DNA of 64,000 nt from Microterricola viridarii (GTDB lineage: Bacteria > Actinomycetota > Actinomycetes > Actinomycetales > Microbacteriaceae), in assembly GCF_900104895.1 (NCBI RefSeq), contig NZ_LT629742.1, forward strand, positions 2,604,001 to 2,668,000, in the 5' to 3' direction. Below are positions 1-64,000 of this stretch, one piece after another. The notes beneath the pieces were generated by a model. The model searched no databases. It was not told the origin of the DNA and worked only from the letters and a program-made list of their open reading frames with translations. The stretch's first letter is position 1. Each line of letters opens with the position of its first letter. The position numbers were made by a program, and so were the translations under genes.

Positions 1-826
1 GGTTGATGCCGTGCACGATGTTCTTGAGCGCGCCCTTGCCGGGTGCGGTGAGCAGCACGCGGGTGACGCCGGGGCAGGCGAGGTGCTGGCCGAGGCCCTC
101 CGCGTCGCGCCAGCGTCCCGTGTTGTCGACGACGATGGCGTCGTGGATGCCGTACGCGGTGTAGTCGATGGAGGCGGGGTCGTTCGAGTAGATCACCTGG
201 ATGAGGGTGCCGTTGGCGAGGATCGTGTTGTTCTCCTCGTCGACGCTGATGGTGCCGTCGAACGCGCCGTGCACCGAGTCGCGGCGCAGCAGGCTGGCCC
301 GCTTGATCAGGTCGTTGGCCGAGCCCTTGCGCACGACGATGGCGCGCAGCTGCAGGCCGTCGCCGTGGCCGCCGTGGGCGATCAGGATGCGGGCCAGCAG
401 GCGCCCGATGCGGCCGAAGCCGTAGAGCACGACGTCGGTGCCGCCGGTCGGGGCGGCGCCCTCGGCCGGGAGCACCGGGCTGATCTCCTCGCGGACGAAG
501 TCTGCGAGCTCCTGCCCGGCACCGCGCTCGGCGTAGCCGGAGACGAGCCGGGCGATGTCGATGGAGGCCGGGCCGGGGCGGAGCGCCCGCAGCGCCTCGA
601 GCACGCGCAGCGTGTCGTCGAGGTCCAGCTCGGTGTCGTCGACCTGCTTCGCGAACTTGTGGGCCTTGAGGATGCCGATGGCGGAGCGGTTGAGCAGTCG
701 ACGTCCGTGAACGGAGGTCACCACCCCGTGGTCGCGGTAGAGCGAGCCGATGATCGGGATCATGGATTCAGCACGCTCCTCGCGACTGATCCAAAGCGTG
801 CGGTGGTCGGTGAAGTGCTGAGTCAC
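1..826 (-). CDS. gap: glyceraldehyde-3-phosphate dehydrogenase, long form (partial, C-terminus beyond left edge)
   Basis: Encodes the first 275 residues of a phosphorylating GAPDH, which interconverts glyceraldehyde-3-phosphate and 1,3-bisphosphoglycerate with NAD(P) in the cytoplasm. About 130 residues precede the Rossmann motif GFGRIGR (residues 136-142). That extension marks the roughly 480-residue long GAPDH class (GapB-like in corynebacteria) rather than the 335-residue glycolytic form. Further matches are a NxxFDG-like DSVHGAFDG stretch and VDNTGRW. The catalytic cysteine would lie beyond the edge. The start is GTG at 826, preceded by AAAGGA at good spacing; an internal ATG at 762 would remove conserved extension residues. 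The 130 bases upstream hold no gene. Whether it works in glycolysis or gluconeogenesis cannot be decided here. Confidence 0.9.
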   Translation of the reverse strand, partial: MTQHFTDHRTLWISREERAESMIPIIGSLYRDHGVVTSVHGRRLLNRSAIGILKAHKFAKQVDDTELDLDDTLRVLEALRALRPGPASIDIARLVSGYAERGAGQELADFVREEISPVLPAEGAAPTGGTDVVLYGFGRIGRLLARILIAHGGHGDGLQLRAIVVRKGSANDLIKRASLLRRDSVHGAFDGTISVDEENNTILANGTLIQVIYSNDPASIDYTAYGIHDAIVVDNTGRWRDAEGLGQHLACPGVTRVLLTAPGKGALKNIVHGIN

Positions 827-959
827 GAAATTCCTTTGCGCGGCCAGCGCTGGTGGGTACACCGTGCGGGCCTCTTTGCCTGATGGGACATCGACAACTC
901 TACGCAGCGGACCTGCCCCGCCCACCCGTTAACGCGCTCGGAACGGCGTTAAGAACGGC

Positions 960-2003
960 CTATTTTGACGTTTCGAGCAACTCCCGCACCCGCGGCGCCA
1001 CGGCGGTGCCGTAAAGTTCGATGCTGCTCATCAGCGCCGCGTGCGGCAGGGTGCCGTTGCTGTACTTGAGGTCGAAGCGGGAGGCCTGCAGGGCGCGCAC
1101 GGCGGCGGCGATCTTCTGGGCGACGGTCTCCGGTGATCCGACGTAGAGTGCGCCGTCCGGGCCGGCGGACTCCTCGAACTGCTCGCGGGTCATCGGCGGC
1201 CAGCCTCGCTCCCGGCCGATGCGCTGCTGCATCACCGCGTAGTGCGGCCAGAGCTCGTCCTTGGCCTGCTCGTCGGTCTCGGCGATGTGGCCGGGTGAGT
1301 GGATGCCGACGGGCTGCAGCGGCTGGCCGTACTGGGCCAGCGCACGGTGGTAGAGGTCGACGTAGGGGGCGAAGCGCACGGGGCTGCCGCCGATGATGGC
1401 GAGCATGAGGGGCAGGCCGTGGCGCGCGGTGCGCACGACCGACTCCGGGCTGCCGCCGACGCCGACCCAGGTGCGCAGGGTGCCGGACTCGGTGTGCGGG
1501 TAGACGTGCTGCTCGTTGAGGCCGGAGCGCACGGTGCCGTTCCAGCTGACCGGGCCTTGCTTGATCAGTTCGACGAAGAGTTCGAGCTTCTCCTCGAACA
1601 GCTCCTCGTAGCGTTCCAGCGGCAGTCCGAACAACGGGAATGACTCGGTGAAGGAGCCGCGGCCGAGGATGACCTCCGCGCGACCGCCGGAGAGGCCGTC
1701 GAGCGTCGCGAAGCGCTGGTAGACCCGGACGGGGTCGTCGCTGCTCAGCACGGTGACGGCGGAGCCCAGATGGATCCGCTCGGTCTGGCCGGCGATTGCC
1801 GCCAGCACGACCTCGGGCGCCGAGACGGCGAAGTCGGCGCGGTGGTGCTCGCCGACGCCGATGAAGTCGAGGCCGACCTTGTCGGCCAGCACGCCCTGCT
1901 GCACGAGGTTGCGCAGCACCTCCCCCTGCGAGAGCGGGTGGCCGTCCTGGTCGAAGGTGACGTCGCCGAAGGTGTCGACGCCGAGTTCCACTGATCGCGC
2001 CAT
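960..2003 (-). CDS. LLM class flavin-dependent oxidoreductase
   Basis: A 347-residue member of the bacterial luciferase-like superfamily, TIM-barrel enzymes that use reduced FMN or F420. The sequence opens MARSVELGVDTFGD and carries family landmarks: GEHHR around residue 52, a LGSAVTVLSSDDPVR stretch, and GRAEVILGRGSF near residue 110. The substrate cannot be predicted. TAATTAAGGAGAG stands directly before ATG 2003, and only 14 bases separate it from the csrA stop, so it is probably the last gene of the flbD-to-csrA flagellar operon. Nothing in the protein suggests a flagellar role; read-through co-transcription is the simplest explanation. Confidence 0.85.
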   Translation of the reverse strand: MARSVELGVDTFGDVTFDQDGHPLSQGEVLRNLVQQGVLADKVGLDFIGVGEHHRADFAVSAPEVVLAAIAGQTERIHLGSAVTVLSSDDPVRVYQRFATLDGLSGGRAEVILGRGSFTESFPLFGLPLERYEELFEEKLELFVELIKQGPVSWNGTVRSGLNEQHVYPHTESGTLRTWVGVGGSPESVVRTARHGLPLMLAIIGGSPVRFAPYVDLYHRALAQYGQPLQPVGIHSPGHIAETDEQAKDELWPHYAVMQQRIGRERGWPPMTREQFEESAGPDGALYVGSPETVAQKIAAAVRALQASRFDLKYSNGTLPHAALMSSIELYGTAVAPRVRELLETSK

Positions 2004-2017
2004 CGCGCTCTCCTTAA

Positions 2018-2305
2018 TTACTCTGTTGCGGCTGCCGGGTCCGGGACGGGCTGGGCGGTCGGCACGGGCGGGGCCAGCTTGCCGAGGCTCAGCACCAGGC
2101 GCTGCTCTTCGGCACTCCCTGCGGCGCCGGTGGCCTCCGCGTTGGCCTCCGCGACGGCCTGCACGACCTCGGAGCGTTGGATCTTGATGCCGCGCGGGGC
2201 GTCGACCCCGATGCGGATGCTGTCGCCGCGAGCGTCGAGCACGGTGATGACGATGTCGTCACCGATGAGGATCTTCTCCCCTGGTTTACGCGTCAGAACT
2301 AGCAC
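2018..2305 (-). CDS. csrA: carbon storage regulator CsrA with extended tail
   Basis: A 95-residue CsrA. Residues 1-60 match the family closely: MLVLTRKPGEKILIGDD, then ITVLD and IRIGVDAP. CsrA is a small RNA-binding dimer that blocks translation by binding GGA motifs in leaders; in Gram-positive bacteria its main target is flagellin mRNA, and FliW antagonises it. Typical CsrA is 60-75 residues, so the last 30 or so (Ala/Pro-rich) are an extension. It lies downstream of flhA and the flhF-like gene in the flagellar operon; fliW is encoded at 32784-33152. The fliC leader contains GGAGGA before its start, a plausible CsrA site. Confidence 0.95.
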   Translation of the reverse strand: MLVLTRKPGEKILIGDDIVITVLDARGDSIRIGVDAPRGIKIQRSEVVQAVAEANAEATGAAGSAEEQRLVLSLGKLAPPVPTAQPVPDPAAATE

Positions 2306-2314
2306 TTCCCCAGC

Positions 2315-3319
2315 CTATCCTTTCGTGTGCCAGAGCACGGGGAGGCCGAGGGCGGCGACGGAGCCCGGCGTCGCCGTCTCTTCCCCGCCGATCGCCACGA
2401 TTCCGTGCACATCGACGATCTCGCGGCAGGCCGCGACCCACGCCGCCGTGTCCTCGTCCTTGCGGCTGACATCCACGACGAGCCAGAGCTGGTCGGCGAG
2501 CAGCCCGGCCGCCGTGCCGAGCTGCCGCTCGCGCAGCAGGCGGGAGTCGACGTCGGCGTCGGCGCGGGCCGCGGCGAGCTCGAGGACGGCGATGCAGGCG
2601 GCGCCCCGCTGGACCCCGCGGGCGCGGGCGGCCGCGGCGTCTCGGCGGTCGCCGAGCTGCGGCAGGCCCGGGTGCGCCGAGACGTCCGCGCCGGCCATGC
2701 TCGGCGCGCAGGCGGCGATCTCCGCGCCGTTCTGCGTGGCCCAGGCCGACGCCACCAGTGCGGCGTCGGAGCGCGCCCCGATGCAGAGCACCAGGTCGCC
2801 CGGGCGCTCCAACGGCAGCGGCGGTTCGGCTGCCGGGGCAGCCTGCGCCAGGGCGAGCTGCGCGGGGGCGCCCGCGGGGAGCTGGGCACGCGACGGGGCG
2901 TGCACGACGGAGACGATCGGCAGCAGCCCGAGTGCGGGAGGCTGTGGCGGCGCGGCCTGCTGGCCGGGCGGCGGCGCCATGTCGCGGGTCATCTGGCGCA
3001 GCAGCGCCGCGAAGTCCGGTGAGGCCGTGGTCGGCTGGTCCGGCGCCGCCTCGGCCAGCGCGGACTCGACCGTGTCGGCCTCCTCGAGCAGCGCGGCGAG
3101 GCCGACCCGGGTGGGCAGGTCCATGCTGTGCACGCTGGGGCTGCCGGATTCCGGCAGCTCGACGACGACCTCGAAGTGCTGTTTGGCGAAGAAGCCGCGG
3201 ATGCCGCCGCTCACGACCCGTTCGGCGGAGACGATCCGGGCGTGCCGGCCGTGCTCGGCGAGCACCCGCTCATGGAGCGACTGGAGCGACTGCCCCTCAA
3301 GCCGAACCTGCCGTGACAC
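2315..3319 (-). CDS. FlhF-like protein with degenerate GTPase domain
   Basis: A 334-residue protein in the slot where flhF follows flhA. Residues 1-55 resemble the FlhF N-terminal domain: a basic VRLEGQSLQSLHERV segment, then GGIRGFFAKQHFEVVVE, the GFFGK-V-V pattern of FlhF. The linker is Ala/Pro-rich. Where FlhF has its SRP-type GTPase with GxxGxGKT, this protein reads LVLCIGARSDAALVASAW (about 176-193), so no P-loop lysine or threonine is present. The end (GLPVLWHTKG) resembles the FlhF closing G5 region. FlhF normally sets flagellar site and number; this one probably cannot hydrolyse GTP and may act as a scaffold. The start is GTG 3319, overlapping the 3' end of flhA by 23 bases; an ORF extension further upstream is antisense-quality sequence inside flhA. 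Confidence 0.7.
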   Translation of the reverse strand: MSRQVRLEGQSLQSLHERVLAEHGRHARIVSAERVVSGGIRGFFAKQHFEVVVELPESGSPSVHSMDLPTRVGLAALLEEADTVESALAEAAPDQPTTASPDFAALLRQMTRDMAPPPGQQAAPPQPPALGLLPIVSVVHAPSRAQLPAGAPAQLALAQAAPAAEPPLPLERPGDLVLCIGARSDAALVASAWATQNGAEIAACAPSMAGADVSAHPGLPQLGDRRDAAAARARGVQRGAACIAVLELAAARADADVDSRLLRERQLGTAAGLLADQLWLVVDVSRKDEDTAAWVAACREIVDVHGIVAIGGEETATPGSVAALGLPVLWHTKG

Positions 3320-5339
3320 CGCGCACCACCCCCACGGTCTCGATCTCGACGTTGGCGGAGGTGACCTCCTGGTAGGAGAGCACCGCGACGCCGGTCTGCG
3401 GGGTGACCAGGCGGTGGATGGCCGGGCGGAGCGCCGGGGCGCACACCAGCACGGCGCTGACGCCCTGGGCATCGGCCTGGGCGAGGGACGCCCGCAGCGA
3501 GTCGATGACCTGCTCCATGCTGCGCTGGTCGAGCAGGATCTGGGTGCCGTGCTCGGCCGGGCGGAGCCCCTCGAGCATGCCCTGCTCCAGCGAGGGGTCG
3601 ATCATGACGACGCGGAGGATGCGCCCGTCCAGGTGCTTGGCGACGATGGCGGGCCCGAGCGCGGCCCGGGCGGCCTCGATCAGCCCCTCCGGGTCGACGG
3701 CGACCTTGGCGCGCAGCGAGAGGGCCTCGAAGATGCGGGGCAGGTCGTTGATCGCGACCTGCTCGGCGAGGAGGCCCTGCAGCACCCGCTGCACCTCGGC
3801 CAGGCTGAGCAGGCCGGGCGTCAGCTCCTCGACGGCGGCCGGGTTCACCTGCCGCACGCCGTCGCTCAGCACGCGCACGTCCTCCCGGCTGAGCAGGCGG
3901 GCGGCGTTGGCCGTGACGACAGAGGAGAGGTGGGTGACGATGACGGAGACGCGGTCGATGACGGTGGCGCCGGCCATCTCGGCGCTGTGCCGCAGCTCGC
4001 TGGGCACCCATTTGCCTGGCAGGCCGAAGACGGGCTCGACGGTGGCGGTGCCCGGCAGCGCCTCGAGCGCGTCCCCGAGGGCGAGCACCCGGCCGCCGGG
4101 TGCGATGCCGCGGGCCACCTCGACGCCGGCGATGCGGATGACATAGCAGGAGGCGGGCAGCTCGATGCTGTCACGGGTGCGCACCGGGGGCACGACGATG
4201 CCGAGCTCCATGGCGATCGTGCGGCGGAGGGCCTTCACCCGGCCGAGCAAGTCGTCGGAGGCGCCGGAGACGACGTCGACGAGGTCGGGGGCGAGCAGGA
4301 TCTCGAGGGCGTGCACGCGCATCTGCTCGATCAGCGCCTCGGTGCTCTCGGCCAGGGTCGGCGCCTCGTTCTGCGGCGACGCCGCGGCCTTCTCCTCGCG
4401 CTCGGTGCGCGCCTTCACGCGCTGTGCGGCGAAGATCAGCAGGCCGCCGATCACGATGAACGGCACCATCGGCATGCCGGGGATCAGCGCCATCACGATC
4501 GCGGCGCTGCCGGCGATCATCAGGGCGTTGCGCGACTGCGACAGCTGAGCGCCAGCGGTGGTGCCCATGTCGGCGTCGGCGGTGGACCGGGTCACGATCA
4601 TGCCCGTGGAGACGGCCATCAGCAGGGCGGGGATCTGGGTGACGAGGCCGTCGCCGATGGTCAGCAGCGTGTAGGTGCTGACGGCGTCGCCCATCTCCAT
4701 GCCGCGCTGGATCATGCCGATCGCGATGCCGCCGATGATGTTGATGACGATGATCAGGATGCCGGCGATGGCGTCGCCCTTGACGAACTTCGACGCGCCG
4801 TCCATGGCGCCGTAGAAGTCGGCCTCGGAGGAGACCTCCGCGCGGCGCTCCCTGGCCTGCACATCGCTGATCAGGCCGGCGTTCAGGTCGGCGTCGATCG
4901 CCATCTGCTTGCCGGGCATGGCGTCGAGGGTGAAGCGGGCGCCGACCTCGGCCACGCGCTCAGCACCCTTCGTGACGACGACGAACTGGATCACGACGAG
5001 GATCAGGAAGATCACGCTGCCGATGATGATGGAGCCGCCGACGGCGACGTGCCCGAAGGCCTCGATCACCTGACCGGCGTAGCCCTCTCCGAGCACGAGG
5101 CGGGTGGAGGCGACGTTCAGGCCGAGCCGGAACAGCGTCACCGCCAGCAGCAGCGAGGGGAACACCGAGAAGTCGAGCGGCTTCCTGATGAACATCGTCG
5201 TGAGCAGGATCACGAGCGCCAACAGGATGTTGACGATGATCAGGATGTCGAGCAGCCAGGCGGGCACGGGGACGACGAGCAGCAGGATGATGCCGACGAC
5301 CCCGATGGGCACCGCGAGCTTGGCGAGGTTGCGGTTCAT
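3297..5339 (-). CDS. flhA: flagellar biosynthesis protein FlhA
   Basis: A 680-residue FHIPEP-family protein, the large export-gate component of the flagellar type III secretion system. The N-terminal half has eight predicted membrane segments, beginning LAKLAVPIGVVGIILLLVV. It includes the conserved cytoplasmic loop with RLGLNVASTRL, EVGARFTLDAMPGKQMAIDAD and EADFYGAMDGASKFVKGDAIAG. The C-terminal half is the cytoplasmic domain that docks chaperone-substrate complexes. Length is normal. ATG 5339 overlaps the flhB stop by four bases (ATGA), which fixes the start. Export driven by the FliI ATPase and proton motive force passes through this channel with FlhB, FliP, FliQ and FliR. Confidence 0.98.
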   Translation of the reverse strand: MNRNLAKLAVPIGVVGIILLLVVPVPAWLLDILIIVNILLALVILLTTMFIRKPLDFSVFPSLLLAVTLFRLGLNVASTRLVLGEGYAGQVIEAFGHVAVGGSIIIGSVIFLILVVIQFVVVTKGAERVAEVGARFTLDAMPGKQMAIDADLNAGLISDVQARERRAEVSSEADFYGAMDGASKFVKGDAIAGILIIVINIIGGIAIGMIQRGMEMGDAVSTYTLLTIGDGLVTQIPALLMAVSTGMIVTRSTADADMGTTAGAQLSQSRNALMIAGSAAIVMALIPGMPMVPFIVIGGLLIFAAQRVKARTEREEKAAASPQNEAPTLAESTEALIEQMRVHALEILLAPDLVDVVSGASDDLLGRVKALRRTIAMELGIVVPPVRTRDSIELPASCYVIRIAGVEVARGIAPGGRVLALGDALEALPGTATVEPVFGLPGKWVPSELRHSAEMAGATVIDRVSVIVTHLSSVVTANAARLLSREDVRVLSDGVRQVNPAAVEELTPGLLSLAEVQRVLQGLLAEQVAINDLPRIFEALSLRAKVAVDPEGLIEAARAALGPAIVAKHLDGRILRVVMIDPSLEQGMLEGLRPAEHGTQILLDQRSMEQVIDSLRASLAQADAQGVSAVLVCAPALRPAIHRLVTPQTGVAVLSYQEVTSANVEIETVGVVRGVTAGSA

Positions 5340-6436
5340 TGACCGGTCCTTTGGGGTACGAGTTGCGGGGTCATGGTGTGGGTGCCGTAGCCGGCGCCGC
5401 GCTTCTTCAGGGCCATCACGAAGGCGAGCACCCGGGCCACGGCGTTGTAGTGCTCGAGCGGGATCTCGTGGCCGATCTCGCACTCGGCGTGCAGGGCCCG
5501 CGCCAGCGGAACGTCCTTGACGATCGGCACCCGCTGGGCGTCTGCCTCCTCGCGGATGCGGGTGGCGATCATGCCCTGCCCCTTCGCGACGACGCGCGGC
5601 GCGGCCTTGCCCGCCTCGTAGCGGAGGGCGACGGCGATGTGCGTCGGGTTCACCAGCACGACGTCGGAGCCGGCGACGGAGGCGATCATGCGGTTGCGGC
5701 TCATGGACAGCTGGCGGGCGCGGCGCTGCGACTTGATCATCGGGTCGCCCTCGCTGGACTTGTTCTCGTCCTTCAGCTCCTGCTTCGTCATCCGCGTCTT
5801 CTTGCGGTTGCGCTTCATGACGACCATGATGTCGGCCGCGGCCAGCACCAGGCCGGCCACGACGGCCGACTGCAGCAGCACGGTGGCGCCGCTGCTCGCC
5901 GCGGCGAGCAGGGCGCTGACGGGCAGCCCGCCGGCGCTGCTCAGCACGGGCATCAGCCCCTGGATGACGAGGTAGAGCACGCCGCCGACGACGAGCGTCT
6001 TCAGCAGCGACTTGGCCCCCTCCCAGAGGGCCTGCATGCCGAACACCCGGCCGGCGCCCTTGACGAGGTTGAGCTGCTCGTACTTGCCGGTGAACTTGCG
6101 GAAGTGGATGCCGCCCTGTGCGGCCGCGCCGAGCAGGATCACCCCGGCGGCCACCGCGAACAGCGGCCCGATCGTGCCGAGCATCGAGCCGAGCCCCTGC
6201 ACGAGCGTGTCGAGGGCCTGCATCGGCTCAGGCGCGGCGATGAGCCCGGTGATGGAGTGCATCTGCGTCTCGGCGGCTGCAGTGCCGAGCGCGATGGTCG
6301 TCGGCAGCATCAGGGCGACGGCGCCGACGCCGAGCCAGGCGCTCATGTCCTGGGAGCGGGTCAGCTGGCCCTTCTCGCGCACCTCTTTCATGCGCTTGGG
6401 CGTTGCTTGTTCTGAGCGTTCGGAGGCGTCGGACAT
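5336..6436 (-). CDS. flhB: flagellar biosynthesis protein FlhB
   Basis: A 366-residue export-gate protein that switches secretion from rod/hook to filament substrates. The opening SERSEQATPKRMKEVREKGQ is the family signature. Four membrane segments lie between about 35 and 205, and the cytoplasmic domain contains the self-cleavage site NPTH at residues 263-266. A basic linker (KRNRKKTRMTKQELKDE) precedes it. It starts at ATG 6436, directly after the fliR stop, and overlaps flhA by four bases. The C-terminal tail is slightly longer than in many homologues. Confidence 0.98.
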   Translation of the reverse strand: MSDASERSEQATPKRMKEVREKGQLTRSQDMSAWLGVGAVALMLPTTIALGTAAAETQMHSITGLIAAPEPMQALDTLVQGLGSMLGTIGPLFAVAAGVILLGAAAQGGIHFRKFTGKYEQLNLVKGAGRVFGMQALWEGAKSLLKTLVVGGVLYLVIQGLMPVLSSAGGLPVSALLAAASSGATVLLQSAVVAGLVLAAADIMVVMKRNRKKTRMTKQELKDENKSSEGDPMIKSQRRARQLSMSRNRMIASVAGSDVVLVNPTHIAVALRYEAGKAAPRVVAKGQGMIATRIREEADAQRVPIVKDVPLARALHAECEIGHEIPLEHYNAVARVLAFVMALKKRGAGYGTHTMTPQLVPQRTGQ

Positions 6437-7198
6437 CTACTTCACCTCCCCCATCGTGCGGAAGGCGTCGGTGGCCAGCGCCGAGATGACCTCGGGCAGC
6501 ACGACGACGACCATGCCGGCCAGCAGCAGCGTGAGCAGGATCTTGATCGGGAAGCTCATCGCGAAGGCGTTGAGCGCCGGGGCGACCCGGGTGAGCAGGC
6601 CGAGGCCGGCATCCGCCAGGAAGAGCACGACGAGCAGCGGCCCGGCGATCTGCACGGCGGCCAGCATCATCTGGGAGAGGCCGGTGACCATCAGCTCCGC
6701 GCTGCCGGCGAGGTCCAGGCCGCCGCCGAGCGGCAGCGCCTCGTAGGAGCGCACGATGCCGCCGATGACGAGCTGGTAGGCGCCGGAGGCGAACATCAGC
6801 GCGAGGGCCGTCATCTGGAACAGCCGGGTGAACTGGGCGCCGTTGACCATGGAGCCCGGGTCGAAGGCCTGCGCCATCTGGAAGCCGCCGAACATGTCGA
6901 TGAGGTTGCCGGCGGTCTGCACGGCGGCGAAGACGAGCGAGACCAGGAAGCCGAGCATGGCGCCGACCAGCAGCTCCAGGGCGAGGGCGACGAAGAACGG
7001 GCCGGTGTCCAGCGGCGTGTAGCCGGGCGTCACCCGGGGCGAGACGGCCAGCGCCAGCGCGACGCCGAGCATGGCCTTGATCCGGGCGGGGATCGCCTTG
7101 TAGGAGAAGGGCGGGGCGATGACGAGGAAGGCCGTCATCCGCACCGCCGCCAGCCCGACGGCCTCCAGCCAGCCGGCCGAGAGTGTCGCGCCGAGCAT
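6437..7198 (-). CDS. fliR: flagellar biosynthesis protein FliR
   Basis: A 253-residue membrane protein of the type III export gate, forming a helical channel with FliP and FliQ. The start at ATG 7198 is set by a TGATG overlap with fliQ and by the family N-terminus (MLGATLSAGWLEAVGLAAVR). Six hydrophobic segments are visible, with the typical PPFSYKAIPARIKAMLG and FGGFQMAQAFDPGS regions. The C-terminal MSFPIKILLTLLLAGMVVVV matches the conserved FliR end. Confidence 0.97.
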   Translation of the reverse strand: MLGATLSAGWLEAVGLAAVRMTAFLVIAPPFSYKAIPARIKAMLGVALALAVSPRVTPGYTPLDTGPFFVALALELLVGAMLGFLVSLVFAAVQTAGNLIDMFGGFQMAQAFDPGSMVNGAQFTRLFQMTALALMFASGAYQLVIGGIVRSYEALPLGGGLDLAGSAELMVTGLSQMMLAAVQIAGPLLVVLFLADAGLGLLTRVAPALNAFAMSFPIKILLTLLLAGMVVVVLPEVISALATDAFRTMGEVK

Positions 7199-7473
7199 CA
7201 GGCGTTTCCGATGAGCATCGGGATGGTGGCGAACAGCTGCTCGGTGAAGCTGATCAGCTCGCTGATCATCCACTGGCCGGAGATGAACAGGGCGGCGCAG
7301 ACGGCGATCGCCTTGGGCACGAAGGAGAGCGTGACCTCCTGGATCTGCGTGATCGACTGGAACAGCGAGATGGTGAAGCCGACGACGAGCGCGGTGATCA
7401 GGAGCGGGGCGGCAAGCTTGGCGGCGATGATCAGGCTGGCCATGGCGATGTCGAGGACGGCTGCGGAGTCCAT
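7198..7473 (-). CDS. fliQ: flagellar biosynthesis protein FliQ
   Basis: A 91-residue protein with two transmembrane hairpin helices, the usual size for FliQ. Family residues include LIIAAKLAAPLLI, LFQSITQIQEVTLSFVPK and a C-terminal helix. It forms part of the export-gate channel with FliP and FliR. It overlaps fliR by one base and abuts the fliP stop at 7473. Confidence 0.97.
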   Translation of the reverse strand: MDSAAVLDIAMASLIIAAKLAAPLLITALVVGFTISLFQSITQIQEVTLSFVPKAIAVCAALFISGQWMISELISFTEQLFATIPMLIGNA

Positions 7474-8279
7474 CAGCCCCCCTTGTAGCTGGCGATGAGC
7501 GACGTGATGATGAGCCCCCAGCCGTCGACGAGGATGAACAGCAGGATCTTGAAGGGCAGCGAGATCATGACGGGCGGGAGCATCATCATGCCCATCGACA
7601 TCAGAACGGCGGAGACGACGAGGTCGATCACGAGGAACGGCACGAAGATGACGAAGCCGATGATGAACGCGGCGCGCAGCTCGGAGATCATGAACGCCGG
7701 GATCAGCGTGGTCAGCGGCACGGCGGCGGCGTTCTCGGGGTTGGCCAGGCCGGCCGCCCGCGTCATCAGGGCGATGTCCTCCTCGCGGGTGTGCGCGAGC
7801 ATGAACGACTGCAGGGGGGCGGATGCCGCATCCAGCGCCTGTGAGAAGTCGATCGTGCCGGCGGTGAACGGCTGCACAGCCAGATCGTTGATGTCGGTGA
7901 GCACGGGGCTCATGATGAACAAAGAGAGGAAGAGGGCGAGGCCGGCGAGCACCTGGTTCGGCGGGATCGTCGGCAGCGCGAGTGCGTTCCTCGTCATGGC
8001 GAGCACGACGAAGATCTTCGTGAACGAGCTCATCATGAGCAGCAGCGCGGGGGCGACCGAGAGCAGCGTGATGCCGATCAGGGTGACGACGGCAGAGGAC
8101 GGGGTGCCGTTCGATCCGTTGATCTCCACCGTCACGCCGCCGCCGGGGTCGGCGGGGTTCGTCGGCGGGGTGGGCAGCAGCGGGTCGCCGGGGACGGCGA
8201 GGGCATCGCTGACGCCGAACACGAGGTTGGCGCCGACGAGGAGCGCGATGAGGCTGAGCGCCAGGGCCCAGCGACGCAT
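7473..8279 (-). CDS. fliP: flagellar biosynthesis protein FliP
   Basis: A 268-residue export-gate subunit. An N-terminal signal segment (RRWALALSLIALLVGANLVFG) is followed by a periplasmic-type linker. Conserved FliP helices come next: LLSVAPALLLMMSSFTKI, RNALALPTIPPNQVLAGLAL and LIPAFMISELRAAFIIGF, then SMGMMMLPPVMISLPFKI. The start is ATG 8279, overlapping the fliO TAA (TAATG). A longer open frame upstream runs through fliO and was not used. Confidence 0.97.
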   Translation of the reverse strand: MRRWALALSLIALLVGANLVFGVSDALAVPGDPLLPTPPTNPADPGGGVTVEINGSNGTPSSAVVTLIGITLLSVAPALLLMMSSFTKIFVVLAMTRNALALPTIPPNQVLAGLALFLSLFIMSPVLTDINDLAVQPFTAGTIDFSQALDAASAPLQSFMLAHTREEDIALMTRAAGLANPENAAAVPLTTLIPAFMISELRAAFIIGFVIFVPFLVIDLVVSAVLMSMGMMMLPPVMISLPFKILLFILVDGWGLIITSLIASYKGG

Positions 8280-8836
8280 TACCACCGGTCCCGAACGACG
8301 GCAGCGGCCTGCTTCCAGGTCTCGGGCGCGAGGATCGAGCCGGCGAGGCGGCCGGCCGGGCGGGCCAGCGCCGGTGCGGCCGGCACCGCCGCAGACAGCG
8401 CTGCGGCAGCCGGCACCGGTGCGGCCGGCGCTGTGCCAGCTGGCACCCCGGCCGCCGGCACGAGGTCTTCTGCCTGGCCGGCCTCGGCGAGCACCCGGGC
8501 GAAGTGCGCGTCGCCCTGGTCGGCGTCCGCCGTCTCGGTTGGCGAGGCGGGCGGGGTTGGAGAGGCGGGCAGGGCCGCCGGCACGATCGGGGCGGCGTGC
8601 AGCTTGGTGACGCCGTGCTCGGTCACGCCGAGCAGGAAGCGCTGGCCGTCGTGCTCGACCACGACGACGGATGCCTTGGCGCCGACGCTCTGCCGGCCCA
8701 CGACGGCGAGGCTGGCGGTGCGCGCCTTGCCCTTGGCCGCTCCGCCGCGCGCGAAGCGTCGCTGCAGCAGCCACAGCAGTGCCAGGACGGCACCGAGGGA
8801 GAGCAGGACGCGCAGCGCGACGAAGAGGGTGTCCAC
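8279..8836 (-). CDS. fliO: flagellar biosynthetic protein FliO
   Basis: A 185-residue protein with one N-terminal membrane anchor (FVALRVLLSLGAVLALLWLL). A small cytoplasmic domain typical of FliO/FliZ follows (TASLAVVGRQSVGAKASVVVV, then GQRFLLGVTEHGV). FliO helps assemble the FliP pentamer. The last 80 or so residues are an Ala/Pro-rich tail. It starts two bases after the fliN stop and overlaps fliP by one base. Confidence 0.9.
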   Translation of the reverse strand: MDTLFVALRVLLSLGAVLALLWLLQRRFARGGAAKGKARTASLAVVGRQSVGAKASVVVVEHDGQRFLLGVTEHGVTKLHAAPIVPAALPASPTPPASPTETADADQGDAHFARVLAEAGQAEDLVPAAGVPAGTAPAAPVPAAAALSAAVPAAPALARPAGRLAGSILAPETWKQAAAVVRDRW

Positions 8837-8838
8837 CG

Positions 8839-9588
8839 TTAGAGCGCGCCGTCCGCGACGTCGAGGATGCGCGTGATGCGCACGGCGTAGTCCTGGTCGA
8901 CGACGACGATCTCGCCGTGGGCGATCAGCCGGCCGTTCAGCAGAACATCGGCGGGGGCGCCGGCGGAGCGGTCCAGCTCGATGACGGCGCCGGGCTCGAT
9001 CGAGAGCACGTCGCGCACCGTCATCCGGGTGCGGCCGAGCTCGACGGTCAGCGCCATCTCGACGTTGTTGATGCGGCCGAGCCGGCCGAGCACGTCGGCG
9101 TCGGATGCCGCGCTGCCCGCGGCGGGGGCCAGCACGGCGGCCTCGCGCACGCGCATCGCGAACCAGCCGATCGTGGTGTCCTCGCCGCTGCTGCCGCCCA
9201 GCAGCTCGAACACGACGGCCTCGTCGTCGCCGATGAGGCCGCTGGCGTCGCCCTGCGCGCTGGCGCCGAGCAGCCCGGTGCCGAGGGTGGATGCGGCGGC
9301 CTCGAGCGAGGGTCGCAGCACGTCGGCGGCGGAGACCAGTGCGGAGTCGCCGCCGGCCGCGCCGAGCAGGGCCGAGCCGTCGAGCACGGCAATGGCCAGG
9401 TCGGCGGAGCGGGCTCCGACGAAGCTCGCCTGCACGGCGGAGGCGATCGCGGCGGCCGCCGCCGCGGCATCGCTGCCGCTCAGGTCGCGGGCGATGACGG
9501 CGCGGGTGACGCCGGGCAGCGGCAGAACCGCGAGCAGGGCGTCGACGGCGGCACGCTCGAGCGTTCCAAGTTCAGGGGTGGTCGTCAT
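8839..9588 (-). CDS. fliN: flagellar motor switch protein FliN with long N-terminal domain
   Basis: A 249-residue protein whose last 80 residues form the FliN/SpoA domain of the C-ring: VEMALTVELGRTRMTVRDVL, then PGAVIELDRSAGAPADVLLNGRLIAHGEIVVVD. Classical FliN is about 100-140 residues. Here about 165 residues precede it, as in FliY, whose N-terminus is a CheC-like phosphatase. The visible N-domain has the helical rhythm of CheC-type proteins but no clear phosphatase motif, so that assignment is open. ATG 9588 overlaps the fliM stop by four bases. It acts in torque generation and switching with FliG and FliM. Confidence 0.9.
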   Translation of the reverse strand: MTTTPELGTLERAAVDALLAVLPLPGVTRAVIARDLSGSDAAAAAAAIASAVQASFVGARSADLAIAVLDGSALLGAAGGDSALVSAADVLRPSLEAAASTLGTGLLGASAQGDASGLIGDDEAVVFELLGGSSGEDTTIGWFAMRVREAAVLAPAAGSAASDADVLGRLGRINNVEMALTVELGRTRMTVRDVLSIEPGAVIELDRSAGAPADVLLNGRLIAHGEIVVVDQDYAVRITRILDVADGAL

Positions 9589-10508
9589 CGTGTTGTCTCC
9601 TTGGTGCTCACCACGACGCAGGCCAGACGGGATCCATTGACCCCGACGGCAGCGCTGGCAAGTTCGTGGCCGTCGACGACGAGGTCGAGCGGTCGATGTT
9701 GGGAATGGGGAAGCGGAATGAGGTCGCCGACGGCGAGTCCGAGCACGGTGCCCGGCAGCACGGGGGCCGGCGCCAGGCGCAGCGCGACGTCGACGGGCAC
9801 GGTGCCGAGCTGCTGCCCGATCAGGGCGCGGGCGTTGTCGACGGGGCTGGTCGGGTTGGACTCGCCGAGCTGCGGCAGGATCACGGCGGCGGGCACGGCG
9901 ACGCTCGCCAGGGAGCGGTGGTCCCCCACGCGCACCGCGAAGCGGGCGACGATCATCAGCTCGGCGGTCGGGGCGGCCTGGGCGAACTGGGAGTTGTACT
10001 GGATGCCGTCGATCGAGATGGCGTCGACGAGCAGCTCGCCGAGCGAGTAGCGCAGGTCCTCGAGCGCGTCGTCCATCAGCCGGCGCACCAGCGCCTGCTC
10101 GATCTGGGTGAAGACCCGCTCCGGCAGCTCCGCGTCGGCGCTGCCGCCGAGCATCCGCGCCACCCAGGAGAGCCCGGCCGAGGCCGGGAACTGCACAACG
10201 GCCTTGGCGGAGGTGCCCTCGATCGAGCAGAGCACCATCGCGGTGGTCGCCGGGAGGACGGCCGCGTACTCGTCGTAGCTGTGCATGAGCACCTGCTCGC
10301 ACGTCACCTGGGAGAGCACGCGCACCTTCGCGGTGAGCTGCGTCGCCCACTGCCTGGCAAAGGTCTCGAAGGCCAGCTCCAGCACACGCGAGTGCTCGCG
10401 GGCCAGCGTCGTCGGGCGCCGGAAGTCGTAGGGCTGGGGGCTGGCCGAGTACGCGGAATCCACGGAGTCTGCGCGCTGCTGCTTGTCTCTGACCGTCACT
10501 GTTGCCAC
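9585..10508 (-). CDS. fliM: flagellar motor switch protein FliM
   Basis: Up to 307 residues; the C-ring switch protein that binds CheY-P and contacts FliG and FliN. It has a CheC-like middle domain (TTAMVLCSIEGTSAKAVVQF, WVARMLGG) and a C-terminal SpoA domain (VDVALRLAPAPVLPGTVLGLAVGDLIPL). The N-terminal CheY-binding LSQxEID motif is not obvious. The longest frame begins at GTG 10508, whose first base overlaps the -10 box of a sigma-28-like promoter. A transcript from that promoter would begin near 10501, which favours a leaderless start at GTG 10499 (MTVRDK). Transcripts reading in from motB could use either. Confidence 0.95.
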   Translation of the reverse strand: MATVTVRDKQQRADSVDSAYSASPQPYDFRRPTTLAREHSRVLELAFETFARQWATQLTAKVRVLSQVTCEQVLMHSYDEYAAVLPATTAMVLCSIEGTSAKAVVQFPASAGLSWVARMLGGSADAELPERVFTQIEQALVRRLMDDALEDLRYSLGELLVDAISIDGIQYNSQFAQAAPTAELMIVARFAVRVGDHRSLASVAVPAAVILPQLGESNPTSPVDNARALIGQQLGTVPVDVALRLAPAPVLPGTVLGLAVGDLIPLPHSQHRPLDLVVDGHELASAAVGVNGSRLACVVVSTKETTR

Positions 10509-10534
10509 TATCGGCAGCGAATGGCGGCGCGTTA
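10508..10534 (-). promoter_or_regulatory. sigma-28-type promoter for fliM
   Basis: On the minus strand TAAC (10534-10531), a 15-base spacer and GCCGATAG (10515-10508). It matches the spacing and sequence of four other sites in this window and the known FliA pattern TAAA-N15-GCCGATAA. The TAA stop codon of motB is the first three bases of the -35 element. Confidence 0.75.
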
Positions 10535-11347
10535 GGGAGCGGGCTGCCCTGTCTTCGTGCTGAGCGCCGTGGGGATCAGGTTTCGCACAGACTCCGGCAG
10601 GTCCGAGAGCACGGCGATGTCGACCCGGCGGTTGATGGCGGCATCCTCTGCGCTCTCCCCCGTGCGGGCCGGCCGGGTGGAGCCATAGCCGACGGCGGAG
10701 ATCTGGGAGCCGGGGAAGCCGGCCGACTCGACCATGCGGCGCAACACCTGGGTGGCGCGGCCGCCGGAGAGCTCCCAGTCGGTCGGGAACGGGGTGGGCG
10801 AGCCGCGGTAGTCGGCGTGGCCCTCGACCGAGACCTTGTGCTCCGCTGCGGCCAGGATCGGGCCGAGCGTGTCGACGACGACGAGCGCCTCGCCCTGCAG
10901 CTGGATGCTGTTGGGTTGGAAGAAGGTCTCCCAGCCGATCAGGCCGACGGTCAGCCCGCGCTGGTCGATGACGAACGTGACGGTGTGCTCGAGGTTCTGG
11001 GCGGCCAAAGCGGAGCGCAGCTGCTCGCGCAGCTTGAGCAGGTTGTCGACCTCGGCGGAGGCCTCCTCGGCCTCGGTGAAGCCCGCGCCCTGCTCGTCAA
11101 CCAGCTCCTCCGGAACGACGACCCCGGATGCCGTGTCCAACTTGCCGACGTCCACGGTGCCGAAGCCGGTGGCGAGCGAGTTCTTCAGGGCGATGAACTT
11201 GTCCTGGTCGACGGTCGACATGGCGAACAGCACGATGAACAGACACATCAGCACGGTGACCATGTCCATGTAGGACGCCATCCAGCGCTCGTCGACGTGC
11301 TCCTCGGCGTGCTCGGTGTTGCGGGAACGGCGGGCGGGCCGGCTCAT
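10532..11347 (-). CDS. motB: flagellar stator protein MotB
   Basis: A 271-residue stator subunit. A single membrane helix (YMDMVTVLMCLFIVLFAMS, about residues 26-44) carries the proton-binding Asp at about residue 28. An OmpA-like peptidoglycan-binding domain occupies roughly residues 130-250, with VSVEGHADYRG, ELSGGRATQVLRRM and NRRVDIAV. It anchors the motor to the cell wall and conducts ions with MotA. ATG 11347 overlaps the motA stop by four bases. No fliL gene lies between motB and fliM. Confidence 0.97.
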   Translation of the reverse strand: MSRPARRSRNTEHAEEHVDERWMASYMDMVTVLMCLFIVLFAMSTVDQDKFIALKNSLATGFGTVDVGKLDTASGVVVPEELVDEQGAGFTEAEEASAEVDNLLKLREQLRSALAAQNLEHTVTFVIDQRGLTVGLIGWETFFQPNSIQLQGEALVVVDTLGPILAAAEHKVSVEGHADYRGSPTPFPTDWELSGGRATQVLRRMVESAGFPGSQISAVGYGSTRPARTGESAEDAAINRRVDIAVLSDLPESVRNLIPTALSTKTGQPAP

Positions 11348-12138
11348 GCCGCGTCCGAGACCTTCACCGGCTGTTCCTTCTCGCGCGGCGCCTTCTCGCG
11401 CGGCACCATCGCGCGCAGGCGGTCGCCGAGCAGGCGCGGCTGGCTGCCGGCGTGGATGGCGAGGACGCCCTCCATGAGCAGCGTCATCCGCTCGACCTCG
11501 AGCTCGGCGAGGCGCTTCAGGCGGGTGCCGATCGGCAGGAAGATGAAGTTGGCGCTGAGCAGGCCCCAGAGCGTGGCGACGAAGGCGGTGGCGATCATCG
11601 GGCCGAGGGTGGCCGGGCTGTCCAGCTTCTCCAGCACGTGGATCAGCGACACCACGGTGCCGATGATGCCGATGGTCGGGGCGTAGCCGCCGACGCTGGT
11701 GAAGTAGCGGGCGGCGTTGCGGGCAGCGCGGTCGCTCGTGCTGATCTCGTCCTCGAGCAGGATCCGCAGCTCCTCGCCGTCCGTGCCGTCGGCGACGCTC
11801 TGCAGCGCGCGCTTGAGGAACTGGTCCGGCTCCTCCTCCGCTTTGATCTCCAACGCGAGGAGGCCCTCTGACCGGGCGATCTCGGCGAGCGAGACCAGCT
11901 TGCCGATGGTCTCGTCCGGCTTGGTGGAGCGGCCGATGAACGCGCTGGGCAGTGCCTTGAAGGCGGCGATGGTGTCGCGCAGGGTGCCGCCGGCCATGCC
12001 GACGGCCATGCTGGCGCCGAGCACCAGGATCATGGGTGCCGGGAGCAGCACCGCCGTGACGGCGGTGCCCTCGAGGGTCATCATGGCGAACAGCGAGCCG
12101 AAGGCGATGACGAGTCCGAGAATGATCGCGATGTCCAT
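11344..12138 (-). CDS. motA: flagellar stator protein MotA
   Basis: A 264-residue stator subunit with four membrane segments: two at residues 5-50 and two at about 145-200. The last pair has GGYAPTIGIIGTVVSLIHVL and ATAFVATLWGLLSANFIFLP. The cytoplasmic loop contains the charged residues that contact FliG (ARSEGLLALE; RAARNAARYF). ATG 12138 overlaps the flbD TGA by one base. A basic and acidic tail follows the last helix. Confidence 0.97.
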   Translation of the reverse strand: MDIAIILGLVIAFGSLFAMMTLEGTAVTAVLLPAPMILVLGASMAVGMAGGTLRDTIAAFKALPSAFIGRSTKPDETIGKLVSLAEIARSEGLLALEIKAEEEPDQFLKRALQSVADGTDGEELRILLEDEISTSDRAARNAARYFTSVGGYAPTIGIIGTVVSLIHVLEKLDSPATLGPMIATAFVATLWGLLSANFIFLPIGTRLKRLAELEVERMTLLMEGVLAIHAGSQPRLLGDRLRAMVPREKAPREKEQPVKVSDAA

Positions 12139-12401
12139 CAGCGTGCGTCTCCCGGCGTGTTCAGCGGGCGAAGGACCGGCTGCGGGCCGGCGGCCTGCTG
12201 CTCATGCATCTCGGAGGCCAGGTTGATGACCCGCGCGCGGTACTCGGTGATGCGGGTGATCACCTCGGCCAGCGACTCGGTCACGATGTACTTGGCGCCG
12301 TCGAGCATGACCAGGGTGGTGTCGGGGCTCTCGTGGATGCGCTCGATGAGATCGGGGTTGATCGCGAATTGGCTGTCGTTGAGTCGGGTGACGACGATCA
12401 T
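12138..12401 (-). CDS. flbD: flagellar FlbD family protein
   Basis: An 87-residue small protein. Its first 55 residues match the FlbD family (MIVVTRLNDSQFAINPDLIE, PDTTLVMLDGAKYIV, ITRITEYR). The family occurs next to motA in Gram-positive flagellar operons; its job is unclear (a motility-linked protein called SwrD in Bacillus). The start is ATG 12401 after GAGGCGAGGCG; a longer frame to 12449 would begin inside the leader. It is the first gene of the operon and has its own sigma-28-like promoter 54 bases upstream. Confidence 0.92.
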   Translation of the reverse strand: MIVVTRLNDSQFAINPDLIERIHESPDTTLVMLDGAKYIVTESLAEVITRITEYRARVINLASEMHEQQAAGPQPVLRPLNTPGDAR

Positions 12402-12455
12402 CGCCTCGCCTCGCTTCTGCTGAAGTTTTCGCGGCCGAATGGCCGTCACGCTGCA

Positions 12456-12482
12456 CTATCGGCAGCGCGCCGCTCCCGGTTA
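12456..12482 (-). promoter_or_regulatory. sigma-28-type promoter for the flbD-motA-motB operon
   Basis: Minus-strand TAAC (12482-12479), 15-base spacer, GCCGATAG (12463-12456). The -10 region and the two bases after it (GCCGATAGTG) are identical to the fliM site. The predicted transcript starts near 12449, giving a leader of about 48 bases before flbD. Confidence 0.8.
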
Positions 12483-12547
12483 GCGCGGTCGCCGCCCTCG
12501 CCGACAGATTCGACGGCCGGGCGCGCCGCCCCAGAGTTCCTCGCCCG

Positions 12548-13066
12548 TCACTCCCGTGCGGCGGCCGCGGCGGCTGCGTCGGCCGCGCGGTCCGCCGCGC
12601 GCGCCCGCTGCGGGGCGATGACCCAGCACAGCACGAGGAGCGCGCCAACCGCCACGGCCAGGCCGATGCCCCACGCCCGGCCGAGCACGAAGTCGAAGAT
12701 GAGGAGTGTGATGCCCACCACGGTGATGGCAACGCCGACGAGCGTGATGCGGGCGAATCGGTCCGCATACGCGACGACCTGCTCCTTGGCGCGCTTCCGG
12801 AAGAGGTAGCGGTGCAAGCTCACCGGGGCGAGCCCGGCGATCGTCGTCACCACCGAGGTGATGACCAGGCACAGGTAGGTGGCCAGCTGGAAGGTGTCGA
12901 GTTCGGTGAACCGGGACTGGAACACCGCCGCGAGCAGGAAACCGGTGATGATCTGGGTGCCGGTCTGCACAACACGGAGCTCTTGCAGGAGTTCGCTCCA
13001 GTTTCTGTCCAGGCGCTCTCGCTGGCTCTCCCCCGGGTCGGAGCCGTCTGGTTCCACTCTCGTCAC
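12548..13066 (-). CDS. DUF6328 family membrane protein
   Basis: A 172-residue protein with four predicted membrane helices, matching the actinobacterial DUF6328 family. A charged N-terminus carries RERLDRNWSELLQELRVVQTG, then helices near residues 40-60, 62-85, 100-125 and 130-150, and an Ala/Arg-rich tail. Function is unknown. The start is GTG 13066, whose GTGA overlaps the stop of a short acidic ORF, so the two are probably translationally coupled. It lies upstream of, and in the same direction as, the flbD operon, which has its own promoter. Confidence 0.85.
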   Translation of the reverse strand: MTRVEPDGSDPGESQRERLDRNWSELLQELRVVQTGTQIITGFLLAAVFQSRFTELDTFQLATYLCLVITSVVTTIAGLAPVSLHRYLFRKRAKEQVVAYADRFARITLVGVAITVVGITLLIFDFVLGRAWGIGLAVAVGALLVLCWVIAPQRARAADRAADAAAAAAARE

Positions 13067-13212
13067 GCCGGCGCGTTGTCGGGGTCCACCGTCGCGACGG
13101 TGTCCTCCTCAACGTCGTTGTCGGCGGTGAGATCGTTGTCGGCCGTTGGCCGATCCCCGCTCGCGCCGTCCTCGCGCTCCGGCGTCGGCTGGTCGTTCCG
13201 TGGTTCGCCCAT
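13063..13212 (-). CDS. small acidic protein upstream of the DUF6328 gene
   Basis: A 49-codon ORF, MGEPRNDQPTPEREDG at the start and DPDNAPA at the end, very rich in Asp and Glu and with no hydrophobic segment. GAGGGGATGAAGAG precedes its ATG at good spacing. Its TGA overlaps the GTG of the following gene by four bases. The ribosome-binding site and coupling argue it is translated; no family is recognised and it could mainly couple translation. Confidence 0.6.
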   Translation of the reverse strand: MGEPRNDQPTPEREDGASGDRPTADNDLTADNDVEEDTVATVDPDNAPA

Positions 13213-13272
13213 CTCTTCATCCCCTCTTGCGTCCGGTTGTTCAGTCGTTCAGTTGTTCAGTAGGTCAGGCGT

Positions 13273-13539
13273 TCAGTGGGTGCGGAGCAGCTCGATCAGC
13301 TCGCCCTTGCGCTTCCCGGAGTATCCGCGCAGCCCCAGCTCCTTGGCGCGTGCGCGCAGCTCGGGGACGGTTCGCTCGTCGTAGTCCTCTGCAGTGCCTC
13401 CGCGGCGTCCGATCTCGGACCGGCCGCTCGCTGCCGTGGCGTTGGAGATGCGTGCCGCCTTCTCCTTCGATGCGCCCTCGTCGCGGAGCTTCTCGTAGAG
13501 CTCGGGGTCTTTCAGGCTTGGATTCGCGCGTCCCGGCAT
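13273..13539 (-). CDS. Rho_N-like / DUF7218-type small protein
   Basis: An 88-residue protein. Residues 1-45 match a small actinobacterial family (MPGRANPSLKDPELYEKLRD, then SKEKAARISNA). The C-terminal 35 residues look like a Rho N-terminal (SAP-like) helix-turn-helix: TVPELRARAKELGLRGYSG and KGELIELLR. Such domains bind nucleic acid. The gene stands alone, 60 bases upstream of the small acidic ORF in the same direction. AGGAGCACAGC precedes the ATG at 13539. The role is unknown, possibly nucleoid or stress related. Confidence 0.8.
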   Translation of the reverse strand: MPGRANPSLKDPELYEKLRDEGASKEKAARISNATAASGRSEIGRRGGTAEDYDERTVPELRARAKELGLRGYSGKRKGELIELLRTH

Positions 13540-13701
13540 GCTGTGCTCCTCTCTCGTCCCTCCACGCTAGGTTCTGGACAGGCGGCCGGGGAGGGGCTTG
13601 ACAGACGCCGTCAGGTCATGCCGCTGGCGTCGGAACGGAGGTCGATAACACACGAGGCCGGGCTGTTCAAGCCCCTGCCGAGTCGGCCGGACACGCACTA
13701 A

Positions 13702-13718
13702 CGTGAGGCTGACTCACG
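13702..13718. promoter_or_regulatory. perfect dyad upstream of a hypothetical gene
   Basis: CGTGAG, five bases, CTCACG, ending 41 bases before the ATG at 13760. The position fits an operator for the plus-strand gene, but no regulator is known. Confidence 0.3.
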
Positions 13719-13759
13719 ACGGGCAGACAGTGCCCGCCACGGACAACGGAGAAGGACAG

Positions 13760-14005
13760 ATGCACATCACGGCCCATCGAGCGACCGAGCCGGAGCACAG
13801 TGGCTTCGGCGCAAGCGACGTCATTTGTGCGGTGCGCGCGGAGTTGGACGGCCACACACCGGAGGCGGTCGAGAGCATTCTGCGTGCGCAGCTCACCGAC
13901 CACCAGGTGGAGATTTCGGACGGCGAGCTGCACCGGGTCGCCGCGGACATCGCGACGGCGCGCATCGCGCAGCTGCTCGCAACGCCCCTGGGCGCAAAGC
14001 GCTGA
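13760..14005 (+). CDS. hypothetical protein (81 aa)
   Basis: An 81-residue soluble protein starting MHITAHRATEPEHSG. GGAGAAGGACAG before ATG 13760 fixes the start, although the frame is open from 13703. The body is helical with Asp/Glu and Ala (DVICAVRAELDGHTPEAVES), and similar proteins occur as short conserved hypotheticals in actinobacteria. It probably shares a transcript with the next two genes (gap of 13 bases). No function is recognised. Confidence 0.65.
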   Translation: MHITAHRATEPEHSGFGASDVICAVRAELDGHTPEAVESILRAQLTDHQVEISDGELHRVAADIATARIAQLLATPLGAKR

Positions 14006-14018
14006 GGCGGCTGAGGGG

Positions 14019-14318
14019 ATGGCGCGGGACGTGGACGACACAGGACGCATCGGTGAGGAGAACACCGTGACCGGCGAGACCCAGGATGAGCCGGTGATGG
14101 AGCAGGACGCCGTCTCGGACCGGGAGAAGCTGGATGGGATCATCGCCCAGACGATTGCGGATGTCGGCTCGCAGCGCGTCCGGCACATCGCGGGCATCGT
14201 GCGGGAGCGGAGCGCCGAAGCGGGGCTGAGCATCCCGGAGGACGAGCAGGCGAGCGCGATCTCTGCCGCGGTGGGCTGGAACACTGCGCACCACCCGGCG
14301 CCCGGCTCGGCCGGCTGA
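14019..14318 (+). CDS. hypothetical protein (99 aa)
   Basis: A 99-residue acidic protein; the first 30 residues look disordered, followed by helices (EKLDGIIAQTIADVGSQRV, AGIVRERSAEAGL). ATG 14019 is preceded by GAGGGG. A GTG at 14067 with GAGGAG upstream is an alternative start giving 83 residues. It resembles the preceding protein in tone (short, acidic, helical) and ends six bases before the topoisomerase gene, so it is probably in the same operon. Not recognised. Confidence 0.6.
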   Translation: MARDVDDTGRIGEENTVTGETQDEPVMEQDAVSDREKLDGIIAQTIADVGSQRVRHIAGIVRERSAEAGLSIPEDEQASAISAAVGWNTAHHPAPGSAG

Positions 14319-14324
14319 GCGCCG

Positions 14325-15338
14325 ATGCCCCGGCTGCGCACGGCGGATCCGTCCTCGCCGGGATGGACCCTCTCACGGAAGGGTGCACATCTGGCCGTCA
14401 TCGACGAGCGCGGGGCCCCGCTCACCGCGGAGTCGGCCACGGCGCGCGTTGAGGCGCTGAGCATTCCCCCGGCGTGGACCGCCGTGTGGATCGCACCCCA
14501 GGCCAACGCGCACATCCAGGCGATGGGAACCGACGCCGCCGGGCGACGCCAGTACCTCTACCACGAGCAGTGGCAGCGGGCGCGGTCACGGCTGAAGTAC
14601 GACCGCGCCCTCGACTTGGCCGCCAGTCTGCCCGCCGCGCGCGGCGTGGTCACACGGGATCTGCGGGGCCCGCGGCACACGCGGGCCAGGGCCCTCGCCG
14701 TCGCCTTCCGGCTGTTGGACAGCGCATATCTGCGCGTGGGGAGCGAGCGCTACGCGCAACGGCACGGCAGCCGGGGGCTGACGACGCTCCTCGGCTCCGA
14801 CGCCCGGGTCTCCGGCGACACGGTGCTGCTCGAGTTCACGGGGAAGGGCGCCGTCGACTGGTCGTCGCAGACGACGGACCCCGATCTGGCGGCGGCCGTG
14901 CGCGCTCTGAAGCGCCGCGGGCCCGACGCCGTTCTGCTCGCGTGGAAGGACGACGCCGGCTGGCATCGGCTGCTCCCCGAGGAGGTGAACGAGTACGTGC
15001 GCGAGCGCACGAAGGGCAACTTCAGCGCGAAGGACTTCCGGACGCTGCACGGCACCATCATCGCGGCGCAGGCCCTCGCGGCGCAGGCCCTTGCCTCGCA
15101 GGGGCCCGCGCCGCGCGACTCCGGGTCGGCTGCGACAGCCAGGAAGAAGGCGATCGTCGAGGCGACGCGGGTCACCGCGGAGGCGCTCGGGAACACTCCG
15201 ACGGTGGCGCGCGCCAACTACATCGACCCTCGGGTGTTCGACCGGTTCCGCGACGGACGTCTGCTCACAACGACCGGTCTGGCGCCGGAATCCGCGATCA
15301 GGCTCCTGCTGCTCGGCGAGGATGCCCCTGCCGCCTAG
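14325..15338 (+). CDS. DNA topoisomerase IB
   Basis: A 337-residue poxvirus-type topoisomerase IB, which relaxes supercoils through a 3'-phosphotyrosine link without ATP. Landmarks are the N-terminal GWTLSRKGAHLAVID, IPPAWTAVWI, AAGRRQYLYHEQW, catalytic-pocket RVGSERYA (about residue 132), TGKGAV, and ARANYIDPRV near residue 295. The Tyr in the last motif is the expected nucleophile. Length fits the bacterial family. It is encoded within the flagellar locus but reads the opposite way to its neighbours and ends at a shared hairpin with flgE. A role in the flagellum is not implied. Confidence 0.93.
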   Translation: MPRLRTADPSSPGWTLSRKGAHLAVIDERGAPLTAESATARVEALSIPPAWTAVWIAPQANAHIQAMGTDAAGRRQYLYHEQWQRARSRLKYDRALDLAASLPAARGVVTRDLRGPRHTRARALAVAFRLLDSAYLRVGSERYAQRHGSRGLTTLLGSDARVSGDTVLLEFTGKGAVDWSSQTTDPDLAAAVRALKRRGPDAVLLAWKDDAGWHRLLPEEVNEYVRERTKGNFSAKDFRTLHGTIIAAQALAAQALASQGPAPRDSGSAATARKKAIVEATRVTAEALGNTPTVARANYIDPRVFDRFRDGRLLTTTGLAPESAIRLLLLGEDAPAA

Positions 15339-15378
15339 GGGAATCGCCCGGCGGCATGCACCTGGCCGTGCAACGGCG

Positions 15379-15408
15379 ATGGCCCCGGTGTCGAGACACC
15401 GGGGCCAT
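15379..15408. terminator. bidirectional terminator between topoisomerase IB and flgE
   Basis: Fourteen-base perfect arms (ATGGCCCCGGTGTC and its complement) around two bases. It lies between two convergent genes and has no long T run, as usual in GC-rich actinobacteria. Confidence 0.75.
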
Positions 15409-15422
15409 GCTGTGAGCCGCTG

Positions 15423-16592
15423 CTAGCGCTTGAGGTTGGTGAGCTCCTGCAGCACCTCGTCGGAGGTGGTGATGATGCGGGCGTTCGCCTGGAAGCCGCG
15501 CTGGGCGACGATCAGGTTGGTGAACTCCTGCGAGAGGTCGACGTTCGACATTTCGAGTTGACCGCCGGCGAGCACGCCGAGGCCCGCATCGCCCGGAACG
15601 CCGTAGGCCGCGTTGCCCGAGTTGACCGTGGCGCGGTAGCCGGAGGATCCGGCCTTCTCGAGGCCGCCCGGGTTGGCGAAGGTGGCCAGGGCCACGCGGG
15701 CGATCGGCTCCTTGGCGCCGTTGCTGAACAGGCCGATGAGGGTGCCGTCCTTGGACAGGGTGAACGATTCGAGCGTGCCGGCCTGGCGGCCGTTCTGGCC
15801 CTCGATGGCGACGGTGCTGAGGGTGGCGAAGCCGGTGAGGCCGGCCAGGTCGACCGTGATCCCGCCGATGGCGCCGAGGGTGCCGCCCGTCAGCGCGCCG
15901 TTGGCGAAGGTGAGGGATGCCGTCTGCGTGGCGACGCCGTCGGACCCGGAGACGTCCCAGCCTGCTGCGGTCTTCGTGAAGGTGAGGGTCAAGGTGCCCG
16001 CCTTGCCGTCGGCGTCGTAGACCGGCACGTCGCGCACCAGCTCGGTGCCTGCGGCGGCGTCGGAGGGCAGGTTGCCGCCGACCGTCGCGCCGGTGGTGGC
16101 CACGGCGGGTGCGACGGCCTTGAGCGGCAGGCTGATGGTGCCGACGGCACCGCCGGTCGGCACCTGGCCGCCCACGGCGTTCCAGCCCTGCACGAGCGAG
16201 CCGTCGGGCGCGGTCAGGCGGCCGTCGGCGTCGAGCTCGAATGCGCCGGCGCGGGTGTAGCGGGTCTCGCCACCGATGCTGGTGACGAAGAATCCGTCAC
16301 CGGCGATCATCATGTCGGTCGCCCGACCCGTCGCCTGGGCGGAGCCCTGGGTGAAGTTGGTGGAGATGCCGGCGACCTGCACGCCGAGGCCGACCTGCGA
16401 CGGGTTGGTTCCACCGGTCAGGGCCTGCGGCCCGCCCGCGCCCTGGGTGAGCTGCGAGAGGGTGTCCTGGAACTGCACGGCGGAACCCTTGAACGCGGTG
16501 GTGTTGACGTTGGCGATGTTGTTGCCGGTGACGTCGAGCATGGTCTGGTGCGAGCGGAGTCCGGAGATACCGGAGTAGAGCGAGCGAAGCAT
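15423..16592 (-). CDS. flgE: flagellar hook protein FlgE
   Basis: A 389-residue hook subunit. N-terminal D0 helix with LRSLYSGISGLRSHQTMLDV and GNNIANVNTTAFKGS. The middle domains contain GDGFFV and RYTRAGAFELDADG. The C-terminal helix has GQLEMSNVDLSQEFTNLIVA and QRGFQANARIITTSDEVL. It is the last gene of the flgB operon, 30 bases after flgD. No separate flgF or flgG rod gene is present in the window, so this is the only long hook/rod-type protein seen. Confidence 0.96.
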   Translation of the reverse strand: MLRSLYSGISGLRSHQTMLDVTGNNIANVNTTAFKGSAVQFQDTLSQLTQGAGGPQALTGGTNPSQVGLGVQVAGISTNFTQGSAQATGRATDMMIAGDGFFVTSIGGETRYTRAGAFELDADGRLTAPDGSLVQGWNAVGGQVPTGGAVGTISLPLKAVAPAVATTGATVGGNLPSDAAAGTELVRDVPVYDADGKAGTLTLTFTKTAAGWDVSGSDGVATQTASLTFANGALTGGTLGAIGGITVDLAGLTGFATLSTVAIEGQNGRQAGTLESFTLSKDGTLIGLFSNGAKEPIARVALATFANPGGLEKAGSSGYRATVNSGNAAYGVPGDAGLGVLAGGQLEMSNVDLSQEFTNLIVAQRGFQANARIITTSDEVLQELTNLKR

Positions 16593-16622
16593 GTGTTGGC
16601 CTTTCGGTGGAGGTGTCGGCGG

Positions 16623-17126
16623 TCAGACGGCGGCGGCTGCGCCGGGAGTTTCTGGTTCTGCGGGAGGGTCGACCGGCGGGTCGACCGGTACGTCGGGCAC
16701 CGGGGGCACGGCGGGGGGCTTGGTGACGCTGGCGATCACATCGAGCGGGATGTTCTTGCCCCCGACGGAGACTGTCGGCACCGCTCCGGCGTAGGAAACC
16801 GAGTCGGCGATTCCGGTGATGGTCTCGCCCGTCGCGTTGACGTACGTCACCTGCTGGCCGACGAGTGCGGCGGCCGCGGAGCGCATCTGCAGCGAGAAGC
16901 CCTCCGCGCTGGTGACGGCGAGCTCGTTCATCTTCTCCATCATCGCCAGCTGGGTGGTCTGCTGGATCATCTGGCCGGTGTCCATCGGCGAGCTCGGGTC
17001 TTGGTTCTGCAGCTGGGTGACGAGCAGCGACATGAACACCTCGCCGTCCATGTCCTGCTTGGGCGCCCGGACGGGTGCGTTGGTGTAGATGCCGCCGCGG
17101 GCAGTGGCAATGGGGTCAATCGGCAC
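16623..17126 (-). CDS. flgD: flagellar hook assembly protein FlgD
   Basis: A 167-residue hook cap. The N-terminal region has the family core EVFMSLLVTQLQNQDPSSPM and QTTQLAMMEKMNEL. A short FlgD beta domain follows (VGQQVTYVNATGETITG). The last 30 residues are a Pro-rich tail (PPVPDVPVDPPVDPPAEP). It is shorter than the 220-residue enterobacterial form. The start is GTG 17126 after GAGGACCCC, 11 bases past the fliK stop. Confidence 0.93.
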   Translation of the reverse strand: MPIDPIATARGGIYTNAPVRAPKQDMDGEVFMSLLVTQLQNQDPSSPMDTGQMIQQTTQLAMMEKMNELAVTSAEGFSLQMRSAAAALVGQQVTYVNATGETITGIADSVSYAGAVPTVSVGGKNIPLDVIASVTKPPAVPPVPDVPVDPPVDPPAEPETPGAAAAV

Positions 17127-17137
17127 GGGGTCCTCTT

Positions 17138-18556
17138 CTATGCGATCAGATCGATGTGCGGGTGGGCGGATGTCGTGGCGGCGGCCTCGAGAAGGTCGGC
17201 GTCGCTGGCGTGCTCGTCGGCCTGCAGGGCGGCCAGGGTGCGGGCTGCCACGACCGGCTCCTCCCGCGGCACGGCCCCCTGCTGGGCGGAACCATGCTGG
17301 CCCGGCGTGTTCTGGCCGGGCTGGTTCTGGCCAGCCTGGTTCTGGCCGCCCGGGTTGCCTGCGCCCTGCCTGGCCGGGGCGTCATCGCCGGACAGGTTGA
17401 GGCTGGCGTGCAGCCCGGTGCCGGCGAGATCGCGGCGCAGTTCTCCGAGGATGCCCCGGACGGCGTCGCGGGCGACGTCGCTCGGGGCAAAGAGCTCGAT
17501 GCGCAGCTGGTCGCCGGCGACGACCGCTTGCACGGTGACCGGGCCGAGACGTTCGGGGTTCACCGTGATCGTCATGTGGTGCGTGCCGTCGCCGGCGGCG
17601 GCCAGGGTGAACAGCGGCCGGGCCAGCTGGGTCGCCAGCGGCACCGGCGCGGCGGGGAGGCCGGGCTGGGCCAGCGAGGCCGTGCCCGTGAGCGCCGAGT
17701 TGGAGACCGGAGCCGGACCGACGGCGGCGACGACGGGCGCCGGGGCGCTCTCGCCGTTGCCGTCGATCGGGACCGCGCTGGCCGCCGCAGCCGGGGCGGG
17801 GGCCGCAGCGGCGTTCGCTGTGGGGTTCGCGACCGGGTTCGCGAGCGGGCTCGCCGTGGGTCCCGCCGCGGCGAGGGGCGCCTGCGTGGCGGATCGCGCT
17901 GCGCCGGCCGCCTCGGTGGCTGAGGGCGCCGGCGCGGCACCGGATGCCGAGCTGCCCGGCACCGCAGCGCTCGGAGCCGCGGCCATCGCAGCGGTTGTCG
18001 CCGCCCCGACGCCGGGGAGCGGCGCGGCCGGGCCGGCGGTCGGTGAAGCCGGTGTGGCTACCGCGTCGGCGGGTACCGTGCCGGCCGCCACGCCGGGCAG
18101 GCCCACGGCAGGAACGGGCGGTTGCCCGAGTGCGCCGCCCGCGGTCGCCGGGAGCGGCGCGCCCTGCTGAAGCGGAGCGGCGTCCGGCGCACCGAGCGCC
18201 GGGGTCCCGGCGGGCGCAGTAGACGTGGTCGTGGCCGCGGCGGCCAGACCCCAGAAGCCGCTCGCCAGGGCGGCCGCACTCCCCCAGCCGAGTGTGCCGG
18301 GCTGTGGCGAGACCGCGGGCTGTTCATGGGGAAGCGGTGCGGCGCCGTCCTCGGGGCCGGGCTGCGCGCCGGCATCCGTGCCGGCGCCCGCCCCGGAATC
18401 GCCGAGCGGCGCCTGCTCGGCCGCCGCGGCGGCGGTGCCGTCGGCCAGCGTCGCGAGTGCGGCGCCGAAGCCGGCGCCGGCGTCGGTCGTTGCCGACGTG
18501 GATGCGGGGCCGCTGGCGCGTCCCGGCGAGACGGAGGTGATCAGGGGCATGCTCAT
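17138..18556 (-). CDS. fliK: flagellar hook-length control protein FliK
   Basis: A 472-residue Ala/Pro/Gly-rich ruler protein. About 320 residues are low-complexity. The FliK C-terminal domain follows at about 335-415: HHMTITVNPERLGPVTVQAV, AGDQLRIELF, LRRDLAGTGLHASLNL. A repeat of GQNQ/GQNT units occurs just after it. FliK measures the hook and triggers the FlhB specificity switch. Overlap with the C40 gene (18553-18556) sets the start. Confidence 0.9.
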   Translation of the reverse strand: MSMPLITSVSPGRASGPASTSATTDAGAGFGAALATLADGTAAAAAEQAPLGDSGAGAGTDAGAQPGPEDGAAPLPHEQPAVSPQPGTLGWGSAAALASGFWGLAAAATTTSTAPAGTPALGAPDAAPLQQGAPLPATAGGALGQPPVPAVGLPGVAAGTVPADAVATPASPTAGPAAPLPGVGAATTAAMAAAPSAAVPGSSASGAAPAPSATEAAGAARSATQAPLAAAGPTASPLANPVANPTANAAAAPAPAAAASAVPIDGNGESAPAPVVAAVGPAPVSNSALTGTASLAQPGLPAAPVPLATQLARPLFTLAAAGDGTHHMTITVNPERLGPVTVQAVVAGDQLRIELFAPSDVARDAVRGILGELRRDLAGTGLHASLNLSGDDAPARQGAGNPGGQNQAGQNQPGQNTPGQHGSAQQGAVPREEPVVAARTLAALQADEHASDADLLEAAATTSAHPHIDLIA

Positions 18557-19263
18557 CGGGTCCCTCCGCTCAGCATGGCGGCGCGGGCCGCGGCGAGCAG
18601 CGACTCGTTCACGCTCGTCGTCGCGCTCTGCTGCCCGCCGAGCGAGCCGAGGAGCGCCTGGATGTCGAGCCCCGCGGTGTTCGCGGTGTTCGCGCCGGCC
18701 GTCGGGACGATGCGGCGGATCGTGACGATGTCGGACTCGTCGAACCAGCGCTCGACGTGGCTGACGGTGCGGCCCTCGTACGGCGCGTGGATGACCTTGT
18801 TGTCGCCGGCGTAGATCACGATGTGCTCGGCGTTGTCGGTGACGATGAGGTCGCCCGGCTGCGCCTCGGCCAGCGAGGCGACCGGGGTTCCCGCGGTCAT
18901 CTGGCCGGAGACCAGTCGCGGCACCTCGATGCCGAGGTCGGCGTAGACGCGCTGCACCAGCCCGGAGCAGTCCATGCCGCTCGCGTCCTCGCCGCCGAAG
19001 ACGTACGGCACGCCGATGTACTTCATCGCGGCGTCCTTGACCGCGTTGCCGGTGACGCCCTCGCTGCCGGGCACGCCGGTGCCCTGCGTGGCCCCCGCGC
19101 CGTTCAGCGCCTGGTTCAGCAGCGCGGTGAAGTCGCTGTTCGCCCCCGAGACGGTGGTGTCGGGCGATGCCGCCGCGCGCGTGGCCGTTGCCCCGCTCAG
19201 CTGCTCGATCGTCGAGCGGATGGACTGCATCCGGCCGATCGCCTCTGTCATGGCCGTGGTCAT
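18553..19263 (-). CDS. NlpC/P60 (C40) peptidoglycan hydrolase in flagellar operon
   Basis: A 236-residue cysteine peptidase. About 90 N-terminal residues include a short helical segment like early flagellar structural proteins (IGRMQSIRSTIEQLSG). The NlpC/P60 domain follows, with YIGVPYVFGG, catalytic Cys in GMDCSGLVQR (about residue 100) and catalytic His in AEHIVIYAGD (about residue 150). The family cuts D-Glu/diamino-acid bonds in stem peptides. It sits between fliJ and fliK with four-base overlaps on both sides and has no signal peptide. It probably opens the wall for the rod, the job of FlgJ in proteobacteria, after export through the flagellar channel. Confidence 0.88.
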   Translation of the reverse strand: MTTAMTEAIGRMQSIRSTIEQLSGATATRAAASPDTTVSGANSDFTALLNQALNGAGATQGTGVPGSEGVTGNAVKDAAMKYIGVPYVFGGEDASGMDCSGLVQRVYADLGIEVPRLVSGQMTAGTPVASLAEAQPGDLIVTDNAEHIVIYAGDNKVIHAPYEGRTVSHVERWFDESDIVTIRRIVPTAGANTANTAGLDIQALLGSLGGQQSATTSVNESLLAAARAAMLSGGTR

Positions 19264-19700
19264 CGTTGCGTCCCCTCTGCCTGGCGCTGCCAGGCGGTGC
19301 CGGCCAGCTCGTCGAGCACGATTTGCTCGGCGTGCAGCTCCTCGCCAGCCACGGTCTCGGCGTGCCGGGCGGCCAGTTTCTCCAGGCTCAGCGTGTTGCG
19401 GCGCGCCGCGGAATACTCCTGCTGGGCCTCCTCGGCGCGGCGCTGCCGCTCCAGGGTGACGGCGCCGAGCTCTGCGACCATGCTGCGCGCGGATGCCCGG
19501 GCTGCCGCGATGCCGTGCAGCGCGTCCAGGGTGTCCGGCGTCGCCAGCGACTCGCCGAGCCCGGCACGGGCGGCGGCCTCGCGTGCGGCGCTCTCGTGGC
19601 GGCCGGCGTTGGCTGCGGCGAGGCTGCCCGCCGCCTCGTCCTGTTCCAGCCGACGCAGGCGCAGGAGCCCGTCCAGTGCGAATGCTCGTGTCATGCTCAT
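19260..19700 (-). CDS. fliJ: flagellar export protein FliJ
   Basis: A 146-residue, almost entirely helical coiled-coil protein beginning MTRAFALDGLLRLRRLEQDE. FliJ is the stalk that links the FliI ATPase ring to FlhA. Sequence conservation is weak in this family, so the call rests on size, coiled-coil pattern and its place immediately after fliI with a four-base overlap. Confidence 0.82.
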   Translation of the reverse strand: MSMTRAFALDGLLRLRRLEQDEAAGSLAAANAGRHESAAREAAARAGLGESLATPDTLDALHGIAAARASARSMVAELGAVTLERQRRAEEAQQEYSAARRNTLSLEKLAARHAETVAGEELHAEQIVLDELAGTAWQRQAEGTQR

Positions 19701-21064
19701 GCCCCCAACAGTCGGCTCAGTCGGGCCAGTGCGGCCCAGGCGTCATCCGCGGTCGATTGATCGCTCATACTCTGCTGCAGGAACGCGTTGATCTCGCCCT
19801 CGTGGTCGACGGCCGCGTCCACCAGCGGGTTCGTGCCGCGGCGGTAGGCGCCGACGTCGAGCAGGTCCTGTGCCCCGCGGCGGGCGGCGAGGGCGCGGCG
19901 CAGCACCGCGGCCTGCTCCCGGCGCTCGGGGGCGGTCACGCGGCTGGCCACGCGGGAGACGGAGCCGAGCGCGTCGATCGACGGGAAGTGCCCGACGACG
20001 GCGAGCTTGCGGTCCAGCACCACGTGGCCGTCGAGGATCGAGCGGGCGGAGTCGGCGATGGGCTCGTTGTGGTCGTCGCCGTCGACGAGCACCGTGTACA
20101 TGCCGGTGACGGAGCCGCGTTCGCCCGTTCCCGCGCGCTCCAGCAGCTGGGCGAGCACCGAGAACGTCGAGGGCGGGTAGCCGCGGGTGGCCGGCGGCTC
20201 CCCCACAGAGAGGCCGATCTCCCGCTGCGCCATGGCGACGCGGGTGAGCGAGTCCATCATGAGCATGACGTCGTTGCCCTGCTCGCGGAAGGACTCCGCG
20301 ATCCGGGTCGCCACGAAGGCGGCGCGCAGGCGCATCAGGGCCGGCTCGTCGGAGGTGGACACGACGACGATGGCGCGGGCCAGCCCCTCCGGCCCGAGGT
20401 CGTCCTCGAGGAACTCGCGCACCTCGCGGCCGCGCTCCCCGATCAGGGCGATGACGCTGATCTGGGCGTCGGTGCCGCGGGCGATCATGCTGAGCAGCGA
20501 GGACTTGCCGACGCCGGAGCCGGCGAACAGGCCGAGGCGCTGCCCCTTGCCGACGGTGGTCAGGGTGTCGAGAGCGCGCACGCCGAGCTGCAGCGGGGTG
20601 TCGATGCGGGCGCGGTGCATGGCGGACGGCGCCTCGTTCTGCAGCGAGACGTAGCCGTCGGCCTGCAGCGGGCCCTTGCCGTCGATGGGGCGGCCGAGGC
20701 CGTCGAGCACGCGGCCGAAGAGGCCGGTGCCGGTGGGCACCCGCACGGGCTCGTTGCGGGAGCGCACGGGCGTGCCGACCTTGATTCCGGCCATGCGGCC
20801 GAGCGGCATGCAGCGGATGCCGCCGCGGGTGGACGCGACGACCTCGGCCTCGATCGGGGCGACGCCGGCGGCATCCTCGCCACCGAGGCGGACGAGGTCG
20901 CCGATGGCGCAGTCCAGCCCGACGACCTCAATGCCGAGGCCGACGATCGAGGACACGACGCCGCTGCGCTCGGGGGCGGCGGCCAGGCCGGCCAGACGGA
21001 GGCGCTCGGCGAGCTCGGAGGGTTCGGCCAACCTGGCGGCTCCGGCGAGGGTGGCGGTGCTCAT
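19697..21064 (-). CDS. fliI: flagellum-specific ATPase FliI
   Basis: A 455-residue ATPase of the type III export system. The Walker A motif AGSGVGKSSL is at residues 181-190. Walker B/catalytic region NDVMLMMDSLTRVAMAQREI is followed by GEPPATRGYPPSTFSVL. FDGLGRP-like GLGRPIDG and the C-terminal region are also as in FliI. It hydrolyses ATP to feed substrates to FlhA. Overlaps with fliH and fliJ are four bases each. Confidence 0.97.
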   Translation of the reverse strand: MSTATLAGAARLAEPSELAERLRLAGLAAAPERSGVVSSIVGLGIEVVGLDCAIGDLVRLGGEDAAGVAPIEAEVVASTRGGIRCMPLGRMAGIKVGTPVRSRNEPVRVPTGTGLFGRVLDGLGRPIDGKGPLQADGYVSLQNEAPSAMHRARIDTPLQLGVRALDTLTTVGKGQRLGLFAGSGVGKSSLLSMIARGTDAQISVIALIGERGREVREFLEDDLGPEGLARAIVVVSTSDEPALMRLRAAFVATRIAESFREQGNDVMLMMDSLTRVAMAQREIGLSVGEPPATRGYPPSTFSVLAQLLERAGTGERGSVTGMYTVLVDGDDHNEPIADSARSILDGHVVLDRKLAVVGHFPSIDALGSVSRVASRVTAPERREQAAVLRRALAARRGAQDLLDVGAYRRGTNPLVDAAVDHEGEINAFLQQSMSDQSTADDAWAALARLSRLLGA

Positions 21065-21717
21065 GCCGTCTCCTCGAGGAGGGAGAGCGTGGCCCGGTGC
21101 AGGGCGCTCTCGATACGGGCGTCGACGAAGCCGTCGGGGAGCACGGCGCTGGCGTCGCCGCGGCGGAGGGTCGCGTCGGCCTGCACGGTGAGGCCCTGCG
21201 GAATCTGGCCGGCGCCCTGCAGCAGTGCGAGGTCGTCCTGGTGCAGGTGCACGATGACGTCGGGGTGGCCGGCATCCGCGGCCAGGGCGGAGAGCACCCG
21301 CTGGAGCGCGGCGCCGGCGGAGCCCGGACCGTCGGTGAGCCGGTGGCCGATGACGGCCTCGGCGAGCTCGATCGCGGCGGAGACGAGGGTGGCGTCGCTC
21401 TGCTCCAGCAGGGGCAGCGTCGTCCGCTGCACGGCGGAGACGGCCGCGCCCAGCACGGCCTGGACGGTGTCCAGGCGGGCCAGCGACTCCGTGACGGCCG
21501 CGGCATGGGCGGCCTCCAGCTCGGCCAGACGGATGAGGCCCGCCGCATCCGCCTGGCGCAAGCCCTCTGCGTACCCGGCCGCGTGGCCGCGCACGCGGGC
21601 TCGCTCGGAGATCAGCGCCAGCTCTGCGGGGTCGATGGCTCCGTTCGCACCGGCGCCGGCACCGTCCACGCTGGGGAAGGCCATAGCCGCAAATTCCGCG
21701 TCAATCGACGAACGCAT
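21061..21717 (-). CDS. fliH: flagellar assembly protein FliH
   Basis: A 218-residue protein that binds FliI and tethers it to the C-ring. It has the Ala-rich helical first half with GHAAGYAEGLRQAD and the C-terminal region with HLHQDDLALLQGAGQIPQGL and RRGDASAVLPDGFVDARIE, as in FliH/V-ATPase stalk proteins. The chosen start, ATG 21717, has GTGGAG seven bases upstream and overlaps fliG by 17 bases. A GTG at 21729 in frame would add four residues. Confidence 0.88.
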   Translation of the reverse strand: MRSSIDAEFAAMAFPSVDGAGAGANGAIDPAELALISERARVRGHAAGYAEGLRQADAAGLIRLAELEAAHAAAVTESLARLDTVQAVLGAAVSAVQRTTLPLLEQSDATLVSAAIELAEAVIGHRLTDGPGSAGAALQRVLSALAADAGHPDVIVHLHQDDLALLQGAGQIPQGLTVQADATLRRGDASAVLPDGFVDARIESALHRATLSLLEETA

Positions 21718-22723
21718 CTTCGTCTCCACGGGTCACGGTGATCTGGCCCTCCGCTTCGAGGGTGCGGATGGCGCGCACCACCTCGGCGCGGGCCTCCTCG
21801 ACCTGCGAGAGGCGCAGCGGCCCCGTCGAGGCGATCTCGTCGTCGAGGATGTCGCGGTTGCGCTCGGACATGTTGTTGTGGATCATCTCGGAGACGGGCT
21901 CCGAGGCGCCCTTCATGGCGACCGCGAGCACGCGGACGTCGATGCCGCGCAGCAGGTGCTGCACGTCGCGCCGCTCCAGGCGCACGATGTCCTCGAATGT
22001 GAGCATGCGCGAGCGCAGCTCCTCGGCCAGGATCGGGTCGCGGAGCTCGAGCCCCTCGAGCACCGCGCGCTCGGTGGCGAGATCGGCGCGGTTGATGATC
22101 TCGACGAGGGGCTGCACGCCGCCGACGACGTCGAAGCTGTCGCGGGAGGACACGACGGCGCCGGTGCGCAGCTTGAGGGTGTCGGCGAGGATCCGCACGG
22201 CCTCCGGGGTGGCCGAGCCCATCGTCGCGATGGCCTGCGCCACGTCGGTGCGGGCCGTCTCCTCGAACCCGGCGAGCACGGCAGAGGCGTGCTCCGGCCG
22301 CAGGTGCGCGAGCACGAGGGCTGCGGTCTGCGGCAGTTCGTCGGCGAGCAGGGCTTGCACGTGGCTGGCCTCCGCGGCATCCAGGAACTCGAAGGCCCGA
22401 CCGGCCATGGTGGAGGCCACGCGGCTCATCACGCCGGCCGCCTTCTCGGCCCCGAAGGAGGCCTCGAGCAGGCCGACGGCGAAGTCGCGCCCGCCCCGGG
22501 TCTGCCGGGCACCGCGGGTGGCCAGGGTGTGGAACTCGGCGAGGGTCGCCTCGGCGAGGGTGGCGTCAACGCGGCGCAGGCGGATGATCTCGCCGGCGAT
22601 CTCCTCGGCCTCGTGCTCGTCGAACTGCTTCATCACGGCGGCCGCGCGCTGCGGATCCATGTTCATCAGCACGACGGCGGCCTTCTGGGCGCCGCTCAGC
22701 GTCGCGCCCTTTGAGCCGCTCAT
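21701..22723 (-). CDS. fliG: flagellar motor switch protein FliG
   Basis: A 340-residue rotor protein linking the FliF ring to FliM and contacting MotA. N-terminal domain with LSGAQKAAVVLMNMDPQRAAAVM. Middle domain with EFLDAAEASHVQALLADELPQT. C-terminal torque domain with the charged helix (NNMSERNRDILDDEIASTG) and LSQVEEARAEVVRAIRTLE. ATGA overlap with fliF. Length is normal. Confidence 0.97.
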   Translation of the reverse strand: MSGSKGATLSGAQKAAVVLMNMDPQRAAAVMKQFDEHEAEEIAGEIIRLRRVDATLAEATLAEFHTLATRGARQTRGGRDFAVGLLEASFGAEKAAGVMSRVASTMAGRAFEFLDAAEASHVQALLADELPQTAALVLAHLRPEHASAVLAGFEETARTDVAQAIATMGSATPEAVRILADTLKLRTGAVVSSRDSFDVVGGVQPLVEIINRADLATERAVLEGLELRDPILAEELRSRMLTFEDIVRLERRDVQHLLRGIDVRVLAVAMKGASEPVSEMIHNNMSERNRDILDDEIASTGPLRLSQVEEARAEVVRAIRTLEAEGQITVTRGDEDAFVD

Positions 22724-24312
22724 ACACTCTGCCTGTCATCCATGAGCGCCCGCAGGTACTCGGCGGTCTTCTGGGGGTCGCGCTCGGCGAGCATCTCGAT
22801 CTCCGAGCGGGTGCGGTCGGCATCCGGTGTGATCGGCATGACCGGCAGAACTTCCGTCTCGAGCTCCATGGGCGTGGTCTGGGCAGACAGGATCAGCGGC
22901 TGCTGCTGCTGCGCGGCCTCCAGTGCCTCCCGTGCTGCCTCGAGCTCTGCCTCGTCGACGGCCTCGCGGCGGGCGCGCCGCGAGCGGCTCACCAGAACCG
23001 CGGCCAGCACGACCAGGAGCAGCGCGGCGAGGGCGATGATTCCGGTGCGCACCAGCGACGTGAGCTGTTCGCCTGCCGCGACCTCCTTGGCGTCGTTGAG
23101 CGCCTGTTGGGCGGCTGCGGCGCCGCTGGCGTCGAAGGTCATCGCCTCGACGGTGACGGTGTCGCCGCGGTCGACGTCGATGCCGGCCGCCGCGGAGACG
23201 AGCGCGCGGAGGTTGCGGATGTTCACGGTGCTCGCGTCGCTCACCGCGACGGAGACGGACTGCCGGCTCAGCGTGCCGGCGGGGATGGTGCGGGTCTCGG
23301 TGACCTTGTCGATCGCGTTGTTGCGGGTGACCGACTCGGAGTTGAACGTGCCGTCGCCGGTGCCGCCCGGCACCGCGATGTTGTCCGGGCCGAGCACGCC
23401 GGCTCCGGTGCCGCCCGTGCCCGTGTACGACTCGGTCGCCCTGGACTCGTTCAGCGAGGCGATGGCCTCCGGCGCGGTGAAGGTCTCGGCCGTGCGCTCC
23501 GCCGACTCGGTGCTGACGTCGGCGGCAACCACGACGGTGGCGTTGCCGGGGCCGACGACCTTGTCGAGCATGGCCTGCACGGAGTCGCGCACCCGGGTCT
23601 CGTAGTCGCTGGCGAGCTTGCCCGCGCCGCCGGTCGGGCTGCCGCCGACAGCCGAGAGCACGGTGCCGGACGAGTCGATGACTGCGACATCCGTCGACGT
23701 CATGCCCTCGATGGAGGCGGAGGTGAGGTGCACGATCGCCTGCACCTGGTCGGCGCCCAGGGTGACGCCGCGGGTGGTCTCGATGAACACGGATGCCGTC
23801 GGTGCCTGCTTCTCGGCGGCGAAGACCGTCTCCTGCGGGATGGCGAGGCGCACGGATGCCGTCTTCACGCCGCTCAGCGCGCTAATCGTCGAGGCGAGCT
23901 CGCCCTCGAGCGCCCGCTTGTAGGTGACGGACTGCTGGAACTCCGAGGTGGTGACGCCCATCTTGTCGAGCAGGGAGTAGCCGCCGTTGCTCGCGCTCGG
24001 CAGCCCGGCCGCTGCGGCCTTGAGGCGCTGCGCGTAGACGTCGTCCTGCGGCACGAGGATGCTCGAGCCGCCGTCGCTGAGCTGGTACGGGATGGCGTCG
24101 GACTGCAGCTGCTCGACGACCGCGTTGGCGTCGGCGGCCTGCAGCCCGGTGAACAGCGGCGCGTAGGAGGGGCGGCTGAGCCAGATGCCGAGGCCGGCGA
24201 CGCCGAGCACCAGCACGGCGACCGCCAGCAGCGCGATGGTGCGCTGGGCGACGGTGAACTCGCGCAGCCCCGCCGTGAAGCGTGCCAGTGCGGAAGTGAC
24301 CTGACGGGGCAT
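22720..24312 (-). CDS. fliF: flagellar M-ring protein FliF
   Basis: A 530-residue MS-ring protein that forms the base of the motor. A first membrane helix spans about residues 25-46 and a second about 420-440, with a YscJ/FliF domain between them (SYAPLFTGLQAADANAVVEQ, VKTASVRLAIPQETVF). The C-terminal FliG-binding segment is present (ERDPQKTAEYLRALMDD). TGATG overlap with fliE. Confidence 0.97.
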   Translation of the reverse strand: MPRQVTSALARFTAGLREFTVAQRTIALLAVAVLVLGVAGLGIWLSRPSYAPLFTGLQAADANAVVEQLQSDAIPYQLSDGGSSILVPQDDVYAQRLKAAAAGLPSASNGGYSLLDKMGVTTSEFQQSVTYKRALEGELASTISALSGVKTASVRLAIPQETVFAAEKQAPTASVFIETTRGVTLGADQVQAIVHLTSASIEGMTSTDVAVIDSSGTVLSAVGGSPTGGAGKLASDYETRVRDSVQAMLDKVVGPGNATVVVAADVSTESAERTAETFTAPEAIASLNESRATESYTGTGGTGAGVLGPDNIAVPGGTGDGTFNSESVTRNNAIDKVTETRTIPAGTLSRQSVSVAVSDASTVNIRNLRALVSAAAGIDVDRGDTVTVEAMTFDASGAAAAQQALNDAKEVAAGEQLTSLVRTGIIALAALLLVVLAAVLVSRSRRARREAVDEAELEAAREALEAAQQQQPLILSAQTTPMELETEVLPVMPITPDADRTRSEIEMLAERDPQKTAEYLRALMDDRQSV

Positions 24313-24632
24313 CAGGCCTGCATCCTCATGATCTCGTTGAAGGCGTCGACGCCCTTGTTGCGCACGGCGGCGACGAGCTCGACGGTCACCTGGGCCCTGG
24401 TCGAGGCGATCGTGGCGGCGTGGATGTCGGTCAAGTCGCCGGTGACGGCGCGCAGCGCCAGCTCACTGGAGTTGGTCTGCAACTGCTGCATGTTCTCGAC
24501 GGCTCCGCTCAGCGCGGTGGCGAAGCCGGCTCCCCCGGTCCCTGCCGGTGCGGCGGCCTGGTCCAGGTAGCCGCTCGGGCGCACGCCCTGCACTGCTCCG
24601 GCGCCGATGGCGTCAATAGCTCCGATGGGCAT
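24312..24632 (-). CDS. fliE: flagellar hook-basal body protein FliE
   Basis: A 106-residue adaptor joining the MS ring to the rod. The C-terminal half is typical: LTDIHAATIASTRAQVTVEL and VRNKGVDAFNEIMRMQ. The N-terminal 35 residues are variable. It overlaps flgC (TAATG) and fliF by single bases. Confidence 0.95.
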   Translation of the reverse strand: MPIGAIDAIGAGAVQGVRPSGYLDQAAAPAGTGGAGFATALSGAVENMQQLQTNSSELALRAVTGDLTDIHAATIASTRAQVTVELVAAVRNKGVDAFNEIMRMQA

Positions 24633-25021
24633 TAGCCACGTCCGATCTGGAGGGCGGCCTGGTAGCTCTCCTTGGCTCTGTCGACGACAGCGGCGTTGGC
24701 CTGGTAGCCGCGCTGCGCCATGATCAGCTGCCCCATCTGGGCGCCGAGGTCGATCTCCGGGTAGCGCACGTAGCCGTTTGCGTCGGCCAGGGGGTGCTCC
24801 GGTTCGTGCACCATCCGGCCCTCCGCGTCGCCGAGCGCCGTGCCCGCGACGAAGACGCCGCCCTGCTCACCCTGCTGGGCGAGCACGTAGCGCTCCTGGA
24901 ACGCGGCACCGTCGGTGCCGGTGACGGTGTTGATGTTGGCGATGTTGTCTGAGATCGCGTCGAGCCACTTGCGGTGCACGTTCATGGCCGATCCGGCGAT
25001 TCCGATGGCGTCAAAAGTCAT
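24632..25021 (-). CDS. flgC: flagellar basal-body rod protein FlgC
   Basis: A 129-residue proximal rod protein. N-terminal helix with NVHRKWLDAISDNIANINT and C-terminal MAQRGYQANAAVVDRAKESY match the family, as does the length. It starts 14 bases after flgB. Confidence 0.96.
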   Translation of the reverse strand: MTFDAIGIAGSAMNVHRKWLDAISDNIANINTVTGTDGAAFQERYVLAQQGEQGGVFVAGTALGDAEGRMVHEPEHPLADANGYVRYPEIDLGAQMGQLIMAQRGYQANAAVVDRAKESYQAALQIGRG

Positions 25022-25035
25022 GGTCTGTTCCCCGA

Positions 25036-25377
25036 TCAGTTGCTTCTCATGGCGCTGCGGACGCTCGTGAATTGGCCCTCGATGGCACGCGAGGCGAACT
25101 GGAATCGCAGCACGGTGTCGATGTTGGAGAGCGTCTCGGTGTCGAGGTTCACGTTGTTGCCGTTGAGCTTGGTCGGCTCGAGCGAGCGCTCCGTCGTGGC
25201 ATCCGCGTGCCCGTCACCGCGTGCGATCGAGCTGGCGAGTGCGCCCTCGAAGGCGACCCGCTTGGCGTGATAGCCGGCGGTGTTGACGTTGGCGATGTTG
25301 TCGGCGATCGCGCGCTGGCGCGCGGACAGGCCGTCCAGCGCACTGGAGAGCGCGGAGAAGCTCACGGAATCGAACAC
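25036..25377 (-). CDS. flgB: flagellar basal-body rod protein FlgB
   Basis: A 113-residue proximal rod protein and first gene of the basal-body operon. The N-terminus has LSARQRAIADNIANVNTAGY, the loop has NNVNLDTETLSNIDTVLRFQ, and the C-terminus is the expected helix. A sigma-28-type promoter lies 83 bases upstream. Confidence 0.96.
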   Translation of the reverse strand: MFDSVSFSALSSALDGLSARQRAIADNIANVNTAGYHAKRVAFEGALASSIARGDGHADATTERSLEPTKLNGNNVNLDTETLSNIDTVLRFQFASRAIEGQFTSVRSAMRSN

Positions 25378-25459
25378 ATTCGTCCTTCATGACGGCAATG
25401 AGGCTGACAAGTGGCCGATCCGTGGCCGAGAGAGGTGAGCGATCCGTGCTCAGTAATAG

Positions 25460-25486
25460 TTATCGACCGGATGCCGACATCCGTTA
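25460..25486 (-). promoter_or_regulatory. sigma-28-type promoter for the flgB operon
   Basis: Minus-strand TAAC (25486-25483), 15-base spacer, GTCGATAA (25467-25460). It has one mismatch in the -10 relative to the fliM/flbD sites. The spacer itself contains a CGGATG/CATCCG dyad. The predicted leader is about 75 bases. Confidence 0.75.
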
Positions 25487-25507
25487 GTGCGCGAAGGAAT
25501 GTTGGGC

Positions 25508-25840
25508 TCAGCCCGAGACGTCGAGGTAGACGGATGCGGCTGCGCGCGGGCGCGGCACGGCACGCAAAGCCTCGAGGTGGCGCAGCACCTGGGTGCGCTC
25601 GGCGACCAACTCGCTCTCGCGCTCGCGTTGACGGCGATGCAGTGCGTCCGCGCGGTCGCGCAGTGAGGCGGGCAGCACGGGAAGCTGGGTGGGCGAGCTC
25701 CACATGCCGAGCTCGGCATGGGAGTCGTCGTCGAGGTCGACCGGCGCCTCGAGCTCGGCTTCCAGCTCGGTGAGCACACGCAGCCAGAGTTCTTCCGCGT
25801 CGTCCGAACTGCGCGCGGACAGGCTTTCAGCTTCAGGCAA
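25508..25840 (-). CDS. FliT-like small protein after fliS
   Basis: About 110 residues, acidic first half (DDAEELWLRVLTELEAELEA) and a helical, charged second half (DRADALHRRQRERESELVAE). FliT, the FliD chaperone, is a small helical protein normally encoded just after fliD-fliS, so position and shape fit, but sequence identity to FliT is not evident. The start is uncertain: TTG 25840 overlaps the fliS stop; GTG 25858 is an alternative. Neither has a strong ribosome-binding site, so coupling to fliS is likely. Confidence 0.55.
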   Translation of the reverse strand: MPEAESLSARSSDDAEELWLRVLTELEAELEAPVDLDDDSHAELGMWSSPTQLPVLPASLRDRADALHRRQRERESELVAERTQVLRHLEALRAVPRPRAAASVYLDVSG

Positions 25841-26396
25841 TGCCGAGCGCCCCCGCACCGAGCGTGGCTGGCGCAGCCGGCAGGATGGCCGCGGCGTCGT
25901 GCCAGGTCTGCCGGAGCGGTTCGAGGAGAACGATGGACTCGCGCGTGCGCGCCACATCGCGGTGGATGTTGGCCATCACGAGGGCGTTCGTCACGTAGGT
26001 GTAGAGCGCGAGCAGGCCGTCGGCGCCGTCCCAGACGTCGAGCTTGAGCGAGCCGCTCAGCTCGGTCAGGATGGCCTGCGCGTGCTGCAGCTGCTCGCTG
26101 GCGGCCGGCCAGTTCTCGGCCAGCTGAGCCTGCTCGGCCCGGCTCAGGTCGAGCAGCAGACGGTCGTAGAGCATGGTGAGCAGCCGCACCGGTGTCGCGG
26201 ACAGCACCGCGTCGCGGCCGAGCTGGGCCGCGCGGTCGGCCGCTCCGCGGTCGGCGACGGGGCGCTGCACAGAGGGGAACGGGGAAACGCCGGCGAGCGA
26301 CGTGAGCGGTGCTGCTGCCGGTGTCGGCAACGACTGTGCCTCGTGCGCGCCGGAGGCGGGTGGCTCGTTCGGTTCTGGGTGGACGATCAGCTTCAC
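25833..26396 (-). CDS. fliS: flagellar export chaperone FliS
   Basis: A 187-residue flagellin chaperone. The FliS core starts near residue 60: LSATPVRLLTMLYDRLLLDL, HAQAILTELSGSLKLDVWDG, LLALYTYVTNALVMANI. Typical FliS is 125-135 residues, so the first 55 or so (Pro/Ala-rich) are an extension. The ATG at 26396 shares ATGA with the fliD stop, which supports the long form. It binds the flagellin C-terminus to prevent premature polymerisation. Confidence 0.92.
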   Translation of the reverse strand: MKLIVHPEPNEPPASGAHEAQSLPTPAAAPLTSLAGVSPFPSVQRPVADRGAADRAAQLGRDAVLSATPVRLLTMLYDRLLLDLSRAEQAQLAENWPAASEQLQHAQAILTELSGSLKLDVWDGADGLLALYTYVTNALVMANIHRDVARTRESIVLLEPLRQTWHDAAAILPAAPATLGAGALGIA

Positions 26397-27757
26397 TGCG
26401 AGTTCCCGGAGTTCAGGCCGGCCAACTGCGATCCGATCCAGGAGGACTGCGCGTTCAGCTTGCTGAGCTGCACCTCGAGCGCCGAGTAGGTGCGCTTGAG
26501 GGTGGCCTCGCGCAATTCGAGTCGGCGGTCCCAGTTCGCGATCTGCTCGGTGATGTCTTTGGAGAGGGACGTTTGGCCGGTGATCTTGTTGGTGAGCTGG
26601 CCGTCGTACTTGTCCGAGGAGATGCGGGCGGCCTCTTCGAGGCGCGTGGTGATGACGGTGAGTGCCCTCTGCGTCGCACCGGGGTCTGCCGCCATCGACT
26701 TTGCGAACTTCTCCGCGTCGAACTCCATCCGACCACCCTTGGTGATGCTGATGCCGAACTCCGAGGGCGAGCGACCATCGATGGGGGCGGACGCCGCGTT
26801 GAGAAGGCGCTGTTCGACATCGCGAACGGTGCTGTCGGAGCTGAACACGCCGCCCGTCACCACGGGCTTGCCGTCTGAACCGGTCGTGGTGGTCAGCGTG
26901 CGCTTGGAGCCAATGAACTCGAGAGCCTCGTTGAGCTTGTCGATCAGGCTCTCGGCGACCTTGCCGATGGCTGCGTCGTCGCGCGCGACGGTGATCGTGA
27001 TCGGCGCCGTGCTGATCGCGGTCACGGAGAGGCTGACGCCGGGCATCAGGTCGGTGAAGGTGTTGCTGCTGGAAGTCACAACCTGTTCGGCGGGCGTGCC
27101 CTTCCAGAGGGTGACGGAGGCATCTTCGCCGCTTCGGATTGTGGTGGCGGCGAGCTCCGAGCCGGGTACGGCTCCGCTGCCGTTGAAGATTGTGAAGCCA
27201 CCGGCCGCCCCGGACTCCTTGGCGGTCAGCTGTAGCCGGTAGGTGGTCTCCCCCGTGCCGGCGTCGACGCCGGCGGCGATGCGAGTTGCCTGCACACCGG
27301 CATCCGCGGCGTTGATGGCGCTGACGATGTCCTCGAACGACGAGGAGTCAGCCGTGATCTCCTTCAACGAGCCGTCGGCGGCCTTGATCGTGAGGACGGG
27401 CGGGTCGCTCGGCCAGGCGGTCATCGGCGCCGTGACAAGTTGCTGCGCCGTTGCCAGCTTCTCGACGGTGACGTCGAGCTGAGTCGCACCGGCACCCGTG
27501 CCGACGGTGACCGTGGCGGACTCGTGGGAGCTCTTTGCGGTGTAGAGCTCGAGGGCGTCGGGCTTCATGCCCTTCTTGCCCAGTTCGGCGAGGGCGGCAA
27601 CGGAGGTGTTGAGGCTCTGCAGCGCCTTCAGGTAGTTCTGGGTGCTGGTGTACTTGTTCTGCAGGATGTTCTGCGGAATTGCCTCAACGGCCATGAGTGA
27701 CTTGATGAGCTCTGCAGTGTTGAGCCCACTGACCAGGCCGTCGAGCGAGATTCCCAT
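26393..27757 (-). CDS. fliD: flagellar filament capping protein FliD
   Basis: A 454-residue cap protein. N-terminal domain begins ISLDGLVSGLNTAELIKSLM and has IPQNILQNKYTSTQNYLKAL. The C-terminal domain includes QTSLSKDITEQIANWDRRLE and a final coiled coil (SALEVQLSKLNAQSSWIGSQ). It promotes flagellin insertion at the tip. No sigma-28-type promoter is seen in the 165 bases upstream; transcription may read through from fliC past the terminator. Confidence 0.95.
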   Translation of the reverse strand: MGISLDGLVSGLNTAELIKSLMAVEAIPQNILQNKYTSTQNYLKALQSLNTSVAALAELGKKGMKPDALELYTAKSSHESATVTVGTGAGATQLDVTVEKLATAQQLVTAPMTAWPSDPPVLTIKAADGSLKEITADSSSFEDIVSAINAADAGVQATRIAAGVDAGTGETTYRLQLTAKESGAAGGFTIFNGSGAVPGSELAATTIRSGEDASVTLWKGTPAEQVVTSSSNTFTDLMPGVSLSVTAISTAPITITVARDDAAIGKVAESLIDKLNEALEFIGSKRTLTTTTGSDGKPVVTGGVFSSDSTVRDVEQRLLNAASAPIDGRSPSEFGISITKGGRMEFDAEKFAKSMAADPGATQRALTVITTRLEEAARISSDKYDGQLTNKITGQTSLSKDITEQIANWDRRLELREATLKRTYSALEVQLSKLNAQSSWIGSQLAGLNSGNSQ

Positions 27758-27820
27758 GAGTTCTGCCTTCGCGTTTCAACTGGTGCGCGGCGCCGGCCAC
27801 GCGGGTGGGGACTGCACGAG

Positions 27821-27866
27821 GGCCGGTGCTGGGATCGTGACAGGAATGTCGCGCCCGGCACCGGCC
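27821..27866 (-). terminator. terminator downstream of fliC
   Basis: Thirteen-base arms (GGCCGGTGCTGGG against CCCGGCACCGGCC, one mismatch) with an inner short stem. It begins 57 bases past the fliC stop on the minus strand. It probably limits, rather than abolishes, fliD transcription. Confidence 0.65.
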
Positions 27867-27922
27867 GTCGTTGTGTAGTGATGCTCTGCTGCTGTTCAGA
27901 TGCGGCGTGTTGCCGCGCCTGG

Positions 27923-28756
27923 CTAGCGGAGGAGCTGCAGAACGCCCTGGTTGGACTGGTTCGCCTGCGCGAGCATGGCGGTACCGGCCTGCGAGAGGAC
28001 GTTCGAGCGGGTGTACTTGACCATCTCGGACGCCATGTCGGTGTCGCGGATGCGCGACTCGGCAGCCGAGAGGTTCTCCTTCGACACGTTGAGGCTCTTG
28101 ATGGTCGACTCGAAGCGGTTCTGCACGGCACCGAGACCGGCACGAGCCTCGCTGATGTTGGTGATCTGCGTGTCGAGTGCGGTCACCGCGGCGGCAGCGT
28201 TCGCGGCCGTGTCGAAGGTGAGCGCACCGACAGCCGTGGCAACCGTTGCGACGTTCGCAGTGGCGAGGTTCACAACGATCTGGTCCTCAGCTGCAACGCC
28301 ACCGGCGCCGACCTGGAAGGTCATCGCGGTGCCGGAACCGTCCAGCAGCTTGATGCCGTTGAAGTTGGCGCTGGCGGAGACGCGGGTCAGCTCATCAGTC
28401 AAGGCAGTGACCTCGGTCTGGATGGCCGTACGCGACTTGGCGTTGTTCGAGTCGTTGCCGGCCTGAACGGCGAGGTCACGCACGCGCTGCAGGATGGCGT
28501 GCACCTCGGTCAGTCCACCTTCAGCGGTCTGGATGACGCTGATGCCGTCCTGCGCGTTGCGGGCGGCGACCGTGAGGCCACCGACCTGCGAACGCAGGCC
28601 CTCGGAGATCGCGAGGCCAGCTGCATCGTCGGCCGCACGGTTGATACGCAGACCACTGGAGAGCTTCTCCAGCGACTTCGACAGGTCGTTCTGCGTGATG
28701 GACAGGTTGCGGTACGAGTTGTTCGCCGCAATGTTGGTGTTGATCTGCATACCCAT
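27923..28756 (-). CDS. fliC: flagellin FliC
   Basis: A 277-residue flagellin, near the short end of the family, with only a small variable D2/D3 region. N-terminal domain: INTNIAANNSYRNLSITQND and LSSGLRINRAADDAAGLAIS. C-terminal domain: RAGLGAVQNRFESTIKSLNV and AESRIRDTDMASEMVKYTRS ending LLR. A strong GGAGGA lies ahead of ATG 28756. A sigma-28-type promoter lies 63 bases upstream. It is a single-copy flagellin in this window. Confidence 0.98.
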   Translation of the reverse strand: MGMQINTNIAANNSYRNLSITQNDLSKSLEKLSSGLRINRAADDAAGLAISEGLRSQVGGLTVAARNAQDGISVIQTAEGGLTEVHAILQRVRDLAVQAGNDSNNAKSRTAIQTEVTALTDELTRVSASANFNGIKLLDGSGTAMTFQVGAGGVAAEDQIVVNLATANVATVATAVGALTFDTAANAAAAVTALDTQITNISEARAGLGAVQNRFESTIKSLNVSKENLSAAESRIRDTDMASEMVKYTRSNVLSQAGTAMLAQANQSNQGVLQLLR

Positions 28757-28818
28757 GGTGAAATCCTCCGTGATGTGGGTTCTGGTTCACCGGCCCATCC
28801 GTGGGCCAGTACTTTGCA

Positions 28819-28845
28819 CAATCGGCTGCTCGGCGGCATCCGTTA
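28819..28845 (-). promoter_or_regulatory. sigma-28-type promoter for fliC
   Basis: Minus-strand TAAC (28845-28842), 15-base spacer, GCCGATTG (28826-28819). It lies between the sigma gene stop and fliC, so flagellin has its own promoter just downstream of the sigma factor gene. The predicted leader is about 55 bases and includes the GGAGGA site. Confidence 0.8.
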
Positions 28846-28875
28846 GTGGGTCTGGGGAAAACTTCGACGCGCCGG

Positions 28876-29685
28876 CTATCCGACGTTGCTGATCAGCGAG
28901 ACGTTGGCGACGCTCGCGCCCTGGCCGAGGTGTTCTTCGAAGCGGGAGAGGTAGGCGACGCGACGCGTTGCAGTGACCTTGGGGTCGGGCAGGCTCTGCA
29001 CGTCTGCTTCGTCGGCGTAGCGCGAGCCGAGGCCGTCGCGGATGAGCCGGAGGCCCTCCGAGCGCTGCTGCGAGACGGCGGAGTGCGAGATGCCGAGTTC
29101 TTCCGCGACCTCTTTGACGGAGCGGTCGTCGAAGTAGATGGCGCGCACGATCATCGCCATGCGCTCCGGCAGGGCGTCGACGGCGGCGGTCACGTAGCGC
29201 TGGCGCTCGTCGAGCAGCAACGACTCCTCCGGCGAGGTCATCTCGGAGACGAGGTACTCCGCCGTGCTGTCGTCGATCGTCGTGACGGTGCGCGCGGCAT
29301 CGGAGAGGGCGGCGGACGCCGTCTCCCTGTCCACGCCGAGGGCGGCGGCCAGCTCGTCGACGCTCGGAACGCGGCCGAGCGTGGCGGTCAGGGCCTCGCG
29401 AGCGGAGACGGTCTCGGTGATCCGCTTGCGGGCAGAGCGCGTCGCCCAGTCGCTGGAGCGCATCTCGTCGGCGAAGGCGCCGAGGATGCGGGTGCGGGCA
29501 TAGGCACCGAAGGGTATGCCGCGATCGATATCGAAATTGTCGGCGCAGTGCACCAGCGCCAAGGCGCCGGCTGCTGCGAGATCATCCCGAGAGAGGTGAG
29601 TGGCCCTGGCACAGACGTCGGCGACCAGATAGCCGACAAGCGGCAGGTTGGCCACGACGAGCTCATTGCGTTCCGCACGATTCAC
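28876..29685 (-). CDS. fliA: FliA/WhiG-family RNA polymerase sigma factor
   Basis: About 269 residues. Region 2 has DRGIPFGAYARTRILGAFAD and EMRSSDW, region 3 follows, and region 4 has LPERMAMIVRAIYFDDRSVK and ISHSAVSQQRSEGLRLIRDG. These are the hallmarks of sigma-28 factors for flagellar genes. About 45 residues extend past region 4, which is unusual. Start: GTG 29685, with AGGA upstream; the TTG at 29694 has its purines too close. It likely recognises the five TAAC-N15-GCCGATA sites in this window. No flgM anti-sigma gene is seen. Confidence 0.93.
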   Translation of the reverse strand: MNRAERNELVVANLPLVGYLVADVCARATHLSRDDLAAAGALALVHCADNFDIDRGIPFGAYARTRILGAFADEMRSSDWATRSARKRITETVSAREALTATLGRVPSVDELAAALGVDRETASAALSDAARTVTTIDDSTAEYLVSEMTSPEESLLLDERQRYVTAAVDALPERMAMIVRAIYFDDRSVKEVAEELGISHSAVSQQRSEGLRLIRDGLGSRYADEADVQSLPDPKVTATRRVAYLSRFEEHLGQGASVANVSLISNVG

Positions 29686-29987
29686 AAATATCAATTCCTG
29701 CAGTTGTGGCAGCGTGCAGGGTTCACGTACCGGTTCGGACGATTGACTCGGGTATTCGGGTCAGTTCCTCGGGTGCTTTCAACGTTAACGATGTGAGCGA
29801 CGCGACACACGGTAGGACTGTCCCCCAATGTGGGTGTCCTCCAAAAGGACCACCCTCGTTCGGGGCTGGGGGACATACCGGCCGTTTCAGGGGCCTTCAC
29901 TAACATGAATGCGACGGCTGCCGAGAGTGGGTTGAGACCGGACAAGGTCCCCCTGTTTCCGACAGCACCCGACAGAAAGGCGAGCCA
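29686..29987. other. divergent intergenic region between the sigma gene and flgN
   Basis: A 302-base region without a gene. It holds the flgN promoter (29901-29927), a CGTTAACG palindrome near 29783, and a short hairpin GTCCT-AGGAC near 29839. No sigma-28-type site was found reading toward the sigma gene; a weak TTGAAA-like -35 was noted but no convincing -10. Confidence 0.5.
29901..29927 (+). promoter_or_regulatory. sigma-28-type promoter for flgN-flgK-flgL-fliW
   Basis: Plus-strand TAAC (29901-29904), 15-base spacer, GCCGAGAG (29920-29927). CTAAC and the GTG after the -10 match the other four sites. The predicted leader is about 54 bases. Confidence 0.75.
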
Positions 29988-30473
29988 GTGGGCGTCAACG
30001 AACTCTCTGCGGTGCTCTGGCGCGAGCGGGAGTTGCTCGAGCTTCTCTTGTTCAAGCTCGAGGAGGAGCAGCTGCTGCTCACGGCCGGCAAGTCCCGTTG
30101 GGTGGGTCATGCCAGTCGCGAGATCGAGCAGGTCATGGTTCGCCTGCGCGAGGTCGCCCTCGGCCGTTCCGTCGAGGTCACCGCGGTCGCGACCGAGTGG
30201 TCGTGCCCGGAGGACGCCACGCTCCGCGAGGTCATCGCGGCGGCACCGGTCGGCCCCTGGCAGGACATCTTCACCGCCCACCTCACCGCGATGACCGAGC
30301 TCACCGCGCAGATCCGCGACGTGCGCGACGTGAACGAGCAGTTCCTGCGCACCGCCGTGCGCAGCGTGCAGGAGACTCTCGCCGGGGTGGAAGCGGTCTC
30401 TGGTACCTACGACGCGAGCGGCGCCGCACAGCACGCCCAGTCGTCATCCATGCTCTTCGACGAGAAATTGTGA
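29988..30473 (+). CDS. flgN: FlgN-like flagellar export chaperone
   Basis: A 161-residue helical protein ahead of flgK, the usual place for FlgN, chaperone of the hook-filament junction proteins FlgK and FlgL. The first 70 residues form a coiled coil (LWRERELLELLLFKLEEEQL) typical of FlgN. GTG start at 29988 with AAGG upstream; ten bases separate it from flgK. Sequence similarity is weak, so context carries much of the call. Confidence 0.82.
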   Translation: MGVNELSAVLWRERELLELLLFKLEEEQLLLTAGKSRWVGHASREIEQVMVRLREVALGRSVEVTAVATEWSCPEDATLREVIAAAPVGPWQDIFTAHLTAMTELTAQIRDVRDVNEQFLRTAVRSVQETLAGVEAVSGTYDASGAAQHAQSSSMLFDEKL

Positions 30474-30483
30474 GCCAACGCAC

Positions 30484-31899
30484 GTGAGCACATTCAGCGG
30501 ACTGAACACCGCCTACCGCGGGCTCTCCGCGGCCAAGGCGGGCATCGACGTCGCCGGGCAGAACATCGCCAACTCCCGCACCGAGGGCTACACCAGGCAG
30601 CGGCTGAACACCTCCGCCATCGGCGGGCCATCGATGGCCGGCAAGTTCTCGGTCGGCGTCCGCCCGGGCGGCGGCGTCAACATCGACGGCATCGCCCGCC
30701 TGGGCGACATGCACCTCGACGCGCGGGTGCGCGCCTCCGCGGCTGTCTCCGGCTTCAGCGCGGTGCGCGCCGGCGTGTTCTCCGACCTCGAATCCGCCCT
30801 GCACGAGCCGGGCGCCAACGGCATCTCGACGCAGCTGCAGAGCTTCTGGGCCTCCTGGCAGGAGCTGTCCAACAGCCCTGGCGAAGCCACGCAGTCCGGT
30901 CTGCTGCTGCAGCAGTCGCAGGTGCTGGCCCAGCAGATCTCCTCGACCTACACCGAGTTCGACAACCAGTGGTCCCAGGTGCGCGGCGAGGTGCGCGACC
31001 TCACCGCCGAACTGAATGGCGCCGCGGCGCAGCTCGCCGACCTGAACGGACGGATCCGTCAGGCGACGGCAGCCGGCGGCTCGGTGAACGAGCTCCTCGA
31101 CCAGCGCAGCCTCCTCGCCACGACGATCGCCGCCATCGCAGGAGGCACGATCCGGGATGCCGGCGACGGCACCATCGACGTGTACATCGGGGGCAACGCC
31201 CTCGTCACGGGCACCACGGCGCGCACCGTCAACGTCATCGGCTCGAACACCATGGCGGGCTCCGACACCTCCCCCGTCACGCTGGAGTGGGCGCACCGCC
31301 CCGGCTCGGCAATCTCCCTCGATGGAGGCGAGTTGGCCGGGGCCGTCTCGACCCTGGCTCCAGCCGCAGCCGGCGGCGGCATCGCCAAGGCCGCTGAGTC
31401 GCTGAACAACTTCGCCCAGAAGCTGGCGGATGCAGTGAACACCGTGCACCGCACCGGCTTCAGCGCCGGCGGCAGCACCAACCTCGAGTTCTTCGCCTTC
31501 ACCGCCGGCAAGCCGGCCGCCCAGGGCCTCACGGTCGTGCCGACCAGCGCGGCCGGTATTGCCACCGCTGGAGACGGCCAGGGCGCGCTGGACGGCAGCA
31601 TCGCCGATGCCATCTCGCAGCTCGGCACGGGGGCCGGCTCGCCGGACTCCGTCTGGTCGAGCTTCGTCGTGGAGCTCGGCATCGCGACCCGTTCAGAGAT
31701 CCGTCAGGCCGACCTTGCCGCTCTGGCCACCACGTCGGCCGTCGGGATGCAGCTGGCGAACGCATCCGTCGACATCGACGAGGAGAACGTGAGCCTGCTC
31801 ATGTACCAGCACGCCTACCAGGGCGCCGCGCGCGTCATGACGGCCGTCGACGAGATGCTCGACGTGCTGATCAACCGCACCGGACTCGTGGGGAGATAA
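30484..31899 (+). CDS. flgK: flagellar hook-associated protein FlgK
   Basis: A 471-residue junction protein (HAP1). N-terminus FSGLNTAYRGLSAAKAGIDV and GQNIANSRTEGYTRQRL; middle ELNGAAAQLADLNGRIRQAT; C-terminus VDIDEENVSLLMYQHAYQGA and VMTAVDEMLDVLIN. GTG start. FlgK and FlgL connect hook and filament. Confidence 0.97.
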   Translation: MSTFSGLNTAYRGLSAAKAGIDVAGQNIANSRTEGYTRQRLNTSAIGGPSMAGKFSVGVRPGGGVNIDGIARLGDMHLDARVRASAAVSGFSAVRAGVFSDLESALHEPGANGISTQLQSFWASWQELSNSPGEATQSGLLLQQSQVLAQQISSTYTEFDNQWSQVRGEVRDLTAELNGAAAQLADLNGRIRQATAAGGSVNELLDQRSLLATTIAAIAGGTIRDAGDGTIDVYIGGNALVTGTTARTVNVIGSNTMAGSDTSPVTLEWAHRPGSAISLDGGELAGAVSTLAPAAAGGGIAKAAESLNNFAQKLADAVNTVHRTGFSAGGSTNLEFFAFTAGKPAAQGLTVVPTSAAGIATAGDGQGALDGSIADAISQLGTGAGSPDSVWSSFVVELGIATRSEIRQADLAALATTSAVGMQLANASVDIDEENVSLLMYQHAYQGAARVMTAVDEMLDVLINRTGLVGR

Positions 31900-31902
31900 C
31901 GC

Positions 31903-32787
31903 ATGATCACTCGAGTGACTCAACAGACGTCGATGCTCGCGGCTCAGCGCAACCTGCAGTCGAGCGCGGCACAGCTGGCCAAGCTGCAAGACCAGGCGAT
32001 GACGCGCAAGGCCTTCTCGCGGGCATCGGAAGACCCGAGCGGCGCAGCCGATGCGCTTCGGATCCGGGCACAACAGCGGGCCAACGACCAGCACAGCCGC
32101 AACATCGACAACGGCCTGGGCTGGGTCACCACCCTCGACTCGACGCTCACCGAGGTGAACGACCTGATGAAGCGCGTGCGCGACTTGACGGTGCAGGGCG
32201 CCAACGACGGCTCGCTCTCCCCCACCGCCAAGGAGGCCATCGCCGTCGAGCTGGTCGGCCTCAAGGACCAGCTGCTCGGCCTGGCCAACACGCAGTATCT
32301 CGGGCGCAGCGTCTTCGCCGGCAGCTCCAGCGCTGGCGCCGCGTTCAACCCCGACTTCAGCTTCACCGGAACCCCGGGCAGCACGGTCGACCGGCGCATC
32401 GGACCCGACTCGACGGTCCGCGTCGACAGCGACGGCCTGGCCGTCTTCGGCGAGGGCGCCACCTCGGTGTTCGCCCTCATCGAGGGCATCGCAGCCGATC
32501 TCCGCGGCGGCACCAACATCGGGTCCCGCCTGGCCGACATCGATCAGAGCATGACCGCCATCCGAACCGAACACTCAGCGGTCGGTAGCCGCCACGCAGT
32601 CATCATGCGCGCCGAGGAGGCAGTCATGGACAAAACCGTCAACTTCGAGGCGCAACGAGCCGGAGTTGAGGACATCGAGATCAGCCGCATCATCCTCGAC
32701 CTCAAAGCCCAGGAGATCACCTATCAGGCCGCGCTGGGCGTCACGGCCCGCGTGCTGCAGCCGACGCTGATGGACTTCCTCCGATGA
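31903..32787 (+). CDS. flgL: flagellar hook-associated protein FlgL
   Basis: A 294-residue junction protein (HAP3) with a flagellin-like N-terminus (TRVTQQTSMLAAQRNLQSSA, then SRASEDPSGAADALRIR). The C-terminus carries EDIEISRIILDLKAQEITYQ. It starts three bases after flgK with GGGGAGA upstream. Confidence 0.95.
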   Translation: MITRVTQQTSMLAAQRNLQSSAAQLAKLQDQAMTRKAFSRASEDPSGAADALRIRAQQRANDQHSRNIDNGLGWVTTLDSTLTEVNDLMKRVRDLTVQGANDGSLSPTAKEAIAVELVGLKDQLLGLANTQYLGRSVFAGSSSAGAAFNPDFSFTGTPGSTVDRRIGPDSTVRVDSDGLAVFGEGATSVFALIEGIAADLRGGTNIGSRLADIDQSMTAIRTEHSAVGSRHAVIMRAEEAVMDKTVNFEAQRAGVEDIEISRIILDLKAQEITYQAALGVTARVLQPTLMDFLR

Positions 32788-33152
32788 GCGCGCTGAGCTT
32801 CGTCGCCTCGCCTCCCGGTTTCGAGCCGAGCCTGCAGTTCGAGTTCGCGCCGGTTCCCGATTCCGTCGGCCTGTACACGCTGACTGCTGCAGACGACGCG
32901 GCACGGCGTGTCTTCGTCGTCGATGCCGCGATCTACCTGCCCGACTATGCGCCGAGCCTGAGCACGCAGCAGGGCGAGTCGCTCGGCCTCCGCTCCGGCG
33001 CCGACGCTCAGGTCTACGTCGTGGCCAACGCCGCGGAATCCGGCACCACCGTCAACCTGCTGGCCCCGATCGTCGTGAACGCCGCGACGAATACCGCCGC
33101 CCAGTTCATCCTCGACGGCGACTGGCCGCTGCGCGCCCCGCTCGGCGCCTAG
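32784..33152 (+). CDS. fliW: flagellar assembly factor FliW
   Basis: A 122-residue FliW, the protein that binds CsrA and releases flagellin mRNA, or binds flagellin in the partner switch. Typical landmarks: FEFAPVPDSVGLYTLTAADD, RRVFVVDAAIYLPDY, VNLLAPIVVNAATNTAAQFI. ATGA overlap with flgL. csrA is encoded in the other flagellar operon at 2018-2305, so both partners are present. Confidence 0.95.
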   Translation: MSALSFVASPPGFEPSLQFEFAPVPDSVGLYTLTAADDAARRVFVVDAAIYLPDYAPSLSTQQGESLGLRSGADAQVYVVANAAESGTTVNLLAPIVVNAATNTAAQFILDGDWPLRAPLGA

Positions 33153-33160
33153 AGCTCACC

Positions 33161-33225
33161 AAACACAGGACCACAGCCTCGCCGCGGCGCATCTGCGCCC
33201 GGCCCCGCTGTGGTCCTGTGTTTTT
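33161..33225 (+). terminator. terminator after fliW
   Basis: Seventeen-base perfect arms (AAACACAGGACCACAGC and complement) with a 29-base loop, followed by TTTTTGTG. It is one of the clearest terminators in the window. Confidence 0.88.
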
Positions 33226-33231
33226 GTGCGT

Positions 33232-33277
33232 GTTGGCTTCGATCGCAGGCTCCCTCGAGCCAACGGGGGTCTCGACA
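33232..33277. repeat. solitary copy of the composite repeat module
   Basis: TTGGCTTCGATCGCAG, then GCTCCCTCGAGCCAACGG, closely matching the B module of the array at 49308-50459. GGTCTCGACA follows, resembling the start of its A module. It lies in a gap between convergent genes (fliW and glutathione peroxidase), right after the fliW terminator. Confidence 0.75.
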
Positions 33278-33280
33278 GCC

Positions 33281-33805
33281 TCAGGCGGCGGGCGGAGCCT
33301 CGGTCGGCTCGGCGACACGACGGGCAGACAGGCCCGCCTCGATGGCGGCGATCACGGCGGGGTCGTCGGGCTTGACCGCCGAGCGGAAGCGCGAGATCGT
33401 GCCGTCGGCGCCGATCACGAACTTTTCGAAGTTCCACTTCACGCGGCCAGACTTGCCCGCGGCATCCGGCACATCGTGCAACTCGGCATAGAGCGGGTGC
33501 GCGTTTCGGCCGTTCACCTTGATCTTCTCCATCAGCGGGAAGCTGACGCCGTAGTTCAGCTGGCAGAAGTCTTGGATCTTCTCGGCGTTGCCCGGCTCCT
33601 GCCCGGCGAACTGATTGCAGGGCAGGCCGATGACGGTGAGGCCCTGCTCACCGTACTTCTCGTGCAACGCCTCCAGCTGGGCGTACTGCGGGGTGAAGCC
33701 GCACTTAGACGCCACGTTCACCAGGAGCACGGCGCCGTCGCCGTACTCAGCCAGGGTCGTGGTGCGGCCGTCGAGGGTGGTCAGGGGTATGTCTCGGATG
33801 CTCAC
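33281..33805 (-). CDS. glutathione peroxidase (thioredoxin-type, Cys form)
   Basis: A 174-residue peroxidase. The active Cys lies in NVASKCGFTPQYAQLEAL (about residue 35). GLPCNQFAGQEPG carries the second Cys of the atypical two-Cys type that uses thioredoxin. RVKWNFEKFVI carries the conserved Trp and Asn. Actinobacteria lack glutathione in general, so reduction by thioredoxin is expected. Length is slightly long because of a Pro/Ala tail. Confidence 0.93.
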   Translation of the reverse strand: MSIRDIPLTTLDGRTTTLAEYGDGAVLLVNVASKCGFTPQYAQLEALHEKYGEQGLTVIGLPCNQFAGQEPGNAEKIQDFCQLNYGVSFPLMEKIKVNGRNAHPLYAELHDVPDAAGKSGRVKWNFEKFVIGADGTISRFRSAVKPDDPAVIAAIEAGLSARRVAEPTEAPPAA

Positions 33806-33843
33806 ATCGACAGCGTACGCGGATTCACCCTGCCGGCGGCCGA

Positions 33844-34320
33844 TTATTCGCCGTTGTAGGCGGCTTCCAAGACGGCGATGTCGAGCTTCGTCATGGTGAG
33901 CATCGCCTGCATCGCGCGCCCGGCCTTGGCCGGGTCCGGGTCGGAGAGCAGTTCACCCAGGCGCGGCGGCACAATCTGCCAGGACACGCCGAACTTGTCG
34001 GTGAGCCAGCCGCACCGGCCCGGCGCTCCGCCGTCGGCGGTGAGCGCGTCCCACAGGCGGTCGATGTCTGCTTGCGTCGGGGCGCTCACCGAGAGCGAGA
34101 TGGCCTCGCTGAACCCGGGCGCCGGCGCACCGTTGATCGCCTGCACAGACAGGCCGTCGAGCTCGAACTCGACGGCGAGTGCCGTGCCCGCCGGCATCGG
34201 GCCGCCCTCGCCGTAGCGCGACACAGTCAGAATGCGCGCATTTGCGAAGAGCGCGACGTAGAAGTTGGCGGCGTCCTCGGCCTGGCTGTCGAACCACAGG
34301 CACGGTTTGATCGAGTTCAT
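33844..34320 (-). CDS. VOC superfamily protein (PhnB-like)
   Basis: A 158-residue protein of the vicinal-oxygen-chelate fold, near the PhnB/3-demethylubiquinone-methyltransferase-like group. It has IKPCLWFDSQAEDAANFYVA, then ALAVEFELDGLSVQAINGAP and GWLTDKFGVSWQIVP. The reaction is unknown. A 7-base dyad lies about 60 bases upstream. Confidence 0.85.
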   Translation of the reverse strand: MNSIKPCLWFDSQAEDAANFYVALFANARILTVSRYGEGGPMPAGTALAVEFELDGLSVQAINGAPAPGFSEAISLSVSAPTQADIDRLWDALTADGGAPGRCGWLTDKFGVSWQIVPPRLGELLSDPDPAKAGRAMQAMLTMTKLDIAVLEAAYNGE

Positions 34321-34379
34321 AGCTCTTCACCTCGGTGTGATGGCCCTGCGTGCAGGGCTGGCGCTGACAGCCCCGCCGG

Positions 34380-34397
34380 AACGGTCACAGGACCGTT
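34380..34397. promoter_or_regulatory. dyad upstream of the VOC gene
   Basis: AACGGTC, four bases, GACCGTT. It lies 60 bases before the VOC start and next to a separate terminator hairpin, so it may be an operator. Confidence 0.3.
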
Positions 34398-34406
34398 AAA
34401 CAGGCT

Positions 34407-34459
34407 ACGCCGCCCCGCTCGGCCGCGCAGAAGATTCTGCGAGCCATGCGGGGCGGCGT
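34407..34459 (-). terminator. terminator downstream of the aggregation-promoting-factor-like gene
   Basis: Twelve-base arms (ACGCCGCCCCGC / GCGGGGCGGCGT), with an inner GCAGAA-TTCTGC stem in the loop. It lies 23 bases past the stop at 34482 on the minus strand. Confidence 0.65.
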
Positions 34460-34481
34460 ATGCCGGGTGGGCGGATGCCGC

Positions 34482-35417
34482 TTAGTACCAGCCCTGCGAC
34501 TCGGAGGTGTCCCAGGCGCCGCACGGGGTGCCGTAGCGACCAGAGATGTAGCCGAGGCCCCAGGTGATCTGGGTCGCCGGGTTGGTCTGCCAGTCAGCGC
34601 CGGCGGACGCCATCTTGCTGCCGGGGAGCGCCTGCGGAATGCCGGCGGCACCGCTCGAGGCGTTGTAGGCGTTGATGTTCCAGCCGGACTCCTTGTTCCA
34701 GAGGGCGACGAGGCAGCCGAACTGATCCTCGCCCCAGCCGTACTGGGAGGCCATCAGGTCACGCGCGATCGCCTGGGCGCCGCTCGGGTCGGACGGCGCG
34801 GAGGGCCGGGAGCCGCCCGAGTTCGACGAGCTGGACTCCTGCGCGGCGGCCTCGGCGTCGGCCTGCGCCTGTGCTGCGGCGGCAGCGGCAGCGGCAGCAG
34901 CCTCTGCGGCAGCCTGCTGCTCTGCAGCGACGCGGTCGACCTCGGCGGTCGCCGCCTGGACGCCGGCGCTCTTGCCCTTGGTGGTGTCCACGAGTTTGAA
35001 GACGCGGCTGGGAGTCAGCAGCTCAAAGTTGGAGAGGGCGGCAACGGAGGAGGCGAGGTCGCCGGCATCCGTCTTGCCTGCGGCGGCGGCGATCACGAGG
35101 TTGGCCTCATCGATCGTGGCGGTCGCGGTGCTCGCGGCGTTCGCGTTGGCAACCGTGGAGTACGCGGCCAGCTGGTCGGCGGCGAATCCGGTCGCGGCGG
35201 TCATCGTGGCCGAGGCGGCGTCGCGCTCGTTCTGCGCGACGACCGACGTCTGCACCACGAAGCCTGTGCCGGCCATGGCGCCGACGGCGACGACTGCTCC
35301 CGCGAGGAGGAGGAGCTTCTTGCGGCCCCGGCGACGATTCCGAAGCTGGGAGCGGGTGACCCCGGCATCGAGCGCGGGCTGGTCTGGGCTATTCGTTGAT
35401 GAGTTTGAGTTCAGCAT
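34482..35417 (-). CDS. secreted aggregation-promoting-factor-like / lytic transglycosylase-type protein
   Basis: A 311-residue exported protein. A basic head (RSQLRNRRRGRKK) precedes a membrane/signal helix (LLLLAGAVVAVGAMAGTGFV). A long Ala-rich helical linker with coiled-coil character (VAAEQQAAAEAAAAAAAAAA) follows. The C-terminal domain, about 85 residues, has GWGEDQFGCLVALWNKESGW and SSGAAGIPQALPGSKMAS, as in aggregation-promoting-factor/SLT-like domains of actinobacteria. The Glu in KESGW is the likely catalytic residue. ATG 35417 or GTG 35426. Confidence 0.85.
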   Translation of the reverse strand: MLNSNSSTNSPDQPALDAGVTRSQLRNRRRGRKKLLLLAGAVVAVGAMAGTGFVVQTSVVAQNERDAASATMTAATGFAADQLAAYSTVANANAASTATATIDEANLVIAAAAGKTDAGDLASSVAALSNFELLTPSRVFKLVDTTKGKSAGVQAATAEVDRVAAEQQAAAEAAAAAAAAAAQAQADAEAAAQESSSSNSGGSRPSAPSDPSGAQAIARDLMASQYGWGEDQFGCLVALWNKESGWNINAYNASSGAAGIPQALPGSKMASAGADWQTNPATQITWGLGYISGRYGTPCGAWDTSESQGWY

Positions 35418-35913
35418 GTCTTTCACAGGGCAAACCACTCGCGATCGTGCATAGAGCGGCTCTTGATCGACGTCCCAGGCAGGGCCCCGGGCGAAGTTGT
35501 CAGTATGCACACGCACCCTGCACGAGTCATCCTCATCATCTGGGAATGTCCTCCGAATGATTTTCGGGGATTTTCGCGCCTTCGAAGCCCCGCGCGGCCC
35601 CGCCTCCGTGCGCCCTGCCCGAGCGCTATTCTGGCCAGATGACCCGCCTCGCCGCGCGCGCGAACGCCAGCGCACGAACCGAAAAAGCGCCCGTGACCGG
35701 CACTTTGACTGCACACGCCTCTCCCCCGCGTCTCGCGGCCATGCCGCGGCCGGCCGCGGCCACCCGACTCCGAACCGAAATCGAATCGACGGGCCGCCCA
35801 CCAGCACCCCGCATCATCGCCTCGCGGGGCGCCGCGCGCGGAATTGATGAAACCTTGAGGTGCGACCGATCGGTACACGCCCATACTGCCCATCCGCAGC
35901 CGGCGGGCGCCCG
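35418..35913. other. intergenic region between the APF-like gene and the SGNH hydrolase gene
   Basis: A 496-base divergent region. No convincing gene was found; a 92-codon frame at 35639-35917 has Arg/Ala/Pro-rich noncoding-type composition. A small CCGAA-TTCGG hairpin occurs near 35560. No clear riboswitch could be recognised. Confidence 0.4.
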
Positions 35914-36711
35914 ATGAGCCCGCACCGTCTCCGGCACCGCGTGCTCGACGTCATTCAGCTGGTTCCGGCCGCCGCGCAGGGCTGGACGCTCATCCGCACG
36001 ATGCCGAGGCTGCCGGATGCCGCCGGGCCCCAGCAGGGTGTCGTGGCAGCCGCCGCGGGCCCGACGCTCCCCCCGCTCCGCCTCCGGGTGATCGGCGAAT
36101 CGACCGCGGCGGGCGTTGGTGCGCCGACACAGGACCTGGCGCTCAGCGGACGCCTCGCCGATGCGCTGGCCAGCCGCACGGGGCGGGGCGTGCACTGGCA
36201 GGTTGTCGGGCAGAATGGCGCGACCATCCGTCGCATCCGCCACCGCCTGCTGCCCGCGGTGGACGGCTCCGACCCTGACGCGTTCGCCGCCGACGTCGCC
36301 GTGATCGCCGCCGGGGCCAACGATGTGATCGGCGGGCGCAGCACCGCCGAATGGGAGGAGCAGCTGCGCACCCTGGTCAGCGGCCTGCGGCACGCGGGCG
36401 CGGGCCCTGCGACGCTCGTCCTGCTCACCGGCGTTCCACCGTTCTCGCGGTTCCCCGCCCTGCGCAGCCCGCTCCGCCCGTACCTCGCACGCCGGGCACA
36501 GCGCATCGACGCCCGTTCCGCCCTGGTCTGCGCTGAGCTGGGTGTGCTCTTCATCCCCTTCAGCGAACGGGAGCTGGAGCTCGGCGCGGACTTCTTCGCC
36601 GAGGATCGCTTCCATCCATCGGCCACGGGCTACGCGCTCTGGGCGGAGTACCTGGCCGAGCGAATCGCCGTGGGGCTCACGGAGACGATCAGCGGGCAGC
36701 CCCGCCCGTAG
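35914..36711 (+). CDS. SGNH/GDSL family hydrolase
   Basis: A 265-residue esterase-type hydrolase. Block I is VIGESTAAGVGAP, with the nucleophile Ser in GES rather than GDS. Block III is AAGANDVIGG. Block V is AEDRFHPSATGYALWAEYLA, with Asp and His. Start at ATG 35914 (MSPHRLRHR). Its 3' end overlaps the convergent nitroreductase gene by 23 bases. The substrate is unknown. Confidence 0.85.
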   Translation: MSPHRLRHRVLDVIQLVPAAAQGWTLIRTMPRLPDAAGPQQGVVAAAAGPTLPPLRLRVIGESTAAGVGAPTQDLALSGRLADALASRTGRGVHWQVVGQNGATIRRIRHRLLPAVDGSDPDAFAADVAVIAAGANDVIGGRSTAEWEEQLRTLVSGLRHAGAGPATLVLLTGVPPFSRFPALRSPLRPYLARRAQRIDARSALVCAELGVLFIPFSERELELGADFFAEDRFHPSATGYALWAEYLAERIAVGLTETISGQPRP

Positions 36712-37216
36712 CAGCGGGCGGGTGGATGCCGGCTGGCTGCAGCCGCAGCCGGAACAGCCGCACCGCCCGCCCCGACTCACGCTCGTAGCCGCGGTAGCCC
36801 GGCCACTGGGCCTCGATCAGCCGCCACGCGGCCTCGCGCTCCTCCCCGCGGAGGAGTTCGGCGCGCACGGGCATCCGGCGCCCGCGCACCGTGATGGCGG
36901 CATCCGGGTGCGCGAGCAGGTTGTAGCTCCACGCGGGATGCTTGTCGCGGGCGAAGCTCGTGCCCGCGACGAGCGCGCTCCCCCGACCGTCTGGTGTGTA
37001 CATCAGCTCGGTGTCGCGTGGCGCGCCGGACTTCGCGCCGACGGTGTGCAGCACGAGTGACGGCACGAGTAGGCCGCTCAGCTGCACTCGCCCGCCGCTC
37101 AGCCGGGTGACGAGCCGCTCCAACACGGGCAGCACCGTGGGCGCCGCCCACCGAAACAGCCGCGTGTGGGTGAGCGGTGCGACGACACCGCGGACGATCT
37201 GCACAACGGAAGCCAT
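36689..37216 (-). CDS. deazaflavin-dependent nitroreductase family protein
   Basis: A 175-residue protein of the F420-binding Ddn/DUF385 family. Hallmarks: LVLHTVGAKSGAPRDTELMY, then HPAWSYNLLAHPDAAITVRG and AAWRLIEAQWPGYRGYE. Such enzymes use F420 or act on quinones. A second member is encoded at 63031-63462. Confidence 0.88.
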   Translation of the reverse strand: MASVVQIVRGVVAPLTHTRLFRWAAPTVLPVLERLVTRLSGGRVQLSGLLVPSLVLHTVGAKSGAPRDTELMYTPDGRGSALVAGTSFARDKHPAWSYNLLAHPDAAITVRGRRMPVRAELLRGEEREAAWRLIEAQWPGYRGYERESGRAVRLFRLRLQPAGIHPPAATGGAAR

Positions 37217-37232
37217 GCAGGCATTCTGCCCG

Positions 37233-37274
37233 GCGGCGGCTCCGTGCGGAAGGCTCGTGGCACGGACGCCGCCC
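37233..37274 (-). terminator. terminator after the PKD-protein gene
   Basis: GGCGGCG...CCGTGC against GCACGGACGCCGCC with a two-base bulge. It lies just past the minus-strand stop at 37281 and upstream of the nitroreductase gene. Confidence 0.5.
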
Positions 37275-37280
37275 TGCCGG

Positions 37281-38111
37281 TCAGCAGCCCGGATCCGATG
37301 GACGCGCGACGCAGCTGCCGGCGACGAGCACCGTCGTGGCCGACTTCACCGCGACCGGCGTGGCGGAGGCCGCGAGGCGGATGGTGCCGGAGATGGGACG
37401 CCAGTCTCCCCCACCGAACCGATACTCGGCCGAGAGCTCGACCGCCACGCTTGCCGAGAAGTCTCCTCGGGTCGTGTAGATGTGGCTCGTGGCGGTCTCG
37501 CTGAACGCGGCGCCGCCCCAGCTGCTTCCACCGCTGGCGCTGAACCCGGTTGCACCGTCGCCGTAGTCCCAGGCGAAGCCAACCGGTGTGAAGCGCACCT
37601 CGGCGGGGAACCCCAACAGGCTCCCGGCGATGACCTCGACGGATGCCGTCGCGACAAAGTTCGTCGGAAGCCCCCGCACCGCCCAGCCATCCGGTTCCAT
37701 TGCCAGCTGGGGCGCCGAGGCTCGGAACGAGGCGATGTCGCTCCAGGTGATCACGAGCTCCGGGTCGCAGACGTCCGGGGCGCCGGTGCACCCCGGCGGC
37801 AGACCGTTGTCGTTGTTCGGAGTCTCGTCCGAGCCCAGCGCGGGCGGCTGGGGCGGCTGCGGCGGCTGCGGCGGTTCGGCGACACCGCCGCCGTCGCTCC
37901 CGCCACCGGCTCCCCCGCCGGAGACGCTCTCGCCCCCACCGATGAGGTCTACGCCGCCCGGCGTGAGGCTGGCGTCAATGTCAATCTCACATGTGCCCTG
38001 CCTAATCTCCAGCAGTGTGCAAGGACTTTCAGCGTTAGCAGTGCTCGGTGTGGCGAGCGCCAGAATGCAAATCGCAACAGTGGACGTGCAAATCGCGAGA
38101 TGCCATCGCAT
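37281..38111 (-). CDS. secreted PKD-domain-like protein
   Basis: A 276-residue protein with a signal peptide (LAICTSTVAICILALATPST). A Gly/Pro-rich stalk carries PPQPPQPPQPP. A PKD-type beta domain follows: TPVGFAWDYGDGATG, then SHIYTTRGDFSASV. Two Cys pairs may form disulfides. ATG 38111 shares TGATG with the lipoprotein stop, so the two are one operon. PKD domains usually mediate surface interactions; the role is unknown. Confidence 0.75.
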   Translation of the reverse strand: MRWHLAICTSTVAICILALATPSTANAESPCTLLEIRQGTCEIDIDASLTPGGVDLIGGGESVSGGGAGGGSDGGGVAEPPQPPQPPQPPALGSDETPNNDNGLPPGCTGAPDVCDPELVITWSDIASFRASAPQLAMEPDGWAVRGLPTNFVATASVEVIAGSLLGFPAEVRFTPVGFAWDYGDGATGFSASGGSSWGGAAFSETATSHIYTTRGDFSASVAVELSAEYRFGGGDWRPISGTIRLAASATPVAVKSATTVLVAGSCVARPSDPGC

Positions 38112-38692
38112 CAGCAAAAGTTCCCGTCTACCCACAGCTCTTTCTCCGCAACTTTCAATGCGGTTGGGGAACTACCGACAACAGCAATCAGATACGGAAT
38201 ATGAACTGGCCGGTCGGGCAGCGCCTTGGATTCCCCAGCTTGGTCCAGCAAATCAACCGTCGATAGGTCGTCACATACGTAGGCCCGCACCTCAACGGCC
38301 CATTCGTTGCTACTCCGAACAGACTGCAGCCGGTGAATTCTGAAAGACGTAGTGCCACTCGAATGCAATCCATTTGCCACGAAATCTGCGGCACCCGCTA
38401 ATTCGAAAGCAAGCGCGTTCCCAATCGCAACATCATCTAGTGCCGCGGCGTCGACTCCACCGCTCGTTAGGACTGCGTCACTCGCAGCAATGTAAGCCGC
38501 ATACGCCTCCTCCGCTGCGGCGAGCGCCTCCTCGTCCGTGGCGAAGAGGGGCGCAGCGCCATCCGTCGTCACGATCGGCGTTGGAGCAGGTTCGGGGGAA
38601 GGTGACGGGCCGGCGGCACACCCGGCGAGAGCCACCGCGGCGAGCGCGCACGCGGCAAGGAGCAGTGGCAGGGGCGCACTCCCGGTTCGCAT
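38111..38692 (-). CDS. hypothetical lipoprotein
   Basis: A 193-residue lipoprotein. The signal ends at ALAGCAAG, with Cys about 24 residues from the start (MRTGSAPLPLLLAAC). A Pro-rich linker and an Ala-rich helical region (EEALAAAEEAYAAYIAASDA) follow, then a beta-rich end (STVDLLDQAG, WVDGNFC). Function is unknown; the pairing with the PKD protein suggests a shared surface role. Its DNA is less GC-rich than the neighbours in the 3' half. Confidence 0.7.
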   Translation of the reverse strand: MRTGSAPLPLLLAACALAAVALAGCAAGPSPSPEPAPTPIVTTDGAAPLFATDEEALAAAEEAYAAYIAASDAVLTSGGVDAAALDDVAIGNALAFELAGAADFVANGLHSSGTTSFRIHRLQSVRSSNEWAVEVRAYVCDDLSTVDLLDQAGESKALPDRPVHIPYLIAVVGSSPTALKVAEKELWVDGNFC

Positions 38693-38745
38693 GCGAACAC
38701 CGTAGGGCAAAGCGGCCCGGCCCCGTCAAAGTTATCCACAGACAC

Positions 38746-38783
38746 GAATGGCGGGGCCCGGCTCAGCCGGGACCCCGCCATTC
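38746..38783 (-). terminator. terminator after the monooxygenase gene
   Basis: GAATGGCGGGG-CCCGGC against GCCGGGACCCCGCCATTC, one bulged base, 14 bases past the stop at 38797. Confidence 0.75.
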
Positions 38784-38796
38784 AGACGAGCTGTCT

Positions 38797-40194
38797 CTAC
38801 ACGTTCGAGGGCAGGTTGCGCCCGTCGACGATCACCTTGATGACATCGGTCTTCGGGTGAGCCAGGTATCGGTCGGCGCTGTCGTCGAGTTCCTGCAGCC
38901 ACGGCGTGTGGTGCACAGCGCCCATGGTGCCGGTCATCACGGACGGGTAGACGGCATCCCTGTACGTGAGGATGTTCTCCTGCTTGTCCTTCTTCCATTC
39001 CAGGAAGATGCGCACGACCTCGTCGAGGTCGAACATCGGGTAGTCGCTCTGCTCGATCAGGTCACGAATGTAATCGGCCTGGAACCGCACCTCTGCCGCA
39101 GCGCTCTCGAGCGCGTGGAAGCGGGCGAGCCAGCGGTCGATGTCGGCGCGCTGTGCCGCGGCATCCGGCAGCGTTGCATCGCCGAGGATCACGTCACGCA
39201 CGTACCACGCCTGCGCGTCGAACATGTTGAAGGTGAACCACTGGTCCTGGGCGCCCAGGTAGAACAGCTTGTTGTTGGCCTCACTGACCACGCCGCGGTA
39301 GAGCGTGTCCGGGTACACGTTGTTCGGGGAGTCGAGCGAGAGATCGCTGGGCAGGTAGGGGTAGTGGTGCAGGTACCCGGTACACAGGATGACGGCATCG
39401 AAGCGCTTCGAGGTTCCGTCGACGAAGTGGGCCACCGAGCCGTCGAAGCGCTCGAGCAGCGGCACCTCGGTGATGTCCTCTGGCCAGTCGAAGCCCATCG
39501 GGCGCGAGCGGTAGCTCAGCGTCACCGAGCGGGCGCCCATCTTGTATGCCTGCACGCCGATGTCCTCGGCGGAGTAGCTGGCGCCGATCAGCAGCACGTC
39601 CTTGTCGGCGAGGCTCTCTGCCCCACGGAAGTCGTGTGCGTGGCGGAGCGTGCCGGGGAACGTCTCGATGCCGGCGAAGTCTGGAACGTTGGGGAAGGAG
39701 AAGTGGCCGGAGCCGACGATGACGTTGTCGAACTCGCTGCTCTCGGTGGTGCGGGTGACCAGATCCTCGACGGTGACGGTGAACGTCTCCGTCTCGGCGT
39801 TGTACTGCACCCAGCGCACGGCGGTGGAGAAGCGAACGTGCTTCTTCACATCGCTCTTCTCTGCGCGGCCGTTGATGTAGTCCCAGAGCACGGCGCGCGG
39901 CGGGTAGGAGCTGATCGGGCGGCCGAAGTGCTCGTCGAAGGTGTACTCGGCGAACTCGAGGGCCTCCTTCGGCCCGTTCGACCAGAGGTTGCGGTACATG
40001 CTGGAGTGCACGGGCTCACCGTGGGCGTCGATGCCGGTGCGCCAGTTGAAGTTCCACTGGCCACCCCAGTCGCTCTGCTTCTCGAAGCAGACGATCTCGG
40101 GGATCTCCCGTCCCTGCTCCCGTGCTGATTCGAAAGCCCTCAGCTGGGCCATGCCGCTGGGGCCTGCTCCGATAATTGCGATGCGCTTCTGCAA
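38797..40194 (-). CDS. flavin-containing monooxygenase, trimethylamine-monooxygenase-like
   Basis: A 465-residue FMO. FAD-binding IAIIGAGPSGMAQLRAF is followed by VCFEKQSDWGGQWN and VHSSMYRNLWSNGPKEAL. The family motif FPGTLRHAHDF and the NADPH-binding region LLIGASYSAEDIGVQAYKMG are present. This pattern is close to bacterial trimethylamine monooxygenase (Tmm), which oxidises trimethylamine to its N-oxide. Related FMOs take other amines or sulfides, so the substrate is inferred. The best start is TTG 40194 with GGAGAGG upstream; a longer frame begins at TTG 40236. Confidence 0.85.
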   Translation of the reverse strand: MQKRIAIIGAGPSGMAQLRAFESAREQGREIPEIVCFEKQSDWGGQWNFNWRTGIDAHGEPVHSSMYRNLWSNGPKEALEFAEYTFDEHFGRPISSYPPRAVLWDYINGRAEKSDVKKHVRFSTAVRWVQYNAETETFTVTVEDLVTRTTESSEFDNVIVGSGHFSFPNVPDFAGIETFPGTLRHAHDFRGAESLADKDVLLIGASYSAEDIGVQAYKMGARSVTLSYRSRPMGFDWPEDITEVPLLERFDGSVAHFVDGTSKRFDAVILCTGYLHHYPYLPSDLSLDSPNNVYPDTLYRGVVSEANNKLFYLGAQDQWFTFNMFDAQAWYVRDVILGDATLPDAAAQRADIDRWLARFHALESAAAEVRFQADYIRDLIEQSDYPMFDLDEVVRIFLEWKKDKQENILTYRDAVYPSVMTGTMGAVHHTPWLQELDDSADRYLAHPKTDVIKVIVDGRNLPSNV

Positions 40195-40510
40195 ATGTTC
40201 CTCTCCGGCCTGGCGGCCTTCGCCTGTCCTTGCCAATTCGAGCTGTCACGGGCAGAAATTGGGCAGGCCGGACGGCCTGCTCCCCGTGAGTTGTTGGTCA
40301 CCAGTGGCCAGTCGCAGAATGTGTGCAACACCATTGCCGTATGGGATGACCGCGAGGTATGTGCGGCCCAACATTTCGACCCTATCATCGGGCGTTTTGC
40401 CAACCCTGTGTACGCACACAGGCTGAGCCGATACCGGCGCGCGCCGTTTGCACTCGTCCCCGTCCTTTGGCAGACTGGGGAGGTCTTGTTGCCGATGGAA
40501 GGGTAGGGAC
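40195..40510. other. divergent intergenic region between FMO and ABC-F genes
   Basis: Together with the leader region (to 40616), a 422-base gap. It contains a perfect dyad CCTGTGT-ACGC-ACACAGG at 40405-40422 and a weak TTGCCG-N18-TATGTG promoter-like pair near 40335. No protein-coding gene is convincing here. Confidence 0.45.
40405..40422. promoter_or_regulatory. dyad in the FMO/ABC-F intergenic region
   Basis: CCTGTGT, ACGC, ACACAGG; seven-base perfect arms. It could be an operator for either divergent gene, or a small hairpin in the ABC-F leader. Confidence 0.35.
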
Positions 40511-40552
40511 ATGAGGACATTCGAGGGTTTCGCGCCGCACCCCGCGCGCTGA
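40511..40552 (+). CDS. possible leader peptide of the ABC-F gene
   Basis: A 13-codon ORF, MRTFEGFAPHPAR, with AAGGGTAGGG upstream. Its last codons and TGA (CGCGCTGA, 40545-40552) are complementary to TCAGCGCG at 40585-40592, so ribosome stalling on it could change the downstream fold. ABC-F antibiotic-resistance genes are often controlled this way. It could be chance; no expression evidence is available. Confidence 0.5.
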   Translation: MRTFEGFAPHPAR

Positions 40553-40601
40553 CAATCGTCGATTCGCCGTCCTCGGCTCCGGTTTCAGCGCGTCCGCTGA
40601 A
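40545..40601 (+). promoter_or_regulatory. candidate attenuator with two alternative hairpins
   Basis: Structure 1: CGCGCTGA (40545-40552) pairs with TCAGCGCG (40585-40592). Structure 2: TTCAGCG (40584-40590) pairs with CGCTGAA (40595-40601), ending just before the ABC-F ribosome-binding site CTGGAG. The two share bases and cannot form together. Confidence 0.5.
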
Positions 40602-40616
40602 CACTCTGGAGTCTGT

Positions 40617-42239
40617 ATGTCTACGAACCACCTCTCATCTGGCACCCCGTCATCCGTCACCCTGAACAACGTGTCGTTCAGCTGGCCGGATGGCACCCTC
40701 GCCCTCTCCACCCTGAGCGGCAGCTTCGGCACCGGCCGCACCGGACTGGTCGGCAGCAACGGCGCGGGCAAGTCCACGCTGCTGCGCCTGATCGCCGGGC
40801 AGCTCAGCCCGAGCACGGGCCAGATCGGCGCACCCGCCGACATCGGCTACCTGCCGCAAAACCTGGCACTGGATGCCGGGGTCACGGTGGCCGGGCTGCT
40901 CGGCGTCGCCGACAAGCTGGCGGCGCTCCGTGCCATCGAATCCGGTGACGTCGCCGAGGAGCACTTCGAGGTGCTCGGCGACGACTGGGATCTGGAGACG
41001 CGCGCCGACGAGGCCCTGCGGGCGATCGGGCTCTCCGCAGCCGATCTCGGGCGCAGCGTCACCGAGATGTCCGGCGGCGAGGCGATTCTGGTCGCGATCA
41101 CCGGCCTCCGCCTGCGGCAGGCCGCGGTGACCCTGCTCGATGAGCCGAGCAACAACCTCGACCGCGACGCCAGGGCGAGGCTGCGCACCCTGCTGGCCTC
41201 CTGGCCGGGCACGCTGCTCGTGGTCAGCCACGACACCGCACTGCTCGAGGTGATGCAGACGACGGCCGAGCTGCACGCCGGCGCGCTGACCGTCTTCGGC
41301 GGCCCGTACAGCGCCTGGCGCGAGAACCAGGATGTGCTCCAGGCCGCCGCCGCCCAGTCGGTGCGCTCGGCCGAGCAACGACTGAAGGCCGAGAAGCGGC
41401 AGCGCGTCGAGGCGGAGGGCACCCTGGCCCGGCGCGCACACATCGCTCAGAAGAGCTACGACAACCGCAGCGCCGCCAAGATCGTGATGCACCAGAAGGC
41501 GTCCAACGCCCAGGTGTCAGCCGGCAAGCTGCGCAGCGGGGGCGACGACCGGGTGCACGAGGCGCAGACCGCGCTGGATGCCGCCGCGACCCGCCTCCGC
41601 AGCGAGGAGAGCATCCACCTCGAGCTGCCTGACCCCGGCGTCCCGGCCGGCAAGGGCATCGCCGAGCTCCGGGACGGAGCAAGCGGCAGCACAATCTACC
41701 TGCACGGGCCGGAGCGGGTGGCGCTCGTCGGCGCGAACGGCGTCGGCAAGTCCACGCTGCTCGAGACCCTGCTGGGCGGCAGGCCAGCGGATGCCGGACG
41801 TGCCGGCGGCCGTCTGCTGACCGAGCGGGTCGGCTACCTCAGCCAGCGACTCGACGGCCTCGACCCCGACGCCAGCGCCGTCGAGAACGTGCGGGCGGCC
41901 GCACCCCGCACACCGGTCGGGGAGATCCGCAACCGGCTGGCCCGCCTGCTGCTGCGCGGCGACAGCGTGACCCGTCCGGTTGCCACCCTCTCCGGAGGCG
42001 AGCGGTTCCGCGTGGCGCTGGCCCGCCTGCTCTTCGCCGAGCCGCCAGCGCAGCTGCTGGTGCTGGACGAGCCGACGAACAACCTCGACCTGCCGTCCGT
42101 CGACCAGCTCGTCGCGGCACTGCGGAGCTACCGCGGTGCACTGCTGATCGTCAGCCACGACGACGCCTTCCTGGCCCGCCTCGGCCTCGACCGGGTGCTG
42201 GAGCTCGGCGCGGATGGCTCGCTCGGCGATCTCGGGTAG
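40617..42239 (+). CDS. ABC-F family ATP-binding protein
   Basis: A 540-residue protein with two ABC domains and no membrane segments, as in ABC-F ribosome-associated proteins. Domain 1 has TGLVGSNGAGKSTLLRLIAG, signature MSGGEAILVA and Walker B VTLLDEPSNNLD. The linker (about 240-310) is rich in charged helix (SAEQRLKAEKRQRVEAE). Domain 2 has VALVGANGVGKSTLL, LSGGERF and LLVLDEPTNNLDLPS. These proteins act at the ribosomal E site in translation or antibiotic protection. The specific substrate or antibiotic cannot be told. Confidence 0.92.
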   Translation: MSTNHLSSGTPSSVTLNNVSFSWPDGTLALSTLSGSFGTGRTGLVGSNGAGKSTLLRLIAGQLSPSTGQIGAPADIGYLPQNLALDAGVTVAGLLGVADKLAALRAIESGDVAEEHFEVLGDDWDLETRADEALRAIGLSAADLGRSVTEMSGGEAILVAITGLRLRQAAVTLLDEPSNNLDRDARARLRTLLASWPGTLLVVSHDTALLEVMQTTAELHAGALTVFGGPYSAWRENQDVLQAAAAQSVRSAEQRLKAEKRQRVEAEGTLARRAHIAQKSYDNRSAAKIVMHQKASNAQVSAGKLRSGGDDRVHEAQTALDAAATRLRSEESIHLELPDPGVPAGKGIAELRDGASGSTIYLHGPERVALVGANGVGKSTLLETLLGGRPADAGRAGGRLLTERVGYLSQRLDGLDPDASAVENVRAAAPRTPVGEIRNRLARLLLRGDSVTRPVATLSGGERFRVALARLLFAEPPAQLLVLDEPTNNLDLPSVDQLVAALRSYRGALLIVSHDDAFLARLGLDRVLELGADGSLGDLG

Positions 42240-42247
42240 CCGCGGGG

Positions 42248-42275
42248 CGGGCGCCGCCTAGCCGCGCGGCGCCCG
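42248..42275. terminator. convergent terminator between the ABC-F gene and the MmcQ gene
   Basis: CGGGCGCCGC, eight bases, GCGGCGCCCG. It overlaps the MmcQ stop codon on the minus strand. Confidence 0.55.
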
Positions 42276-42608
42276 CGGCACGCTGGGGCGCACCAGCGCG
42301 TGGCTGTCGCGCACCAGCTGCTCAACGAGGGAGTCGTCGAGGGTGCCGTCGAGCAGGAGCGTGACCCAGTGCTTCTTGTTCAGGTGATAGCCGGGTGTGA
42401 TGTGGCTCGGGTACTCCTCGCGGAGCGCCCGGCCCTCCTCCGGGTCGACCTTGACCGAGAGGGTGAGCGGCACGGCATCCAGAACGCCCAGCGCGAAGAT
42501 CTTGCCGTTGCCGCTTGTCTTGAACACCGTCGTCTGCTCGCCGAACGGGTACGTCTCGATAGCCTGGGGCAGGCTGAGGCAGAGGGTGGCCAGCTCATCT
42601 GGGGTCAT
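42258..42608 (-). CDS. MmcQ/YjbR family DNA-binding protein
   Basis: A 116-residue CyaY-like-fold protein: MTPDELATLCLSLPQAIETY, VFKTSGNGKIFALG, VKVDPEEGRALREEY, HLNKKHWVTLLLDGTL. The start at ATG 42608 is by family length; an ATG at 42659 would add 17 residues. Family proteins bind DNA but their role is poorly defined. Confidence 0.88.
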   Translation of the reverse strand: MTPDELATLCLSLPQAIETYPFGEQTTVFKTSGNGKIFALGVLDAVPLTLSVKVDPEEGRALREEYPSHITPGYHLNKKHWVTLLLDGTLDDSLVEQLVRDSHALVRPSVPRAPRG

Positions 42609-42745
42609 GGGGATCAGTTTAGGGAGCGCCGCAGACACCGCGACACGCCCTCGACGCATGCCCGGCTCCTGCGCATTTGCCCCGATAGTGTGGATTCGGG
42701 CATGATTGTGCGAACTGTGGCGCCCGAGCGACTACCGTTGAGGGT

Positions 42746-44623
42746 ATGACGTCTTCTGACACCACTCTGCCCGGCGAGGCCGAAACCGCCGCCCCCACCC
42801 TTACTTTTTCCGAGCTCGGGCTCGATGACCTCGTTCTCAAGGCCCTGAAAGACGTCGGCTACGAGACCCCGTCCGCCATCCAGGCCGCCACGATCCCGCC
42901 GCTTCTCGAAGGCCGCGACGTTCTCGGCACCGCCCAGACCGGCACCGGCAAGACCGCCGCGTTCGCGCTGCCCATCCTCTCGCGCCTCGACGTCTCGCAG
43001 AAGACCCCGCAGGCCCTCGTGCTCGCCCCGACCCGCGAGCTCGCCCTGCAGGTCTGCGAGGCGTTCGAGAAGTACGCCGCTCACCTCAAGGGTGTTCACG
43101 TGCTTCCGATCTACGGCGGCCAGGGCTACGGCGTCCAGCTCTCCGCCCTCCGTCGCGGCGTGCACATCGTCGTCGGCACGCCCGGTCGCATCATGGACCA
43201 CCTCTCCAAGGGCACTCTCGACCTCTCCGAGCTGAAGTTCCTCGTGCTCGACGAGGCCGACGAGATGCTCAAGATGGGCTTCGCCGAGGACGTCGAGACG
43301 ATTCTCGCCGACACCCCCGATGAGAAGCAGGTCGCACTCTTCTCGGCCACCATGCCGGCCGGCATCCGCCGCATCTCGGGCAAGTACCTCAAGGACCCCG
43401 AGGTCATCACGGTCAAGACCAAGACCACGACCTCCGCGAACATCACGCAGCGCTACCTGATGGTCGCGTACCCGCAGAAGGTCGACGCGCTCACCCGCAT
43501 CCTCGAGGTCGAGAACTTCGAGGGCATGATCGTCTTCACCCGCACCAAGAACGAGACAGAGACGCTCGCCGAGAAGCTGCGCGCCCGCGGCTATTCCGCC
43601 GCCGCGATCAACGGCGACGTCGCCCAGGTGCAGCGCGAGCGCACCGTCAACCAGCTGAAGTCGGGCAAGCTCGACATCCTGGTGGCCACGGATGTCGCAG
43701 CGCGCGGCCTCGACGTCGAGCGCATCAGCCACGTCGTCAACTACGACCTGCCGATCGACACCGAGTCCTACGTGCACCGCATCGGCCGCACCGGCCGCGC
43801 CGGCCGCAGCGGCCAGGCGATCAGCTTCGTCACCCCGCGCGAGCGCCGCATGCTCACCTCGATCGAGAAGGCCACGCGCCAGGAGATCACCCAGATGCAG
43901 CTGCCGAGCGTTGACGACGTCAACGTGACGCGCCTGGCCCGCTTCGACAGCGCCATCACCGAGGCGCTCAGCCAGGGCGACCGCATCGCGGAGTTCCGCG
44001 ACATCGTCAACCACTACATCAAGCACCACGACGTGCCGGAGGCCGATGTGGCCGCGGCCCTCGCCCTCGTCGCCCAGGGCGACACCCCGCTGCTGCTCTC
44101 GCCGGAGGAGGCGCGTGCTCAGCGTTTCGACCGCGAGGACCGCTTCGACCGGGGCTCGCGCGACGAGCGCAGCCGCGACGACCGCTACTCGCGTGACGAC
44201 CGCGGTGGCAGCCGCGACCGCGGTGACCGCCCCGAGCGCCCGGAGCGCCGCCCGCGCAGCAACGAGGGCCTCTCGACGTACCGCATCGCCGTCGGCAAGC
44301 GCCACAAGGTCGAGCCGCGCCAGATCGTCGGCGCCCTCGCCAACGAGGGTGGCCTCAGCCGGGACGACTTCGGTGCGATCCAGATCCGCCCCGACTTCTC
44401 GCTCGTCGACCTGCCGGCAAACCTCAGCCAGGACACGCTGGCGCGCCTCGAGAACACCCGCATCAGCGGCAAGCTCATCGAGCTGCGCCCGGACAGCGGT
44501 GCGCCTGCGCGCCGTGACGACCGTGGCTCCTACGGCGACCGCGACCGCGGTGGCTACGGTGACCGCGACCGCGGCGGCGATCGCGGTGGCTACGGCGACC
44601 GCAAGCCGCGCGAGCGCTACTAA
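42746..44623 (+). CDS. deaD: DEAD-box RNA helicase, DeaD-like
   Basis: A 625-residue RNA helicase. Motifs: TPSAIQAATIPPLLEGRD (Q motif), AQTGTGKTAAFALP, PTRELALQV, VLDEADEML, SATMP, DVAARGLDVE, HRIGRTGRAG. A DbpA-type RNA-binding domain lies near 490-570 (YRIAVGKRHKVEPRQIVGAL). The C-terminus has Arg/Gly/Asp-rich repeats (GDRDRGG). It likely works in ribosome assembly or RNA decay, often at low temperature. Confidence 0.95.
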   Translation: MTSSDTTLPGEAETAAPTLTFSELGLDDLVLKALKDVGYETPSAIQAATIPPLLEGRDVLGTAQTGTGKTAAFALPILSRLDVSQKTPQALVLAPTRELALQVCEAFEKYAAHLKGVHVLPIYGGQGYGVQLSALRRGVHIVVGTPGRIMDHLSKGTLDLSELKFLVLDEADEMLKMGFAEDVETILADTPDEKQVALFSATMPAGIRRISGKYLKDPEVITVKTKTTTSANITQRYLMVAYPQKVDALTRILEVENFEGMIVFTRTKNETETLAEKLRARGYSAAAINGDVAQVQRERTVNQLKSGKLDILVATDVAARGLDVERISHVVNYDLPIDTESYVHRIGRTGRAGRSGQAISFVTPRERRMLTSIEKATRQEITQMQLPSVDDVNVTRLARFDSAITEALSQGDRIAEFRDIVNHYIKHHDVPEADVAAALALVAQGDTPLLLSPEEARAQRFDREDRFDRGSRDERSRDDRYSRDDRGGSRDRGDRPERPERRPRSNEGLSTYRIAVGKRHKVEPRQIVGALANEGGLSRDDFGAIQIRPDFSLVDLPANLSQDTLARLENTRISGKLIELRPDSGAPARRDDRGSYGDRDRGGYGDRDRGGDRGGYGDRKPRERY

Positions 44624-44658
44624 GCACCACGGCGCCCTCCTGAGCGCCTGACCCCTCC

Positions 44659-44720
44659 GAGCGGGGGCTTCTGCACAGTGTTGAACCTCGACACCGTGCA
44701 GAAGCCCCCGCTCGTTTGTG
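44659..44720 (+). terminator. terminator after the helicase gene
   Basis: Eighteen-base perfect outer arms (GAGCGGGGGCTTCTGCAC and complement) and GTTTGTGT after the stem. Confidence 0.85.
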
Positions 44721-44848
44721 TCTGAGCGGGTTTGGCGGATGCCGGCCGGCACCGTCCATAGCGGACTCCCAGCCCGCTCAGGGCAGGGGCATGGCGTGGC
44801 CACGCATGCTCGGAGTACGCTCCGACAACCAGAACTCGCGAGGTCCCC

Positions 44849-45826
44849 ATGAGCCGCATCCCCGAACCAGAGTCCACCCCGGCCGGCCCGGCATTCGAGG
44901 GCCGCCTGCTCGACCGGGCCGACGAGGAGGTGGTCGATCAGGGCGTCGCGTTCGACATCGGCACGCTGCTGAGCCGGCGCGGCGTGCTCAGCGTGTTCGG
45001 CGCCGGCCTCGGGGCCGTGCTCCTGGCTGCCTGCACCCCGGGCGGCTCGGGCGGCACGTCCTCCGGCGCGGCGACGGCGGGCACCGCGACGGGCGAGATC
45101 CCCGACGAGACGGCCGGCCCGTACCCCGGTGACGGCTCGAACGGGCCAGACATTTTCGAGCAGTCGGGGATCGTGCGCAGCGACATCCGCTCCAGCATCG
45201 ATGGCGGCGCCACCGCGACGGGCGTGCCGATGGCCATCACGCTGACGATCCTCGACATGGCGGGCAACGACGTGCCGTTCGCCGGCGTGGCCGTCTACGT
45301 CTGGCACTGCGACAGCGGCGGTGGCTACTCGATGTACTCGAACGGGCTGGAGAACGTCACCTACCTGCGCGGCGTGCAGGTGGCCGACAGCGCCGGGAAG
45401 GTTTCCTACACGTCGATCTTCCCGGCCTGCTACACGGGGCGCTGGCCGCACGTGCACTTCGAGGTGTACCCCGGCGTCGGCGCCATCACCGACTCGGCGA
45501 ACGCCATCTCCACCTCGCAGCTGGCGCTGCCGCAGGACGTCTGCGAGACCGTGTACGCCCTGGACGGGTACGAGGGCTCCGCAGAGAACCTCGCCCAGGT
45601 CAGCCTCGCCAGCGACAACGTGTTCGGCGACGATGGCGGCGCGCTGCAGCTGGCCACGGTGACCGGCGACGCGACATCCGGCTACCAGGTCTCCCTCACG
45701 GTGCGGGTGGACACTCGCACGACGCCGACCGCGGGCTCGGCGCCGGGCGGCGGAGGCGGAAACGGCGGCGGCGGAGGGACACCTCCGAGCGGCGGGCCCG
45801 GTGGCGGGCCGCCGCCCTCGAACTGA
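44849..45826 (+). CDS. exported intradiol ring-cleavage dioxygenase-like lipoprotein
   Basis: A 325-residue protein. A twin-arginine-type signal (LSRRGVLSVFGAGLGAVLLA) with lipobox LAACTPG puts a folded enzyme on the outside of the membrane. The catalytic domain resembles protocatechuate 3,4-dioxygenase beta: PDETAGPYPGDG, VAVYVWHCDSGGGYSMYS, then YTGRWPHVHFEVYPG with candidate iron-ligand Tyr and His residues. The tail is Gly/Pro-rich. Aromatic ring cleavage outside the cell is unusual; the true substrate is unknown. Confidence 0.88.
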   Translation: MSRIPEPESTPAGPAFEGRLLDRADEEVVDQGVAFDIGTLLSRRGVLSVFGAGLGAVLLAACTPGGSGGTSSGAATAGTATGEIPDETAGPYPGDGSNGPDIFEQSGIVRSDIRSSIDGGATATGVPMAITLTILDMAGNDVPFAGVAVYVWHCDSGGGYSMYSNGLENVTYLRGVQVADSAGKVSYTSIFPACYTGRWPHVHFEVYPGVGAITDSANAISTSQLALPQDVCETVYALDGYEGSAENLAQVSLASDNVFGDDGGALQLATVTGDATSGYQVSLTVRVDTRTTPTAGSAPGGGGGNGGGGGTPPSGGPGGGPPPSN

Positions 45827-45841
45827 GAGCGGGAGAGTGAT

Positions 45842-45890
45842 CGCCGGGCGCCGACACGCCCGGCGCGGGACGGCGGCTTCATGCGCCGTC
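45842..45890 (+). terminator. tandem hairpins after the dioxygenase gene
   Basis: CGCCGGGCG/CGCCCGGCG (45842-45865) and GACGGCG/CGCCGTC (45869-45890). Neither has a T run, so termination is probable but unproven. Confidence 0.5.
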
Positions 45891-45931
45891 ATCCGGTCGG
45901 CGGGCATGGACGCGCTCGCTACGCTGGACCC

Positions 45932-46477
45932 ATGAAAATCCCCCTCTTTTCCGCGGCCATCGTCGGCGCCCTGTTGTTGAGCGGTTGCGCTGCGAGCACG
46001 GATGCCGCACCAGAACCGACCACCCCCGCTGTCGCGAGCGACGCCGCCGCGCCCGGCGCGGGCGAGAGCTGTTCGGGCGTCGAAGTCGTCGTCGACTTCG
46101 GCATCCTGGACTCCCCCGCCGTCACCGACTGCATCGACGCCGACGCGGCGATCGCCGCCGCCGACGCGATCGCGCAGGCCGGAGTGGCGACAGAGGGCAA
46201 CGCCGACTACGGCGACGCCGTGGTCTGCCGCGTCGACGGCCGCCCGGCCGCCGACGAGACCGTCGAGGTGCCGGGCGAGGCGCCGTTCACCGAGCCGTGC
46301 AGCTCGATGTCCCCCGCGTACGCTTTCTGGGCGCTCTGGGTGAAGCCGGCCGCCGACGCCGACTGGGGCTTCGCCATGGAGGGCCTCTCCACGCTGCAGG
46401 CCGAGCCCGGCCAGAGCATCGGCCTCGTCTACACCACCGGCTCCGGCACCGAGCCGCAGCCCCCGGCGGCGGGCTAG
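45932..46477 (+). CDS. lipoprotein associated with the ECF-type transporter
   Basis: A 181-residue lipoprotein with signal IPLFSAAIVGALLLSGCAAS. It has conserved Cys residues (GESCSGVEVVVDFG, ADYGDAVVCRVDG, FTEPCSSM) and a C-terminal stretch with aromatic residues (YAFWALWVKPAADADWGFAM). This resembles the DUF4430/SCO2322-like lipoproteins encoded beside actinobacterial ECF transporters, a family that includes cobalamin binders, but similarity is weak. It ends directly before the GTG of the fused transporter. Confidence 0.6.
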   Translation: MKIPLFSAAIVGALLLSGCAASTDAAPEPTTPAVASDAAAPGAGESCSGVEVVVDFGILDSPAVTDCIDADAAIAAADAIAQAGVATEGNADYGDAVVCRVDGRPAADETVEVPGEAPFTEPCSSMSPAYAFWALWVKPAADADWGFAMEGLSTLQAEPGQSIGLVYTTGSGTEPQPPAAG

Positions 46478-48463
46478 GTGCGCTTCCACGCGGGCGCCCT
46501 GCGCACGGCGGCACTCGTTGCCGCCGTGTTCGTGGCGACCCGCGTGGTCTACCGCATCGTCTTCGGCGGGGCGGGCGGCAGCGGCATCCTGCTGCTCGAC
46601 CTGCCCCGCATCCCGCTCGGCGGGCCGTTCGCGCACGTCGCCCTCTTCGGCCCCATCACGACGGGCGGCCTCTGGAACGCGGCGCTCAGCGCGCTGCCCT
46701 TCGCGGCCGTCATCCTTGCCTTCGGGCTCGTCAACGCCGTCGTCGACATGCGCAGGCTGTTCGTGCACGGCTCGACCCGCGGGCCGCTGCGGGCGATCAG
46801 CCGCTCGCTCGTGATCGCCTGGTCGACCGCCCCCGCGCTGGCGCAGGCTGTGCGCAGGCTCCGCCGGGCCGCCGCACTGCGCGGCGAACGCGGGAGAGCC
46901 GCGCTGCTGGTGCCCGTGTTCGAGCAGACCATCGAGCGGGCGCTCGCCCTCGCGGCTTCCATGGAGGTGCGCGGCTTCGCGGCGCGGCATCCGCTGCCAG
47001 CCGCAACGCCGCTCGCCGAGACGCACGCGCCGGTCGCAGAGTTGACGGATGCCGGCCTCCACCGCGACGGCGCGACGCTCCTTTCGGGAATGTCCTTCAC
47101 TATTACCCCCGGTACCTTTACGGTGCTCGTCGGGCCCACCGGCGCGGGAAAGTCCAGCCTGCTGCGCGGCCTCGACGGCCTGTTCCAGCACTTCGACGGC
47201 GGGCAGCAGAGCGGGCGCATCCGTGTTGCGGGCCTCGACCGGGCCACGACCCCTCCGCGCGAGACGGCCGCGTTCGTCGGCTCGGTCGCGCAGAACGTGC
47301 GCCTCGGCTTCGCCACCGCCACCGTGCACGAGGAGATCGGCTTCGCGCTGGCCGTGCAGGGCGTCGCGGAGCCGGCGCGCACCGCGCGGGTGCGGGCGAC
47401 GGCCGAGCTGCTCACGATCGGGCATCTGCTCGACCGCGACATCGTTGCGCTCTCGGCCGGCGAGGCGACCCTCGTCGCGATCGCCGCCGCGGTCGTCGCC
47501 CGGCCGCGGCTCCTGCTCGTCGACGAGCCACTCGCCGAGCTCGACGACGCGGCTCGCCTTCGGGTGTCCGCGGCGTTGGGCGGGCTCGTGCGGGAGCAGG
47601 GCGTCGCGGTGATCGTCGCCGAGCACCAGTGGGAGCTCTGGCAGCCGCTCGCCCAGCAGTGGCTGCAGATCGACAGTGGGCGGGTGCGGGTGTCCGCGGA
47701 GGCGCCCGCGGAGCTGCCCGCGGAACGACTCGAGGCCCCTCCTGCCGCTCCGGCCGCGGCCGCCTGTGCCCGGCATCCGCTCGCCCACGTTCGCGGGTTG
47801 AGCGTCACGCACGACGGAGCAACCGTCGTCGACGGAGCCGCGTTCGAGCTGGCCGCCGGCGAGCTCGTGGCGCTGTCCGGCCCGAACGGCGCGGGCAAGT
47901 CGAGCCTGCTCCTGGCGATGGCGCTGGCGGATGCCGCCGGAACCGTGCTCGTCGCCGGCGACGACGTCGCGGCGCTCGCCCCGGCCCAGCGGCGGCGGCG
48001 CATCGCGCTGGTGCCGGAGCGCGTCGACGAGCTCTTCCTTCAGACCAGCGTGGCGGCGGAGTGTCGGCGGGCGGACCGCGCCGACTCCCCCGCCGTGCCG
48101 ACCGACACGACCTTTGCGCGGCTGCTCGGGCAGGACGCGGGCAGCCCGAGCCACGTCGAGCTGTTGCTGCGGCATCCGCGGGACCTCTCGGCCGGGCAGC
48201 AGCTCTGCCTCGCCCTGGCGATCCAGTTGGCGCCGGGGCCTGACGTGCTGCTCGTCGACGAGCCGTCACGGGGCCTGGACCCGGCGACCCGGCGGATGGT
48301 CGGCCTCGCGCTGCAGCGTGCAGCCCTGCACGGAGAGCCGGAGGGCGGGCGAGCCGTGCTGTTCGCCACGCACGACGCCGGCTTCGCGCGGAGCTACGCC
48401 GAACGACGGCTGCGCCTGGCCGATGGCCGGCTGCAGGCCGAGGACGCGGCGGTGCCACGATGA
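46478..48463 (+). CDS. fused ECF transporter T component and two ATPases
   Basis: A 661-residue protein joining an EcfT-like membrane domain (residues 1-110, several helices, then a coupling-helix region AQAVRRLRRAAALRGERG) to two ABC domains. ABC 1 has VLVGPTGAGKSSLLRGLDGL and LSAGEATLVAI; ABC 2 has LSGPNGAGKSSLLLAMALAD and LSAGQQLCLAL with VDEPSRGLDPATRRM. The usual LSGGQ signature is altered in both. ECF transporters take up vitamins or metals with a separate S component, here the next gene. Confidence 0.88.
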   Translation: MRFHAGALRTAALVAAVFVATRVVYRIVFGGAGGSGILLLDLPRIPLGGPFAHVALFGPITTGGLWNAALSALPFAAVILAFGLVNAVVDMRRLFVHGSTRGPLRAISRSLVIAWSTAPALAQAVRRLRRAAALRGERGRAALLVPVFEQTIERALALAASMEVRGFAARHPLPAATPLAETHAPVAELTDAGLHRDGATLLSGMSFTITPGTFTVLVGPTGAGKSSLLRGLDGLFQHFDGGQQSGRIRVAGLDRATTPPRETAAFVGSVAQNVRLGFATATVHEEIGFALAVQGVAEPARTARVRATAELLTIGHLLDRDIVALSAGEATLVAIAAAVVARPRLLLVDEPLAELDDAARLRVSAALGGLVREQGVAVIVAEHQWELWQPLAQQWLQIDSGRVRVSAEAPAELPAERLEAPPAAPAAAACARHPLAHVRGLSVTHDGATVVDGAAFELAAGELVALSGPNGAGKSSLLLAMALADAAGTVLVAGDDVAALAPAQRRRRIALVPERVDELFLQTSVAAECRRADRADSPAVPTDTTFARLLGQDAGSPSHVELLLRHPRDLSAGQQLCLALAIQLAPGPDVLLVDEPSRGLDPATRRMVGLALQRAALHGEPEGGRAVLFATHDAGFARSYAERRLRLADGRLQAEDAAVPR

Positions 48464-49287
48464 GCCGCGCCACCTGGACAGCGCCCGCCCTCGCCACCGG
48501 CAGCCTGCTGGCGTTCGCGGGCTTCGCCTGGCCGCTGCTGGCCAGTGCCGTGCCGGCCGATGCCCAACGGGCCGCGCCATACGTCGCCATGGCCCTGGTG
48601 CCGGCCGCCATCGCCGTCGTCGCGCTGGCGCTCGACCGCGAGATGCACTCGGCCAAGGCCGTCGCACTGCTCGGTGTGCTCGCGGCAATCGGCGCGGGCA
48701 TCCGCATCGCCGGCGCCGGTGTCGGGGGCATCGAGGCAGTGTTCATCGTGCTGATCCTGGCCGGCCGCGCCTACGGCGCCCGCTTCGGCTTCCTGCTCGG
48801 GCTCATCACGATCGCGGTGTCGTCGCTGCTCTGGGGCGGATTCGGCCCGTGGACGCCGTTCCAGATGTTCGCCTGCGCCTGGGTGGCGGCGGGGGCCGGC
48901 CTGTTGCCGCGCATCCGGCCGCGGGTGCGCGGTGGGGCGGATGCGGCGTCCGCCAGTGCCGCGCTGGCCGCGCTTTCCGCGGTGAGGCGGGCGGGCAGAC
49001 TCGAGATCCTGATGCTCGCCGGGTACGGGGTCGCGGCGTCTTATCTGTTCGGGCTGCTGATGAACATCTGGTTCTGGCCGTTCGCGGTCGGCATGGGCAC
49101 GGACATCTCCTATGAGGCCGGCGCCCCGCTCGGCACGAACCTGGCCTCGTTCGCCCTGTACTCGCTGGTGAGCTCGACGCTGACGTGGGACACCGTGCGG
49201 GCCGTCACCACCGTGGTCGGGCTGGCCCTGCTCGGCCCGGCGCTGCTGGCCGCTCTCCGCCGCGCGAAGCTCCCCGCCGCGCGCTGA
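48460..49287 (+). CDS. ECF transporter S component (possibly cobalamin-type)
   Basis: A 275-residue membrane protein with six to eight hydrophobic segments: GSLLAFAGFAWPLLASAV, AYGARFGFLLGLITIAVSSL with WGGFGPWTPFQMFACAW, and a late pair near 175-250. WTPFQM-type loops occur in CbrT-like cobalamin S components. ATGA overlap with the T-A-A gene. metH lies close by, which fits cobalamin uptake, but cobalt or another ligand is not excluded. Confidence 0.8.
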   Translation: MSRATWTAPALATGSLLAFAGFAWPLLASAVPADAQRAAPYVAMALVPAAIAVVALALDREMHSAKAVALLGVLAAIGAGIRIAGAGVGGIEAVFIVLILAGRAYGARFGFLLGLITIAVSSLLWGGFGPWTPFQMFACAWVAAGAGLLPRIRPRVRGGADAASASAALAALSAVRRAGRLEILMLAGYGVAASYLFGLLMNIWFWPFAVGMGTDISYEAGAPLGTNLASFALYSLVSSTLTWDTVRAVTTVVGLALLGPALLAALRRAKLPAAR

Positions 49288-49307
49288 GCACCAGCCTCGG
49301 CCACACC

Positions 49308-50459
49308 CGCTGGTCGAGTAGCGAGGAACGAGCGTATCGAGACCCGGTTGCGAGGTCTCGATACGGCGCTGGCGCGCCTACTCGACCAACGGGGATGGGC
49401 AGGCCCGGCGCTGTTGGCTTCGGTCGCTGGCGCTCCCTCGAGCCAACGGGGATGGGCCCTCCCCTACCCTCCGCACGCTGGCTAGAGGGAGCGAGGAACG
49501 AGCGACCGAAGCCCCGGAGCCAACCGGATCGGGTTGCGAGGTCTCGATACGGCGCTGGCGCGCCTACTCGACCAACGGGGAACGGCCCGGCGCTGTTGGC
49601 TTCGGTCGCTGGCGCTCCCTCGAGCCAACGGGGATGGGCCCTCCCCTCCCCACGTCGGCTAGAGGGAGCGAGGAACGAGCGACCGAAGCCCCGGAGCCAA
49701 CCGGATACGGTTGCGAGGTCTCGATACGGCGCTGGCGCGCCTACTCGATCAACGCTGAGGGGCACGGCCGGCGCTGTTGGCTTCGGTCGCTGGCGCTCCC
49801 TCGAGCCAACCGGGATGGGCCCTCCCCTCCGCACGTTGGCTAGAGGGAGCGAGGAACGAGCGACCGAAGCCCCGGGGCCAACCGGACCCGGTTGCGAGGT
49901 CTCGATACGGCGCTGGCGCGCCTACTCGACCAACGGGGAGGGGCGCGGCAGGGCGGACGGTGTTGGCTTCGGTCGCTGGCGCTCCCTCGAGCCAACGGGG
50001 ATGGGCCCTCCCCTCCCCTCCGCACGCTGGCTAGAGGGAGCGAGGAACGAGCACCCGAAGCCCCGGAGCCAACCGGACCAGGTTGCGAGGTCTCGATACG
50101 GCGCTGGCGCGCCTACTCGACCAACGGAGATGGGCACGCCCGGCGGTGTTGGCTTCGGTCGCTGGCGCTCCCTCGAGCCAACGGGAGACCCCACGCCCGC
50201 CGGACCGCGCCACGCCCCTCCGCACGCTGGCTAGAGGGAGCGAGGAACGAGCGACCGAAGCCCCGGAGCCAACCGGGTCCGGTTGCGAGGTCTCGATACG
50301 GCGCTGGCGCGCCTACTCGACCAACGGGGAGGGGCATGACTGGCGGTGTTGGCTTCGGTCGCTGGCGCTCCCTCGAGCCAACGGGAGTTTCCACGTCGGC
50401 TCGAGGGAGCGAGGAACGAGCGACCGAAGCCCCGGAGCCAACGGGAGCTCCAGCGCCGG
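49308..50459. repeat. six-unit array of composite inverted repeats
   Basis: About 1.15 kb between the convergent S-component and metH genes. The A module is GGTCTCGATACG, core, CCTACTCGACCA; the B module is TTGGCTTCGGTCG, core, CTCCCTCGAGCCAA. Each unit is A, then forward B, a short GATGGGCC-like spacer and an inverted B; unit starts near 49346, 49532, 49709, 49890, 50081 and 50281 (spacing 177-200 bases). An inverted A copy opens the array. Forward copies have a GCTGGCGC core and inverted ones CGAGGAACGAG. ORFs read here are repeat artefacts. Confidence 0.9.
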
Positions 50460-50462
50460 CGG

Positions 50463-53400
50463 CTAGACCGAGAAGTACTTGGCCTCGGGGTGGTGGAAGA
50501 CGAACGCATCGGTGGACTGCTCCGGGTGCAGCTGCAGCTCCTCCGAGAGCACGACACCCATCCGCTCCGGCTTCAGCAGCTCGACGACCTTGCGGCGGTC
50601 CTCCATCTCGGGGCAGGCCGGGTAGCCGAGCGAGAAGCGGGCACCGCGGTACTCCAGCTTGAACAGCCCGGCGACATCCGTCGGTTCCTCGCCGGCCAGG
50701 CCGAGCTCGGCACGGACCCGCGAGTGCCAGTACTCGGCCAGGGCCTCGGTCAGCTGCATCGCGAGCCCGTTCAGCTCCAGGTAGTCGCGGTACTTGTTCT
50801 CCGCGAACAGCTTCGACGTCGTCTCGCTCACCCGCTGCCCGGCGGTCACCAGCTGCACGGCGACGACATCCGTCTGCCCGCTCTCCTTCCCGCGCACGAA
50901 GTCGGAGAGGCACAGGTGCCGGTCGCGGCGCTGACGGGGGAAGGTGAAGCGCAGCCGCTCGCTGCCGACCGCTCCGCCGGAGCCGCCGTCCGGTGCCAGC
51001 AGGCCCGGCACGCCGAGCAGCCCGGCCGCATCGTCGCCGTGGTGCAGCACGACCATGTCGTTGCCGTCCGCGACGACCGGGAAGTAGCCGTAGGCGACGG
51101 AGGCATCCAGCATGCCCTCGGCGAGGATCCGGTCGAGCCAGTAGCGCAGCCGCGGCCGACCCTCGGTGTCGACGAGCTCCTGGTAGCTGGCGCCGTCGTC
51201 GCCGCGTCCCGGCTTCAGCCCCCACTGGCCGAGGAACGTCGCCCGCTCGTCCAGGAAGGCCGAGTACTCGGCCAGGGCGATGCCCTTGACGATGCGGGTG
51301 CCCCAGAACGGCGGCACGGGAACAAGATTGTCCAGCGCGACATCCGAGCGGGCGGGCAGGTCCTCCGGCTCCGTCACAATCAGCTGGCTCTGCCGGTGGA
51401 TGCGCTTCTTCAGCGCGGGCAGGCCGACGCTCTCCGGGTCGGCGCCGCGGGCGATCGCCACGAGCGGCTCCATCAGGGCGAGGCCCTCGAAGGCATCGCG
51501 GGCGTAGCGCACGGTGCCGTCGAAGAGCGCGTCGAGGTCGTCCTCGACGTAGCTGCGGGTGAGGGCGGCGCCGCCGAGGATGATCGGCCAGCGCTTGGCG
51601 AAGCCGCGGTTCTGCAGCTCGAGCAGGTTCTCCTTCATCACGACGGTCGACTTGACGAGCAGCCCGCTCATGCCGATGACGTCGGCGTTGTGTTCCTCTG
51701 CGGCCGCGATGAACTCGTTGATCGTCTGCTTGATGCCGATGTTCACGACCGTGTAGCCGTTGTTGGAGAGAATGATGTCGACGAGGTTCTTGCCGATGTC
51801 GTGCACGTCGCCGCGCACGGTGCCGATCACCATCGTGCCCTTGCCCGCGGCATCCGACTTCTCCATGTGCGGCTCGAGCAGGGCGACGGCGTTCTTCATC
51901 ACCTCGGCGGACTGCAGCACGAACGGCAGCTGCATCTCGCCTGCGCCGAAGCGCTCCCCGACCACCTTCATGCCCTCCAGCAGGTGCAGGTTGATGATGT
52001 CGATGGCGCTCAGCCCACCGGCGCGGGCCAGGTCGAGGTCGCCCTCGAGCCCCTTGCCCTCGCCGTCGATGATGCGGCGCTCCAGCCGCTCGCCCACCGG
52101 CAGCGCGGCCAGCTCCGCGGCCCGCTGGTCCTTGAGCGCCGCGGCGTCCACCCCGGCGAAGAGGTCGAGCATGGTGGAGAGCGGGTCGTAGACGAGCGTG
52201 CCGTCTGCGTCGTACTCGCGGCGGTCCCAGACGAGGTCGAGGGCGACCTTGCGGCGGTCCTCCGGCACGGATGCCAGCGGCACGATCTTCGCGGCGTCGA
52301 CGATCGCGCTCGTCAGCCCAGCCTCGACTGCCTCGTGCAGGAACACCGAGTTCAGCACCGAGCGGGCGGCCGGGTTGAGGCCGAAGGAGACGTTGGAGAC
52401 GCCGAGCGTCGTGTTGATGCCCGGGTACTTCGCGGTGATCTGGCGGATCGCCTCGATCGTCTCGATGGCGTCGCGGCGGGTCTCCTCCTGGCCGGTGGCG
52501 ATCGGGAAGGTGAGGGCGTCCACGATGATGTCCTCCACCCGCATGCCCCACTCGCCAATCAAGGTGTCGACCAGCCGGGAGGCGATGGCGACCTTCGTCT
52601 CGGTGGTGCGGGCCTGGCCCTGCTCGTCGATGGTCAGGGCGATGACGGCGGCGCCGTGCTCCTTGACGAGCGGCATGATGCGGGCGAAGCGGCTGGTGCC
52701 GCCCTCGCCGTCCTCGAAGTTGACCGAGTTGACGACGGGGCGGCCGCCGATCAGCTCGAGGCCGGCCTGCAGCACGGCGGGCTCGGTGGAGTCGATGACG
52801 AGCGGCAGCGTGGAGGCGCTGGCCAGCCTAGACACGATGGAGCTCATGTCCTCTGCCCCGTCGCGGCCGACGTAGTCGGTGCAGACGTCGAGCATGTTGG
52901 CGCCGTCGCGCACCTGGTTGCGGGCGATGTCGACGCAGTCGTCCCAGCGGCCGTCGAGCATCGCCTCCCGGAAGGCGCGCGAGCCGTTGGCGTTGGTGCG
53001 CTCACCGATCGAGAGGTAGGAGTTCTCCTGCTCGAAGCTGACGTGCTGGTACAGGCTGGCGACGCCCGGGTCGGCCTCCAGCACCCGTGTGGCGGGCGCG
53101 GCGCCCTGCAGCCGCTCGACGACGGCCCGCATGTGTGCGGGCGTCGTGCCGCAGCATCCGCCGATCAGGCCCAGGCCGAACTCCCTGACGAACTGCTCGT
53201 GCGCCGTCGCCAGCTCGACCGGGGTGAGCGGGTAGCTGGCCCCGTTGGCGCCGAGCACCGGCAGGCCGGCGTTCGGCATGCACATGACGGGGACGGTGGC
53301 GAATTTGGAGAGGTGCCGCAGATGCTCGCTCATCTCGGCGGGGCCGGTGGCGCAGTTGAGGCCGATCGCGTCGATGCCGAGCGGCTCCAGCGCGGTGAGC

Positions 53401-54089
53401 GCGGCGCCGATCTCGCTGCCCATCAGCATGGTGCCGGTCGTCTCGACGGTCACCTCGACGAAGATGGGCAGGCGGATGCCGCTGGCGGCGATGGCCGCCC
53501 GGCATCCGTTGACCGCCGACTTGGTCTGCAGCAGGTCTTGCGAGGTCTCGATGAGGAAGGCGTCTGCACCACCGCGGATCAGGCCGAGCGCCTGCTCGGC
53601 GAACGTCGCCTTGAGGTGCGCGTAGGTGGTGTGGCCGAGGCTCGGCAGCTTCGTGCCCGGACCCATCGATCCGAGCACCCAGCGCTGGCGGCCGTCGCGC
53701 GCCTCCCAGGCCTCTGCCCGCTCGCGGGCGATGGCCGCGCCGGCGTGGGCGAGCTCCTCGATGCGGTCGTCGATGTTGTAGTCGGAGAGGTTCGACCAGT
53801 TGGCGCCGAAGGTGTTGGTCTCGACGGCGTCGATGCCCGTCTCGAAGTAGGCGTCGTGGATGGCGCCGATCATGTCGGGCCGGCTGACGTTGAGGATCTC
53901 GTTGCAGCCCTCGAGCTGCTGGTAGTCCGCGAGGCTCGGCTCGTGCTCCTGCAGCATGGTGCCCATCGCGCCGTCGGCGATCACGACCCGCGAGGCGAGT
54001 GCGTCCAGCAGGGCCTGGGCGCGGGCGGGGCGCACGGCCTGCGAGATGTCGGTGCTCGTGCGGGTCTCGGTCGGTGCGGCGTCGGTCAC
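50463..54089 (-). CDS. metH: cobalamin-dependent methionine synthase MetH
   Basis: A 1208-residue MetH, which transfers a methyl group from methyltetrahydrofolate to homocysteine through methylcobalamin. Order: homocysteine-binding barrel (DGAMGTMLQEHEP; LNCATGP and GGCCGTTPAHM with zinc ligands), pterin-binding domain (SIGERTNANGSRAF), cobalamin-binding domain with DVHDIGKNLVDIILSNNGY (His lower ligand), and AdoMet reactivation domain at the C-terminus (RGARFSLGYPACPEMEDR). The start is GTG 54089, which removes a 37-residue upstream extension. No cobalamin riboswitch was recognised upstream. Confidence 0.96.
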   Translation of the reverse strand: MTDAAPTETRTSTDISQAVRPARAQALLDALASRVVIADGAMGTMLQEHEPSLADYQQLEGCNEILNVSRPDMIGAIHDAYFETGIDAVETNTFGANWSNLSDYNIDDRIEELAHAGAAIARERAEAWEARDGRQRWVLGSMGPGTKLPSLGHTTYAHLKATFAEQALGLIRGGADAFLIETSQDLLQTKSAVNGCRAAIAASGIRLPIFVEVTVETTGTMLMGSEIGAALTALEPLGIDAIGLNCATGPAEMSEHLRHLSKFATVPVMCMPNAGLPVLGANGASYPLTPVELATAHEQFVREFGLGLIGGCCGTTPAHMRAVVERLQGAAPATRVLEADPGVASLYQHVSFEQENSYLSIGERTNANGSRAFREAMLDGRWDDCVDIARNQVRDGANMLDVCTDYVGRDGAEDMSSIVSRLASASTLPLVIDSTEPAVLQAGLELIGGRPVVNSVNFEDGEGGTSRFARIMPLVKEHGAAVIALTIDEQGQARTTETKVAIASRLVDTLIGEWGMRVEDIIVDALTFPIATGQEETRRDAIETIEAIRQITAKYPGINTTLGVSNVSFGLNPAARSVLNSVFLHEAVEAGLTSAIVDAAKIVPLASVPEDRRKVALDLVWDRREYDADGTLVYDPLSTMLDLFAGVDAAALKDQRAAELAALPVGERLERRIIDGEGKGLEGDLDLARAGGLSAIDIINLHLLEGMKVVGERFGAGEMQLPFVLQSAEVMKNAVALLEPHMEKSDAAGKGTMVIGTVRGDVHDIGKNLVDIILSNNGYTVVNIGIKQTINEFIAAAEEHNADVIGMSGLLVKSTVVMKENLLELQNRGFAKRWPIILGGAALTRSYVEDDLDALFDGTVRYARDAFEGLALMEPLVAIARGADPESVGLPALKKRIHRQSQLIVTEPEDLPARSDVALDNLVPVPPFWGTRIVKGIALAEYSAFLDERATFLGQWGLKPGRGDDGASYQELVDTEGRPRLRYWLDRILAEGMLDASVAYGYFPVVADGNDMVVLHHGDDAAGLLGVPGLLAPDGGSGGAVGSERLRFTFPRQRRDRHLCLSDFVRGKESGQTDVVAVQLVTAGQRVSETTSKLFAENKYRDYLELNGLAMQLTEALAEYWHSRVRAELGLAGEEPTDVAGLFKLEYRGARFSLGYPACPEMEDRRKVVELLKPERMGVVLSEELQLHPEQSTDAFVFHHPEAKYFSV

Positions 54090-54188
54090 CCGCCAATCGT
54101 AGCGAGCGCGGCCGGGTGGGCACGCCTCGTGACGCCGCGCGACCACCCCGGGGCTTGCCCCGCGCGCCGCGGCGGTGTAGCAACAGGT

Positions 54189-54590
54189 ATGGACTTCCAC
54201 GCAACGATCGAGCTCATCGGCACAATCATCGACATCGCGGGCGTCGCGGTGATCGTGGTCGGGGCGATCATCACCACCCTGATCGCGCTGAACGCCCTGC
54301 TGCGCCGCCGCGGGCCGGTCTACGTGCCGTTCCGCCGTTCACTGGGCCGCTCGATCCTGCTCGGCCTCGAGCTGCTCGTCGCTGCCGACATCATCAAGAC
54401 GGTCGCGCTCACGCCGACGATGGAGAGCGTTGCCGTTCTCGGCGGCATCGTTCTGATCCGCACCTTCCTGAGCTTCTCGCTCGAGCTGGAGATCAGCGGG
54501 CGCTGGCCGTGGCAGACGAAGACCCCGCCGCAGACGCCGAAACCTGCGCCGGCACTGGCACCGACCGCCGAGGTGCTCGCGCCCGAATAG
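54189..54590 (+). CDS. DUF1622 membrane protein
   Basis: A 133-residue protein with three hydrophobic segments (GTIIDIAGVAVIVVGAIITT, SILLGLELLVAADIIKTVAL, VAVLGGIVLIRTFLSFSLEL) matching DUF1622. The Pro-rich tail is cytoplasmic or flexible. It is divergent from metH, 99 bases away, with a weak CAGG ribosome-binding site. Function is unknown. Confidence 0.85.
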   Translation: MDFHATIELIGTIIDIAGVAVIVVGAIITTLIALNALLRRRGPVYVPFRRSLGRSILLGLELLVAADIIKTVALTPTMESVAVLGGIVLIRTFLSFSLELEISGRWPWQTKTPPQTPKPAPALAPTAEVLAPE

Positions 54591-54593
54591 TCC

Positions 54594-54619
54594 GACCCCA
54601 ACAGCCGGACGGCGGGGTC
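54594..54619 (+). terminator. possible terminator after the DUF1622 gene
   Basis: GACCCC...GGGGTC with an inner GCCG/CGGC stem, directly past the stop. Confidence 0.4.
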
Positions 54620-54666
54620 TGCGCCCGTGCCCCGGCTCTCCGCGCCGCTGCCGCTAGAGTGGCCGC

Positions 54667-55812
54667 ATGTCACGCACCGAGACCCGCCGCCGTTGGCCAT
54701 GGTTCACCCTCGGCGGGGTCGCCGTCGCGGCCATCGCCGGGTGCGCCCTCGTCGTGTTCGGGGGCGCGCAACTGCTGCTGACCCCGCACCATGACACCTC
54801 GACCCACGCCGGCACGGTGATCGCCGTCTCCGATGGCGAGGTGACGCTGCGCGCGATGGCGGCGACCAAACGTGTGGGCACCTACGGCCTGGTCTGGGAC
54901 ACGGATGCCGGCCCCGGCACGGGAACGGCGACGATCGGCCCCGTCACCCGCACCACCGCCGACACCGTCATCCGCCCCATCTCGAACATCTCCGGCTCCC
55001 TCAGAGCCGGCACGGCCGTCACGCTGAATCCGAACATCTACACCGGCGACCCGGAGAGCAGCCTCGGCATCCCGTTCAGCCCGGTCACGGTCTCCGGCGA
55101 GCTCGGAGCGATGCCCGCCTGGCAGGTGCCCGGCGACGGCGACACCTGGGTGTTGTTCGTGCACGGCATCGACGGGCAGCGAGAGAGCGGGCTCCGCCCA
55201 CTGCCGACCCTCGTCGACGCCGGCCTGCCGACGCTGCTGATCACCTACCGCAACGATGTCGACGCCCCCGCGAGCCCGACCGGGCTCATCGCGCTCGGCC
55301 AGACCGAGTGGCGCGACCTCGAGGCGGCCGCCGACTACGCCATCGGGCAGGGCGCGACCGACTTCGTGCTCTACGGCGACTCGATGGGCGGCAGCATCGT
55401 CACCCGCTTCATGCACGAGTCGCCGCACGCCGCCCGGGTGCGCGGTCTGGTGCTGGACTCCCCCGTGCTCAACTGGTCCGGCGTGTTACAGGGGCAGGCG
55501 GATCGCTTCGGCTTGGGCTTCCTGAGCTCTCCGCTGCAGGCCGCGGTCGCCTGGCGGGGCGGCATCGATCTGGCCGAGCTCGACGAACTCGACCAGACGG
55601 CCCCGTTCGAGCACCTGCCAATCCTGCTCTTCCAAGGCCTCGCCGACCCGCTGGTCCCGCATGCCGAGAGTGAGGCGTTCGCGGCATCGCTGCCGCACGC
55701 CCGCTACGTTCCGGTCGCCGACGCCGGCCACATCCAGAGCTGGAACGTCGACCCCGGCTCGTACGAGGGTGCCCTCGCCGAGTTCGTGGCCCAGTTCGCG
55801 CCGGCGGCCTGA
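54667..55812 (+). CDS. membrane-anchored alpha/beta hydrolase
   Basis: A 381-residue hydrolase with an N-terminal membrane helix (LGGVAVAAIAGCALVVFGG), so the enzyme faces outward. The fold starts near VLFVHGIDGQRE (oxyanion HG) and has the nucleophile in VLYGDSMGGSIVTRF, Asp in GLADPLVP and His in DAGHIQSWN. The 100-residue region before it is a beta-rich extension. The substrate is unknown. Confidence 0.88.
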   Translation: MSRTETRRRWPWFTLGGVAVAAIAGCALVVFGGAQLLLTPHHDTSTHAGTVIAVSDGEVTLRAMAATKRVGTYGLVWDTDAGPGTGTATIGPVTRTTADTVIRPISNISGSLRAGTAVTLNPNIYTGDPESSLGIPFSPVTVSGELGAMPAWQVPGDGDTWVLFVHGIDGQRESGLRPLPTLVDAGLPTLLITYRNDVDAPASPTGLIALGQTEWRDLEAAADYAIGQGATDFVLYGDSMGGSIVTRFMHESPHAARVRGLVLDSPVLNWSGVLQGQADRFGLGFLSSPLQAAVAWRGGIDLAELDELDQTAPFEHLPILLFQGLADPLVPHAESEAFAASLPHARYVPVADAGHIQSWNVDPGSYEGALAEFVAQFAPAA

Positions 55813-55847
55813 CCCGCCCCGCCCGCGGACTGGCACCGCCCCCATCA

Positions 55848-55872
55848 GACCCCCCCCCGTGCGGGGGGTGTC
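55848..55872 (+). terminator. terminator after the hydrolase gene
   Basis: GACCCCCC...GGGGGGTGTC with a short loop, followed by CCCCCTTAA. Confidence 0.55.
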
Positions 55873-55928
55873 CCCCTTAATGTCGACTATCCGCGCTCTC
55901 AGCTGATCCATAGGCTTCGGAACCAAAC

Positions 55929-55949
55929 AGGGGTCTCTTCGAGGCCCCT
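55929..55949 (+). other. hairpin in the protease leader
   Basis: AGGGGTCTC-TTC-GAGGCCCCT, one mismatch, 18 bases upstream of the protease start. It might affect translation or mRNA stability. Confidence 0.35.
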
Positions 55950-55966
55950 CAGAATTGAGGAGAACG

Positions 55967-57463
55967 ATGTCCACACTCCGCACCACCTCCAGCCGCACGC
56001 GGAAACGCGCACTCACGGCCGGGCTTGCCCTCTCGATCGCACTCGGCGCCGCGGTACTCGTGCCCGGTGTCGCCACAGCCGCGCCCTACCCCACGGCGAA
56101 GGCCCCTGCCGTTGAGGCCACCCCCGGCCCGCTCATGAACTATGCCATCAACGTGCGCATCGTCAACCGCGGCCAGACGCTCAAGGTCGAGCGCGCCGTG
56201 GCCGCGGCCGGCGGCAGCGTGATCGAGTCGTACGCCGAGATCGGCGTCGTCATCGCGCAGTCCGACAACGCCGCATTCGCGGCATCCGTCGCCACCGAGA
56301 AGGCCGTGCTCTCGGTCGGCGCGACGCGCACTGCGCCCGTCGCAGCCACCGATCCGACGTACGGGGTGAGCGACCCGCTGGCCCCCGGGGAGTCCGGCAA
56401 CCGCCGCTCCGCGAACCAGACCAAGGACATGGGTGTCGAGGCCGAGGTGAACGTGGTCGCCGACCCGTCCGAGAACCGCCAGTGGGACATGGCCGCGATC
56501 GGCGCGACCGCCGCGCACGAGATCACCGACGGCAGCCGTGACGTTCTCGTCGCGGTGATCGACTCCGGCATCCAGGGCGACCACCCCGACCTCGCTGCGA
56601 ACGTCGACGTGGCCGCCTCGGCCAGCTGCCTGAGCGGCGTGGCCGACAGCAGCTACGAGTCGTGGCAGCCCACGACCAGCTCGCACGGCACGCACGTCGC
56701 GGGCACGATCGCGGCAGCCCGCAACGGCATCGGCATCGTCGGCGTCGCACCGAACGTGCGCGTGTCTGCGGTGAAGGTCGTCAACGACGACGGGTTCATC
56801 TACCCGGAGGCGGCCATCTGCGGCTTCATGCACGCGACCGAGACCGGTGCTGACATCACCAACAACAGCTACTACATCGACCCGTGGGAGTTCTGGTGCG
56901 ACGACAACGCCGACCAGAGCGCCGTGAAGACCGCCGTCAACCGCGCCGTGCAGTACTCGCAGGGCAAGGGCGTCCTGAACGTCGCCGCAGCCGGCAACTC
57001 GGCGCTGGACCTGGCCAACAAGACGGTCGATTCGGGCAGCCCGAATGACACGGTACCGATCACGCGCTCCGTGGCCACCGGATGCCACGACATCCCCGCC
57101 GAGCTCGACGGCGTCGTGACGGTCTCCTCCACCACCTCCACGGGCGCCAAGTCGGGCTTCTCCAACTACGGTCTGGGTGTCATCGACATCGCGGCCCCCG
57201 GCTCGTCGATCCTCTCGACGGTTGCTGGCGGCGGATACGGCACCTCCTCCGGCACCTCGATGGCGTCGCCGCACGTTGCGGGCGTCGCCGCCCTGCTGAA
57301 GTCGGTGCACCCGGAGAACTCGGGCCTCGGGCTCGGCCAGGTGCTCTACGCCCAGGCCACGGATGTCGCCTGCCCGACCGGATCGGCGCAGTGCACCGGC
57401 CCGGCCGCGAACAACGCCTTCTTCGGAGAGGGCCTGGTCAACGCGCTCAAGGCAGTGCAGTGA
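55967..57463 (+). CDS. secreted subtilisin-like serine protease (S8)
   Basis: A 498-residue preproprotease. Signal peptide about 1-38 (RALTAGLALSIALGAAVLVP...ATAAP), inhibitor propeptide to about 170, then the catalytic domain. Triad: Asp199 (VAVIDSGIQGDHPDL), His240 (SHGTHVAGTIA), Ser431 (GTSSGTSMASPHVAG); oxyanion NNS near 300. Start ATG 55967 with TTGAGGAGAAC. No cell-wall anchor is visible. Degrades protein outside the cell. Confidence 0.95.
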   Translation: MSTLRTTSSRTRKRALTAGLALSIALGAAVLVPGVATAAPYPTAKAPAVEATPGPLMNYAINVRIVNRGQTLKVERAVAAAGGSVIESYAEIGVVIAQSDNAAFAASVATEKAVLSVGATRTAPVAATDPTYGVSDPLAPGESGNRRSANQTKDMGVEAEVNVVADPSENRQWDMAAIGATAAHEITDGSRDVLVAVIDSGIQGDHPDLAANVDVAASASCLSGVADSSYESWQPTTSSHGTHVAGTIAAARNGIGIVGVAPNVRVSAVKVVNDDGFIYPEAAICGFMHATETGADITNNSYYIDPWEFWCDDNADQSAVKTAVNRAVQYSQGKGVLNVAAAGNSALDLANKTVDSGSPNDTVPITRSVATGCHDIPAELDGVVTVSSTTSTGAKSGFSNYGLGVIDIAAPGSSILSTVAGGGYGTSSGTSMASPHVAGVAALLKSVHPENSGLGLGQVLYAQATDVACPTGSAQCTGPAANNAFFGEGLVNALKAVQ

Positions 57464-57515
57464 GCTGAGCTGAGCTGATCTGATCTGATCTGATCTGAGC
57501 TGAGCTGAGCTGCGC
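57461..57515 (+). repeat. pentanucleotide repeat at the protease stop codon
   Basis: Eleven 5-base units: TGAGC three times, TGATC four times, TGAGC three times, TGCGC once. The first unit starts with the TGA stop itself. Loss or gain of units would not affect the protein. Confidence 0.9.
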
Positions 57516-57538
57516 AGTTCTGAGCTCGGCTGAAAGGT

Positions 57539-57580
57539 CTGGGGTGTGTCGGCGAGAGCCGGCACACCCCAGATTTGTGT
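57539..57580. terminator. bidirectional terminator between the protease and esterase genes
   Basis: CTGGGGTGTGTCGGC against GCCGGCACACCCCAG, GAGA loop, then ATTTGTGT on the plus strand. Confidence 0.8.
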
Positions 57581-57596
57581 GTCGGCCCTCGTCGCG

Positions 57597-58532
57597 TCAG
57601 CCGTGTAAAGGCCGGAGTGCCTCCCGCAGCGCCTCCGCCTGCGCCGCCCAGAAGTCCTGGGCGACGCCCGCCTTGGCGAAGATGGCATCGAAGCCGTGGA
57701 AAGCGCCCGGCACCACCAACAGCCGGCAGGGCACGCCGGCGGCGTTCAGGCGGCGGGCGTACTCCACGTCCTCGTCGTGGAAGAGGTCCAGCGTGCCGAC
57801 GCCGATCCAGGCCGGCGGCAACCCACTGAGCTCCTCACGGCGGGCCGGCGCGGCGTACGCCGAGACGCCGGCGCTGCCGGGCTCCTGACCGAGGTAGGCG
57901 CTCCAGCCATAGCGGTTGCTCTTCGGCGTCCAGGCCCGCACGCCGCGCGTGTCCATGTCGTCGCGCGTCACCGTGCGGTCGTCCAGCATCGGGTAGACGA
58001 GCAGCTGGAACACGGGCTGCACGCCGCCGCGGTCGTGGATCAGCAGCGCGGCGGCCGCCGCGAGTCCGCCGCCGGCGCTCGCCCCGCCGATCGCGATCCG
58101 GTCGGGGTCGACGTTGAGCACCTCGGCCTCGGCGAGCAGCCCGCGGAAGGCCGCGTAGACGTCTTCGACGGCGGCCGGGGCCGGGTTGTCTGGGGCCAGG
58201 CGGTAGCGCACGGCCGCCACGGTGATGCCGAGCTCCGCGGCGAAGGCGATGTTCGTGCGGTCATCCTGCTCGGGGCTGCCGATGATCAGCCCGCCGCCGT
58301 GCACCCACAGCAGGGCCGGAGCCGGGGCGGTGAGCCCGGACGGCTGGAAGATCCTGAGGGTGACCGCCGGCGCACCGGCCGGCCCGGCCACGGTCAGCTC
58401 CTGCACACTGACGCCGGGCGGGGTTGGGGCCGGGCGCGCAGAGCGCCCGCGCACGAACCGCGCGGATGCCGGCCCGAAGGAGAACGCGGGGATGAACCGC
58501 GCTGCGGCCAGATCAGGGTGAAAGGCGTGCAC
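57597..58532 (-). CDS. alpha/beta hydrolase, hormone-sensitive-lipase-type esterase
   Basis: A 311-residue esterase. Oxyanion motif LLWVHGGGLIIGSPE, nucleophile IGGASAGGGLAAA, Asp in VGTLDLFHDED, His in GAFHGFDAI. GTG 58532 with GAGGAG upstream; a longer frame to 58745 is not supported. Acts on acyl esters; substrate unknown. Confidence 0.92.
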   Translation of the reverse strand: MHAFHPDLAAARFIPAFSFGPASARFVRGRSARPAPTPPGVSVQELTVAGPAGAPAVTLRIFQPSGLTAPAPALLWVHGGGLIIGSPEQDDRTNIAFAAELGITVAAVRYRLAPDNPAPAAVEDVYAAFRGLLAEAEVLNVDPDRIAIGGASAGGGLAAAAALLIHDRGGVQPVFQLLVYPMLDDRTVTRDDMDTRGVRAWTPKSNRYGWSAYLGQEPGSAGVSAYAAPARREELSGLPPAWIGVGTLDLFHDEDVEYARRLNAAGVPCRLLVVPGAFHGFDAIFAKAGVAQDFWAAQAEALREALRPLHG

Positions 58533-58602
58533 GGCATCCGCTCCTCGAGGTCGGGCCCAGCCTAGCGGCCGCCTGCTGCGCGTCGACCGGCAGCGGCCCC
58601 GA

Positions 58603-58977
58603 TCAGCCGACGTGCTGGTCGAACAGGATGATGTTGCCGTCCGGGTCGCGCAGCATGAAGCTGCCGGGCCCGGTCGCCGTCTCATCGGCTTCAGAGAGGA
58701 AGTCCATCCCCCGCTCCTTGAACGTCTTCTGCAGGCTCCGGACATCCTCGAACTCGTCGAGCGGCTCGGCCGTGGCCGACCACCCCGGATTGAAGGTGAG
58801 CAGGTTGCTGTCGAACATGCCGTGGAAGAGCCCGATCGTCGTGGTGCCGTTGCGGAGGATCAGCCAGTTCTGCGCGGCGTCCCCCATCACCTGTTCGAAG
58901 CCGAGCGCCTCGTAGAAGTCCTGGGACGCCTGCACGTCCGCGACGGCCAAGCTGACCGAGAATGCCCCGAGTTCCAT
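58603..58977 (-). CDS. VOC superfamily (glyoxalase-like) protein
   Basis: A 124-residue single VOC module: FSVSLAVADVQASQDFYEAL, FMLRDPDGNIILFDQHV. Typical metal-binding fold (His/Glu positions unclear). Encoded between esterase and GH15 genes. The reaction is unknown. Confidence 0.88.
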   Translation of the reverse strand: MELGAFSVSLAVADVQASQDFYEALGFEQVMGDAAQNWLILRNGTTTIGLFHGMFDSNLLTFNPGWSATAEPLDEFEDVRSLQKTFKERGMDFLSEADETATGPGSFMLRDPDGNIILFDQHVG

Positions 58978-59018
58978 GTCGTCCTACTTTCTGATGGGTG
59001 CGGCTGATTCAGTGCCGC

Positions 59019-60869
59019 TCATTCGATGCCGCGCGCGGCGTTCTCGGCGGCGATCAGCCGGTTCGCCGCATCGATCAGCGAGAGGTGGGTGAAGGCCTGC
59101 GGGAAGTTGCCCAGGTGCGCGCCGGTTGCGGCGTCGATCTCCTCCGCGTAGAGCCGAAGGGGGCCGGCGAAGCTGAGCATCCGCTCGAAGAGGGCCTCCG
59201 CGGCATCCACCTCGCCGATCACGGCGAGCGCCGACACCAGCCAGAACGAGCAGATCGAGAATGTCCCCTCCTCGCCGCTCAGCCCGTCCTCGGTGCGGTC
59301 GACCCGGTAGCGCAGCACCAGCCCCTGCTCGGTCAGCTCCTCGGCGATCGCCAAGACGGTGGCCCGCACCCGCACGTCCTCCGGCGGCAGGAACCCCATC
59401 AGCGGCAGCAGCAGGAGCGAGGCGTCCAGCTCGGTCGAGCCGTAGTGCTGGGTGAACACGCCCCGTTCATCGACGCCTCTGGCGCAGATCTCCTCCTTGA
59501 GCGCGTCGGCGCCGGCCTGCCAGCGCTCTGCCCGCTCCCGGTCGCCGCGCGCGCGGGCGATGCGGATGCCGCGGTCGGCGGCGACCCAGCACAGCACCTT
59601 GGAGGCGACGAAGTGTTGCGGGGCGCCGCGCATCTCCCAGATGCCCTGGTCGGGTTCCTTGCTCTTCACGAGCGCCGTGTCCACGAGCGCGCTGAGCCTC
59701 GCCCAGATGTGTGGGGCGATCTGCCCTCCCCCGCGCAGGTGTTCTTCGACGGCGTCGAGGAGCATCCCCCAGACGTCGTGCTGGTGCTGGTCGAACGCCC
59801 CATTGCCGATGCGCACCGGGCGGGAATCGCGGTAACCGGAGAGGTGGTCCAGGGTGTGCTCGGTCAGGTCGCGCTCGCCACCGATGCCGTACATGATCTG
59901 CAGCGACCAGGGGTCGGCCGGGTCCGGCTCTGAGACGGCGTCGATGATGAAGGCGAAATACTCGAACGCCTCCCAGTCGAGCCCGAGACTGTGCAGCGCC
60001 CGCAGCATGAAGGCGGTGTCCCTGATCCAGGTGAATCGGTAGTCCCAGTTGCGCTCGCCGCCCGGCGTCTCGGGCAGCGAGGTTGTCGCGGCCGCCATGA
60101 TCGCCCCGGTGGGGGCGTAGCTCAGGCCCTTCAGCGCCAGCGCGCTGCGCTCCATGTACGGGCGGAAGCGGTGGTCGGGGAAGCGCGCCATGCTGATCCA
60201 CGACCGCCAGAACGACTCGGTGTACGCCAGCTGTTCCCTGGCCTCCACGAGATTGCCCGGGGAGGTGTCGCCCCAGCTCAGCGCGGCGAAGGCGCTGTCG
60301 CCCGCCTCCAGCGTCTTCCGCCCATAGCTGCGTGCTCCGAGCAGGCCCAGCGGCACACTGCTGTTCAGTGTGAGCGTGAGGCCTTCGGCGTCCACGCTCG
60401 TGCGGGTGAACCCCTCCCCGTCGTAGTTCCACTGCCCCGGCACCCGCCCGTAGTCGAACAGGGGGAAGCAGCTGAGGTCGAGCTCGACCCGGCCGTCGAA
60501 GCAGCGGGCGATGCGGAGCAGGGTGCGCTGCGCGCTGGCGTCGCCGGGAGAGCGCCGGGTGTCGCCGCGCCGGATCGAGGCGACGGGGCCGAGCACGAGC
60601 GCATCGGTGACGGTGAGCCAGCCGGTCGCCGTGTGCCAGGTGGTCTCCAGCACCATGGTGCCCGGCAGGTAGCGGCGCTGCTGGGGCACCCGGGCGCCGG
60701 ACGGCCCGAAGCGGAAGCTGCCCGCCGAGCGGTCGAGCAGCGCGCCAAAGACGCTCGGCGCGTCCGGGCGCGGCAGGCAGAGCCACTCCACGGCCCCGTC
60801 CGGCGCGATGAGCGTGCTCACCTCGCAGTCGGAGAGGAAGGCGTAGTCGGCAATGGGCGGGAAGGGCAT
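59019..60869 (-). CDS. glycoside hydrolase family 15 (trehalase/glucoamylase-like)
   Basis: A 616-residue GH15 enzyme. N-terminal beta domain with YAFLSDCEVSTLIAPDGAVE, then the (alpha/alpha)6 barrel: GGERNWDYRFTWIRDTAFML, general acid region EPDQGIWEMRG, base region GLSGEEGTFSICSFW. Actinobacterial family members include trehalases; no signal peptide suggests cytoplasmic use of trehalose or glucans. Confidence 0.92.
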   Translation of the reverse strand: MPFPPIADYAFLSDCEVSTLIAPDGAVEWLCLPRPDAPSVFGALLDRSAGSFRFGPSGARVPQQRRYLPGTMVLETTWHTATGWLTVTDALVLGPVASIRRGDTRRSPGDASAQRTLLRIARCFDGRVELDLSCFPLFDYGRVPGQWNYDGEGFTRTSVDAEGLTLTLNSSVPLGLLGARSYGRKTLEAGDSAFAALSWGDTSPGNLVEAREQLAYTESFWRSWISMARFPDHRFRPYMERSALALKGLSYAPTGAIMAAATTSLPETPGGERNWDYRFTWIRDTAFMLRALHSLGLDWEAFEYFAFIIDAVSEPDPADPWSLQIMYGIGGERDLTEHTLDHLSGYRDSRPVRIGNGAFDQHQHDVWGMLLDAVEEHLRGGGQIAPHIWARLSALVDTALVKSKEPDQGIWEMRGAPQHFVASKVLCWVAADRGIRIARARGDRERAERWQAGADALKEEICARGVDERGVFTQHYGSTELDASLLLLPLMGFLPPEDVRVRATVLAIAEELTEQGLVLRYRVDRTEDGLSGEEGTFSICSFWLVSALAVIGEVDAAEALFERMLSFAGPLRLYAEEIDAATGAHLGNFPQAFTHLSLIDAANRLIAAENAARGIE

Positions 60870-60999
60870 CCGGATGCTCCCAGGTGTGCGTGTGACCGGC
60901 GGGCTGCTGCCAGCACGCTACGTCGGTGGGGCGGCGCTGTCCAGCGCTCCGGCGCACACTCCCCTCGCGGCATCCGGGCCCCGCTGGCAGACTGGGCGC

Positions 61000-61530
61000 G
61001 TGAACACCATCACCCCCGTGCTGGGAGACATCACGCGGCAGGACGTCGATGCGATCGTCAACGCCGCGAACAACGCCATGCGCGGCGGAGGCGGGGTCGA
61101 CGGCGCCATCCATCGCGCAGGCGGCCCGGCGATTCTGCGCGACTGCATCGCGCGCTTCCCGCACGGCCTCGCGACCGGTGATGCCGGGTGGACGACGGCC
61201 GGAGAGCTGCCCGCCCGCTGGGTCATCCACACGGTCGGCCCGAACTACGCGGCCGGGCAACGCGATCGAGGCATGCTGCTCAGCTGTTACCGGCGTTCCC
61301 TGGAGGTCGCCGCCGAGCTCGGGGCGCGCAGCATCGCGTTCCCGCTGATCAGTGCCGGTGTCTACGGCTGGCCGCGCGAGGACGCGATCTCCGCGGCCAT
61401 CGAGGCCATCACCGGCGCGCCGACGCACCTCGACGAGGTGCGCCTCGTGGCGTTCTCCCGGGACACCCACGACGCCGTGCTCCAGAAACTTTCCGAGTGG
61501 CCTCCGGAGGTCCTGACGTACGATGGCTGA
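61000..61530 (+). CDS. macro-domain protein (O-acetyl-ADP-ribose deacetylase-like)
   Basis: A 176-residue macro domain: VDAIVNAANNAMRGGGGVDG (ADP-ribose binding), IHRAGGPAILRDC, IAFPLISAGVYGWP. GTG 61000, matching the family start; ORF extension upstream overlaps the GH15 region. It likely removes ADP-ribose or acetyl groups from ADP-ribose products. Confidence 0.93.
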   Translation: MNTITPVLGDITRQDVDAIVNAANNAMRGGGGVDGAIHRAGGPAILRDCIARFPHGLATGDAGWTTAGELPARWVIHTVGPNYAAGQRDRGMLLSCYRRSLEVAAELGARSIAFPLISAGVYGWPREDAISAAIEAITGAPTHLDEVRLVAFSRDTHDAVLQKLSEWPPEVLTYDG

Positions 61531-61638
61531 AGTGCTGTTGGTGCAACGGCACGATTTTGAGGTGTATCTACCATTCGCTCCCCGGCGAAAACGGCGGCAC
61601 AAACCGTCGCGGCACAGCCGCCAGGGAGGAGCGCCACA

Positions 61639-62952
61639 ATGGCGGGATACGACAATCAACTCGAGGCAGAGGCGTCGACTGACGCGGCGGTAGGGCCCGA
61701 GCTCGCTGCAGAGCTGCCGGCCCTCGAGTCGACGGGCACGCAGCCGACCCGGCTGATCCACGCCGCCGGCCTCTCGTACTTCCCCGTGGCCTTCGTGGCG
61801 CGTCTGCCGTTCGCGATGATGGTGGTCGGCGTGCTGACCCTCGTCGTCGCGGCGCGCGGCTCCATCGCGCTCGGAGGCATCACGTCCGCGGCCGTCGGGC
61901 TCGGAACGGCACTGCTCGGCCCGGTGCTCGGCATGGCCGTCGACCGCTTCGGGCAGCGCCGGGTCGTGCTCGTCGCCGCGATCGGAAACAGCCTCGCCCT
62001 GCTCGCCTTCGCCTGGGCGGCCTTCGCCCCCGTACCCGATCTGGCGCTGCTCGGCGTCGCCTTCCTCGTCGGCGCCACCGCACCCCAGGTGTCGCCGCTC
62101 TCGCGCAGCCGCCTGGTGGGCATCATCCAGACGGCGCTGCCCCGCGGCGTCCGGGCGAAGACCCTGAACGGCACGATGGCCTACGAGTCTGCCGCTGACG
62201 AGATCGTCTTCGTGTTCGGCCCGGTCATCGTCGGACTGCTCGCGACGACCATGAATCCGGCCGCACCGATCATTGGCGCCGCCGTGCTGACCCTCATCTT
62301 CGTGACCGCCTTCGCCTTCCACAAGAGCTCGCGCGTCGCCTCCGACGCCCAGACCACGGATGCCGCCGCCCGGGCGCCGTTCCGCGAGCTGCTGAAGCCG
62401 CGGATGCTCGTGCTCGTGCTCGGCGTTCTGGGCATGGGATTCTTCTTCGGCGCCATGCTCACTGCGCTCACCGCGTTCATGGACGAGGTCGCGCGCCCCG
62501 AGGAGGCCGGCGTGCTCTACGGGGTGATGGGCATCGGTTCGGCGATCCTCGCCCTCAGCGCGGCCGCCTTCTCCCCCCGCTTCTCGATGCGGGCCCGCTG
62601 GCTCGTCTTCTCGCTGGCCCTCGTGGCCGGCGCGGTCATCGCGGCATCCGCCACCACCATCCCCGTCATGATCCTCGCGCTGGCCCTCGGCGGCATCGGC
62701 GTCGGGCCGACCCTGGTGACGATCTACGGGCTCGTCGCGGCGCGCACCCCCGCTGGCCGTTCGGCCACGGCCATGACGATCGCGGGCTCGGCGATCATCG
62801 TCGGACAGGCATCTTCCTCGGCATTCGTGGGGATCCTCGCCGAGGATGCCGGCGCACAGCTCGCGCTGCTCGTGCCGCTCGCCGCCGCCCTGGTGGTGCT
62901 CCTCGCGGGCGCGACCAACTGGGTCATCAGCTCGCGGGACGCGACGCGCTGA
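61639..62952 (+). CDS. MFS transporter
   Basis: A 437-residue transporter with 12 likely membrane segments. A soluble 45-residue head precedes VAFVARLPFAMMVVGVLTLV; the loop DRFGQRRVVLV is the typical loop 2-3 motif; later helices have FGAMLTALTAFM and PTLVTIYGLVAARTP. GGAGGAGC upstream of ATG. The substrate is unknown. Confidence 0.9.
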   Translation: MAGYDNQLEAEASTDAAVGPELAAELPALESTGTQPTRLIHAAGLSYFPVAFVARLPFAMMVVGVLTLVVAARGSIALGGITSAAVGLGTALLGPVLGMAVDRFGQRRVVLVAAIGNSLALLAFAWAAFAPVPDLALLGVAFLVGATAPQVSPLSRSRLVGIIQTALPRGVRAKTLNGTMAYESAADEIVFVFGPVIVGLLATTMNPAAPIIGAAVLTLIFVTAFAFHKSSRVASDAQTTDAAARAPFRELLKPRMLVLVLGVLGMGFFFGAMLTALTAFMDEVARPEEAGVLYGVMGIGSAILALSAAAFSPRFSMRARWLVFSLALVAGAVIAASATTIPVMILALALGGIGVGPTLVTIYGLVAARTPAGRSATAMTIAGSAIIVGQASSSAFVGILAEDAGAQLALLVPLAAALVVLLAGATNWVISSRDATR

Positions 62953-63030
62953 GGGTACAGCGAACCCGCAACACACTCCCACTTCATCCCCAGCGGCTCG
63001 GCTCACGATCAAGAGTGGAGAGGAGCCGCC

Positions 63031-63462
63031 ATGTCCGAGCGACCCCAAAACTGGACCCAGATGATCATCGACGAGTTCCGGGCGAACAACGGCACCGTGA
63101 CAACGGCCGGGTTCGGGCGGAGACTCGTGCTGCTGCATCAGCGCGGCGCTCAGACCGGTGTCGAGCGCATCACTCCGGTGACCGGCATCCGCAGCGACGA
63201 GAACACGTGGCTGGTGGCGGCGTCCCAGAGCGGATCCTCGAAGAACCCGCACTGGTACTACAACCTGCGCGCCCACCCCGATGTGATGATCGAGACGCCG
63301 GATGCCGGGATCGTGCCCGTGCGGGCACGCGAACTGCCCCGCGCCGAGCGGGATGCGGCCTGGCCGCTGTTTGTGGCGGCGAATCCCGCCTTCGCCGAGT
63401 ATGAGCACCGCACGAGTCGTGTCATCCCCGTGTTCTCGCTGACCCGGCGGCGCGGGGCCTGA
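63031..63462 (+). CDS. deazaflavin-dependent nitroreductase family protein
   Basis: A 143-residue Ddn/DUF385 protein: LVLLHQRGAQTGVERITPVT, SSKNPHWYYNLRAHPDVMIE, RAERDAAWPLFVAANPAFAEY. The second member in this window (the other at 36689-37216). GAGAGGAGCCGCC upstream of the ATG. F420 use is inferred. Confidence 0.9.
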   Translation: MSERPQNWTQMIIDEFRANNGTVTTAGFGRRLVLLHQRGAQTGVERITPVTGIRSDENTWLVAASQSGSSKNPHWYYNLRAHPDVMIETPDAGIVPVRARELPRAERDAAWPLFVAANPAFAEYEHRTSRVIPVFSLTRRRGA

Positions 63463-63503
63463 CTCGCCCTCGAATGAACCTGTCACAAAAATGACGAAAT
63501 CTC

Positions 63504-63532
63504 TTGTTTTCATCGCAGTGATTGACTAGAAT
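63504..63532 (+). promoter_or_regulatory. promoter for the DUF222/HNH gene, probably leaderless
   Basis: TTGTTT, 17 bases, TAGAAT. Transcription would start about six or seven bases on, at or near ATG 63539. Confidence 0.6.
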
Positions 63533-63538
63533 TGGGGC

Positions 63539-64000
63539 ATGCGCAGAAGCATGAAAACCCCGGTCGAGAACCCTTTCTGTGATCCCGGAGCACCGCTTCT
63601 GGAGGATGAGTTGCCGCCCGATCCTGACTGGGCATATCTGGACTCTCCGTGGCCTTCCGCCCCCGTCGAATCCTCGCCCGTTCTGGTCTCCCCGGTGGAG
63701 TCCGTCGGGTACGCGATCGACTCCGCACTGGAGGCCCAGCACGCCGGGAACCGGGCCATGGCCAGCCAGCTGGCCGCCCTCGCCGCCGTGCTGAACACCA
63801 GCCGGGCCCATCTGTCCGTCTACCTGCAGCCCGGCGGCCTGGCCGAACCGGATGCGGTCGAGCTGACCGCCCGCGCCGCCGCCCTGGACGCCGCCCTGCA
63901 GCTGAACCTCACCCCGAACCAGGTCCGTGACCGCGCCTACGAGGGCCAACTCCTGCAAGAGAAACTGCCGGCGTTCTGGGAACTGTTCCAGCTCGGCCTG
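63539..64000 (+). CDS. DUF222-type HNH endonuclease family protein (partial, C-terminus beyond right edge)
   Basis: The first 154 residues: MRRSMKTPVENPFCDPGA, then helical region VGYAIDSALEAQHAGNRAMA and DAALQLNLTPNQVRDRAYEG. These resemble the DUF222 N-terminal part of actinobacterial HNH-motif proteins, often present in many copies. The HNH domain would lie beyond the edge. ATG 63551 is an alternative start. Confidence 0.75.
   Translation, partial: MRRSMKTPVENPFCDPGAPLLEDELPPDPDWAYLDSPWPSAPVESSPVLVSPVESVGYAIDSALEAQHAGNRAMASQLAALAAVLNTSRAHLSVYLQPGGLAEPDAVELTARAAALDAALQLNLTPNQVRDRAYEGQLLQEKLPAFWELFQLGL

Follow-up and report, generated by a model that had tools for sequence, protein, structure and literature searches.

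The question raised by this locus is what an array of composite inverted repeats is doing between two convergent genes, and what put it there. The window analysed is a stretch of 64,000 nucleotides of Microterricola viridarii, positions 2604001-2668000 of a 3.84-Mb single-contig genome. The tandem array occupies 49308-50449 of the window and contains 19 modules, between gene ends at 49287 (+) and 50463 (-). The initial annotation, made from the letters alone, described six units holding two hairpin-forming module types, A and B, and the copies, spacings and arms bear this out. Six 60-nt A-containing copies are present, with start-to-start distances of 186, 177, 181, 191 and 200 bp. The order is one A-only unit followed by repeats, each 177-200 bp long, of the unit B(inv)-A(fwd)-B(fwd) (Table 1). 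The A-type arms are TCTCGATACG..CTACTCGACCA, and the B-type arms are GGCTTCGGTCG..CTCCCTC[G/T]AGCC, the 5' arm being also written (GG)CTTCGGTCG. A further claim was that the core sequence depends on orientation. The difference is real, with CTGGCG on forward copies and CTCGTTCCTCG on inverted copies, but it is a matter of two hairpin variants set head-to-head and not of orientation as such, and one A-type hairpin (49311-49342) is inverted as well. A lone degenerate B-type hairpin (CTTCGATCGCAGGCTCCCTCGAGCC) lies at 33237-33261 (+) of the window, in another convergent gap.

Table 1. Modules of the array and the convergent genes on either side of it, in window coordinates.
Feature	Position	Strand	Remark
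Upstream convergent gene, 275-aa membrane protein	48460-49287	+	Adjoins gene for an ECF-type ABC ATPase; function judged from inspection alone
A-type hairpin 'a', core CTCGTTCCTCG	49311-49342	-	Inverted doublet with next element, 13-bp gap
A-type hairpin 'b', core GCGCTGGCGCGC	49356-49388	+	
B-type hairpin, core CTGGCG	49418-49444	+	
B-type hairpin, core CTCGTTCCTCG	49480-49511	-	
A-type hairpin 'b'	49542-49574	+	
B-type hairpin	49600-49626	+	
B-type hairpin, inverted	49657-49688	-	
A-type hairpin 'b'	49719-49751	+	One arm change
B-type hairpin	49781-49807	+	
B-type hairpin, inverted	49838-49869	-	
A-type hairpin 'b'	49900-49932	+	
B-type hairpin	49967-49993	+	
B-type hairpin, inverted	50029-50060	-	Degenerate arm (CTTCGGGTG)
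A-type hairpin 'b'	50091-50123	+	
B-type hairpin	50153-50179	+	
B-type hairpin, inverted	50229-50260	-	
A-type hairpin 'b'	50291-50323	+	
B-type hairpin	50353-50379	+	
B-type hairpin, inverted	50398-50429	-	Last module
Downstream convergent gene, about 1,200 aa, methionine synthase MetH-like	50463-54089	-	Translation inspected

The hairpins of all types share a common plan when read on the GA-rich strand. Above a 5' tail CCCG[CT] and a basal stem come tandem GA/GA mismatches flanked by short Watson-Crick steps, and the hairpin is closed by a small loop at the apex (GAA, GCCA, CUUG and variants). The commonest unit is a doublet of two A-type hairpins facing each other across a median gap of 36 bp; its ends are inverted (CCCGYTGGTCGAGTAG) and its spacer is conserved in part. 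The a/b doublets are mostly of one polarity (59, versus 12 of the opposite one). These are high-copy, extragenic, palindromic repeats of 20-40 bp whose main unit is an inverted doublet with a spacer, and the A-type doublet is a REPIN architecture. The foot of the hairpin carries no GTAG or CGTC tag; it reads CCCG[CT], and GTAG occurs inside the A stem. The inverted ends could also suggest a MITE, and no target-site duplication was found at the sites inspected. Between genera, the arms vary in a compensatory way (GGTC/GACC, GGTT/AACC, GCTC/GAGC, GATC/GATC, CGTC/GACG) while the apical core is constant. Covariation is informative for the arms only, since the core is fixed by the pattern matching, and it amounts to 10 double-changed cells versus 2.1 after shuffling (0 of 500 shuffles).

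The modules are clearly not confined to the array. The genome-wide motif search that had been proposed gave 140 matches to the A pattern (74 + 66) and 156 to the B pattern (84 + 72), with none to either reversed pattern, an abundance far above chance. An element census of 1.19 Mb of stretches around sites, in which B sites beyond about 2.99 Mb are represented in part, with genes called by a home-made codon-usage gene caller, contained at least 354 A/B elements, 341 of the 354 being intergenic. Within those stretches, elements occur in 52 of 177 convergent gaps (29%), 45 of 680 tandem gaps and 4 of 175 divergent gaps (2%), the convergent and divergent classes differing at p = 2.5e-13. Other genera of the order show the same strong convergent bias (38 of 79 convergent versus 5 of 110 divergent gaps; p = 9e-13). 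The median distance from an element to the stop codon is 52 bp. With the replication origin placed by dnaA, the GA strand of 'a' elements serves as template for the lagging strand at 35 sites out of 48, versus 13 with the opposite orientation (p = 0.002); this was the one biased class of five tested, the bias not being significant in the others. About 7 kb from dnaA, an unusually long 3.3-kb gap (290009-293263) holds 14 mostly CAAG/CACG-core B-type elements. The window array belongs to both families as one of their large tandem representatives, in a 3' position that is either tolerated or useful.

Other origins and functions were considered and set aside. No match to the A/B elements was found in plasmid or phage collections, and no Rfam family scored above its gathering score. 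A strand-specific RNA function was suggested by single elements in tandem gaps of this genome, where mRNA tended to carry the GA strand, but the split in other genera was 13 versus 17.

The elements have candidate protein-coding partners. Stand-alone GIY-YIG nuclease genes number exactly two in this genome, and each lies within one of the two hairpin families. One, at 1222520-1222822, encodes 100 aa and has A-type doublets on both sides; the gap that holds it is among the few divergent ones with elements, and its stop codon falls within the downstream element. The other, at 1737665-1737967, has B-type elements on both sides. Such an arrangement is rare, elements occurring on both sides of only 12 of 1,084 called genes. 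The partner protein matches the GIY-YIG domain PF01541 at E = 5.7e-19, and its candidate catalytic residues, assigned by analogy, are Y5, Y15, R25 and E62, which are retained in at least 51 of 53 nuclease sequences. The partner proteins have the domain and size of UPF0213/YhbQ-type proteins (PDB 1zg2, 1ywl), although those structures come from low-GC Gram-positive bacteria. A B-flanked paralogue also occurs in three congeners, and in two there is a third paralogue with a different palindrome around it, type E (GAGC[TC]TGTCGA..TCGACA[AG]GCTC), a family that surrounds other GIY-YIG paralogues too. The type E family is widespread, with 126 pattern matches on both strands in a single genome.

The association holds across relatives. 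At least two A, B or E motifs lie within 400 bp of 44 of the 55 stand-alone GIY-YIG loci; in an unbiased 400 kb of one repeat-rich congener, at least two motifs are found in 2.0% of random windows, and on both sides in 0.15%. On the nuclease tree, hairpin types group together, requiring 12 changes versus 22.1 after shuffling (0 of 200), and the B clade has a support of 96 in a tree that rests on few columns. The E type allowed a prediction, which mostly held: abundant E elements wherever a genome has a nuclease flanked by them. E-type dimers number 55, 38, 29, 7, 2, 13, 126 and 1 in genomes with such a nuclease and 0-4 in 21 of 22 others (Mann-Whitney p = 7e-5), the exception being G063, with 27 dimers and no E-type nuclease detected. 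In Agreia, A-core copies number 16-17 in genomes with the A-nuclease, 9, 5 and 0 in those with the E-nuclease, and 0 in one without the gene. A nuclease match is present in 12 of 14 genomes with at least three core copies versus 80 of 386 (p = 7e-7), and the p-values for co-occurrence are optimistic, related genomes not being independent. In two repeat-bearing members of the family and six core-bearing genomes of other families, the only GIY-YIG proteins are long, of UvrC-like length, and therefore the repeats can exist without the partner.

The position of the nuclease differs between related species. Here, the A-type unit of hairpin, nuclease and hairpin spans 0.78 kb (1222234-1223011). In the related species G231, the orthologous site is empty, the genes on either side being only a few bases apart, and the A-type nuclease unit is present beside different genes. 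In G129 and G063, a third pair of genes adjoins it. The unit sites compared showed no target duplication. The simplest account is that the nuclease gene moved together with its hairpins; loss and independent gain could also be responsible.

The comparison with relatives that had been proposed found sites in common and array lengths that differ. Sister species have nearly all sites in common, with different numbers of units. Flanks match M. pindariensis at about 95-97%, and the window array has 19 modules here versus about 7 there. The arrays differ as if by tandem duplication, or by recombination between short direct repeats. At shared simple sites, 5 of 336 element positions changed versus 117 of 1105 spacer positions in a comparison filtered for a motif match in both species; with no such filter, the counts are 105 of 1631 and 626 of 3600. 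Comparing with G231 unfiltered gave no information, as the arrays differ. Some elements stand at sites that are empty in relatives. No clean single-element insertion or target-site duplication was seen, and most copy changes look like duplication or recombination. At three sites, the relative has an element where this genome has an unrelated strong hairpin. At 668832-669067, where M. pindariensis has an A-type doublet, the counterpart here is a perfect inverted repeat of 24 bp (GTCGAGACTGCGCGACTTGTAGTTCC), unrelated to the doublet, together with a second hairpin. It seems that one intergenic hairpin can replace another in its entirety.

We consider it probable that the array belongs to two families of REP-like repeats, A and B, served by cognate GIY-YIG nucleases, with cutting of the hairpin by the nuclease, spread through repair or copying, and growth of arrays by tandem duplication. 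The cutting and mobilisation are what we infer. The array hairpins would be non-autonomous, A being cognate to the nuclease at 1222520-1222822 and B to that at 1737665-1737967. Each nuclease would recognise its own hairpin, probably when extruded in a single strand of DNA, for example the template of the lagging strand, and would cut there. Repair or copying after the cut may then seed new hairpins or move the unit, and local arrays would afterwards lengthen by tandem duplication. Elements would persist mainly at the 3' ends of genes, where the hairpin could act as a bidirectional transcription terminator, and such a secondary role is plausible. More tentatively, and with somewhat more doubt than belief, we suggest a mobile system of the REP type with a GIY-YIG nuclease as its driving enzyme. 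This would comprise a minimal autonomous unit of ~0.8 kb (a nuclease of ~100 aa between its own hairpins), many non-autonomous doublets and several parallel pairs per genome, with no HUH, DDE or recombinase enzymes.

The nearest known relatives of the repeat-linked nucleases are, we presume, the Ssn nucleases of Neisseria, reportedly the subject of work by Chenal and colleagues in 2025. Ssn is a small GIY-YIG nuclease that cuts single-stranded DNA at genome-repeated NTS sites. The likeness is that a small GIY-YIG nuclease gene is tied to or adjoins a genome-repeated sequence, as at the 44 loci counted above. The repeats here could accordingly be targets of a site-specific single-strand nuclease that cuts incoming or exposed DNA in recombination or DNA uptake, with the linkage reflecting regulation or homing of the nuclease gene and no transposition of repeats. 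The shared superfamily, the adjoining gene and copy changes that resemble recombination all suit this reading, which we nevertheless think unlikely. The nuclease unit is found at different locations in different species and elements stand at sites empty in relatives, and therefore something disperses the elements. The system here also differs from Ssn in having REPIN-like doublets, a separate hairpin family for each nuclease paralogue and a unit at different loci in related species.

Less likely still, the hairpins are host elements of gene 3' ends, either bidirectional terminators lacking a U-tract or mRNA stabilisers, kept by selection, and the linkage to the nuclease is incidental. The hairpins do have the GC-rich, foldable form and the 3' position of intrinsic terminators, and they are followed by CGGGGA... 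with no T run. The convergent over divergent preference fits, as do the lower divergence of elements than spacers and the three sites with an unrelated hairpin in place of the relative's element. Other hairpins also occur in 22 of 52 convergent gaps with elements versus 49 of 59 (p = 1e-5). However, that deficit is weaker once masked space is controlled (P = 0.01 for stems of at least 8 bp and 0.175 for at least 10), tandem gaps overall show no deficit, and promoter avoidance accounts equally well for the placement. The embedding and relocation of the nuclease are left unexplained. Transcription insulation, one of the roles first proposed, is on this evidence plausible, resting on the convergent bias and on a scarcity of other hairpins beside elements that weakens when space is controlled. 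An array akin to BIME-2, in which gyrase or nucleoid-protein sites control supercoiling between the convergent genes, would suit the preference of arrays for convergent gaps, but it predicts neither nuclease linkage nor type-matched copy number, and we regard it as very improbable.

Least probable of all is a classical REP/REPIN system moved by a RAYT (Y1) transposase since lost or missed: the anatomy is very close to REPINs (PMC3116915), but PF01797 (Y1) has no match in this genome, occurs in 3 of 400 family genomes, none of which carries the core, and in 0 of 22 core-rich genomes, with positive controls recovered, and only IS200-type TnpA is reported in Actinobacteridae (PMC6006769). The RAYT/Y1 partner that had been suggested is thus largely refuted, being found neither in this genome nor in any repeat-bearing genome tested. 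The broader proposal of REP-like mobile elements moved in trans keeps its support from copy number, extragenic position, palindromes and inverted doublets, but the embedded gene is a GIY-YIG nuclease.

The resemblance to REPINs and BIMEs with RAYT in Pseudomonas and E. coli (PMC3116915, PMC2817692) extends to short extragenic palindromes in inverted doublets, a spacer that is less conserved, arrangement in tandem arrays, compensatory changes in the stems, location at 3' ends and between convergent genes, and an enzyme gene flanked by cognate repeats. The differences are a stand-alone GIY-YIG protein instead of Y1, a foot without GTAG, and a constant apical core with variable stems. The GTAG- and CGTC-tagged palindromes of PMC3733652 have the same size, dimer organisation and placement, and in both cases the ends of elements can supply TAG stop codons; the CGTC families likewise have no known transposase. 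Those palindromes differ from the present ones, which have the 5' tail CCCG[CT] and tandem GA/GA mismatches in the stems, and no actinobacterial genus that we searched for is named in the text of that paper. A literature search found no paper with the A/B motifs and none tying GIY-YIG proteins to REPs.

To our knowledge, REP and REPIN elements have been explained by RAYT, while several repeat families, especially in Actinobacteria, had no enzyme. A type-matched GIY-YIG nuclease inside each hairpin family is a candidate enzyme for such orphan repeats, and it suggests that these bacteria use a different enzyme from RAYT to spread or maintain REP-like repeats. If true, this would mean that an arrangement of repeats plus enzyme evolved convergently on an unrelated nuclease fold; it would also be a source of new hairpin- or sequence-specific nucleases.

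Across the class, the core GCGAGGAACGAGC occurs in 118 of 297 genomes, single matches being partly chance or coding. At a series of loci in other actinobacterial families, it is carried on unrelated symmetric stems, many between convergent genes, and neither a stand-alone GIY-YIG gene nor a Y1 transposase was found in those genomes. One nocardioid-type genome has a GIY-YIG gene amid a different repeat, with a GAGGAACGAG core.
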